A stretch of DNA of 37,955 nucleotides from Nitrospinota bacterium (GTDB taxonomy: Bacteria; UBA8248), in the NCBI GenBank assembly GCA_026706735.1, contig JAPOYD010000042.1:1-37955 (forward strand). The letters run 5' to 3'. Of the stretch, positions 1 to 37,955 are shown piece by piece. Position 1 is the stretch's first letter. Each line of letters starts with the position of its first letter. The translations under genes and the position numbers were made by a program. The notes under the pieces were generated by a model. That model made no database searches and had not been told where the DNA came from. It saw only the letters and a list, made by a program, of their open reading frames with translations.

Positions 1-10
1 AGGTGAAGCC

Positions 11-1165
11 ATGTCAGTCAAGATAGAACATGGTGCTGATGATGATGACCCCACTTTCGAGATGAACGATGCCGGTATGCACGTTCTTGGCCCGAACAAG
101 ATGGGTGAATCGGAAGTCGTCATGGTTCACAGCAACATCGAGGAGCCGACGCCTACGGCGTTCGCAAAGGTTCATACGCTCGATGCTAGGTTAGATGCAG
201 AAAGTGGCGTAGCTACCCCAGAAGCATCGCCAACCGATGAAATGCCAAACACTGTACTCCAGATAACAAGTGCAAACGTCGGAATGGTCATGGCCACTCA
301 ATTCAGGGCTCCAGCCGAATCTACAGGGACAGTTCCAATACCATTCAAGGGGCGAGTGGCGGATAACACCTCCACTACGAATGTGGATGAGACAGCCCCA
401 GGCAAGATGGTTAGAGGCACATTCAATGGTGCTATGGGGACATACCAATGCGTAGTTACCACCGATTGTACTGTCACAGCCAACGCCAAGGGTGTTGTGA
501 GCGCTGTTTCCAATGACAACGACTGGATTTTTATGCCCGACGATGGCGTCATGGTGAATGTTGATGACGACGTTTACTATTACTACGGCTTCTGGGTGAA
601 AAAGACGGAAACCGAAGAAGACGGTTTGACATATAACGCCGTGCAGACTTTCGCCGGCGGACATGGTGACGCTATATCAGATGTGACCACTGGCATCGTT
701 GAAGGTGAGGCGAAATACGAAGGCGGCGCAGCAGGCGTATACGGACACAAGTCGTTCAATGCAGATGGTTCAGAAAATGTCGTCTCGTCCGGTACGTTCA
801 CAGCGAAAGCCTCACTTACTGCATATTTCGGAAGTACTTCGGCGGAAGTCGGTACAGCTTTCCACAATACCCTCAGGGGTGAGATCACTGACTTCAATCT
901 GTCTGGTGGAGAAGCACAGAAATGGAAGGTCGACCTCACCCGGACAACGCTTACCGGTAGTGGTGTTTCGAACCCTGGCACTGCTGAAGGAGCTACCCTC
1001 TGGAATGCTGTTTTCTACAGTCCTGGAAAAGATGCGACGCCGGATGATGACTCGACAAGTGATGTTACGCCCCCTCAAGTCGTTGTGGGTGAATTCAACG
1101 CCGACTTCCCGAATGACAACGGAAATGTAGCCGGAGCGTTCGGCGCAGAACTGGTCAAAGAGTAG
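11..1165 (+). CDS. TbpB-like beta-barrel surface protein, N-terminus uncertain
   Basis: The 384-residue product looks like the transferrin-binding-protein B-like beta-barrel proteins. The C-terminal half has glycine-rich alternating strands (GVYGHKSF near 243-249) and ends in the typical closing strands GEFNADF...GNVAGAFGAEL. The N-terminal half has the block GTFNGAMGTYQC (136-147), with a second Cys at 153 that probably forms a disulfide, and then an aromatic strand YYYYGFWV. Such proteins normally sit on the outer surface, but no signal peptide or lipobox is visible and the first residues are Asp-rich. The ATG at 11 has an AGGTGA-like ribosome site at the very edge of the window, so the true start or an export region may lie to the left. 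The ligand is unknown. The family call is fairly secure; function is not. Confidence 0.6.
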   Translation: MSVKIEHGADDDDPTFEMNDAGMHVLGPNKMGESEVVMVHSNIEEPTPTAFAKVHTLDARLDAESGVATPEASPTDEMPNTVLQITSANVGMVMATQFRAPAESTGTVPIPFKGRVADNTSTTNVDETAPGKMVRGTFNGAMGTYQCVVTTDCTVTANAKGVVSAVSNDNDWIFMPDDGVMVNVDDDVYYYYGFWVKKTETEEDGLTYNAVQTFAGGHGDAISDVTTGIVEGEAKYEGGAAGVYGHKSFNADGSENVVSSGTFTAKASLTAYFGSTSAEVGTAFHNTLRGEITDFNLSGGEAQKWKVDLTRTTLTGSGVSNPGTAEGATLWNAVFYSPGKDATPDDDSTSDVTPPQVVVGEFNADFPNDNGNVAGAFGAELVKE

Positions 1166-1802
1166 CTTTTAGAGCAAGACGCCTCGCGCCTTCCGGCCTC
1201 GGGACTTAGTCCCCCGGGTCGGGGCGGGCGAAGGAAAAGGAAGAAGAGTGGAAAAGGGGGTTGCCCGTTGGTTGCTTCCCTCGTGATAGAGCAAACTGTA
1301 CCGCTCCTCGCTGTGAGTTTGAGTCCTCGAGCCGGGAACGGGAACAACGGGCAGCCCCTGTTCGCGCTTCATGAAAACAGGCCGACACCCCGATTCGGCC
1401 TGCACCTCAGGGATTGTGTCGCAGCAGTTCCCTTCTTTCGGGGTTATTTCAACAACCCCTTAAGCCGGTCCGGTCCTTTGAGGGGTGTCGGCCCTTTTCT
1501 CACCCGAGCGGACGCGCTCGCAACGAAGCCCCTCCGGGGGCTTTTTTGTTTTTATCCACCACTGCCGGGTTCACCTCCTCCTGGCCCCATGTCAGGGGCC
1601 AAAACCGACCGAAGAGGGAGGTTTTGCAAGACGATGTGTTTCTCGTCAATGGCTTATGCAAACGCTCGTTCATCACTCGCGTTTGACCCCCGACAAAGGG
1701 GGAGGACACACAGGTCCTCCCCTACAGAACTATCGCGTTTTGACCCGTAGGGGCGGACCTAAGTATCCGCCCGGTATCGAAACAGGACTCTACCAACAAC
1801 CC
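1166..1802. other. Gene-free gap with hairpins and REP-like repeats
   Basis: I see no credible gene in this 637-bp gap. It holds a perfect 8-bp inverted repeat with a 9-base loop at 1378-1402, a rho-independent terminator at 1526-1550, an inverted copy of the GTTGTTGAAA-type repeat near 1440-1460, and a hairpin-forming GTAGGGGCGGACC element near 1748-1771 that recurs near 10323. Read on the minus strand, the 1378-1402 hairpin is followed by TTTT and could weakly terminate the sugar-transport operon that ends at 1803. Confidence 0.5.
1526..1550 (+). terminator. Rho-independent terminator
   Basis: A 7-bp stem AAGCCCC/GGGGCTT with loop TCCG is followed directly by TTTTTTG on the plus strand. 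It lies about 360 bases after the stop of the TbpB-like gene and is the first clear plus-strand terminator behind it. Confidence 0.75.
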
Positions 1803-2813
1803 CTACGCCGTGCGCTTTTTCCCCACATAATCGAGCAGGACGGCCAGGATGATGATCGCCCCCACGGCCAGCAGTTGCCAGTCGGCGGCGATGCCCAGCA
1901 GGTTCAGGCCGTTTCGGATGCAGGCGATGATGAGCGTGCCGATGACGGTGCCGATGACGCGCCCCTCGCCGCCCAGCAGCGAGGCGCCGCCGATGACGAC
2001 CGCGGCGATCACGTCCATCAGGTCGAACATGCCCATGATGGCCTGGGCGGCCATGAGGCGCGAGGCCATCACCACGCCCGCGAGCGCGCCGCAGAAACCG
2101 CTGAAGACGAGCACGAACAGCTTGACGGCGAAGACGTTCACGCCGGCGACGCGGGCGGCCTCCTTGTTGCCGCCGACGGCGTAGATGTTCGTGCCCAGGA
2201 CGGTGCGCGAGAGGATGAGGTGCGCCACCAGGAAGACCAGGCCCATGATGACGGCGGCCATGGGAAACGGACCCAGGTAGCCCTGCCCGACGACGCTGAA
2301 CGCCTCGGGCAGGCCGAAGATGGACTGCTCGCCCGTCAGGATGAGCGCGCCGCCGCGCGCGAGGCTGTCCATCGCCAGCGTGAGGATGAAGGCGGGAATC
2401 GCGAACCAGCCCACGAAGACGCCGCTCACACCGCCCAGCACGACACCGAGGATCAGCGTGGCGATCACCGCAGGCACGATGGGCACGCCGTATTCCTTAA
2501 GCAGAAGCGCTACGACGACCGCGCCCATCGACTGGATGGAGGCCACCGAGAGGTCGATCTCGGCACAGATGATGACGAGCGTGAGACCCGCCGCCATGAT
2601 GCCGATGTTCGACGACTGGAGCAGGATGTTCATCATGTTCGAGACGGTGAAGAAGTTCTCCGCCGTGATGGAGAGAAAGACGATCAACAGGACGAGCGCG
2701 AGGTTGAGGCCGTACTTGGAAAAACCGGACGCGATGAGTGAGGAGATGCTGTACCCCCCGCTCGTCTCGGTGGCCGGGCCGCGCTCGCTATCCGTATTCA
2801 CCTCATTGCTCAT
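1803..2813 (-). CDS. Ribose/xylose-type ABC transporter permease
   Basis: This 336-residue, highly hydrophobic protein is the membrane subunit of a carbohydrate-uptake (CUT2) ABC importer, similar to RbsC/XylH. It shows about eight to ten membrane segments, the family loop GLTLVIICAEIDLSV near residues 75-90, and a glycine-rich stretch IGGASLLGGEGRVIGT near 275-290 that contacts the ATPase. A strong GGAGGAGGAG ribosome site precedes the ATG. It is the last gene of the operon, 27 bases after the ATPase gene. The sugar, or sugar-like, substrate cannot be read from the sequence. Confidence 0.92.
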   Translation of the reverse strand: MSNEVNTDSERGPATETSGGYSISSLIASGFSKYGLNLALVLLIVFLSITAENFFTVSNMMNILLQSSNIGIMAAGLTLVIICAEIDLSVASIQSMGAVVVALLLKEYGVPIVPAVIATLILGVVLGGVSGVFVGWFAIPAFILTLAMDSLARGGALILTGEQSIFGLPEAFSVVGQGYLGPFPMAAVIMGLVFLVAHLILSRTVLGTNIYAVGGNKEAARVAGVNVFAVKLFVLVFSGFCGALAGVVMASRLMAAQAIMGMFDLMDVIAAVVIGGASLLGGEGRVIGTVIGTLIIACIRNGLNLLGIAADWQLLAVGAIIILAVLLDYVGKKRTA

Positions 2814-2840
2814 CGCTCTCCTCCTCCGCAGACGCTCCTC

Positions 2841-4427
2841 TTACGCCGCCGTGCCCGTCGCGTAGCGCATGATGGTTTCCGCGTCGGCGTCTTCTCTTAA
2901 AACCTCGCCGGTGATGCGGCCCTCGTTCATCACGATGATCCGGTTGCAGATCGCCGTGACCTCGGGCAATTCCGAGGATATCACGATGATCGCCACCCCG
3001 AGCTGAGCGAGTTCCTCGAGGATGCGGTATATCTCCACCTTGGCGCCCGCGTCGACGCCCTTGGTCGGCTCGTCCAGAATGACGATTCTCGCGCCCGTGG
3101 ATATCCCCCGCGCGAGGAGCACCTTCTGCTGGTTCCCGCCGCTGAGCTGGGCGATCTGGTCCGTCAGGGAGGCGACCTTGATGCTCAGCCTTTGCACGTA
3201 ATCGCGCGAGAGGCTGCCCGCACCCGAACCGTTGATGTAGCCCAGAAGGCGCGTGAGCCTCCTGGAGCGGCTCTCCCTGCCGAAGTTGAACAGGGTGATC
3301 AGCAGGTTCTCCAGCACCGAGAGGAGCGGGAACACCCCCTGGTTCTTGCGGTCTTCGGTCAGAAAAGACAGCCCGTGGCGTATGGCGTCGCGGGGTTTCC
3401 TGATTCTCACCGGCTCGCCGTCGATGAACAACTCGCCGCCGTCCAGCCGATCGAGACCGAACAGCGCGCGGAACAATTCCGTCCTTCCCGCTCCCACCAG
3501 GCCTGCGAAGCCGAGTATCTCGCCCGCCTTCACCTTGAAGCTCACGTCTGCGAACACGCCCCCCGTCGTGAAATTCCTGACTTCGAGTACCTCCTCGCCC
3601 ACCTTCCCCGAAATTCTGGGGTAGCGCTCGCTGAAGGTGCGCCCCGTCATCATGCGGATCAGGGTGTCGACCTCGGTGTTCTCGGCATCAATTGTCCCGA
3701 CGTGCCGCCCGTCGCGCAGGACGGAGATGCGATCGCCGATCGCGAGGCAGTCCTCCAGCGTGTGGGAGACGTAGACGACCCCGATTCCGCGCTCCGTCAA
3801 GCGCTCGATGACCTCGAAGAGCGCTTCCTTCTCCCCGGGGCCCAGGGAAGAGGTGGGTTCGTCCATCAGGATGACTTTGGCATCGAAGGCCACCGCCTTG
3901 GCGATCTCGAGAAACTGCATATCCGATAAACTTAAGTTCAACACCTCGGCGTTCGGGTCGACCTCGATCCTAAGTTCGGTGAAAATCTCGCGGCAGCGCC
4001 GCTCCATCGCCGCCTCGTCGCGCACGCCCAGCCGCCCGAGCAGAGGGTTCGCGCTCCTCAAATCGCGGCCCAGGAAGAGATTGCTCTTCACGTCCATCAG
4101 CCGCACGAGGCTCAGTTCCTGATGGATCACGCTGATGCCGAGTTCGCGCGTGAGCGCGGGGGAGCACCTCTCGATTACTTCTCCTTCGAACTCCATTTCG
4201 CCGGTATCTTTTTCGACGACGCCCGAGATGATCTTGATCATGGTCGATTTGCCGGCCCCGTTCTCGCCCAGCAGTACGTGGACCTCGCCGGGCCGCACGC
4301 TGAAGTCCACCTCGTCGAGCGCCACGACGCCCGGAAACCGCTTGCCGATACCGCGCATGTCGAGAACGAGGCGCTCCGCCGCGCCGTCTGTGCGAGATTC
4401 GGGCGGATGGGAGGGGGATGACGTCAT
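2841..4427 (-). CDS. CUT2-type sugar ABC transporter ATP-binding protein
   Basis: This tandem two-domain ATPase of about 528 residues energises the importer and resembles RbsA/XylG/MglA. Domain 1 has Walker A GENGAGKST (54-62), Walker B VILMDEP (185-191) and the H-loop His222. Domain 2 has the degenerate P-loop GLVGAGRTE (309-317) that is usual in this family, signature LSGGNQQ (428-434) and Walker B VILDEP. I chose the ATG at 4427 (MTSSPS) because it gives the family's usual length of about 500 residues. A GTG at 4511 would add 28 residues reaching almost to the upstream stop at 4518, without similarity to the family. The ribosome site GGAAGA is modest, so the start is not certain. Confidence 0.92.
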   Translation of the reverse strand: MTSSPSHPPESRTDGAAERLVLDMRGIGKRFPGVVALDEVDFSVRPGEVHVLLGENGAGKSTMIKIISGVVEKDTGEMEFEGEVIERCSPALTRELGISVIHQELSLVRLMDVKSNLFLGRDLRSANPLLGRLGVRDEAAMERRCREIFTELRIEVDPNAEVLNLSLSDMQFLEIAKAVAFDAKVILMDEPTSSLGPGEKEALFEVIERLTERGIGVVYVSHTLEDCLAIGDRISVLRDGRHVGTIDAENTEVDTLIRMMTGRTFSERYPRISGKVGEEVLEVRNFTTGGVFADVSFKVKAGEILGFAGLVGAGRTELFRALFGLDRLDGGELFIDGEPVRIRKPRDAIRHGLSFLTEDRKNQGVFPLLSVLENLLITLFNFGRESRSRRLTRLLGYINGSGAGSLSRDYVQRLSIKVASLTDQIAQLSGGNQQKVLLARGISTGARIVILDEPTKGVDAGAKVEIYRILEELAQLGVAIIVISSELPEVTAICNRIIVMNEGRITGEVLREDADAETIMRYATGTAA

Positions 4428-4517
4428 GGGCGAGTCTTCCAGTTGGAGGATCGGGCGGCGCAAGAGGCCTCCGCGTCCGCTTCGATCCGAGCACGAAAAA
4501 CCTCTACGCACGCGGAG

Positions 4518-5723
4518 CTATATCTCCAGCGGCTCCTTCGGGAAGGAAGTGAAGGAAACGCCGCCGTCTTTCGTGACGTGCACCATGTCCTCGTTGCCGA
4601 ACAGATAGGTATTGTCGACGGCGATGCGCGGCTCGACGGCGAGCACCATGTGTTCCTCGAGGGGCAGTTTCTCGATTCCCATGTCCGGGCGCTCGTGGAT
4701 GTCCCACCCCAGGCCGTGGCCCAGAAACCTGTCCCACAAAACGAATCCGGCATCCAGGGCCATCGCCTCGGCCGTTTCGACGAGCCTGCTCGCTATGACG
4801 CCCGGCTTCGCCTCCTCGATGACCGTCCGCTGAATCTCGAGAATCGTCTCGTAGGCGCGCCGGTGGGTGTCCGTCACCGGCCCCATGGCGCGCGTGCGCG
4901 AGGAGTCGACCGGATAGCCCTCGAAGCGCATGCAGATGTCCCAGTGCACGACGTTGCCGCGCTCGATGGCCTTGCCAGGGCTCGGCATGTGCAAAAGCGC
5001 GCCCGCCACCGGGTAGCCGCTGCAAATCAGGCTCGGCGAGGAACTGCACGAATCCTCATAAATCGGGTCCGCGGAGCGCATCGCGTGCTCGGCGGCGCGG
5101 ATGAGTTCGAGCTCGGTCGTGCCGACGCCCCCCTCACCCAGGATGGCGGCGACGGTCTCATGCCCCAAATCGGCCACGCGGCCCGCCTTGCGCATCATCT
5201 CCAGGTCGAAATCGCTCTTCACCATCCGGAGTTCCTCCACGATGGTCGAGCGCACGATTTCCAGGTCGGGGAACGTCTCCCTCATTCCGGCGTAGAGCGG
5301 CGCGGGGAACTTGTCGAACGTCTCGACGCCGACGCGCTTCACGCCGCCTGTGTCGCGGATGAGCATCTCCAGGTTCTCGACGGAGAGGCCGTCACCCTTT
5401 TTCGCCGAAAACCCCTCCCCCGCCACGATGCGCGGGACGCACACTTCGCGCGTCGGCATGAGGCCCGGATCGACCATGAGCGCGGGGTCGTCGGTTTGCG
5501 TGATGAAGGCCGCGCCTCCGTCGACGATGGAGGTCTCCGTGGACGTCAGGCTGATCCAGCCCGCCCGGTCGGGAAAATAATCGGTGAGATAGCGCAGGCT
5601 GCCGGAGAGCTTGTTGTTGCCGTAGACGATGAGTGCGTCGTATTCGCGCTCCGCCATCAGCCGCCGGGTGTTCGCGAGCCGCCTGTCGATCTCGGCCTGG
5701 AGCACGTCGCGTGGAATGGGCAT
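4518..5723 (-). CDS. M24 metallopeptidase / creatinase-fold hydrolase
   Basis: This 401-residue protein has a creatinase-like N-terminal domain (about 1-165) and a pita-bread M24 catalytic domain. All five dinuclear-metal ligands of the Xaa-Pro peptidase family can be placed: D262 and D273 (WDI...PVDSSRT), H336 (GHGLGWDIHERP), E364 (AVEPR) and E378 (GNEDMVHV). The family includes prolidases, Xaa-Pro aminopeptidases, creatinase, ectoine hydrolase and the DMSP lyase DddP, so the exact reaction is open. It sits between the binding-protein and ATPase genes of a sugar-type importer, with gaps of 83 and 90 bases, which suggests that it processes the imported compound. No signal peptide is seen, so it should act in the cytoplasm. 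Confidence 0.88.
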   Translation of the reverse strand: MPIPRDVLQAEIDRRLANTRRLMAEREYDALIVYGNNKLSGSLRYLTDYFPDRAGWISLTSTETSIVDGGAAFITQTDDPALMVDPGLMPTREVCVPRIVAGEGFSAKKGDGLSVENLEMLIRDTGGVKRVGVETFDKFPAPLYAGMRETFPDLEIVRSTIVEELRMVKSDFDLEMMRKAGRVADLGHETVAAILGEGGVGTTELELIRAAEHAMRSADPIYEDSCSSSPSLICSGYPVAGALLHMPSPGKAIERGNVVHWDICMRFEGYPVDSSRTRAMGPVTDTHRRAYETILEIQRTVIEEAKPGVIASRLVETAEAMALDAGFVLWDRFLGHGLGWDIHERPDMGIEKLPLEEHMVLAVEPRIAVDNTYLFGNEDMVHVTKDGGVSFTSFPKEPLEI

Positions 5724-5806
5724 GTCCGTCCCCTCGGGCGAGGACGCGCGAGGAGACGGGAGGTCAATACCCCCCGCCTCCGCCGCGCGGCGCCGCGTTT
5801 GATCTC

Positions 5807-6757
5807 TTACTTGATGCCGGCTTTGAGGTTCTTGCCGACCGCCTGAAGCAGTCTCGTGTCGAGCGGAATCGTTCCGGTGTCGATCGTGTACTTGGACTTG
5901 TCGTCCTTATCCATCGCCACGTCGACGCCCGTGCGGACGAGCTGCTTGCCGACGGAATCGCAAAATGTCAGCACGGTCGCCAGCATGTTGCCGCGATAAA
6001 CTTCCTGCATCGCCTCCTCGACGCCGTTGAAGCCCGAGACGATGATCTTGCCCAGCTTGCCGCGCGCCTTGACGGCCTGGAGCGCGCCCAAGGCCATGTC
6101 GTCGTTCACGGCGATGATGGCCGAGATATCGGGATGCGCCGTCAGGATGTCTTCCGCCTTCTTCAAGCCCTGCGCGCGGTCCCAGTTGGCCGCCCAGACG
6201 CCGACCACCTTGATGCCCTTGTACTTGGCCAGCGTGTCCCTGGCGCCTCTTTTCCGCAGGATGCTGGACATGTTGCCCGGCACGCCTTCCATGAGCGCGA
6301 CCTTGCCCTTGCCGCCCAGCTCCTCGGCGACGGCCTTCGCGACCGCGGACTGCCCGTAATACTGATCCGGCCCGACGAAATGCCGCGCCACCTGCTTGGC
6401 CAGATCGTCGGAATGGATCAACACGTGGATGCCGCTTTTCTGCACCTTCTTGACCGTTTGCACCATCGCGTTGGGGTCGATGGCGCTGAAGGCGAGAACG
6501 TGCACGCGCTTCTGGATGAGGTCGTCGATCATCTTGGTCACGCCGATCAAGTCGGTGCCCAGGGCGCCGCTCAATACCGTAAGCTTGACGTTGGGATGGT
6601 TCTTGGCTTCCGCCTCGGCGGAGCGTTTGAGACACGCAAAATACGGGTTCCCCAGCGTCTCCACCACGATGCCGATCTTGATGTCTTTCGCGAACGCGGG
6701 CGATGTGAACCCGGCGAACGCCAGTGCCACGATTACGATGCCGATCATGCGCTTCAT
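5807..6757 (-). CDS. Periplasmic sugar-binding protein of CUT2 ABC importer
   Basis: This 316-residue Peripla_BP_4 protein (RbsB-like) captures the substrate in the periplasm. The signal peptide is clear: MKRM, a hydrophobic core, then SPAFA before KDIKIGIV, so cleavage is near residue 23. Family motifs include IGIVVETLGNPYF at the mature N-terminus and AIIAVNDDMALGALQA in the hinge half. I chose the ATG at 6757 because it follows GGGGAGGAG at good spacing and begins the signal peptide. An in-frame upstream extension to 6856 would run through the promoter. It is the first gene of the operon binding protein, M24 enzyme, ATPase, permease. Confidence 0.93.
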   Translation of the reverse strand: MKRMIGIVIVALAFAGFTSPAFAKDIKIGIVVETLGNPYFACLKRSAEAEAKNHPNVKLTVLSGALGTDLIGVTKMIDDLIQKRVHVLAFSAIDPNAMVQTVKKVQKSGIHVLIHSDDLAKQVARHFVGPDQYYGQSAVAKAVAEELGGKGKVALMEGVPGNMSSILRKRGARDTLAKYKGIKVVGVWAANWDRAQGLKKAEDILTAHPDISAIIAVNDDMALGALQAVKARGKLGKIIVSGFNGVEEAMQEVYRGNMLATVLTFCDSVGKQLVRTGVDVAMDKDDKSKYTIDTGTIPLDTRLLQAVGKNLKAGIK

Positions 6758-6827
6758 AGACTCTCCTCCCCGGTTGAATTTATGGCCCAGTGTGCAATCG
6801 TATTCTCTGAAATGTGGTGATGGTAAA

Positions 6828-6856
6828 ATCATCACACACAGGCTTGCGCGCGTCAA
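6828..6856 (-). promoter_or_regulatory. Candidate sigma-70 promoter of the sugar ABC operon
   Basis: On the minus strand TTGACG (6856-6851) and GATGAT (6833-6828) are separated by 17 bases. The likely transcription start lies about 60 bases before the binding-protein ATG. The -35 matches 5 of 6 and the -10 matches 4 of 6 consensus bases. Confidence 0.55.
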
Positions 6857-6939
6857 GAAAGGAGACCGGCGACTACCCGAAAGCGTCGGCGAACGACGAA
6901 GTTTCCATCCCGGGCATTCGCCTCAATGGATCTGTTTCC

Positions 6940-8073
6940 CTAAAGCAAACTGACCGTCCGCTCCAGTTCTTCCTCGGTATTGTAAAAATGCGGCGCGAAG
7001 CGAAGGCCGTTGTTTCGGGCGCTGGCGATGATTCTCTTCTCGCGCAGTTGCGCCGCCGCCTTGGGCGGATCGGGCGACTCGATGCTCACGATGGCGGCGC
7101 GCTCCTCCCAGGGACGAGGCGTCAGAATCTTCTCTCCCCGCCTCTCCAGCAGTTCCATCAAATATGTCGTCAACCCCCGCACGCGCTCCTCAATGTGCGC
7201 AAGCCCCACCTTGCCAAGGAACTCGACCGAACGGCCGAGAACCCATAATCCCAGGTAGTTTTGATTTCCGATCTCGAAACGGTGGGCGTCCGGGGCCAGC
7301 CCGACCTCCATCCGCTCAAGCACTTCGCGAACCATGCTGGCGCGGGCGAAGAAAGGGGGCGTCATCCCGGGTATGAGGTCTTCGCGGCAATAGAGAAAAC
7401 CCGTGCCCGGCAGACCGAGCAATCCCTTGTGGCCGCCGCAGACCACGATGTCCGCCCCGAGGTCCGGCAACGACGCCGAGAGGATCCCGACTCCCTGGAT
7501 GGCATCCGTCATCAAGACGACCCCGCGCTCGCGGCAGGCTGCGCCGAGAGCGGGCAGGTCCACCCGGCAGCCCGTCCCGAAAGTCACGTAGGAGACCGCC
7601 ACGACGCGCGTTCTCCCGTCCATCGCTTCGATGAACGCCTCCACCGGGGGGTAGCCCTCCCCGTTCCGCACCCACTTGAGTTCAACGCCTCTTTCTTCCA
7701 GGCGCTTCCAGGCGTACACCTGGTTCGGGTGGTCCATCTCGGCCTGGAGGACGTTGTCCCCCGCCTGGAGGTCCAGCGCCTGCGCGGCGATGTTCATACC
7801 CTCTGACGTATTCTTGATGAACGCGATCGTCCCCGGCGAAACGCCCAGCAGCGAAGCCAGCGAAGCGCGAATCTCCTCCACACGGAGCTTGGAGAAGGCC
7901 TCCCGGACGCCGAGCTCATTCATCTCCCGCAGGAAATCGGGAATGGCGTCCTGGGCGCACTGGGGGAGTGGCGCCTTGTTGGCGAGGTCGAGATAGGTCC
8001 AGCCCCTGGTGACGGGAAACGCTTCTCGCAGGGCCGCAAAATCCGGCGCCACCGCCGCCTGTTTTTCGATCAT
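6940..8073 (-). CDS. Aminotransferase class V (cysteine desulfurase-like PLP enzyme)
   Basis: This 377-residue fold-type I PLP enzyme belongs to the class V aminotransferase/NifS-like superfamily. The PLP Schiff-base lysine is K216 in CGGHKGLLG. D190 and Q193 in TDAIQG match the residues that hold the pyridine ring and phenol oxygen. The N-terminal segment WTYLDLANKAPLP is the usual substrate-side entry motif. No active-site Cys loop of a true cysteine desulfurase is evident, so a transaminase, lyase or epimerase role is equally possible. The ATG follows GGGAGAAA at 4 bases. Its promoter and first codons are part of a segment duplicated at 10033-10164. It lies upstream of the sugar operon, which has its own promoter. 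Confidence 0.85.
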   Translation of the reverse strand: MIEKQAAVAPDFAALREAFPVTRGWTYLDLANKAPLPQCAQDAIPDFLREMNELGVREAFSKLRVEEIRASLASLLGVSPGTIAFIKNTSEGMNIAAQALDLQAGDNVLQAEMDHPNQVYAWKRLEERGVELKWVRNGEGYPPVEAFIEAMDGRTRVVAVSYVTFGTGCRVDLPALGAACRERGVVLMTDAIQGVGILSASLPDLGADIVVCGGHKGLLGLPGTGFLYCREDLIPGMTPPFFARASMVREVLERMEVGLAPDAHRFEIGNQNYLGLWVLGRSVEFLGKVGLAHIEERVRGLTTYLMELLERRGEKILTPRPWEERAAIVSIESPDPPKAAAQLREKRIIASARNNGLRFAPHFYNTEEELERTVSLL

Positions 8074-8157
8074 CGAATTTCTCCCGTTAGATAAGTCGGT
8101 AAACCCTTATTCGGATGATTATATACAATCTTACCCGAAGGGGTTGTTGAAAAAGCC
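8074..8157 (-). promoter_or_regulatory. Promoter/leader, copy 1 of a duplicated segment
   Basis: On the minus strand the segment runs from the repeat core GGGGTTGTTGAAAAAGCC (complement) through a TATAAT -10 element (8123-8118) and a GGGAGAAA ribosome site to the aminotransferase ATG. The same arrangement with the same spacing recurs at 10079-10164. The -35 region is not consensus-like, which would fit an activator or another sigma factor. The -10 is perfect in both copies. Confidence 0.45.
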
Positions 8158-8311
8158 GTGATTTCGTGATTTGTCGTATAGAGATGAGGGAATGACGATC
8201 AAAACCGCACCGCCTCATCCTGAGTAGCGGCGAAGCCGCATATCGAAGGCCAAACGCGATTGATGAATGAGTGTTTACTCTCGCCACGGCGCGAGCCTCT
8301 CGCCCTTCGAT

Positions 8312-8488
8312 ACGCCGCCGTTCGGATTTGCGCTGTTTTACATGAAGGGCGTGGCCTCACCCCAGGTCAAGATCCAGCAGATCTACACCGGAATCATTCC
8401 GTTCGTGCTTCTGCAACTGACCGGACTGGCGCTTATAATGGCATTTCCGGAAATCGCCATGTGGCTGCCGAGACAGCTGCTCAATTGA
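8312..8488 (+). pseudogene. Remnant of TRAP transporter large permease (DctM), C-terminus only
   Basis: The plus strand encodes TPPFGFALFYMKG...IPFVLLQLTGLALIMAFPEIAMWLP, ending in a natural TGA. This is the conserved C-terminal end of DctM-type large permeases of TRAP (mannitol/chloroaromatic-type) transporters, which are normally above 400 residues. Only about 58 residues remain. Upstream the frame runs into unrelated DNA carrying TCATCCTGAGTAGC and CCCTTCGATACGCCGC repeat pieces, and the break falls where that repeat meets the TPPF codons. No start, ribosome site or partner DctP/DctQ gene is nearby. It is a deletion or insertion scar and not a functional gene, although an in-frame ATG at 8267 would extend it artificially. 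It overlaps the amidase gene tail-to-tail by 8 bases. Confidence 0.75.
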
Positions 8489-9905
8489 GCCTTTCCTGGG
8501 CCGGTGCGGCCAGATCGGGCCTTCGGTCGACCCACGGTCTGGCGGCCTCGAATGCGGCGGCGGCGCGGAAGATGTCTTCCTCGTGCAGGATCCTCGAAAC
8601 CATCTGCATGCCCACGGGCAGGCCGTCCCGGGTCCATCCCGCCGGCACTGAAGCGGCCGGCTGGCCCGTCAGGTTGAACGGATAGGTGTAGTAAACCCAG
8701 GATACGATGTTGCGGTCGGGCAGCTCCGGGGGCGCGTTGCAGTTCACGTCGAAAGCCGAGACGGGAAGCGTCGGCGTCAAGAGCAGATCGTAGTCCTCGA
8801 AGAAGAGGCGCATCTTCTCGCGAAAGTCGTAGCGCCGGAAAACCTTGTCGTAATACCCGTCCAGTTCCTGATCGAGGGCGCCGGCGAGCACGTCGGCAAC
8901 CGCCGGGTCAAGCAGGTCCGGCTTGTTGGCGAGCACATCCTTGAGCCGGGTTCCGACACCGGCGTAGAACTCGGCCATCCAAATGGGGAGCGGGTCCTCT
9001 TCCATGACCTGTTCGACCAGGTCCACGGTGCAGCCGAGATCCTCGAACACCCTGACGGCCTCCTCAACGATCCGGACCACCTCGCCGGTCGGCTGCGCGT
9101 AGCCGAGCGTCGGGCTCCAGGCCAGGCGCATGCCCTCGACCGGACGCTCGCAGGCGGCCAAGAAGTCGGGCACGGGCTGCGCGACGCCGAAGGGATCCCG
9201 GCGGTCGTGCCCGGCGACGGCGTTCAGCAGGAGCGCCCCGTCGCGCACGGTGCGGGTGAGCGGGCCGACATGGGCGAGCGTCGGCGTGGCGCTCGCCGGG
9301 AAGACCCCGACGCGCGCGAACTGCGCCTTGATGCCGAAAAGGCCGCTGAGCGAACTCGGGATGCGGACGGACCCGCCGCCGTCGGTTCCGAGCGCGAACG
9401 GTGTGACCCCGGCGGCAACGCTGGTCGCGGCGCCGCAGCTCGATCCGCCCGGCGTCTTGGCTAGATTCCAGGCGTTCGGCGTCACCCCGGTCAGCGGGCT
9501 GTCGCCGACCGCCTTGCAGCCAAACTCGCTGGTCGTCGACTTACCGACGATGCAGCCGCCCTGCCGCCGCACCCGGTCCACCGAGGGCGCGTCGACAGCC
9601 GCGACATTGTCCACCATCGCCCGAGAGCCGAAGGTCAGCTTCAGGCCGTCCACGGCGATCAGGTCCTTCACCGAGATGGGTAGGCCGTGCAGCAGTCCGA
9701 GCTCTTCGCCGGACATGACGGCCTTTTCGGCCTGGCGCGCCGCTTCAAGGGCGAGGTCGGGCGAGGTCTGGACGAAACAGTTGAGCGTCGGCTCCAGCCC
9801 GTCCATGCGCTCCAGGGACGACCCGACGAGTTCGACCGGCGAGATGTCGCCGCGCGCGATCAGGTCCTTCAACTCGATTGCCGTCATGAACGCGAAATCG
9901 CTCAT
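8481..9905 (-). CDS. Amidase signature-family hydrolase
   Basis: This 474-residue amidase-signature enzyme hydrolyses amide bonds through a Ser-cisSer-Lys triad. K80 lies in ISVKDL, the cis-Ser is in TPGGSSCG (Ser155/156), and the nucleophile Ser179 is in TDGGGSVRIP. Family members include GatA, AtzE-like hydrolases, nicotinamidase-like and aryl-acylamidases, so the substrate cannot be named. The ATG at 9905 overlaps the stop of the 58-codon ORF upstream (ATGA), which implies translational coupling. GatA- and AtzE-type amidases often work with a small partner subunit, so this coupling deserves attention. An in-frame start at 9926 would add seven residues with no support. Confidence 0.92.
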   Translation of the reverse strand: MSDFAFMTAIELKDLIARGDISPVELVGSSLERMDGLEPTLNCFVQTSPDLALEAARQAEKAVMSGEELGLLHGLPISVKDLIAVDGLKLTFGSRAMVDNVAAVDAPSVDRVRRQGGCIVGKSTTSEFGCKAVGDSPLTGVTPNAWNLAKTPGGSSCGAATSVAAGVTPFALGTDGGGSVRIPSSLSGLFGIKAQFARVGVFPASATPTLAHVGPLTRTVRDGALLLNAVAGHDRRDPFGVAQPVPDFLAACERPVEGMRLAWSPTLGYAQPTGEVVRIVEEAVRVFEDLGCTVDLVEQVMEEDPLPIWMAEFYAGVGTRLKDVLANKPDLLDPAVADVLAGALDQELDGYYDKVFRRYDFREKMRLFFEDYDLLLTPTLPVSAFDVNCNAPPELPDRNIVSWVYYTYPFNLTGQPAASVPAGWTRDGLPVGMQMVSRILHEEDIFRAAAAFEAARPWVDRRPDLAAPAQERLN

Positions 9906-10078
9906 CGTTCCTGTCCGTCGAGCCACCCGCCAAGCGTCTCGAGCGTCATCGCAAACCGCTCGATTTCACCCACGTCTATCGCGCTGAAGGTCCGGAATAG
10001 ATCCTGTCCGATATCCTTGTGGATCCTGTCGAGCAGCGCCGTAAAATCCGGAGCCACCGTTCCCTGTTGTTCGTTCAT
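9902..10078 (-). CDS. 58-residue protein coupled to the amidase, function unknown
   Basis: This short ORF begins MNEQQGTVAPDFTALL and ends GGWLDGQER. Its ATG follows GGGAGAAA at 4 bases, behind the same promoter/leader that precedes the aminotransferase gene. Its stop TGA overlaps the amidase ATG in ATGA. The first dozen codons resemble those of the aminotransferase (M-E-Q...VAPDF-AL), so this part comes from the duplication, while the rest is an amphipathic, charged helix-rich sequence I do not recognise. By position it could be a small amidase partner comparable to GatC or AtzG, but I see no sequence similarity to either. It could also be a leader peptide that carries ribosomes to the amidase start. 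The good ribosome site and exact coupling argue that it is translated. Confidence 0.6.
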   Translation of the reverse strand: MNEQQGTVAPDFTALLDRIHKDIGQDLFRTFSAIDVGEIERFAMTLETLGGWLDGQER

Positions 10079-10164
10079 CCGTTTTCTCCCGTTGGGTAAG
10101 TCGGCAAAATCCTTGTTCGGAGAATTATATACAATCCTGCCCGAAGGGGGTTGTTAAAAAAGCC
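10079..10164 (-). promoter_or_regulatory. Promoter/leader, copy 2 of a duplicated segment
   Basis: This copy carries the same minus-strand order as at 8074-8157: GTTGTT repeat core, TATAAT at 10129-10124, then GGGAGAAA and an ATG. Base differences are scattered but the -10, its flanks (GATTGTATATAAT) and the ribosome site are kept, suggesting that both copies are functional. Confidence 0.45.
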
Positions 10165-10212
10165 TTTGTCGGGGGGCATCGTTTTTATCCCCTGAAAAGA
10201 GAGGTTTTTGTA

Positions 10213-10241
10213 GTGGACAATCCCTCCTCGGGATTGTCCAC
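10213..10241. repeat. Perfect 12-bp inverted repeat (hairpin)
   Basis: GTGGACAATCCC and its exact complement flank a 5-base loop TCCTC. It is followed by further palindromic GCATATATGCGGCCC-like sequence and by a TAGGGGCGGACCTA element near 10323-10337 that also occurs near 1749. No T-run follows on either strand. It is probably an intergenic repeat that may also stabilise the 3' end of the M20 peptidase transcript. Confidence 0.6.
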
Positions 10242-10333
10242 GCATATATGCGGCCCATGCCGGGCGGCGAAAAAAGGCCGGGTCGCATGTATGCGGCCCC
10301 TACAAACCCATTGCGCTCTCCCTAGGGGCGGAC

Positions 10334-11638
10334 CTATGCGTTCACACCGCACCACTCGAGTATCAGGTGGAGCAGCCCCTCGACCGAGAGCCGCAGCTCG
10401 TCGATGTAGGTGAATTCGTCGGGGATGTGACCCCGCGGGCATTCCCCTCCGAACATGATGGTGGGCGTGCCGCCGTAGAGAACCGGGAAGCGCATGTCCG
10501 TCGTCCCGTTCAGGGCCTGACGCTGGCAGGGACGGCCCGTGACCCGTTCGGCTACGGACAGCGCCGTTTCGACGAAGGGGTGTCCGGGGTCGGTGAGGCA
10601 GGGCTCCGCGCGCCTCTCCGTCCATTCCAGACGGGGCGGATGCTCGCGAAGCCAGGCGTCGGCCGCAGCAGCCCGGGCGACGTGGTCTTCCACCAGTTCT
10701 TTCACCTCCTCGAGACTCTCTCGCGGGGCCACCCCCGCCACGCCCTCCAGAACGCATTCAGCCGGGAGCTGGCCGATGGATACGCCCGCGTGGATCACGG
10801 TCACCACGAGGTTCACCGTGCGGGGTTCGAGTCCGCTTATCTCGAAGCGTTTTTCTACCAGCGGTTCGCGAACCGCCTCCGCTCTCTGCGCGTCCAGTTC
10901 CCTGAGCGCGGCGTGGATGTACTCCGCCTTCTCGATGGCGTTCACGAAAAGGTGCGCCGAACCCTTGTGCCCGGCCTGGCCCGGCACGGTGATCCTGAAA
11001 CTCACGTCGCCGCCCGAGCCGATGTCCACGCCGCCGAGTCCGCCCGGCTTCATGTGCGTGTAAACGGCGCCGTCCGCTTTGAGGCCGCGAAGAACGCACG
11101 CCAGCATGCCCCCTCCGCCACCTTCTTCCTCCTCGACGGTGGAGAGGAGCGTCAGATCCCCCTTCAAGCGCACCCCGGCGTCCTTGAGCGCCCGGGCGCA
11201 CGCGATCATGACGGCCAGCCCCGACTTGGCGTCCCCCGATCCCCGCCCGTAGAGGCGGCCCTCTTCGACCTCGCCGCCGAAGGGATCGCGGGTCCAGGCG
11301 CTTCGCGGGCCGGGCGGCACCGTGTCGGCATGGCAAAACAGGAGGAGCGACCTGCCGCCGCCCGCGCCTCGCAAGCGGCCGAACACGTTCGGCCGGCCCC
11401 CATAACCGTTCTCCAGCGAAGAGCGGGGCGCCGAATACGCCGGGTGCTCTCTTAATTCTTCCAGGTTCGCCTCGAACGCTTCCACCTCGAGACCGGCACC
11501 GGCGAATCGTTCCCGCACCAGGGCCTGGACGGCTCCTTCCTCTCCCGTGGGGCTGGGAATCCGGACGAGTTCCTGGAGCAGGGCGGCCACGTCCGTTCGC
11601 CCGGCCTGTGAAACCACCTGTTCGAGCGCGTCGTTCAT
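10334..11638 (-). CDS. M20 family metallopeptidase (ArgE/DapE/CPG2-like)
   Basis: This 434-residue zinc hydrolase has the M20 metal-site motifs in order: H103 and D105 in LLLFCHADTVPPG, D136 in GRGSGDAKSG, the catalytic and metal Glu pair in STVEEEEGG (about 169-172), and the C-terminal metal-His region PRGHIPDEFTYID. The dimerisation insert lies between roughly residues 205 and 320. Relatives deacylate N-acyl amino acids or cut C-terminal residues from small peptides. The ATG follows GGAGGA at 6 bases. It is transcribed alone towards the amidase locus and lies next to a peptide-transport operon in the same direction. The lack of a signal peptide places it in the cytoplasm. Confidence 0.9.
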   Translation of the reverse strand: MNDALEQVVSQAGRTDVAALLQELVRIPSPTGEEGAVQALVRERFAGAGLEVEAFEANLEELREHPAYSAPRSSLENGYGGRPNVFGRLRGAGGGRSLLLFCHADTVPPGPRSAWTRDPFGGEVEEGRLYGRGSGDAKSGLAVMIACARALKDAGVRLKGDLTLLSTVEEEEGGGGGMLACVLRGLKADGAVYTHMKPGGLGGVDIGSGGDVSFRITVPGQAGHKGSAHLFVNAIEKAEYIHAALRELDAQRAEAVREPLVEKRFEISGLEPRTVNLVVTVIHAGVSIGQLPAECVLEGVAGVAPRESLEEVKELVEDHVARAAAADAWLREHPPRLEWTERRAEPCLTDPGHPFVETALSVAERVTGRPCQRQALNGTTDMRFPVLYGGTPTIMFGGECPRGHIPDEFTYIDELRLSVEGLLHLILEWCGVNA

Positions 11639-12114
11639 GAAAAATCCTCCGCCTTTTTGCGTCTGCGGGTTGAATTCATCATTCCCTCTCCAAAACCACT
11701 GCCTTTTGCTTGGGTTTTCTCACACCTCCCTTGAGATTTTTTCACCCCAAGGAGAATCTCCAAATCACTCCCCCCTTGAGGGGGAGTCGATGAAGCCGAG
11801 CGATTTGTGCGAAGGCTGAATCGGTGGGGGGTGAATCGCGTTTTATTGCACATTCCGAATAATACCCCCCACCAACTCGCTTGCGGGCTGCGCCCTTACC
11901 TCGTTGACTCCCCCTCAAGGGGGGAGTGATTCTGATATGCTCCTCGGTGGACAACAACCCCTCAAGGGTAATGATAGACATCCTTCCCTGGTCGGGTTTG
12001 ATCACCGTCATTCCGGCAATCATTCTCGCCCGATGAGGAAGAGAATACCGGAATCCAGAACCCGGGTTCCCGATACCGAGTCAAATATATCATTCCTGAA
12101 GAAAGGCCCGGCGG
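11639..12114. other. Gene-free gap carrying a large inverted repeat
   Basis: No gene is visible in these 476 bases. They contain the 11765-11929 inverted repeat, a reverse copy of the GTTGTT repeat (ACAACAACCCCTCAAGG, near 11951-11967), and an unremarkable stretch before the stop of the last transporter gene. Confidence 0.5.
11765..11929. repeat. 165-bp inverted-repeat element
   Basis: The two ends match exactly as inverted copies over 24 bases, beginning TCACTCCCCCCTTGAG and each itself palindromic. The inner arms stay partly complementary down to a GGTGGGGGGT/ACCCCCCACC pair that brackets a 30-base AT-richer centre. The element has no ORF and no clear target duplication. It looks like a REP/MITE-like intergenic repeat. 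Confidence 0.65.
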
Positions 12115-13146
12115 CTAGGTGGACGAACCGGCTGCGGCTTCGACGCCGACGTCGCCTGCGAAATGGCAGGCCACCGTATGGCCGGGGCGAAGCTCCCGCA
12201 GCGACGGCTTCTCTTCCACGCAGCGCTTCTCGCTGTAGGGACAACGGGTATGGAAGCGGCACCCGGCCGGCGGGTCGAGGGCGGAGGGAACCTCTCCTTT
12301 TAGAATAATTCGCCGCCGCTCCCTGGCCTTCACCGGGTCCGCCACCGGCGTGGCCGAGAGCAGCGCCTGCGTGTAGGGGTGCAGGGGTGTGGTGAAGAGC
12401 GACTCCACCGCCGCAAGCTCCACGATCTCGCCAAGGTACATGACCCCCACCCTGTCGCAGACCGAGCGCACGACCCCCAGGTCGTGCGTGATGAAGAGAT
12501 AAGACAGATCGTGCTGCGCCTGAAGCGTTTTCAGGAGGTTCAGGATCTGGGCGCGGATGGAGATGTCGAGCGAGGAGACGGGTTCATCCGCAATCACAAG
12601 CCGGGGCTTCAGCGTGAGCGCCCGCGCGATGCCGATTCGCTGGCGCTGGCCGCCGCTGAGCTGGTGGGGGTAGCGGTCCATGAAGATTTCGCCCGGCTCC
12701 ATGCCCACCTGGTTCAGGAGATCGACGACGGTCTCGTCGATCTCCCCCTTATCCGCCGCGTCATGATTGAGGAGGGGCTGGCGAAGGATGGCCCGCACGG
12801 TGCGGCGGGGATTCAGGGATTCGAAGGGGTCCTGAAAGATCATCTGCACGTCGCGGTTGTACTGCTTGAGAGCGGGTCCGCTCAATTCCGCGACCTCCTG
12901 TTCGTCGAAGAGGATGCTTCCCTCGTCGGGCTTCTCCAGTTTCGCCAGCAGGCGGGCCGTCGTCGTTTTCCCGCAGCCGCTCTCACCCACCAGGGCGAAC
13001 GATTCGCCGGCGCTGAGCGAGAAGCTGATGTCGTCCACGGCGTGCACGTGGCGAGGGGGCCGGAGCCATCCCCCTTCGACCGGGAAGTGCTTCGTCAGTC
13101 TCTGCACCTGCAGGAGTGAATGATTCATTTTGGCGAGATCACTCAT
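12115..13146 (-). CDS. Oligopeptide/dipeptide ABC transporter ATP-binding protein (DppF/OppF-type)
   Basis: This 343-residue ATPase has Walker A GESGCGKT (54-61), Q-loop FQDPFESLNP, signature LSGGQRQ (163-169) and Walker B LVIADEP (183-189). It also has the C-terminal oligopeptide-transporter domain with the Cys cluster CRFHTRCPYSEKRC that binds an iron-sulfur cluster in relatives. The ATG at 13146 overlaps the end of the DppD-type gene by 8 bases. A second ATG at 13128 is equally possible, and neither has a strong ribosome site, which fits translational coupling. It is the last gene of the transport operon. Confidence 0.92.
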   Translation of the reverse strand: MSDLAKMNHSLLQVQRLTKHFPVEGGWLRPPRHVHAVDDISFSLSAGESFALVGESGCGKTTTARLLAKLEKPDEGSILFDEQEVAELSGPALKQYNRDVQMIFQDPFESLNPRRTVRAILRQPLLNHDAADKGEIDETVVDLLNQVGMEPGEIFMDRYPHQLSGGQRQRIGIARALTLKPRLVIADEPVSSLDISIRAQILNLLKTLQAQHDLSYLFITHDLGVVRSVCDRVGVMYLGEIVELAAVESLFTTPLHPYTQALLSATPVADPVKARERRRIILKGEVPSALDPPAGCRFHTRCPYSEKRCVEEKPSLRELRPGHTVACHFAGDVGVEAAAGSST

Positions 13147-14122
13147 AAAGCCAGCAAGCCACCATCCGTCCCTCTCCCAAATCGAGAGATGGCGGCGACT
13201 CCTCGCGGCAGATGTCTTTGACGTGAGGGCAACGCGGATGGAAGCGGCAGCCCGAAGGCATGTCCGTCGGGTTCGGCACCTGCCCCTCGATGGTCTCGAA
13301 TACCTCGACCCGCTTGTCGGGGCTGAGCGTCGAGCGCAGGAGGCCCTCCGTATAGGGATGCTTTGGTTCGGCGAACAGGGTGAAAGTGTCGGCGTGCTCC
13401 ACAATCTGCCCCGCGTACATGATGTAGATCCGGTCGCAATGCTCCGCCACCAGGCCGATATCGTGGGTGATCAGGAACAGGGCGTTCTGGAGTTCCTCGC
13501 GGAGGTGGGCGAGCAGGTCCATGATTTGCGCCTGAATGGTCACGTCCAGCGCCGTAGTGGGCTCGTCGGCGATGAGCAGTGAGGGGCGGCACGAAATGGC
13601 CATGGCGATGAGCACCCGCTGGCGCATGCCGCCGCTCAACTGATGGGGGTAGCTGTCGTACACCCTCCGGGGGGATGGGATGCCGACGCGCTCGAACGCA
13701 TCGAGCACCTGTGAGCGGGCCTCCCCCTTCGAGACGTCCTGGTGTTCCAGCACCACTTCCGCCACCTGGGCGCCCGCCCGCATGACGGGGTTCAGGTACG
13801 TCATGGGGTCCTGAAAGACCATGGCGACCTCCGTCCCGCGGAGGTCGCACATGCTCGCGGTATCCAGCTTCAGGAGATCCACGTCGTTCAGCAGTATTTC
13901 GCCCGAGAGAATGCGGGCCACGACCGGCTGGAGCCGGATGATGGTGAGGGCCGTCATGGATTTCCCCGAGCCCGACTCACCGACAAGCGCCACCGCCTCC
14001 TTGCGGTTCACTTCCAGCGAGACGCCGTCAACGGCTTTCACCACGCCGGAAGGGACGTCGAGGTAGGTCCTCAGATCGGAGACCCGCAGGAGGCCGTTTG
14101 TATTTTCAGGGGTCGCGTTCAT
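13139..14122 (-). CDS. Oligopeptide/dipeptide ABC transporter ATP-binding protein (DppD/OppD-type)
   Basis: This 327-residue ATPase has Walker A GESGSGKS (48-55), Q-loop [10 protein letters not shown], signature LSGGMRQ (162-168), Walker B LLIADEP (182-188), H-loop THD and the C-terminal Cys motif [14 protein letters not shown]. Start and length agree with DppD/OppD. The ATG at 14122 overlaps the permease stop in ATGA, so a longer upstream reading is rejected. It should pair with the following DppF-type ATPase as the heterodimeric motor of the importer. Confidence 0.93.
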
Positions 14123-15018
14123 AGTCCGGTCCGGTGGATCTCGGAAGAGCGGGGGTTGAGCACGTCGTTCAGGCCGTCTCCCAGCAGATTGAGCGTCAAG
14201 ACAGAAAGAAAGATGCCCAAACCGGGGTACACGGCCATCCACCAAGCCTGGCGCAGAAAGGGCTGGGCTTCGTACAGCATCCGCCCCCAGGTCACCAGGC
14301 TGGGGTCTCCGAGGCCCAGATAGCTTAAACCCGCTTCGAGCAGCATCGCCTGCGCGGTCAGAAGGGAGGCGTTCACGACCACGACCCCGATGGCGTTCGG
14401 CAGAATCTCGCGGAAGATGATGGTCGAGCGCTTCGTGCCGATCACGTGCGCGGCGTCCACGAATTGCCGCGTGCGCAGGGTCAGGAATTCCGAGCGGACG
14501 ATACGGGCCGTCACCGGCCAGGTCAGAATGGAGATGGCGAAGATGATGTTCCAGATGCTCGCCCCGAAGAAGGCCACGATGATCAGGGCGAGGAAGAAGC
14601 GCGGGATCACCATGAAAGTCTCGGTGAAGCGCATCAGAATATCGTCCACCCACCCGCCCAGGTAGCCGGAGATCGTGCCCACGAGCAGGCCCAGGACCGT
14701 CGTGGCGAAGGCCGCCGAAAAACCGACGAATATCGAGACCCGCCCGCCCCACAGGAGGCGGCTGAAGACGTCGCGGCCGAGATTGTCGGCGCCCATGATA
14801 TTTCGGAAGCTGTGCCCGCCCAGCCTTGAGCCCGAACCCAGGGCGTAAGGGTCATAGGGAGCCAGCAAGGGCGCGAACAATACCAGCAGGATCAGCACCA
14901 AAAGCAAGGACCCTGCGATGGGCACCGCGCGGTTCTGGCTGAACGCTCCCCAGATGGCCCGCCACTGCGGCCCTCTGTTCGAGCTTTGATGATCAACTGG
15001 CTCTGCCGATGTCGTCAC
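14119..15018 (-). CDS. Dipeptide ABC transporter permease (DppC-type)
   Basis: This 299-residue membrane protein has an N-terminal helix (about 33-55), the conserved periplasmic segment FGADNLGRDV-like (here MGADNLGRDVFSRLLWGGR, about 75-93), then five further helices. The EAA loop is carried by DAAHVIGTKRSTIIFREILPN. It forms the transmembrane pair with the DppB-type permease 12 bases upstream and is coupled by ATGA to the DppD-type ATPase downstream. Confidence 0.93.
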   Translation of the reverse strand: MTTSAEPVDHQSSNRGPQWRAIWGAFSQNRAVPIAGSLLLVLILLVLFAPLLAPYDPYALGSGSRLGGHSFRNIMGADNLGRDVFSRLLWGGRVSIFVGFSAAFATTVLGLLVGTISGYLGGWVDDILMRFTETFMVIPRFFLALIIVAFFGASIWNIIFAISILTWPVTARIVRSEFLTLRTRQFVDAAHVIGTKRSTIIFREILPNAIGVVVVNASLLTAQAMLLEAGLSYLGLGDPSLVTWGRMLYEAQPFLRQAWWMAVYPGLGIFLSVLTLNLLGDGLNDVLNPRSSEIHRTGL

Positions 15019-15030
15019 GATCTTAAGTTC

Positions 15031-16014
15031 CTAGTTATAAGCCACGCGCGGATCTATCATGGCGTAGAGAATGTCCGTGATAAGGTTCGCGAGCACGATC
15101 ATCATCGAGACGACGAGGAATATCCCCAGAATCATCGGGTAGTCCCGCGCGGTGATGGACTCGAAGATCAGTCGGCCCATGCCCGGCCACCCGAACACGG
15201 TCTCGGTGAACACCGAACCCGCCATGACGTAGGCGAAATTGATGCCGATCACGGTGACCACCGGGAGCAGCGCGTTGCGCAGGGCGTGCCGGTAGAGCAC
15301 GCGGCGTTCGTTCAATCCCTTTGATTTCGCGGTGAGGATGAAGTCCTGCGCGAGCGTTTCCTGCATCTTGCCCCGCGTGATCCGGAACACGAGGGTCATG
15401 TGATAGGTGGCGTAGGTAATCGCGGGAAGGAGCAGGTGCTTCAGGACGTCGAGTACCGCGGGCCAGCCGGGCTCCACCCCGCGCATCGAATACATGCCCT
15501 GGCTGGGCAGCCAGTCCAGATAGAGAGCGAAAAAGAGTATGAGGAGCTGACCCAGCCAGAAGATGGGCATCGAATAGCCGGCGAGCGAAGCCAGGGTCGC
15601 CAGGTGGTCGCCCACAGAATAGGAATAGCGCGACGCGATGACGCCGAGAACCACCCCCATGAGGCTTGCGATGGAGAAGGCCGTCGCCATCAGGAGCATA
15701 GTGGCCGGCAGCCGATCCAGGATGACGCCGAGGACGGGGGAGTTATGCCAGGTGGAATAGCCCAAATCCAGGTGAAGCAGCTTCCAGAGATAAATTCCCA
15801 TCTGGACGTAAAGGGGCTTGTCCAGGCCGAACTCCTTGCGCAGTTCCGCGTAGGCCTCCGGCGTGGCCTCGGTGACGCTGGCCAGGTAAATGGCCGGATC
15901 GCCTGGAGCGAGATGGATGATGGTGAAGTTGATGATGACGACCCAGAAGATGAGAGGGACGGCCTGAAGGATACGCCTTACGCTGTAACGCAGAAGCGGA
16001 TAATCGCCTGCCAT
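15031..16014 (-). CDS. Dipeptide ABC transporter permease (DppB-type)
   Basis: This 327-residue permease begins with RYSVRRILQAVPLIF and the periplasmic motif HLAPGDPA, both typical of DppB/OppB. It has six predicted membrane helices and ends with the EAA-type loop (TAKSKGLNERRVLYRHALRNAL) and the family ending DPRVAYN. The ATG has GAGGGG 6 bases upstream. It follows the binding-protein gene after 84 bases. Confidence 0.93.
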   Translation of the reverse strand: MAGDYPLLRYSVRRILQAVPLIFWVVIINFTIIHLAPGDPAIYLASVTEATPEAYAELRKEFGLDKPLYVQMGIYLWKLLHLDLGYSTWHNSPVLGVILDRLPATMLLMATAFSIASLMGVVLGVIASRYSYSVGDHLATLASLAGYSMPIFWLGQLLILFFALYLDWLPSQGMYSMRGVEPGWPAVLDVLKHLLLPAITYATYHMTLVFRITRGKMQETLAQDFILTAKSKGLNERRVLYRHALRNALLPVVTVIGINFAYVMAGSVFTETVFGWPGMGRLIFESITARDYPMILGIFLVVSMMIVLANLITDILYAMIDPRVAYN

Positions 16015-16098
16015 GGATCGCCCCTCGGTGAGACGTCGGGAAACCTGCGGGGCCCCGCCCGGAGACGGGGCCCCTGAAACACGATTCGAGTACCAGGA

Positions 16099-17715
16099 CT
16101 ACTTCTGGTAAGCGTCCTCCCGGGTGCAATACGCGCAGTAGGGACGCGTGACCACATCCGCCCATTTCGCCGAATGCGTGTGGACGAAGGGCGTCTCGAA
16201 CAGCGGGATCACGGGCACGTCGGCCGCGACCATATCGACGATCTGACGCCACGCGGCGCCCCGCTTCTTCACGTCCACTATCTGCCATTCGGCGTCGAGG
16301 AGACGCTGGACGCCGACGTTGATGTAGGACGGCGCGTTGTTGAAGTTCGCCGAGCCGATGTTGTTCCTGTCGTAGACCCGCGTCACGCTGATCTTGGGGT
16401 CGGGCCCGGTGGTGAAGAACTGCATCATGATGTCGAAATCATGATTGATGTAGACCTTCTTCAGCGTCGCCGCCCGGTCGAAGGACTCGATCTTGATGTC
16501 GATGCCGACTTTCTTGAGCTGCTGCTTGATCACCTCGGCCGCCAATCCCTCGAAGCCGCGGCCCTTGGCCCAGGTCACCGTGAGGCTGAAGCGCTTGCCT
16601 CCCTTCATCGGGTAGCCCGCCTCGTCGAGCAGCCTGTTCGCCATCTTCAGGTCCTGCTTGTACTGGGCGAAGCTGCCCTTGTGCGCCCAACTCATGGCCG
16701 AGTGCATGATGCCGTCCGCCACTTTCGCGGTGCCCCCGGTAGCCAGCTGGCTGATCTGGTTCTTGTCCAGCGCATACGCGATCGCCTGGCGAACCTTCAC
16801 GTTGCCGGTGATGGGCCGCCGCATGTTCAGGAGCATGAACTCGACCTGCCCCGTCGCCTCTCCCCCCTTGTCGAGGACGACGAGTTTCGGGTTCTTCTTT
16901 AGGCGGGCGGCCTGATCCCAGGGGATGAGGGCCGCGCGGAGATAGTCGATCTCGCCTTTTTCGAGCGCGATGAGGCGCGTGTTGGCGTCCGAGACGAACC
17001 GGATGACCAGCTCATCCGCGTAGGGCTTGGGCGCGTTCCAGTAATTCGGGTTCCGCACGAGCCTGACGTGGCTTCCCTTCTTGTATTCCTTGAGCATGAA
17101 GGGCCCGGTGCCGACGGGTTTCTTGCTATACGGAGAGTTCAGGAACGCCTTGCGGCTGCCCACGTGATCCTTCCACAGATGCTTGGGGTAGATGGCGGGT
17201 CCGCCGAAGATCACCCCCATAACCGTGAGCAGGGGGGCGAAAGGCTTCTTGAGGCGGACGACGATGGTGTACTTGTCCGGCGCTTCCACCTTCTCCGCCA
17301 CCGGCTTCCAGAACACGCGCGAGCGCGGGTTGTACGGCAGGCACTTCTCCAGCGAGAACTTCACGTCCTCGCTCGTCATCTCCTTGCCGTCATGGAACTT
17401 CACGCCCTTGCGGAGGTGGAAGACGAGCGTCTTCCCGTTGTCCTTGACCTCCCAGGATTTCGCCAGCTCCGGCTTCGGGTTGAGAGCGAAATCGAGGGTG
17501 ATCAGCTTGTTGTAGATGTTCACAGCCGGCACCTGGACCGTCGTGCCCGGTTTGACGATCAGGTTGAAGTGCCCCGGATCGGCTTCCAGGCCGACGACCA
17601 GCGTGCCGCCCCGCTTCTGGGCCCATGCGGACCCCGGAGCCTGGCCGAATACAAGCACCGCCGCGAGGAGTAAGAAAATAGCGGCGCTTCCGAATCGGAT
17701 TTTCCGTCGTTCCAT
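16099..17715 (-). CDS. Extracellular solute-binding protein family 5 (peptide-type)
   Basis: This 538-residue protein has a signal peptide (MERRKIRF, hydrophobic core, then PGSAWAQ, cleavage near 32) and the SBP_bac_5 fold. Landmarks are RGGTLVVGLEADPGHFN at the mature N-terminus, LAKSWEV...LRKGVKFHDG and GTGPFMLKEYKKG. Such proteins bind di- or oligopeptides, nickel chelates, opines or other amide-type ligands. The ligand is not predictable. The ATG follows GGAGGG at 7 bases. Its 171-base upstream gap holds inverted repeats but no clear promoter, so it may be read from the selenoprotein promoter as well as from its own. Confidence 0.93.
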   Translation of the reverse strand: MERRKIRFGSAAIFLLLAAVLVFGQAPGSAWAQKRGGTLVVGLEADPGHFNLIVKPGTTVQVPAVNIYNKLITLDFALNPKPELAKSWEVKDNGKTLVFHLRKGVKFHDGKEMTSEDVKFSLEKCLPYNPRSRVFWKPVAEKVEAPDKYTIVVRLKKPFAPLLTVMGVIFGGPAIYPKHLWKDHVGSRKAFLNSPYSKKPVGTGPFMLKEYKKGSHVRLVRNPNYWNAPKPYADELVIRFVSDANTRLIALEKGEIDYLRAALIPWDQAARLKKNPKLVVLDKGGEATGQVEFMLLNMRRPITGNVKVRQAIAYALDKNQISQLATGGTAKVADGIMHSAMSWAHKGSFAQYKQDLKMANRLLDEAGYPMKGGKRFSLTVTWAKGRGFEGLAAEVIKQQLKKVGIDIKIESFDRAATLKKVYINHDFDIMMQFFTTGPDPKISVTRVYDRNNIGSANFNNAPSYINVGVQRLLDAEWQIVDVKKRGAAWRQIVDMVAADVPVIPLFETPFVHTHSAKWADVVTRPYCAYCTREDAYQK

Positions 17716-17736
17716 TGCTCTTCCCTCCAGAATGAT

Positions 17737-17755
17737 GGATTGTCACGAACAATCC
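17737..17755. promoter_or_regulatory. 7-bp inverted repeat upstream of the binding-protein gene
   Basis: GGATTGT and ACAATCC flank a 5-base spacer, 22 bases upstream of the binding-protein ATG. It could be an operator or an mRNA hairpin near the ribosome site. The surrounding gap also has CTATCGC/GCGATAG arms about 45 bases apart (near 17788 and 17840) that could form a larger leader structure. Confidence 0.35.
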
Positions 17756-17885
17756 CGCATGGATCGGGATTTCGTGCCGCAATGTTCTATCGCTCCAGGG
17801 GTTGAACCCCCGCCATTCGGCAAGGGCCCGATTTTCGGGTGCGATAGCGTGTTGACTCCGTTCCTCTCTCGATCCCGACTCGCGT

Positions 17886-18941
17886 TCAGCCGGTGAAGGA
17901 AAAATCCATCTTGCGCGTGACGCTGTGCGTTGTTCCGAACGTCGGGATGACGAGGCTGTGCTTCCCGAGGCCTCCCGCGACGAACAGGCAGATGCTCTCC
18001 TCACCGTCGACGACGGGTACGCTTTCGAGGTCTTCCTGGGCCATGAGGTCGTCCCGGCGCCCCCGCGCGCGCTCCAGGTTCGCCGGCGCAAAAAGGAACG
18101 TCGGCACCCTGCCCCGCTCGTACAAGAAGGCCTTTATTCGCGGCGGATCCCAGCCGTCGCGCACGAGCATGTCGACGTGTTCGGGGCCGAGGACGACCAC
18201 CATCTCCCCGCCGAAGAGCGCGTTGTTGCTCCCCGCCTGCATCATCGACGAGGCGATGGACTGGAGCACGCCCTCGCCATCCGTGCTGGCCGCGTCGTTG
18301 ACCATGATGTGCGGGTCGATGGCGATGACCGTCACGGCGCTGTCGGAGCGCTCCAGGCCGCGCTCGACGTGGAGCGGCGGCCACGGGCTCGCTTCCTCAT
18401 TTTCGCCGATGCAGCTCGAGAACTTGCCCTGGTGGCCGAAGGTGCTGCGATCGGTATCGCCCGGCTTGGCGCCCCCGATGTTCTGCAGGATGAACCGGAA
18501 CGCCCTGCCGATGGTGGCGTTGGCCCGCCAGCCCTGGCCGAAGAGGTTCTCCTTGCAGTTGACTCCCAGCGCGCCGCGGGCGGGGCCGTGGACGACGATG
18601 AGCTGCGCGATGCAGTTCGTCGTCCCCTGAACGCCCGGCAGGTTGTATATGGGGTCGAAGATGGCGTCGACGGCGGTGACGAGAACGGGCATGTACTCGG
18701 GTCTGCAGCCCGCCATGGCGGCGTTTACGGCGATCTTCTCGATCGTGGCGTCGCCGAACAGATGGGGAATGCGGCCGCGGGACTCTTCGGGCGGCCGCCC
18801 CGATGCCTCCACCATGGCCGCCACCCGCTCTTCGGTCGGCGGGATGACGGGCAGCCCGTCGCCCCAGCCCCGTTCCATCACGTACTCGAGCAACTCCAGG
18901 GGGGATTCCGCCACCTCGTGGCGCACCGAGTCCAGCTTCAT
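17886..18941 (-). CDS. Conserved protein partner of the UGSC selenoprotein
   Basis: This 351-residue soluble protein has no signal peptide or membrane segment. I recognise it only as a conserved protein found beside UGSC-family genes. Its conserved-looking landmarks are ERGWGDGLPVIPPTEERV (23-40), a central NAAMAGCRPEYMPV, GTTNCIAQL, GVNCKENLFGQG, FGHQGKFSSCIGENEE and the C-terminal VAGGLGKHSLVIPTFG (321-336). Cysteines are at 79, 110, 129, 177 and 318, and several lie in the conserved-looking patches, which would suit a redox partner. The ATG overlaps the selenoprotein stop in ATGA, so the two are translationally coupled. I infer that they form one enzyme, but no reaction can be assigned. 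Confidence 0.8.
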   Translation of the reverse strand: MKLDSVRHEVAESPLELLEYVMERGWGDGLPVIPPTEERVAAMVEASGRPPEESRGRIPHLFGDATIEKIAVNAAMAGCRPEYMPVLVTAVDAIFDPIYNLPGVQGTTNCIAQLIVVHGPARGALGVNCKENLFGQGWRANATIGRAFRFILQNIGGAKPGDTDRSTFGHQGKFSSCIGENEEASPWPPLHVERGLERSDSAVTVIAIDPHIMVNDAASTDGEGVLQSIASSMMQAGSNNALFGGEMVVVLGPEHVDMLVRDGWDPPRIKAFLYERGRVPTFLFAPANLERARGRRDDLMAQEDLESVPVVDGEESICLFVAGGLGKHSLVIPTFGTTHSVTRKMDFSFTG

Positions 18942-19492
18942 CCTTCGTCTTCCGGGGGTGTATACGTGAGGGACTCCGCCACGCTCTCAAAAATCTCGTC
19001 CGCGTGGGTATGCACCGTATCGAGCGGTATTCCGGTGATGGGATGGGGGATCGAGACGATCGGCAGGCCCGCAAAGCCCAGGGCCCGCGCCTTCTTGCGG
19101 CCGAAGGCCTCGAACATATCCGTGATGATGGTGAGCGTGGGGAGGCCGCGCTGCTCCAGCTCGATCGCGTCGTGGATACTCCACGGCGTGCAGGACCCTC
19201 AGTCGGGCACCGCGTTCACCACGAAGTCGCACTCAGCGGCCATCCGATCGATCAGGTCCTCCTCCAGGGGGAGCGCGCTGCCTCCCTTGCGGTAGTGCGT
19301 GAACGAGCCGATGGGATATTTCCCGCTCAAGCGCTCCTCCAGCCGGCGGAGCAGCTTGTCGGAGTTTGGTTTCGTGTTGTCGAGAAGGCCCAGGCGAACC
19401 CCCTCGTGGGAGGCGGGGCGCGCGGCAGGGCGCACCTTCTCCAGCGGCGGGGGTATTCCAGATGGATCGAGAATCACCAGAGTCTTCGCCAT
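18938..19492 (-). CDS. UGSC-family selenoprotein, TGA at codon 98 read as selenocysteine
   Basis: The frame opens at ATG 19492 after GGGGAGGAG (MAKTLVILDPSG) and meets TGA at 19201-19199. Read through as Sec, it continues Sec98-G-S-C-T-P-W-S-I-H-D-A and on through LTIITDMFEAFGRKKA and SIPHPITGIPLDTVH to a real TGA at 18940-18938, 184 residues in all. The motif U-G-S-C at the end of a beta strand (VVNAVPD) gives the UGSC (seleno)protein family its name, and many relatives carry Cys at this place. The post-TGA part keeps frame, composition and a sensible length, and ends in ATGA overlap with the next gene, so it is not a decayed pseudogene. A SECIS-like hairpin lies just downstream of the TGA. 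The family is thiol/selenol-redox-like, with no settled reaction. Automatic calling would truncate this gene to 97 residues or miss it. Confidence 0.9.
19171..19201 (-). promoter_or_regulatory. Bacterial SECIS element with its UGA codon
   Basis: Thirteen bases after the UGA (19201-19199) the mRNA forms CGUGG-AGUAU-CCACG, a 5-bp perfect stem (19185-19181 with 19175-19171) and a 5-base loop. Counting the U of UGA as 1, the loop G and U are bases 23 and 24, the same places as the SelB-contacting G23 and U24 of the E. coli fdhF SECIS. Further weak pairing below the stem is possible after one mismatch. Confidence 0.8.
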
Positions 19493-19588
19493 AAAAGACT
19501 CCTCCCCTGTAACGATGTGGAGTCGCACTCAACGCGGTCTGGAATCAGGATAAATGCTGAATCGCTATGATGAATTAAGATTATGGAA

Positions 19589-19618
19589 ATTATCATCTAT
19601 TCTTGCTGATAGTGTCAA
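19589..19618 (-). promoter_or_regulatory. Sigma-70 promoter of the selenoprotein operon
   Basis: On the minus strand TTGACA (19618-19613) and GATAAT (19594-19589) are separated by 18 bases, in an AT-rich gap. The -35 is perfect and the -10 has 5 of 6 bases. The start would lie about 90 bases before the selenoprotein ATG. Confidence 0.7.
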
Positions 19619-19706
19619 CAAACCCTCAAATGGCTCTGCGCGGAGGCGTATGAGGTGAATCGGCATCCCATCCGGGCCGTTCCCGCCCGCCGGCGGCGGG
19701 AATTTC

Positions 19707-21452
19707 CTACTTCGGCGGAATGACCGGCAGGAGCACGTGGGAGGGATGGTCGGGACCGGTGTGGACCGTCACCTCGCCGCCGAACACCTCGGGCGGCCTG
19801 TCAGCCGGGTCGTTGTGCCGGAACGGCCCCACGCCCGAGAACACGGCGGGCATGTTGGGAAGCCCCTGTGTCACGCCGCCCGGATAGACGTAGTCGCACC
19901 CCCGGATGCTCAAGGCGATGCGGTAGCCCCTGGGAACAACGATGCAGGTCGGCCAGATCTCCACGTCCAGTTCGTATATCTCGCCCGGCGTCAGGTGCTG
20001 CGCCTCGTCGTGCGCGTGGTAGGGCCGGTAGGGCAGCGTAAGATTTTCATCCAGCTTCCGGTGCGAAGCCCTGAGCCAGCCCTGGGCCACCGGGGTGTGC
20101 GGGTCGAGCGCGCCCTGGAAGGTGACTTCCCTGAAATCGGGCGTGAAAACCCGAAGGACGAGGAACAGATCGGCGTCTCGGGTCTCGGAAGACACCCACA
20201 GCTTCGACGCCAGGGGACCTGTGACCTCGGTTTCGCGCTTCAGGGGAGGCGAGACGAACGTCACCCCGTCGCTCAAGCCCGCGTAGGCGGCCGTACCCGC
20301 TTCTTCCGGCGCGGACTCTCCGAGCAGGTGGCCTTCCGGATGGAGATAGAGCTTCGTCCAGTTCGTGCGCGCGATGGGCCACTCGTTCTCCGCGCGCTCC
20401 ACGAACTTCTCCCCGGGGTGGCGCACCTGGAGCAGGACTCTCGGCTGATCCTTCCAGCCCGTGTCCTCGCCTTTCAGGTAATGGCCAAAGAATTTCTTCT
20501 GGAGCGCGACGCCGTAATCGGTATAAAACTCCGTCCAGTGCTCGATACCGTGGCTTTCAAGCCATTTCTCTTTTGAGGCCGCGCGCATGAAGGCCTCGCA
20601 GTTGCCCCTCGGGTGAAGACCCTGCCCGCCCCAGTTGTTCGAAGAGAGAAAGGGAACCTCGACCTTCGACCAGTCGGGCGTTTTCGCCTTCCAGTATTCA
20701 TCATCGAGCGGATGCGCGCGCATCTCCGCCCCCAGAGGGCAGCGGTTCGCGCCCAGTTCCTCATCGCTCAGCGTATCCGGCCCCGATACCCAATCGCCCG
20801 TCACCCGGCTCTTGTAGCCGCGCTCGCCGAGGCCGTGCTGTTTGGAGCGTCCCCTGTTCTGATACCAGTTCTCCGTGAACGTGCAGTAGATGCCCCCGTG
20901 GTAGTTCATGTCGCGGTAGAAGTCCGCCGCCCCCTCCCAGGCGCACATGGCGACGAGATGAGGCGGCTTCAGGCAAGCGACCTGCCACTGGTTGATGGCG
21001 TAATAAGAGATGCCGTTCGCCCCCACCTTCCCGTTGCTCCAGGGCTGGGCGCCCGCCCATTCGATGCACTCGTAGAAATCCCTTGTCTCGCGATCCGAGA
21101 ATGGGTCCATATACCCCGGCGAGCGGCCCGCGCCCCGCGAGTCCACCCGAACGCAGGCGTAGCCGTCGGGCACCCATTTCTCGGGGTCCACCACCTCCCA
21201 GTTCTGGTATTTGTTCGAAGAACCTGCGGCGACGTCGGGGTGTTGCTCCACCATTCGCCGCCATTGCTCGGGATAGCCGTCCTCGAAGTGGAGCCACTTC
21301 CCGTAAATCCCGTAGGTGATGATCACGGGATAGCGGCCCTCCTCGACGGGACGGTAGACGTCGCAGCGCAGCACGAGGCCGTCGTCCATCTCGACCGGCA
21401 CCTCCCAGTCGATCCGCATGCCGTCGGCTATTTCCGATTTACGCCCTCTCAT
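19707..21452 (-). CDS. CocE/NonD (peptidase S15) family hydrolase, copy B
   Basis: This 581-residue protein has an S15-type alpha/beta-hydrolase domain (about 15-340) followed by the jelly-roll X-Pro dipeptidyl-peptidase C-terminal domain (about 350-575). The N-terminal motifs are VLRCDVYRP, CVRVDSRGAGRSPG (oxyanion side) and the nucleophile elbow NGISYY with Ser149. The usual acid motif of the family (GW.D) appears as SSNNWGGQGLHPRG, so the catalytic Asp is not obvious. The His is probably in GIEHWTEFY. Family members hydrolyse acyl, ester or amide bonds (cocaine esterase, glutaryl acylases). There is no signal peptide. It follows its close paralogue by 27 bases, with ribosome site GAGAGG, and is the second gene of that operon. 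Confidence 0.9.
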   Translation of the reverse strand: MRGRKSEIADGMRIDWEVPVEMDDGLVLRCDVYRPVEEGRYPVIITYGIYGKWLHFEDGYPEQWRRMVEQHPDVAAGSSNKYQNWEVVDPEKWVPDGYACVRVDSRGAGRSPGYMDPFSDRETRDFYECIEWAGAQPWSNGKVGANGISYYAINQWQVACLKPPHLVAMCAWEGAADFYRDMNYHGGIYCTFTENWYQNRGRSKQHGLGERGYKSRVTGDWVSGPDTLSDEELGANRCPLGAEMRAHPLDDEYWKAKTPDWSKVEVPFLSSNNWGGQGLHPRGNCEAFMRAASKEKWLESHGIEHWTEFYTDYGVALQKKFFGHYLKGEDTGWKDQPRVLLQVRHPGEKFVERAENEWPIARTNWTKLYLHPEGHLLGESAPEEAGTAAYAGLSDGVTFVSPPLKRETEVTGPLASKLWVSSETRDADLFLVLRVFTPDFREVTFQGALDPHTPVAQGWLRASHRKLDENLTLPYRPYHAHDEAQHLTPGEIYELDVEIWPTCIVVPRGYRIALSIRGCDYVYPGGVTQGLPNMPAVFSGVGPFRHNDPADRPPEVFGGEVTVHTGPDHPSHVLLPVIPPK

Positions 21453-21479
21453 CGCATACCTCTCATCTTATGTCGGGAA

Positions 21480-23228
21480 TCATCCTTTCGGCGGAATCAC
21501 CGGTAGCAAAACGTGGGACGGATGCGCCGGGCCGGTGTGGAGCGTCACCTTTCCGCCGAAGAGATCCGTCGGCCTGTCCTCTTTCAAATCGTGCTTGAAG
21601 GGCCCCACGCCGTAGTAGACGCGGCCCGATATTTTGGGCGCGGAAGGCTCGTAGCCGGGCCAGACGTAGTCGCGCCCCCGGACGCTCAAGGCCAGACGGT
21701 ATTCTTTGGGGATCACGATGGAGGTCGGCCATATCTCCACATCCAACTCGTATATCTCGCCCGGCGTCAAGGGCTGAATCTCATCATGCGTGTGGTAGGG
21801 CCGGTAGGGCAGCGTGAGCGATTCATCGAGCTTTCGGTGCGATGCCCTCAACCAGCCGATGGCGACGGGCGTGTGCGGATCGTTCGCGCCCCGGTAGACG
21901 ATCTCCGTCATATCCGGCGTGAAGACGCGTAAGGTCAGGAAGATATCCGCATCCTCGGTGTCCGACGATACGAACAGCTTGGCCGCCACGGGGCCGGTGA
22001 TCTCGGTTTCCTCGGCGAAGGGCGGCGAGATGTAGATCAAGCCGTCGCCCAGGGCGTCATAGGTCTTCGTCCGCTCGTTCGTCTGAGGTTCCGCCCTGAA
22101 GGCGCCCGAGCCCGAATGGAGGTAATACTTCGTCCACTGGGTGCGCGCGATGGGCCACTCGCCCTCCGCGCGCGGCACGAACTTCTCGCCCGGATGCCGC
22201 ACCAGGAGCCGGACTCTCGGCTGCTCCGCCCAGCCGGTGTCCTCGCCTTTCAGGAAATGGCCGAAGAATTTCTTCTGGAGCGCGACGCCGTAATCGGTGT
22301 AAAACTCCGTGAAATGCTCCAGCCCGTGCATCTCCAGCCATTTCTGGTCGGTGGCCGATTGCACGAAGCCCTCCGTGTTGCCTCTGGGGTGCAGGCCCAC
22401 GCCGCCCCAGTTGCCCGCCGATAAGAGCGGCACGTTGATTTTGGAGTAATCGGGCATGCGCTCTTTCCAGTAATCATCGATCAGGGGGTGATCCAGAATA
22501 TCCTTCCCGAAATCGCTCCTGTTGGAAGCGAGTTCTTCTTCGCTCAGGTTGGCGGGCCCGGATATCCAGTCGCCGTTGATGCGGCTCTTGATGCCGCGGT
22601 GGCCCTTGCCGTGCTGGCGGGGCACGACGGCCTGGCTGTACCAGGTCTCCGAGAAGCGGCAGGCGATGCCGCCGTGGTGGGCGAGGTCGCGGTAGAAATC
22701 CGCCGCCCCCTCCCAGACGCACATGGCGGCCAGGTGCGGCGGCTGGAGGGAGGCCACCTGCCACTGGTTCATCCCGTAATAGGAGATGCCGTTCAGCCCC
22801 ACCTTCCCGTTGCTCCAGGGCTGTACGCCCGCCCACTCGATGCAGTCGTAAAAATCTTTGGTCTCGCGCGGGGACCAGACTTCCAGATAGCCCGGCGAGC
22901 GGCCCGCGCCGCGCGAATCCACGCGCACGCAGGCGTAGCCGTCGGGCACCCATTTCTCGGGGTCCACGAGCTCCCAGTTCTGGTATTTGTTGGTGGTGCC
23001 CATGACGGTTTCGGGATAATCGTTCACCATGAGGCTCCACTGGTGGGGATAGCCGTCCTGCAAGTGAAGCCATTTGCAGTAGGGGCCGTAGCTCATGATG
23101 ACGGGGTATTGCCCATCGTCGTCAGGCCGGTAGACGTCGCAGCGCAGCACGACGCCGTCGTCCATCTCGATGGGCACGTCCCAGTCGATCCGCATCCCGT
23201 CTCTTACCTCGCTCTTGTACTCGCTCAT
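21480..23228 (-). CDS. CocE/NonD (peptidase S15) family hydrolase, copy A
   Basis: This 582-residue protein is a tandem paralogue of the gene downstream and aligns over its full length without large gaps. Long shared blocks include the first 30 residues, KYQNWE.VDPEKWVPDGYAC and the nucleophile region GKVG.NGISYY (Ser149). The acid motif is again changed (AGNWGGVGLHPRG), so the feature belongs to the subfamily and is not a defect of one copy. The ATG at 23228 is preferred over 23243 because it has GAAAGGCGAG before it and matches the paralogue's start. The pair may have split substrate range after duplication. Its neighbours in the same direction are the selenoprotein and peptide-transport genes. 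Confidence 0.9.
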   Translation of the reverse strand: MSEYKSEVRDGMRIDWDVPIEMDDGVVLRCDVYRPDDDGQYPVIMSYGPYCKWLHLQDGYPHQWSLMVNDYPETVMGTTNKYQNWELVDPEKWVPDGYACVRVDSRGAGRSPGYLEVWSPRETKDFYDCIEWAGVQPWSNGKVGLNGISYYGMNQWQVASLQPPHLAAMCVWEGAADFYRDLAHHGGIACRFSETWYSQAVVPRQHGKGHRGIKSRINGDWISGPANLSEEELASNRSDFGKDILDHPLIDDYWKERMPDYSKINVPLLSAGNWGGVGLHPRGNTEGFVQSATDQKWLEMHGLEHFTEFYTDYGVALQKKFFGHFLKGEDTGWAEQPRVRLLVRHPGEKFVPRAEGEWPIARTQWTKYYLHSGSGAFRAEPQTNERTKTYDALGDGLIYISPPFAEETEITGPVAAKLFVSSDTEDADIFLTLRVFTPDMTEIVYRGANDPHTPVAIGWLRASHRKLDESLTLPYRPYHTHDEIQPLTPGEIYELDVEIWPTSIVIPKEYRLALSVRGRDYVWPGYEPSAPKISGRVYYGVGPFKHDLKEDRPTDLFGGKVTLHTGPAHPSHVLLPVIPPKG

Positions 23229-23254
23229 CTCTCGCCTTTCCATGAAAAAAGTGG

Positions 23255-23317
23255 ATCACCGTCGGTGATGTATTCAGGGGATGCAGGGAATATAGCCGAG
23301 GGGCGAGAGGCCGTCCA
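23255..23317 (-). promoter_or_regulatory. Candidate promoter and palindromic operator of the hydrolase pair
   Basis: On the minus strand TGGACG (23317-23312) and TATATT (23294-23289) are 17 bases apart. Just downstream, between the expected transcription start and the ATG, lies the 15-base palindrome ATCACCG-T-CGGTGAT (23255-23269), well placed for a repressor. Confidence 0.5.
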
Positions 23318-23479
23318 GGGTTGGGGGGATTCTTAAGTCTGGAGGGGGCTATGGTCGTCGCAATTTCGGGTGTTTGGAAGGTATCAGTTAAGTGGAAGCG
23401 GCGGGTGGCAGTTTATCAGTGAGAAGCTTATCTGGAAAACTCTAACAACTTGGCAACAGAAGCGATCGTAACCAGAGAC

Positions 23480-23734
23480 TTAGTAAACTTCCGGCAATTC
23501 ATTCTTCGCACAGTCTTTGTCGATATGCAGATGACGAATCATCTTTCTGATATGACCAATCTCGATTTCCGCCCGACGTCCCTTTCCATGCTCTCCCTTC
23601 GGGAATGCCGGATAGGTTCTGCCCCCATATCGGATGCAGTAGTGATGCGTGGTTTCCCTGATGTCGCATCCGGGCGCGCAAGCCTCAAGCATTTCCCATA
23701 TTTTCCTTAGTTGTACGCGCCCGCCTGAAGCCAT
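23480..23734 (-). CDS. HicA-like small protein, putative toxin
   Basis: This 84-residue basic protein resembles HicA-type mRNA interferases in size and layout. It has an N-terminal helix (VQLRKIWEMLEA), then a strand with histidines (TTHHYCIRYGGRTYPAFPKG) where HicA has its catalytic His, then EIEIGHIRKMIRHLHI like the HicA C-terminal helix. Its ATG follows the upstream stop directly (TGAATG), so the two genes are read together. The order antitoxin-like then toxin-like is one of the two known orders in this class. The match is distant and activity is an inference. Confidence 0.5.
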   Translation of the reverse strand: MASGGRVQLRKIWEMLEACAPGCDIRETTHHYCIRYGGRTYPAFPKGEHGKGRRAEIEIGHIRKMIRHLHIDKDCAKNELPEVY

Positions 23735-24199
23735 TCAGGCGGCGACGGCCCTGGGTTCATCCAGCATGTTGCGCCGCGCCGTGGGTTTCTTAATGGCTCT
23801 CACCTGCACATAAGGCTGGTGCTTGTCTGCGTTTTTCTTTTCCAGTCCTTCGGCATCGATATCTCCCCGACGTACCGACTCTACGGCTTCCTTCCATTCT
23901 CGATTCGTCTCTTCGCAGATTTCGTTGAAGAAAGCCTTCACGCGCCGTTTGAATTTCGAGAAATCGTCGGCTTCCTCAGCCATGTCGAACAGGACGGACG
24001 TGTAGGTCCGCCGGAATGCGGAGAATGCCTCATCCTCGTTTTGTCCGGTCGCGGCGATCCCGCCCGGCTGTACGCCGTACATCCACGTGGAATCATCCTC
24101 TTTTATCCCGAGGACCGTTCCCGTCATTCTCACATCCGCCACGAAGCCGTTTCCTTCCACCTTGTCCGAGAAGGTAAAAAAGAACGGAAACGCGCTCAT
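23735..24199 (-). CDS. HicB-like protein, putative antitoxin
   Basis: This 154-residue protein has an N-terminal part with the HicB-like pattern: strands GFVADVRMTGTV and WMYGVQPGGIAATG, followed by a helix NEDEAFSAFRRTY. A charged helical region and a basic tail (VRAIKKPTARRN) follow, where HicB proteins often carry the DNA-binding part. The start has a strong AAAGGAG ribosome site. It precedes the HicA-like gene with no gap, and its promoter carries a short palindrome between -35 and -10, as expected for an autoregulated toxin-antitoxin operon. An alternative is a phage-related accessory pair, since Mu-like genes lie next door. Confidence 0.5.
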   Translation of the reverse strand: MSAFPFFFTFSDKVEGNGFVADVRMTGTVLGIKEDDSTWMYGVQPGGIAATGQNEDEAFSAFRRTYTSVLFDMAEEADDFSKFKRRVKAFFNEICEETNREWKEAVESVRRGDIDAEGLEKKNADKHQPYVQVRAIKKPTARRNMLDEPRAVAA

Positions 24200-24562
24200 G
24201 TCACTCTCCTTTGCGGTTTTTGAAAAACCTTGTTTACAGGCAGATCAATGCCTTGGGTCTCATCCGAGTTTGAAATTCCTCGTGGTTGTTTCATTATTTG
24301 CCCTGAAGAACTCTTCTGTCAAGGAAAGCAATTTCAGGCGACAACGGGTCCAACCTCAAAAACCCGACCCTTCGATGCAGAAATTTTCGTATTCGCTGGC
24401 CGAAAAATAACTTCGGTGCTTCCGAGATGCCCGTACGTCAAGCTGATGGGCTCGACCGCCGTTTCACACGGCGCACGCTATCACATAACTTGCGGCACTT
24501 TGCAACTTTTTGCCTCACTTTCTTCACATTTTGCTAAGACTGACAAACCACTCACCCCCCCA
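24200..24562. other. Gap with the promoter of the HicBA-like pair
   Basis: No gene is seen in these 363 bases, which are more AT-rich than the surroundings. The only clear element is the promoter at 24293-24322. The part from 24330 to 24562 shows nothing I can assign. Confidence 0.45.
24293..24322 (-). promoter_or_regulatory. Promoter with operator-like palindrome in its spacer
   Basis: On the minus strand TTGACA (24322-24317) and AATAAT (24298-24293) are 18 bases apart. The spacer holds the inverted repeat GAAGA-AC-TCTTC (24305-24316). A repressor bound there would block RNA polymerase. The start lies about 87 bases before the HicB-like ATG. Confidence 0.65.
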
Positions 24563-25135
24563 TCACTCCACCTGCTCCTCGAGCTTTCGCGTCGCTTCTT
24601 CGACGATTTCGCACACCCTGTCCATCAGGTCGGGGTCCGCGCGGAAAGACTCGCGCACTTCCTTGACGATGGCCATCTTGGCGGCGGCGAAGCCGTCTGC
24701 GTACTCTAATTTAAGCTTCTCGGCCGATATGCGGCTGCGCTCCAGCCCGTTCACCATCTGGGCCAGCTTCTCGGGCGTCAGGTTCTCGAAGGATTCCTTC
24801 CCCATCCGCGAGACGGCCTCGACCGCCTGGGTCATGAGCATACGCCGCGCGGCGGCGGCCACCTTCTCGCCCGGGTCCCTGCCCTCGCCGTCGTAGGCCA
24901 TGACCTCTTCGATCAGCTCATCCACCATGGCCTCCACCCGTTTGGTCTTGCGGATGCCCTCGAGCAGGCGGTTGTTGCGCGCACCGATGGAGCCTAGCCC
25001 TATCTTCTCCCCGGTGGCGTTCTCGAAGGCCTCGGCCACTTCCTTATAAGTTTTCCCCTCGGCGAGCAGGGGGTCGACGATTTTCTCGGCCCCGTATTCC
25101 TCGACTTTCGATCTCCGCCCCCGCCGCCTCTCCAT
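24563..25135 (-). CDS. DUF3486 family protein, Mu gp27-like
   Basis: This 190-residue, highly charged helical protein begins MERRRGRRSKVE and has a helix-turn-helix-like segment (YKEVAEAFENATGEKIGLGSIGARNNRL, about 31-58) followed by long helices. This is the layout of the DUF3486 proteins of Mu-like phages (Mu gp27), thought to act as the small terminase or packaging partner. The ATG at 25135 shares one base with the previous stop (TGATG) and follows GGGGGAG. A GTG one codon earlier would overlap by four. The large terminase that normally follows is absent, so this is part of a prophage remnant. Confidence 0.6.
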   Translation of the reverse strand: MERRRGRRSKVEEYGAEKIVDPLLAEGKTYKEVAEAFENATGEKIGLGSIGARNNRLLEGIRKTKRVEAMVDELIEEVMAYDGEGRDPGEKVAAAARRMLMTQAVEAVSRMGKESFENLTPEKLAQMVNGLERSRISAEKLKLEYADGFAAAKMAIVKEVRESFRADPDLMDRVCEIVEEATRKLEEQVE

Positions 25136-25467
25136 CACAACTCCCCCACGAGGATGTCGGGCGAGGCGGACACGGCGCCTTCGAGCAGGCCGCGGCCCCT
25201 GCGGGTCAGGTGCGCTTCGTAGTCCGTCAGCAGGCGGCCGAAGCCGCCCGGGGTCCGCTTTTCCAATAAACCCCGCGCGGTCAGATCGTCCACGAAGGCC
25301 TCGAGCGTCTCGCGGCCCAGGGGCGCGCCGTCTTCATGGTGGCCCGCCTCGCGCAGCGCGCTCCAAAGGAGAAGGCTGCCCACGCTCGATTCCGGGCGCA
25401 AGGCATCCTGGTAATACAGCGTCTTCAATATGTCGCCGCGTAGAACGCGGGCCGCCAGTTCGTTCAC
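25135..25467 (-). CDS. Mu-like phage winged-helix protein (VpaChn25_0724-like)
   Basis: This 110-residue protein looks like the small winged-helix protein that sits immediately before the DUF3486 gene in Mu-like phages: ILKTLYYQDALRPESSVGSLLLWSALREAG, then LEAFVDDLTARGLLEKR, a beta wing and TRRGRGLLEG. The start is GTG at 25467, with GGGGAGG upstream. Its stop overlaps the DUF3486 start. The pair order is the phage order, which supports both identifications, but no other Mu structural or transposition genes are present here. Confidence 0.55.
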   Translation of the reverse strand: MNELAARVLRGDILKTLYYQDALRPESSVGSLLLWSALREAGHHEDGAPLGRETLEAFVDDLTARGLLEKRTPGGFGRLLTDYEAHLTRRGRGLLEGAVSASPDILVGEL

Positions 25468-25800
25468 GATGAAACACCTCCCCGATGACTTTCATACCGG
25501 CGCGTATGACACCATTCGACCTGAGCCAAGCCTATCTTACGCACTGAAATCCTCCCCAATGACGCTCATACCGGTGCGCCGGACGCCATTCTCCAGAATC
25601 CAGACCTCTCTCATGCACTGAAACACCTCCTCGATGACAAACTCGTCGAAATACCAAAATCCCCGCGTGCGGCGGGACATCGCCCAATATAGAGGGCGGC
25701 GCGGGTTCGGGCGGCACGGAAAATGCGGGGAAATGCAGACCCGGGCGCGTTGAGAAAAAGCATTCGGGATTGCACAATGCCGCCCGAGGAGGAAGCACCG
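25468..25800. other. Gap with tandem repeats and a coding remnant
   Basis: These 333 bases hold the roughly 75-bp tandem repeat at 25470-25640 and no intact gene. On the plus strand, changing frame once, they read as a decayed protein tail (HTGA.D.I...P.LS.ALKHLLDD.LVEIPK) that stops near 25690. The rest, to 25800, precedes the small membrane-protein gene. Confidence 0.45.
25470..25640. repeat. Two and a half copies of a ~75-bp degenerate tandem repeat
   Basis: Units start near 25471, 25546 and 25620 with ATGAAACACCTCC / CTGAAATCCTCC / CTGAAACACCTCC. They share blocks such as GATGAC, CTCATACCGG and GCCATTC, and end in TACGCA/CATGCA. The third unit is partial. Units differ by about a quarter of their bases and by one indel that shifts the frame. 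Confidence 0.6.
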
Positions 25801-26208
25801 ATGCGCTCAAATGCGCGGAAAACCATCGCCACGCTCGCCGTATTCGCGCTTTGGTTCGCGTGGCTGCCCGACGCGCCTGCGCTCGGCCACGGGGAGGAGG
25901 AAATCCTCCTGTTCGCCTATCTGGCGGAAGAGCGAAACCTGCTCAGAATCTCGACCGCCATCGTGGGCGGCATCATCCTGGCGATGGGCGCCTTCATCAT
26001 CCAGCAGTCGCGCGCCGAGGCGCGGGAAAACGCCCGGGCCGAATTCACGGGCTTCAGGGTGGTATTGCCGGGGCTGCTCGTCACCTGCCTGGGCGTCGGC
26101 GTGCTGTTTACGGCCGCCTTCATCCTGCCTGAGCAGATCAAGATCGTGCACGATCACCCCCTGGAGCATATCGAAACGAAGACCACGAAAAGCAGAAGCG
26201 GCCCGTGA
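25801..26208 (+). CDS. Small membrane protein of unknown function
   Basis: This 135-residue protein has an N-terminal hydrophobic segment that may be a cleaved signal (IATLAVFALWFAWLPDAPALG), followed by two membrane helices (about 50-68 and 87-110). Histidine- and acid-rich patches lie on the outside or at the ends (GHGEEE near 29, HDHPLEHIE near 117). I do not recognise a family. The ATG at 25801 follows GAGGAGGAAG at suitable spacing. An upstream in-frame ATG at 25723 would cover repeat-derived DNA. It stands alone between the phage remnant and a repeat block. Confidence 0.65.
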   Translation: MRSNARKTIATLAVFALWFAWLPDAPALGHGEEEILLFAYLAEERNLLRISTAIVGGIILAMGAFIIQQSRAEARENARAEFTGFRVVLPGLLVTCLGVGVLFTAAFILPEQIKIVHDHPLEHIETKTTKSRSGP

Positions 26209-26257
26209 GGGGTTGTTGAAAAAGCCCCCTTTTGGGGGGGATAAAGGGGACGCCGCC

Positions 26258-26285
26258 GTAGGGACAGGTCGCGACCTGTCCCTAC
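26258..26285. repeat. Perfect 28-bp palindrome
   Basis: The sequence reads GTAGGGACAGGTCG then its exact reverse complement, with no spacer. It belongs to the same general GTAGGG-headed hairpin class seen near 1748 and 10300. It has no terminator T-run. Confidence 0.7.
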
Positions 26286-26409
26286 AAAACCAACCCCTCC
26301 TACCCCCCCTTGTCAGGGGGGTATAAAAAGGCGATGCACCCCCGCCGGGCAGAGGGGGCTTTGCTTTTTCTTGCCCCCCTGACAAGGGGGGGTAGGGGGG
26401 GTTGGTTTT
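26286..26409. repeat. 124-bp inverted repeat with ~36-base arms
   Basis: The left arm (26286-26321, AAAACCAACCCC...) and right arm (26374-26409, ...GGTTGGTTTT) are near-exact inverted copies. Each arm contains a smaller palindrome around CTTGTCAG/CTGACAAG. The centre carries no gene. The design is like that at 11765-11929 though the sequence differs. Confidence 0.65.
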
Positions 26410-27204
26410 ATCCTCTCAGGGCCTTTTTCAACAAACTCTTGAGGGTCAATTCCGACCAAGGCGGGGTTGTTGAAAACCCCTCCTCGCTCGAAATTCACCC
26501 CGCCCCGCTCGGCTTCGACTCCGCATTTCCCCGCATTTGCGGTTATCGCCCCGCATCGGGGTGCGGCAGAATCTCCGGCAAGGAGCGAAGAGGAGACGTT
26601 CTCATGGACGAGAGGAACCCGAGCAAAGGAAAGCGGCGGCCGGCCCCTCATCAGGGAAGACCGGCCGACTCCGTTCGGCCGGCAACTCTTCTCCCGGCGA
26701 TCGGGATAAACCCTCCCGCATTGGTCGGGTTTTATCTTTTGCGCCCGGGGACGGAGCGCGAGGGACGTGCCGCGAATTTCGATAAAATACCGAAAAATAA
26801 GATAAATATCGCTAAATTCACGGGGTTTTTCGATAAAAAACGAAAGCGGGAAAATATCGCAACACGTTGTAATAAAACGATTTATTTCATATATCTGAGC
26901 AGGGGCGACTCAAAAACGGCCACAAATTTTTTTCACGCCCCGCAATTGCCCGCATTTGCGATGAATTGCGCGGCTCTCCCCGCATTTGCCCGCAACCGCC
27001 CGCAGGAAGGCCCGGCGGGCCGCCGCGGCGAGGCGAAGACCCGGCGCGGGCTTCCTCTCCGCCGCCGAAGCCGGGTCATTCGACAGCCCCCTAAGGGGAA
27101 GTGATTCCATCGTTCCCTCTCACATCCAGACCCTTGTTCCCCACGGTCGAGAGGTGTATGTAATTCCCGTTTATTTTCCCTGGTTTCTCCTGTAGGCTTC
27201 CTCC

Positions 27205-27483
27205 ATGCCGAAATTGTCCCTGAACCGCTTGATCCACGACATCCAGCCGCTCGAGAAGCGCGAGGCGTTCCTGCGCGACCCGCACGTATTTGCGAGGGGG
27301 TATGACGTAACGGACGCGGAACTGGCGGCGGTTCGCGATTCCGACGTGCGCGCGCTGTGGACCTTCGGCGCGAACCCCTACCTGCTGCGGGTGCTGCAGA
27401 TGCGCGCTGGAATATCGGATGCGGATTTCCGAGCGGCGCTGGCGGGTTTCTCCTATCCGCGCCCCGATGAGGGGGAAATATAG
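27205..27483 (+). CDS. LigA-like small subunit of a class III extradiol dioxygenase
   Basis: This 92-residue helical protein matches the LigA-type alpha subunit of protocatechuate 4,5-dioxygenase-like enzymes. It has an N-terminal SLNRLIHDIQ segment, then REAFLRDPHVFARGYDVTDAELAAVRDSDVRAL and GANPYLLRVL, the usual helical cap over the LigB active site. It has no catalytic metal ligands of its own. The LigB-type gene begins one base after its stop, and the two should form one enzyme that opens a catechol-type ring beside a hydroxyl group. The upstream ribosome site is weak. Confidence 0.85.
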   Translation: MPKLSLNRLIHDIQPLEKREAFLRDPHVFARGYDVTDAELAAVRDSDVRALWTFGANPYLLRVLQMRAGISDADFRAALAGFSYPRPDEGEI

Positions 27484-27484
27484 C

Positions 27485-28312
27485 GTGGCGGAGATCGTCG
27501 GGGCCTTCGCGGCCAGCCACACGCCTCTTTTTCTGCTGCGGCATGACGCGCCCGCAGAAGACGTGAGGGAAGAGGTATTCTCCTCCTATCGCAGGATGGC
27601 GAGCGAGATTGTGGCGCGGGGCGCCGAGGCGATGGTCCTGCTGGGAAACGACCATCTGCACGCCTTCTCCATGGATAGATATCCCGCCCTGGCTATCGGC
27701 GCGGGTCCTCGCTTCGGTCCGGTGAAGACCGAGCCTTTTCTGCCGGCAGATGTTTACGAGGGCGCAGAGGGGCTGGCATCCCATCTGGCGCGCGGGCTGC
27801 TTGCGAATGGCTTCGACCCCCTGGTTTGCCGCGAACTGGCGCTCGATCATTCCTTCATCTCGCCCCTGGCGCTCATGGGCGATACGAGTCTCCCCATCGT
27901 GCCTGTGCTTCAAAACACGGTGGCGCCGCCCCTGCCGCCCGCCGCGCGATCATACGATCTCGGCGTCTCCCTCAGGAGATTGCTGGAAGAATATGCGGAT
28001 CTTGAGCGCGTGGCCGTCGTGGCGACGGGCGCGCCCTCGCACTGGATCGGGACCCCCGAGCTGGGCGATATTGACGAAGCGTGGGACCGCGAGGTGATCG
28101 ACATGCTGTGCCGCGCGGACGCGAAGGGTCTCTCCACGTGGCCGCAGGCCAAAATCGATGCGGGCGGAAACGGGGGCAACGAGATCAGAACGTGGATATC
28201 CGCTGCGGCTATCAGCGGAGACACCGAAGCGAATCTTTGGACCTACCGGATAGAACCCCTGTGGTTTCTGGGGGTGACGGTGATCGAATGGCCCATCGGG
28301 CCTGCGTTGTGA
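27485..28312 (+). CDS. LigB-like catalytic subunit of a class III extradiol dioxygenase
   Basis: This 275-residue LigB-fold protein carries the expected iron ligands: His12 (ASHTP), a His in NDHLH (57 or 59) and Glu233 (GGNEIRTW). His122 in LDHSF is in the place of the catalytic base, and a GAPSHW segment is near 183-188. The substrate (protocatechuate, gallate or another catecholic acid) cannot be fixed. I chose GTG at 27485, which has GAGGGGGA 8 bases upstream and lies directly after the LigA stop. ATG at 27467 is an alternative that overlaps LigA. It is followed 24 bases later by an oxidoreductase gene. Confidence 0.88.
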   Translation: MAEIVGAFAASHTPLFLLRHDAPAEDVREEVFSSYRRMASEIVARGAEAMVLLGNDHLHAFSMDRYPALAIGAGPRFGPVKTEPFLPADVYEGAEGLASHLARGLLANGFDPLVCRELALDHSFISPLALMGDTSLPIVPVLQNTVAPPLPPAARSYDLGVSLRRLLEEYADLERVAVVATGAPSHWIGTPELGDIDEAWDREVIDMLCRADAKGLSTWPQAKIDAGGNGGNEIRTWISAAAISGDTEANLWTYRIEPLWFLGVTVIEWPIGPAL

Positions 28313-28336
28313 GCGATAACGAAGGAGGATGAGGGA

Positions 28337-29326
28337 ATGCCGAAAGCAGTCTTGTTCGACGAGTTGGGTGGCGCGGACGTGCTCCGCGTGGCGGAGGTCC
28401 CGGATCTGGAGCCTGCGGAGGGCGAGGTGCGCATCAAAGTGGAAGCGCTCGGCCTCAACCGGGCGGAGATTCTCTTCCGCCATGGTCTCTACCACGACAA
28501 GCCGGTGTTCCCCTCCCGCATCGGTTACGAGGCTTGCGGGGCCATAGATGCCGTGGGTCCGGGCGTGGATGGCCTTGCGGTCGGGGACCGCGTGAGCACG
28601 ATTCCTTGCTTCTCGATGGTGGAGCACGGGGTATGCGGCGAGCAGGCGGTCGTGCCGGCCTTCGCAGCCGCCCGCTATCCCGAGAACCTCTCGCCCGCCA
28701 AGGGCGCGGCCATCTGGATGCAATATTTCACCGCATACGGCGCGCTGGTTGAATTCGGAGGAGTGAAGGAAGGCGACACCGTCCTGCTCACGGCGGCGAG
28801 CAGCAGCGTCGGCGTCGCGGCGATACAGATTGCGAAATCTCTCGGCGCGCGGGTCATCGCCACGACGCGAGGGGCGGGCAAGAAGGATTTTCTCCTGAAC
28901 ATCGGCGCGAATCACGTCGTTGTGACGGATGATGAGGATCTGGCGGAGTCGGTGATGGAAATCACGGGTGGCGCGGGCGCCGACGTCGTCTTCGACCCCG
29001 TCGTCGGGTCTTCTCTGGAGAAACTTGCCGATGCGACCGCCTACCAGGGCTCGATTTTCCTCTACGGCCGCCTCTCGCCCGAGCCTGCGGTAATTCCCCT
29101 GTTCCCGGCTCTCCGGAAAGGACTGACCTTCAGATGCTATACGATCATGGAGATCACCAAATTCCCGGAAAAAAGAGAGCGGGGGAAGAAGTTCATCTAC
29201 GACGGCCTGGAATCGGGCGCGCTCAAGCCCATCGTCGCCAAGACGTTCCCGCTCGACGAGGCAGCGGAGGCGTACAAGTACATGGAATCGAACGCCCAGA
29301 TGGGCAAGATCATCGTCGAAGTCTAA
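28337..29326 (+). CDS. Zinc-free MDR family quinone oxidoreductase / enoyl reductase
   Basis: This 329-residue medium-chain dehydrogenase/reductase has an N-terminal GroES-like domain (VRIKVEALGLNRAEILFR, about 31-48) and a Rossmann domain with AASSSVGVAAIQIAK (153-167) for NAD(P)H. The Cys/His set for catalytic zinc is lacking, which places it with the quinone-oxidoreductase-like branch. It reduces a double bond or quinone carbonyl in an unknown substrate. The ATG follows GGAGG. Spacing suggests that it is co-transcribed with the LigA/LigB pair, and it could act on a ring-cleavage or related intermediate. Confidence 0.9.
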   Translation: MPKAVLFDELGGADVLRVAEVPDLEPAEGEVRIKVEALGLNRAEILFRHGLYHDKPVFPSRIGYEACGAIDAVGPGVDGLAVGDRVSTIPCFSMVEHGVCGEQAVVPAFAAARYPENLSPAKGAAIWMQYFTAYGALVEFGGVKEGDTVLLTAASSSVGVAAIQIAKSLGARVIATTRGAGKKDFLLNIGANHVVVTDDEDLAESVMEITGGAGADVVFDPVVGSSLEKLADATAYQGSIFLYGRLSPEPAVIPLFPALRKGLTFRCYTIMEITKFPEKRERGKKFIYDGLESGALKPIVAKTFPLDEAAEAYKYMESNAQMGKIIVEV

Positions 29327-29338
29327 TCCTCGCCCGGA

Positions 29339-30988
29339 TCAACCGAACGGGCGGGCGTGGGAGTAGCCCATCTCCTCGCTCGTGATGAACTCGAGCAGCG
29401 CGGGCGTTCCCTCTTCGGTCACGCGCCTCGCTTCCAGGAACGCCGGGCCGACCTCGCCCGGCTCCTCCACGCGTTTCGCCCAGCCGCCCAGTGCTCTGGC
29501 GATGTCGGCGTATTCGCCGCCCACATCGCGCGTGCCGTATTTCTCGTGGGAGAGCGCCATGTGCTTGGTCTCCACCGCCATGGTGGAGTTTTTGAGCATC
29601 ACGGTGCAGATGGGGAGGTTCTCGCGCACGGCGGTTTCGAAATCGAGCCCCGTCATGCCGAACGCCGCATCGCCCATGAAGTTTACGCAGAACTTATCGG
29701 GCGCTGCCAGCTTGGCCCCCATGGCGAGGCCCAGCCCGGTGCCGAGCTGGTGGGATTTCCCCCAGCCGAGATAGGACCTCGGCGTATCGCACAGATACAT
29801 CGGCAGAACCTCGTATCGCGGGTTCCCCGAATCGTGTGTGACGATGGCCTCTGCGGGCGGCACGTTCTGCATCAACTCCCGAATCACCCGGTAGGGGTTG
29901 ATGGGTTTTTCATCAGATGCGAGCTTGGGCGCCCATTCGTCGAGCCAGGCCTTTCGCGCCCCCGCCACCTGCGCCTGCACCCCCTCTCCCCTGTCGACGC
30001 TCTTCACCCGCTCGGCGCAGCAGTCGATGAACTGGCGCAGCACGAGCTTCGCGTCTCCGAGCAAGGCATGGTCGGCGGCGTAATTCTTGTTGATGTCGAC
30101 CGGGTCGTTCGTCGCGTGGACGATGGTCTTTCCGCCGGGCACGCGCGTGGCGAGGCCGTGGTCGGTGAGGCTCGTGCCGACGGCGAACACGAGATCGGCG
30201 TCTTTCAGGAAATGGTAGGCGGGGCCGCTCATGACGCTCGAGCCGACACCGAGCGCCAGAGGATGGTTCCTTTCCGAGATAGCGCTCTTGCCCTCCATGG
30301 TGGTCAACACGGGAATCTGGAGGAGTTCCGCCAGTTCTTTCAACTCTTCGGTCGCCTCGGCGTAGAGCACGCCCGCGCCTGCAAGAATCACCGGTCGATC
30401 CGCCGCCAGCAGCGCCTCTGCTGCGCTCTCCACGTCCTGCGGATCCGCCTGGGCGCGCGTTCGCTTCACGGGCGTGTAGCCGCTGAGCATATCGTCTGCG
30501 ACTTCCATCCCCGCGATGTCTTCGGGCAACTCCACCAGCACGGGGCCGGGGCGTCCGTTTCTGAGGGCGTGAAAGGCGCGGCGCATGGCGTCCACGACGC
30601 GTTCAGGCACGTTGATCTGCTCAGCCGATTTCGTCACCGAGGCGTAGGAGTCGACCGAACTGAACATGGGGAACACGCGGTCGCGGCCCCTGGCGTGCCC
30701 GAGGGGGAGCAGCAGCATGGGCGTGGAATCCGAATACGCGGTGGAGATGCCCGGAAAGGCGTTTTCCGCCCCCGGTCCGTATTGCATGGTGAACACCGAG
30801 GGCGCCGCGCCGTTGGTGACGCGGGCGAAGCCGTCCGCAATGCCCACCCCCACGCGCTCCTGGCGGCAGACGATGGGCCGGATACCAATGGCCGCGGCCG
30901 CTTCGATCTGGACGGTGGTGGGATAGCAGTTCAGATGTTCCGCCCCTTCGCGCTTCAGGATTCCGGCGATGACGTCGACGACGCGCAT
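29339..30988 (-). CDS. Thiamine pyrophosphate-dependent enzyme, acetolactate synthase-like
   Basis: This 549-residue protein has the three-domain ThDP-enzyme layout: N-terminal pyrimidine-binding domain with Glu44 (RQERVGVGIADGFARV), a central domain (about 185-330), and a C-terminal diphosphate-binding domain. The ThDP-Mg motif is altered: GDAAFG (439-444) and KNS (466-468) stand where GDG...NN is usual. Members include decarboxylases, ligases and acetohydroxyacid synthases, so the substrate, probably a 2-oxo acid, is open. The ATG at 30988 follows GGAGAAG. An upstream start at 31045 has no ribosome site. It converges with the oxidoreductase gene, 12 bases apart, and diverges from the crotonase gene. 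Confidence 0.88.
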   Translation of the reverse strand: MRVVDVIAGILKREGAEHLNCYPTTVQIEAAAAIGIRPIVCRQERVGVGIADGFARVTNGAAPSVFTMQYGPGAENAFPGISTAYSDSTPMLLLPLGHARGRDRVFPMFSSVDSYASVTKSAEQINVPERVVDAMRRAFHALRNGRPGPVLVELPEDIAGMEVADDMLSGYTPVKRTRAQADPQDVESAAEALLAADRPVILAGAGVLYAEATEELKELAELLQIPVLTTMEGKSAISERNHPLALGVGSSVMSGPAYHFLKDADLVFAVGTSLTDHGLATRVPGGKTIVHATNDPVDINKNYAADHALLGDAKLVLRQFIDCCAERVKSVDRGEGVQAQVAGARKAWLDEWAPKLASDEKPINPYRVIRELMQNVPPAEAIVTHDSGNPRYEVLPMYLCDTPRSYLGWGKSHQLGTGLGLAMGAKLAAPDKFCVNFMGDAAFGMTGLDFETAVRENLPICTVMLKNSTMAVETKHMALSHEKYGTRDVGGEYADIARALGGWAKRVEEPGEVGPAFLEARRVTEEGTPALLEFITSEEMGYSHARPFG

Positions 30989-31184
30989 GTGGCTTCTCCT
31001 ATCGGTTCGGTGAGTTCGTTTTGAACGATGGGGTGAGTTTCTCACAAGTTTGAGGATAAGGAAATTTCCGCGCGCAGGAGCGCAATAAGGTGGTTTTCGC
31101 TACAATGGCCGCCTTCGACCCGAGATGAATTCAAGGGGCGGCCCGCGCCGCTCCCGTATCTTTTCAATAAAAGGAAGCCCGGCC

Positions 31185-31952
31185 ATGGCGAATCGAGAAG
31201 CAACCACCTACGAAGTGAAAAACCACGTCGCGTATCTCACCCTGAACCGGCCCGAGAAGAAAAACGCCATCAACTACGCCATGCGCAAGGAGGTGCAGGA
31301 CGCCTACGTGGACATCAAGCACAACCCGGACGTCTGGGTGGCCATTATCACGGCGGAGGGGGACGTTTTCTGCTCGGGCAAGGACATCGTGGAGAAGATG
31401 CCCGAGAGCGACGCACAGGTGATGTCGAACGATGAGCTTTATCTCTATCTCCGCTATCTCTACAAGCCGGTCATCTGCGCCATCAACGGCCCCTGCCTGG
31501 CCCAGGGTGCGGGTTTCGCGCTGAACTCGGACATCCTCATTTTTTCAGAGCGCGGTTCCATGGGCTGGCCGCAAGTGCTCCGGGGGATATCCTCGGTAAG
31601 CGGCCCCGCCATGTGCGCGCACGCGATCCCCTGGACGCAGGCGATGAGCTACCTGATGCGCGGCAAGTTCATTCCCGCCGAAGAGTGCCTGCGCTTGGGG
31701 ATTGCCGCCGAGGTGGTGCCGCACGAGGAGCTGCTACCGACGGCGGAGCGCTATGCGCACGAAATTCTGGAAGCCGCGCCTATGGCGGTTTGCGCCATCA
31801 AGGAGGCGGCGCGCCGGGGCGAGGACCTGGGCTACCGGGACAGGGTGTATATGTCGCGCGACGTGGCGGACCGCATCCTGCACACCGAGGATTCGAAAGA
31901 AGGAATCCTCGCCTTCCGCGAGAAGAGGAAACCCGTCTGGCGGGGCAGATAG
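31185..31952 (+). CDS. Crotonase-superfamily protein lacking both hydratase glutamates
   Basis: This 255-residue protein has the enoyl-CoA hydratase/isomerase fold: LNRPEKKNAIN (20-30), oxyanion-hole strand FCSGKDI (62-68) and helix entry AQGAGFAL (106-113). The two catalytic Glu of true hydratases are replaced by Phe111 (GAGFALNSD) and Gln130 (GWPQVLRG). Simple hydration is therefore unlikely, and an isomerase, hydrolase, dehalogenase or C-C bond enzyme is more probable. The ATG at 31185 follows AAGGAAG at 8 bases. An upstream in-frame start at 31125 would add unrelated residues. The next gene, a hydroxyacid dehydrogenase, follows by 50 bases. Confidence 0.87.
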   Translation: MANREATTYEVKNHVAYLTLNRPEKKNAINYAMRKEVQDAYVDIKHNPDVWVAIITAEGDVFCSGKDIVEKMPESDAQVMSNDELYLYLRYLYKPVICAINGPCLAQGAGFALNSDILIFSERGSMGWPQVLRGISSVSGPAMCAHAIPWTQAMSYLMRGKFIPAEECLRLGIAAEVVPHEELLPTAERYAHEILEAAPMAVCAIKEAARRGEDLGYRDRVYMSRDVADRILHTEDSKEGILAFREKRKPVWRGR

Positions 31953-32002
31953 TGCGTCTCTGGTCGTTATTATTTTTCACTACTAAAAGATAGGGATGGA
32001 TC

Positions 32003-33007
32003 GTGAGCAAACGAGTGGTCTGGGTGGGAACCCCATTTATCCTCAATTTCGATGACCCGATGGAGATGTTCCGGCCCCTGGTGGAGGAGGGGCTGGAGGT
32101 GCGCCTCGACGAGTGTAGGGGCTACATGCCCGAAGAAGACGTGATAGCAGCTCTGCCGGACGTCACCGCCGTCATCGCGGGTGCGGAACCTTATACGGCA
32201 GGCGTAATGGATAATGCGCCCGAGGTGAGAATCATCGTGCGCGCCGGCGTGGGTCTGAACAACGTCGACATACCGGCGGCTACCGAGCGGGGCATACTCG
32301 TCGCGAACTCGGCGGGGCAAAATTCACAGTCCGTGTCGGAGCACCTATTCGGCCTGCTGCTATGCGCCGTCCGGCGCATCGGCTGGCTGGACACAGAAAT
32401 CCGAAAGGGCCTGTGGCGGGAGATTCAGCCGCCCATGCGCCCACTGAACGGGATGACGATGGGGATACTGGGGTTCGGGAACATCGGCAAGCAGGTAGCG
32501 AAAAGGGCCGTCGCCTTCGACATGAATGTGATCGCCCACGACATCGTGCGCGATGAGGAAACAGCCGCCAAACTCGGCGTGCGCTTCGTGAGCCTGGAAG
32601 AGTTGGCGAGGGAATCGGACTATCTCACCTGCCACGTGCCCCTGACGCCCGAGACGACGCACATTATAAACCGAGAGATTCTGAGCCTCATGAAGCCCGA
32701 CGCCTACGTCTTCAACACCTCGCGGGGTCCCGTTTTCGACCTGGACGCTGTTACGGAGGCTCTTCAAAACGGCGTCATCCGGGGCGCGGGCATCGACGTG
32801 TTCCCGGAGGAGCCGCCCGATTACGCGCATCCCGTCTTCGGGCTCGAGAACGCCGTGCTCGCCCCCCACCTTGGCGGCAGGGGAGAGGATGCGATTCGCA
32901 ATACGCTCCGCCACACGACCGAGTGCGTCCTCGCCTACTTCCGGGGCGAGAGGCCGTCTACGCTCGTGAACCCGGAAGCCTACGGGGTGCGGGAGCGGGG
33001 GAGGTGA
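32003..33007 (+). CDS. D-2-hydroxyacid dehydrogenase
   Basis: This 334-residue NAD-dependent enzyme interconverts 2-oxo acids and D-2-hydroxy acids or a phosphorylated relative. The Rossmann motif GFGNIG is at 157-162 with Asp180 after beta-2 indicating NAD preference. The catalytic set is Arg241 (NTSRGP), Glu270 (DVFPEEPP) and His289 (LAPHLGG). Start is GTG at 32003 after AGGGATGG. It probably shares a transcript with the crotonase gene, and its end converges on the YtoQ-family gene 6 bases away. Confidence 0.93.
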   Translation: MSKRVVWVGTPFILNFDDPMEMFRPLVEEGLEVRLDECRGYMPEEDVIAALPDVTAVIAGAEPYTAGVMDNAPEVRIIVRAGVGLNNVDIPAATERGILVANSAGQNSQSVSEHLFGLLLCAVRRIGWLDTEIRKGLWREIQPPMRPLNGMTMGILGFGNIGKQVAKRAVAFDMNVIAHDIVRDEETAAKLGVRFVSLEELARESDYLTCHVPLTPETTHIINREILSLMKPDAYVFNTSRGPVFDLDAVTEALQNGVIRGAGIDVFPEEPPDYAHPVFGLENAVLAPHLGGRGEDAIRNTLRHTTECVLAYFRGERPSTLVNPEAYGVRERGR

Positions 33008-33013
33008 GGTTCC

Positions 33014-33472
33014 CTACAATGTTCCGTTTATGGCGTAGTTGAGAATGCGCACTACCTGTTCGGGTTCTTCGGCCACGGCCATGGCGGCGGCGTCCACTTC
33101 TTTGAGCGCGTGCGTATGGCCCGGATCGTGCAAAGTGATGAGGGCTTTTCCCAGAGCCGCCGCGTAGCCCGCGTCGAACGCGGCGTTCCACTGCCTGTAT
33201 TTCTCCCCGAAGCGAACGACTACGATGTCCGCCTTCTCGATGAGCGTGCGCGTTCTGATGGCGTTGACGCCCGCGCCCTTGCGGTCTTTCCAGAACGGTT
33301 TTTCCTCATCGCCGAGAATGGACACGCCGCAGTCGTCGCTCGCATCGTGGTCCGTGACGGGGGCGAGAAAGGTAATAGGCAGGCCCGCTTTTTCCGCGCC
33401 CTCGGTAATTCGCTCGCGCCAGTCGGTATGCACTTCTCCCGATAAATAGACCGTCCAACTCGTCTGCGACAT
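33014..33472 (-). CDS. ytoQ: YtoQ family protein
   Basis: This 152-residue protein matches the YtoQ family, a small alpha/beta protein related to nucleoside 2-deoxyribosyltransferase-like folds. The start WTVYLSGEVHTDWRERI and PITFLAPVTDHDASDDCG are characteristic, followed by KGAGVNAIRTRTLIEKADIVVVRFGEKYRQWNAAFDAGYA-type sequence. The family's reaction is not established. The ATG follows AAGGAG at 9 bases. Upstream lies a structured leader with a terminator, so expression may be controlled by premature termination, unless that leader is a separate small RNA. Confidence 0.88.
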   Translation of the reverse strand: MSQTSWTVYLSGEVHTDWRERITEGAEKAGLPITFLAPVTDHDASDDCGVSILGDEEKPFWKDRKGAGVNAIRTRTLIEKADIVVVRFGEKYRQWNAAFDAGYAAALGKALITLHDPGHTHALKEVDAAAMAVAEEPEQVVRILNYAINGTL

Positions 33473-33540
33473 GAAACGCGCTCCTTATGCTTTGAAGACA
33501 AATGGTGTGAAAGATGGAAGTTTTCAAATGACGCGACGTG

Positions 33541-33570
33541 AAAAACCCCGGCCCTTCCGGACCGGGGTTT
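33541..33570 (-). terminator. Rho-independent terminator upstream of the YtoQ-family gene
   Basis: On the minus strand AAACCCCGG and CCGGGGTTT form a 9-bp stem (33570-33562 with 33551-33543) around a 10-base loop, and the run continues to TTTTT then C. It lies about 70 bases before the YtoQ ATG and closes the structured leader or small RNA. Confidence 0.8.
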
Positions 33571-33705
33571 CCCATCGTTCGGTGACCTGGTGGGGATTCG
33601 CCTGGGCGAAGAATGAACCCATGGGAATCTCCCGAGGGCATCTCCCCTAGGCGCCGGTCACCTCGTCCCTACAGTGTATTTTCATATTAGGATCACCTCC
33701 TTTCT
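33571..33705 (-). ncRNA. Candidate structured leader or small RNA with extended Shine-Dalgarno
   Basis: The minus strand carries AGAAAGGAGGTGATCC (33705-33690), a 16-base exact complement of a typical 16S rRNA 3' tail. Ten bases from the GGAGG core lies ATG at 33685, opening a 12-codon ORF (MKIHCRDEVTGA, stop 33647). The RNA then folds: GGTGACC (33662-33656) pairs with GGTCACC (33587-33581), enclosing hairpin TTCGC-CCAG-GCGAA (33610-33597) and GGGA-GAT-TCCC, and it ends in the terminator. It may be a translated attenuator for the YtoQ gene, a stand-alone RNA or a small-gene remnant. I do not recognise the family. Confidence 0.4.
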
Positions 33706-33844
33706 GACGTACCTGGAATCATCAGGAAAGCACGTGGAAAAGTCAAGGCGCGATTGGGATGGCGGACTGACATTCCGGCGTCGTCCGTGATATACAAACC
33801 TCCGCATGGCCCGTTCGTGATTCGCGCGACGGCCCCACTCCCGC

Positions 33845-33937
33845 GGAGAGGTGTCCGAGAGGCCTAAGGAGTACGACTGGAAATCGTATAGGTGCCCACA
33901 AGGTGCCTCGAGGGTTCGAATCCCTCCCTCTCCGCCA
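33845..33937 (+). tRNA. tRNA-Ser(GGA)
   Basis: The acceptor stem GGAGAGG (33845-33851) pairs with CCTCTCC (33927-33933), followed by discriminator G and an encoded CCA. The anticodon stem TACGA/TCGTA holds loop CTGGAAA with anticodon GGA at 33879-33881. A long variable arm (AGGTGCCCACAAGGTGCCT) and T-loop TTCGAAT are typical of serine tRNA. Confidence 0.97.
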
Positions 33938-34046
33938 ATTTTCATACTGGCAGGCTTGTCGGGAGAGTTGAACTGCTCGCATTCTCTTTCATACGGACGC
34001 GCCGCCCTCACAACATACTCCCGGCCGTCCGGATGGAGAAGACGCT

Positions 34047-34547
34047 TTGCGATGCGCCGCGAAGAACGAGAATAAAACAAGATTGAATTTCTTCCGCCTG
34101 AACGCGACCCAGCAATTTCCCATCGAGCTCGGCACCGCCTGGGATTTTTTCTCGAATCCCCGGAATCTCAAGGAAATCACGCCGCCCGAACTTCATCTGG
34201 TGGTCGAGAACGAGTTGCCTTTAAAGATGCATCCCGGCATGCTCATGTGTTACCGGGTGAAGCCCCTTCTGCGGATTCCCGTCAACTGGGTAACGGAGAT
34301 CACATATGTGGAGGAGGGTCGATTCTTTGTGGACGAACAGCGCTTCGGCCCCTATCGCTTCTGGCACCACCAGCACCATTTTCAGCTGATCGAAGGAGGC
34401 GTCGAGATGCGCGACATCATCCACTACAAGCTGCCGCTGGGGCCCCTCTCGTACCTGGTCAATCATTTCGTTGTAAGCCGCCAACTGGGCCGTATATTTT
34501 CATACCGCGAAGAAGTGCTCGCGCAGCGCTTCGGCCGGATGAATTGA
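34047..34547 (+). CDS. SRPBCC family (START-like) protein
   Basis: This protein of about 150-166 residues belongs to the SRPBCC ligand-binding superfamily. It has QQFPIELGTAWDFFSNPRNLKEITPPEL at the N-terminus, VTEITYVEEGRFFVDEQRFGPYRFWHHQHHF in the sheet, and a C-terminal helix YLVNHFVVSRQLGRIFSYREEVL. Such proteins bind a hydrophobic ligand in a deep cavity, and no catalytic role is evident. The start is uncertain: ATG 34047 has GGAGAAG upstream, but the family usually begins about 10 residues before the FPI strand, which would favour the in-frame TTG at 34083. It is a single gene between the tRNA and the cyclophilin. Confidence 0.8.
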   Translation: MRCAAKNENKTRLNFFRLNATQQFPIELGTAWDFFSNPRNLKEITPPELHLVVENELPLKMHPGMLMCYRVKPLLRIPVNWVTEITYVEEGRFFVDEQRFGPYRFWHHQHHFQLIEGGVEMRDIIHYKLPLGPLSYLVNHFVVSRQLGRIFSYREEVLAQRFGRMN

Positions 34548-34667
34548 ATTCACCTCGTTTTACAGCAAGGTCACGAATCGTCGTCAAACATCAAACGCCT
34601 GGCTGTACGCGCCTCACCCGGGCGAAAGGAAAACGCACCTTTTCACGCAACCACCCGGAGAAACGCA

Positions 34668-35498
34668 ATGAAAATCATATTCGCAATCGCTCTCTCTTTC
34701 TTCATGGCTTCAGCCTCTTTCGCGCAGGAGATCGTAAAGGAAAAACCCACCAACCCGGTTCTTTTGATGAAGACGAATTTCGGCGACGTCTACATCGAGA
34801 TGTTCCCTGAAGAAGCCCCCAAGACGGTGGCGAACTTTATGGACCTCGCTATGGGCAAGCGCGTCTTCGTCGACCACAAGACCAGCGAGAAAGTGAAACG
34901 CCCCTTCTTTGACGGGCTGAAGTTTCACCGCGTCATCAAGGAGTTCATGATTCAGGGAGGCGACCCCAGGGGAAACGGAACCGGGGGTCCCGGGTACAAC
35001 TTCGAGGACGAAATCAACGCCGACGCCCTGGGTCTGCATAAAATGAAGGCCATGAAGGACGGCCGCCCACACCGATTTTTACCCATCAGAAACCAGAACG
35101 ATTTCCAGCGTACCCTGGTGCATCCCCTGTTCCAGCAAATGGGCATCCGCTCCCAGGCTGACCTCGACAAGCGCAGGGAAGAGGTGAAAAAACGCCTCCA
35201 TGACCTCACGCTCAAGGACGCCTATGAGAACATGGGCTATCGTTTTAACGAGAAGCTCAAATCGCGCCCGCCCGTGAAGGGCGTTCTCGCGATGGCGAAC
35301 TCGGGCCCCAACACGAACGGCTCGCAGTTTTTCATCAACCTGATCGACACCCCCTGGCTCACCGGCAAGCACACGGTTTTCGGAAAAGTGGTGAAGGGGA
35401 TGAACGTGGTGGAGAAAATCGGTGGAACACCTGTGGGAGCGGGAAGCATGCCTAAAAACGAAGTGCGGATCATCTCGATACGGCTTCACACTCCCTGA
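34668..35498 (+). CDS. Secreted cyclophilin-type peptidyl-prolyl isomerase with an insertion
   Basis: This 276-residue protein has a signal peptide (MKIIFAIALSFFMASASFA, cleavage near 19-20), so it should act in the periplasm as a cis-trans prolyl isomerase in protein folding. Cyclophilin motifs are FGDVYIEMFPEEAPKTV (38-54), FHRVI with catalytic Arg88, FMIQGGDPRGNGTGGPG (93-109), GVLAMANSGPNTNGSQFFI (205-223) and LTGKHTVFGKV (231-241). Between the two halves of the barrel (about 118-203) lies a basic, helical insert of about 85 residues, where a short loop is usual. It could be a client or partner contact. The ATG follows GGAGAAA. Confidence 0.93.
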   Translation: MKIIFAIALSFFMASASFAQEIVKEKPTNPVLLMKTNFGDVYIEMFPEEAPKTVANFMDLAMGKRVFVDHKTSEKVKRPFFDGLKFHRVIKEFMIQGGDPRGNGTGGPGYNFEDEINADALGLHKMKAMKDGRPHRFLPIRNQNDFQRTLVHPLFQQMGIRSQADLDKRREEVKKRLHDLTLKDAYENMGYRFNEKLKSRPPVKGVLAMANSGPNTNGSQFFINLIDTPWLTGKHTVFGKVVKGMNVVEKIGGTPVGAGSMPKNEVRIISIRLHTP

Positions 35499-35555
35499 TT
35501 TTCGGGGGGAATGAGCAGGAGCGGCGCTCGCCAGGCAACGCCCGCGCGTGTCAGG

Positions 35556-36164
35556 CTACATTTCGCGGCGGCCCTCCAGAGAGCGCGTGAGCGTCATCTC
35601 ATCCGCATATTCGAGATGGCTGCCCATGGGAAGGCCGTGCGCCAACTGCGTGACGCGCACGCCGAGCGGCTTGAGCACCTGTGCGAGATAGAGAGAAGTC
35701 CCCTCCCCCGCCATGTTGGGATTCAGGGCCAGAATCACCTCTTTCACATCACCCGCCTTCACCCGCTCGATGAGCTTGGCGACGGTGAGGTCTTCAGGCT
35801 CCACGCCGTCGAGAGGGGAGATGACGCCCATCAGCACATGGTAGCGGCCCTTCACGCCACCCGCGCGTTCCACGGCGAAGACGTCTGCGGGTTCTTCCAC
35901 CACGCAGATGACGCCGGGGTCGCGCGCGCCGCAAACGGAGCAGTCACTCCCGCCCGCTTCACCTTCCACGAGCATCGAACAAGTGCCGCAAAGACCCACT
36001 TTTTCATGAAGCGCCTCGCACGAAGCGGCGATTTTCCCGGCGGCTTCGGGGTCTTTGCCCAAAAGGTGAAAGACGATCCTCTGCGCGCTCTTCGGGCCCA
36101 CTCCCGGAAGGCGGCGGAACGCCTCGATGCACTCTTCTATGGCGGGAAACCGGCTCAACTGCAT
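35556..36164 (-). CDS. recR: Recombination mediator protein RecR
   Basis: This 202-residue RecR works with RecO (and RecF) to load RecA on gapped DNA. It has the helix-hairpin-helix RLPGVGPKSAQRI (18-30), a four-Cys zinc finger (C59, C62, C75, C78), a Toprim domain from about 83 (GVICVVEEPADVFAVE), the Walker-B-like VILALNPNMAGEGT, and the C-terminal YADEMTLTRSLEGRR. Length is normal. It is the last gene of the dnaX-ybaB-recR cluster, a widely conserved arrangement. Confidence 0.97.
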   Translation of the reverse strand: MQLSRFPAIEECIEAFRRLPGVGPKSAQRIVFHLLGKDPEAAGKIAASCEALHEKVGLCGTCSMLVEGEAGGSDCSVCGARDPGVICVVEEPADVFAVERAGGVKGRYHVLMGVISPLDGVEPEDLTVAKLIERVKAGDVKEVILALNPNMAGEGTSLYLAQVLKPLGVRVTQLAHGLPMGSHLEYADEMTLTRSLEGRREM

Positions 36165-36255
36165 GGCGTATTCTCACTCGCTAATCAGGCGGCGGCCCGG
36201 AGCGACGATAAAGACGATTTGAGAACGATGAGCGGAGCGGGAGCCGCGCATCGGC

Positions 36256-36573
36256 TCAGAACAGGCCGGGAATGGGCAGACCACCGGTGAGTTTCTTCAT
36301 CTCCTCGGACATCATGTCCTTGCCTTTTCGGGACGCCTCGTTGCATGCGGCGCGCACCAGGTCCTCGAGCATCTCCACGTCGTCGGGGTCGACCACCTGC
36401 GGGTCTATCTTCACCGAGACCACGTCGCCCGCCCCGTTGGCGATCACGTTCACCATGCCGCCTCCGGCGGAAGCCTCCACCGTCTTCGCCGCCATCTCCT
36501 CCTGAAGCTTGGCCATCTTGTCCTGGATCTGGCGCGCCTGCTTCATCAGATTACCGATGCCACCTTTTAACAT
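36256..36573 (-). CDS. ybaB: YbaB/EbfC family nucleoid-associated protein
   Basis: This 105-residue protein forms dimers that bind DNA. It has an N-terminal helix GNLMKQARQIQDKMAKLQEEM, the sheet EASAGGGMVNVIANGAGDVVSVKI and a C-terminal helical part ending KLTGGLPIPGLF, all typical. It lies between dnaX (31 bases upstream) and recR (91 bases downstream), the standard operon order. Confidence 0.96.
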   Translation of the reverse strand: MLKGGIGNLMKQARQIQDKMAKLQEEMAAKTVEASAGGGMVNVIANGAGDVVSVKIDPQVVDPDDVEMLEDLVRAACNEASRKGKDMMSEEMKKLTGGLPIPGLF

Positions 36574-36604
36574 GAGAATCTCCCCGAGGTGTTTCCCTCA
36601 CTAC

Positions 36605-37955
36605 TCAAGCGTATGAATTCCCACCCGATTTTCGCATCCGCCCGTGGCGAATGTCGACTATCTTTCCGTTGAACAAGTCCACGATTTCCTGGATTACCGC
36701 GGCTTCGTTCTCGTCCGGTTTCTGGTCACGTAGATTGCTCGTTTCCGCAGCCTCATGCCCGGTTTGTAAATGCGCTCCATTTTCCACGCCCGCTATTTCG
36801 ACCCTGGCGCTCCAGGGGGAATGCTCCCGAAAAAACTCCTCGATTTCGGGCAGCACCTCCTGCGCCATGTGCAGACCCTGTGCGTTTCGGTTCTCCCGGG
36901 CGAGAACCACGCGGATGATCCCTTCTGTTTCCAGATCGAGCTCAACGGCCTCAAAAAGCGGACGTCTCATCGGTCGCAAGGCCTCCACCGCTCCCGACCA
37001 TACGCGCCGTGCCTCTACGGAGTTCCACTCCTGTGTTTCTGTATGCGCAACGGGAGAATCTCCTGAAGCAGGATCGGTCGCAGGCGGCGCCGGGGCGGGT
37101 GCCGTGGTTTCCCGGGGAGCCGGAGGCGGTGTGCTACCAGAAGGTTCCGTCCTCTGTGAGGAGGCGCGAGGGGGATTTGCAGCGGTTCCGCTGCTGATGG
37201 TTTCAAGCCTCTCCATCAGTGCACCCAAATCCGTAATCGGCTCAATCTGGCACATACGCAGAATCGCGACTTCGAGCGTCATGCGGGGATGATCCGATGT
37301 CCTGAGCTCTAACTCCGCTCCTTGCAGAATGGAATACGCCTGATGCGCTTCGGCGAAACTCATCTTCGTGGCCACCTGCTTGCGCTCTTCGATTTCAGAA
37401 GCCGCCATGTCGAAGAGCGCCTCATCGTCGCCTGCCGATAGAAGCACCATGCAGTCGCGCAAATACTCGAGCAGGTTCGCAGAGAAGAGCTTGAGATCGT
37501 GGCCCGCGTCGAAGAGACCCTTGAGCTCGGTGAGCGCTTTGTTGCCGTCGCGCTCGATCACCGCCTCGACCAGGGCCTTGTGGATACTCCCCGAGGGTAC
37601 CCCGAGCACTTTTTCCACTTCTTCGCTCGATACGGGATCTTCGGCGGCGAAAGCAAGCACTTGGTCGAGTAAGGATTGCGCATCGCGGATGCTTCCCTCT
37701 CCCATCCGCGCCAGCAACTTGACGGCCGCTTCGTCCATCTTTCTGCTCTGCGCCTTGACGATCTTCGAAAGGTGCGCCGCGATGACCGATGTCGTGATCC
37801 TCCGGAACTCGAACACCTGGCAGCGGCTCAAAATGGTGTCGGGGACGTTCTTGATCTCCGTCGTGGCCAGAATGAAAACGACATGGGGCGGCGGTTCCTC
37901 AAGCGTCTTCAAGAGCGCGTTGAAGGAGCTTTTCGAGAGCATGTGCACTTCATCG
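36605..37955 (-). CDS. dnaX: DNA polymerase III subunits gamma/tau, 5' part outside the window
   Basis: The window holds the last 450 codons of dnaX. The visible part begins in the AAA+ domain at DEVHMLSKSSFNALLKTLEEPP, continues with the sensor-1 and arginine-finger region (ILATTEIKNVPDTILSRCQVFEFRR), then domain III, which holds the clamp-loader oligomer together. A Pro/Ala-rich linker (about 265-310 of the visible part) and a short tau-like tail follow. The Walker A region and the start lie beyond base 37955. I see no A-rich slippery site that would signal programmed gamma production, but I checked this only by eye. Confidence 0.96.
   Translation of the reverse strand, partial: DEVHMLSKSSFNALLKTLEEPPPHVVFILATTEIKNVPDTILSRCQVFEFRRITTSVIAAHLSKIVKAQSRKMDEAAVKLLARMGEGSIRDAQSLLDQVLAFAAEDPVSSEEVEKVLGVPSGSIHKALVEAVIERDGNKALTELKGLFDAGHDLKLFSANLLEYLRDCMVLLSAGDDEALFDMAASEIEERKQVATKMSFAEAHQAYSILQGAELELRTSDHPRMTLEVAILRMCQIEPITDLGALMERLETISSGTAANPPRASSQRTEPSGSTPPPAPRETTAPAPAPPATDPASGDSPVAHTETQEWNSVEARRVWSGAVEALRPMRRPLFEAVELDLETEGIIRVVLARENRNAQGLHMAQEVLPEIEEFFREHSPWSARVEIAGVENGAHLQTGHEAAETSNLRDQKPDENEAAVIQEIVDLFNGKIVDIRHGRMRKSGGNSYA

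Follow-up and report, generated by a model that had tools for sequence, protein, structure and literature searches.

The window analyzed here, a 37,955-nucleotide stretch from a marine Nitrospinota bacterium (contig JAPOYD010000042.1 of assembly GCA_026706735.1), almost certainly contains the gene of a genuine UGSC-family selenoprotein, in which a UGA codon is recoded as selenocysteine (Sec) by way of a SECIS hairpin located just 3′ of it. GrdB and PrdB are the selenoproteins of glycine reductase and D-proline reductase, enzymes of amino acid breakdown. The overall explanation that we lean toward, which we infer in part, is that the UGSC protein and the product of a partner gene constitute a two-part selenoenzyme resembling GrdB and PrdB and encoded in catabolic gene clusters. 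The features of the locus are collected in Table 1.

The UGSC family is already known, and the window gene is an additional member. The 2008 Global Ocean Sampling survey names it the "UGSC-containing protein" (PMC2398784). The original prediction described the gene as hidden, which holds in that a Sec-unaware gene caller would truncate it, but curated models of the family exist (NF041046 and PF24696) and its published record goes back to 2008 (PMC2398784). The same prediction regarded the biochemical role of UGSC proteins as unsettled, and a 2026 review agrees (PMC13188914). What lies beyond the prediction are the eight paralogs, the conserved partner, and the probable relationship to GrdB/PrdB. 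The family is abundant in aquatic metagenomes and its role has been unassigned since 2008; it now has a testable frame, composed of the remote tie to GrdB/PrdB and a conserved partner family with an invariant cysteine but no database model.

Table 1. Features of the UGSC locus (positions in the window)
Feature	Positions	Strand	Description
UGSC family selenoprotein gene	18938..19492	(-)	184 residues; Sec at residue 98; motif U98-G-S-C101; Pfam and NCBIfam matches
TGA codon read as selenocysteine	19199..19201	(-)	TGA in the same column in the 7 other UGSC genes of the genome and in orthologues
Bacterial SECIS upper hairpin	19171..19185	(-)	5-bp stem CGUGG/CCACG; loop AGUAU; G23-U24
Partner gene, 351 aa	17886..18941	(-)	ATGA overlap with the UGSC stop; not covered by Pfam or NCBIfam; Cys79 invariant, where a predicted helix begins
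SBP_bac_5 dipeptide/oligopeptide/nickel-type ABC substrate-binding protein	16099..17715	(-)	Pfam SBP_bac_5, 321.6 bits; pathway role inferred

UGA Recoding and the SECIS Hairpin

The UGSC gene starts with the ATG at 19492, immediately 3′ of a purine-rich GGGGAGGAG. Codon 98, the TGA at 19201-19199, lies on the minus strand in the context GTG CCC GAC TGA GGG TCC TGC ACG CCG TGG AGT ATC CAC GAC and is followed by 86 open codons, the first of which encode GSCTPW. The gene ends with GAC GAA GGA TGA, and this terminal stop (18940-18938) overlaps the ATG of the next gene (18941) as ATGA. The frame, including the recoded TGA, the 86 codons, and the ATGA overlap, had been predicted with exact coordinates. 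The window holds 1071 TGA triplets, counting both strands; only the UGSC TGA combines G23-U24 in a 5-bp hairpin spanning positions 17-31 with a long open frame on each side.

With the U of UGA numbered 1, the stem occupies positions 17-21/27-31 and the loop AGUAU positions 22-26, placing G23 and U24 as originally described. Across 42 different homologous Sec sequences the hairpin is kept: each of the five pairs, from 17-31 to 21-27, is standard in every sequence, and G23 and U24 never vary (42/42). In a set of 31 distinct sequences, 155 of 155 stem cells are paired, a result reached by 0 of 500 shuffles and compared with 12-65% pairing in slid controls. These sequences are mutually related, and the shuffle counts are therefore not probabilities. 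Compensatory double changes occur at two pairs, 18-30 (GC to AU) and 21-27 (CG to GC, in 14 of the 31); the hairpin is a covarying SECIS.

The hairpin also constrains the codons that it spans. Valine is encoded by GTC after a codon pair starting TGG and by GTG after a pair starting TGC. The serine codon of the loop is AGT in 29 of 29 cases, a codon that makes up 3% of serine codons in the window genes, and two Cys-form homologues have CTG and AGC at the loop codon instead. The codon evidence and the slid controls point the same way.

In E. coli fdhF, the SECIS is a hairpin with G23-U24 in its apical loop. The window hairpin lies at the same distance from the UGA and shares the placement of G23-U24, but its stem is shorter and its sequence is different. 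A bulged U17 is also not evident, because position 17 is occupied by C or, in a small number of sequences, by U. A search of the region against Rfam gave no SECIS match. A published model of bacterial SECIS elements specifies an apical loop of 3-9 nt, a stem of at least 4 bp, and a G within the first two loop positions (PMC13188914); the window hairpin, with its 5-bp stem, 5-nt loop, G at loop position 2, and covariation, agrees with that model.

Family Membership, Paralogs, and Sec Machinery

The read-through protein matches both curated UGSC models over its full length and above their cut-offs, scoring 175.5 bits against Pfam UGSC (PF24696; cut-off 25; model positions 2-171 of 172) and 149 bits against NCBIfam UGSC_fam (NF041046; cut-off 125). 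It shares with the family the full-length match, the U/CGSC motif, and the downstream SECIS, with no difference at the family level. What distinguishes the genome of the window is that it carries eight copies, each with exactly one TGA (8/8). The same holds for 53 of 53 matches in seven genomes of the genus and, over the phylum as a whole (18 genomes), for 89 of 90 matches, the exception being a fragment that starts downstream of Sec. The family was found in 18/18 genomes of this phylum, and the nearest external relatives are metagenome-assembled genomes that carry the label Nitrospinota or Nitrospinae. With as many as eight UGSC selenoproteins in one genome, such a lineage would consume much selenium.

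Across 30 UGSC members, the Sec column (in the window protein, the first position of U98-G99-S100-C101) is invariant as Sec or Cys, and two actinobacterial homologues have Cys (TGC) there. In close orthologues, the differences after the TGA fall mostly at third codon positions, with counts at codon positions 1, 2, and 3 of 2, 0, and 13 in one orthologue (L057) and 8, 2, and 25 in another (L083). One paralog (L042, contig C53) has the motif UGSS, in which Sec is kept and the resolving cysteine is replaced by serine.

The genome of the window (3.8 Mb, 94% complete) contains tRNA-Sec (selC; 75.8 bits, anticodon TCA), SelA (578 bits), SelB (383 bits), and SelD (334 bits), with selA and selB near each other on one contig. 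The four genes that the prediction had proposed seeking elsewhere in the genome are thus all present, and the Sec pathway is complete. With this machinery found, and with homologues that have either Sec or Cys at codon 98 and show no divergence past the TGA, the selenoprotein reading is supported.

Probable Homology to GrdB and PrdB

Profile comparisons indicate that UGSC proteins are probably homologous to GrdB and PrdB. Over the Sec region, the GrdB model TIGR01917 is matched by 22 of the 30 UGSC members, which are mutually related and not independent (best E 6.1e-6), and the PrdB model TIGR04483 by 11 of 30 (best E 7.7e-4). Comparison of UGSC with GrdB/PrdB by hhalign gives a score of 32.9, with 17.5 as the best of 30 column-shuffled controls, and the alignment pairs Sec with Sec and the HP motif of UGSC with HP(F)G. 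The likeness to these families (PF07355, TIGR01917, TIGR04483) extends to the helix/strand pattern that follows Sec and to the HP(F)G-like motif downstream. UGSC resembles the Sec-bearing C-terminal part of GrdB/PrdB and looks like a shortened relative.

The UGSC-GrdB similarity spans about 80 residues and stays under the curated cut-offs. UGSC proteins, at about 180 aa, lack the N-terminal part of GrdB and score far below the membership thresholds; the window protein itself reaches 11.1 bits against TIGR01917, where the cut-off is 602.2. The homology is remote, and the window protein is therefore not filed as GrdB or PrdB. A PDB sequence search with a full-length GrdB-like sequence returned only antibody light chains and no relative. 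A few UGSC members also match class I fumarase, matches that look like chance.

The Partner Protein and Its Pairing with UGSC

The 351-aa gene belongs to a family that we aligned from 33 sequences, the window protein and 32 relatives. Searches of these 33 proteins against Pfam and NCBIfam gave no partner family, the sole matches above cut-off being the UGSC domains of fusion proteins. The alignment has 18 invariant columns, including Cys79 just before the predicted helix. PDB sequence searches with the partner and UGSC profiles returned noise only.

In the genome of the window, a partner gene is next to, near, or fused to 8/8 UGSC genes, directly adjacent at six loci, and on either side of UGSC depending on the locus. 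Fusions of the partner with Sec-UGSC also occur in genomes labelled Chloroflexi and Proteobacteria (L030-L032), and the Actinomycetes have it fused to (L033) or adjacent to (L034) Cys-UGSC. The 2008 survey already records a fusion of UGSC to an "Unknown_1" domain, which may or may not correspond to the partner (PMC2398784). Given the fusions and the recurrence, UGSC and the partner very likely form a functional pairing. The natural fusions permit single-chain expression.

The other two loci are arranged differently. At one (L043, contig C79), a natural in-frame fusion of Sec-UGSC and partner is followed by a second partner copy. On contig C186, three tandem partner copies (L119:3-971, 1016-2032, 2038-3087) end about 2.7 kb upstream of UGSC, and a long reverse-strand frame lies between them and UGSC.

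Genomic Context

The context of UGSC genes is catabolic. The next gene after the partner, in the same direction, encodes the SBP_bac_5 protein, which reaches no equivalog cut-off in NCBIfam. The other neighbors in the window are putative permease and ATPase genes, named from their sequences, and genes for an M20 peptidase, an amidase, and two CocE/NonD hydrolases. The CocE/NonD genes (Peptidase_S15 plus PepX_C) lie in tandem on the minus strand upstream of the UGSC gene, at 19707-21452 and 21480-23243, and are apparently a duplication.

Neighbors of the paralogs include CoA-transferase family III and enoyl-CoA hydratase (two loci each), acyl-CoA dehydrogenase, FAA hydrolase, luciferase-like oxidoreductases, and an FAD-dependent oxidoreductase; other neighbors were recognized from their first residues only. 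Because the neighboring genes differ among paralogs, the assignment of a substrate is weak.

Proposed Catalysis and Alternatives

UGSC and the partner would act as one two-part enzyme because they are adjacent, near each other, or naturally fused. In the proposed mechanism, a substrate that the partner holds, or shares with UGSC, would be attacked by the selenolate of Sec98. Resolution of the selenium adduct by Cys101, or by Cys79 of the partner, would give a selenenylsulfide, which would then be re-reduced by a thiol system. Cys101 is not strictly required, because one paralog has UGSS. Overall, a small catabolic substrate would have a C-N bond, or another C-X bond, cleaved reductively. Different UGSC paralogs may serve different substrates; that of the window copy would most likely be derived from a peptide or an amino acid, given the peptide-type ABC transporter and the several hydrolase genes beside it.

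Chemistry of the GrdB/PrdB type, suggested by remote homology and context, offers the best mechanism at present for UGSC, one that we hold at somewhat under even chances. UGSC resembles GrdB/PrdB in very likely working with a second subunit. However, of the two pyruvoyl-bearing subunits, GrdE and PrdA, it was GrdE (PF09338) that was compared with the 351-aa partner by profile; hhalign gave P 0.41, with no detectable similarity, and the candidate reading of the partner as a GrdE-like pyruvoyl protein is unsupported. Because the partner lacks detectable GrdE similarity, a GrdB/PrdB-like activation step is left unsupported. More speculatively, UGSC and its partner might form a branch of their own within the glycine/proline reductase superfamily. 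They would then be a compact selenoenzyme of two parts, with a partner that is not of the pyruvoyl type, which has multiplied in marine bacteria and breaks C-N or C-X bonds of several substrates.

The pair could instead be a selenol-dependent lyase, hydratase, or isomerase that acts without net reduction, with the partner as a remote fumarase-I or cyclic-amide-hydrolase-like enzyme forming most of the active site. For the predicted partner model (pTM 0.84), Foldseek ranks class I fumarase and cyclic amide hydrolases highest (best E 3.1e-3), and CoA-dependent enzymes occur among the UGSC neighbors. The TM-scores of these matches are about 0.2, however, and none of the solved structures matches at E <= 0.001. 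The hhalign score of the partner against fumarase (PF05681) is 19.0, a noise-level value given shuffled controls of up to 19.9, and the partner was dropped as a class I fumarase relative. We consider a lyase-type enzyme unlikely.

It is rather improbable that UGSC is a thioredoxin-like thiol/selenol oxidoreductase of redox repair or peroxide defense, with the partner as its client or reductase. A thioredoxin-like fold and role were suggested for the family in 2008 (PMC2398784). In the predicted model of a natural fusion (L030; pTM 0.86), however, UGSC is an alternating beta-alpha domain in which strand 87-93 is followed by helix 96-111, with the U/C-G-S-C motif at the end of the strand and Sec at the start of the helix. 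Foldseek matches this model to generic Rossmann-type and periplasmic-binding-protein folds, none at E <= 0.001 and no thioredoxin among the best 50 matches. The Sec-to-Sec alignment with GrdB/PrdB, toward which the sequence profiles point, also argues against the thioredoxin-fold guess. In addition, the genes clustered with UGSC are catabolic (CoA transferase III, enoyl-CoA hydratase, acyl-CoA dehydrogenase, transporters) and not stress genes.

A reading of the TGA as a real stop or a sequencing error, in a decaying gene or one with a 97-residue product, has a negligible probability: the standard-code gene call does end just before the TGA, but comparative sequence evidence already refutes this reading. 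Separately assembled orthologues and all seven paralogs share the TGA, the differences after it favor third codon positions, the SECIS covaries, and the Sec machinery is present.

Other Candidate Selenoproteins of the Genome

Besides its UGSC genes, the genome of the window has four GrdB-type genes, L085 (contig C106), L086 (C17), L087 (C95), and L088 (C94). In each, an in-frame TGA follows the family match at the GrdB Sec position, giving UGTGT, UPLC, UPLC, and UGLC, respectively, and a GrdE gene adjoins one of the four. These genes likely encode further selenoproteins, three of them short GrdB-like forms. The selD gene (L018, contig C112) is a selenoprotein gene as well, with its own in-frame TGA at about 1510-1545, in the context AGGUGSKLG.
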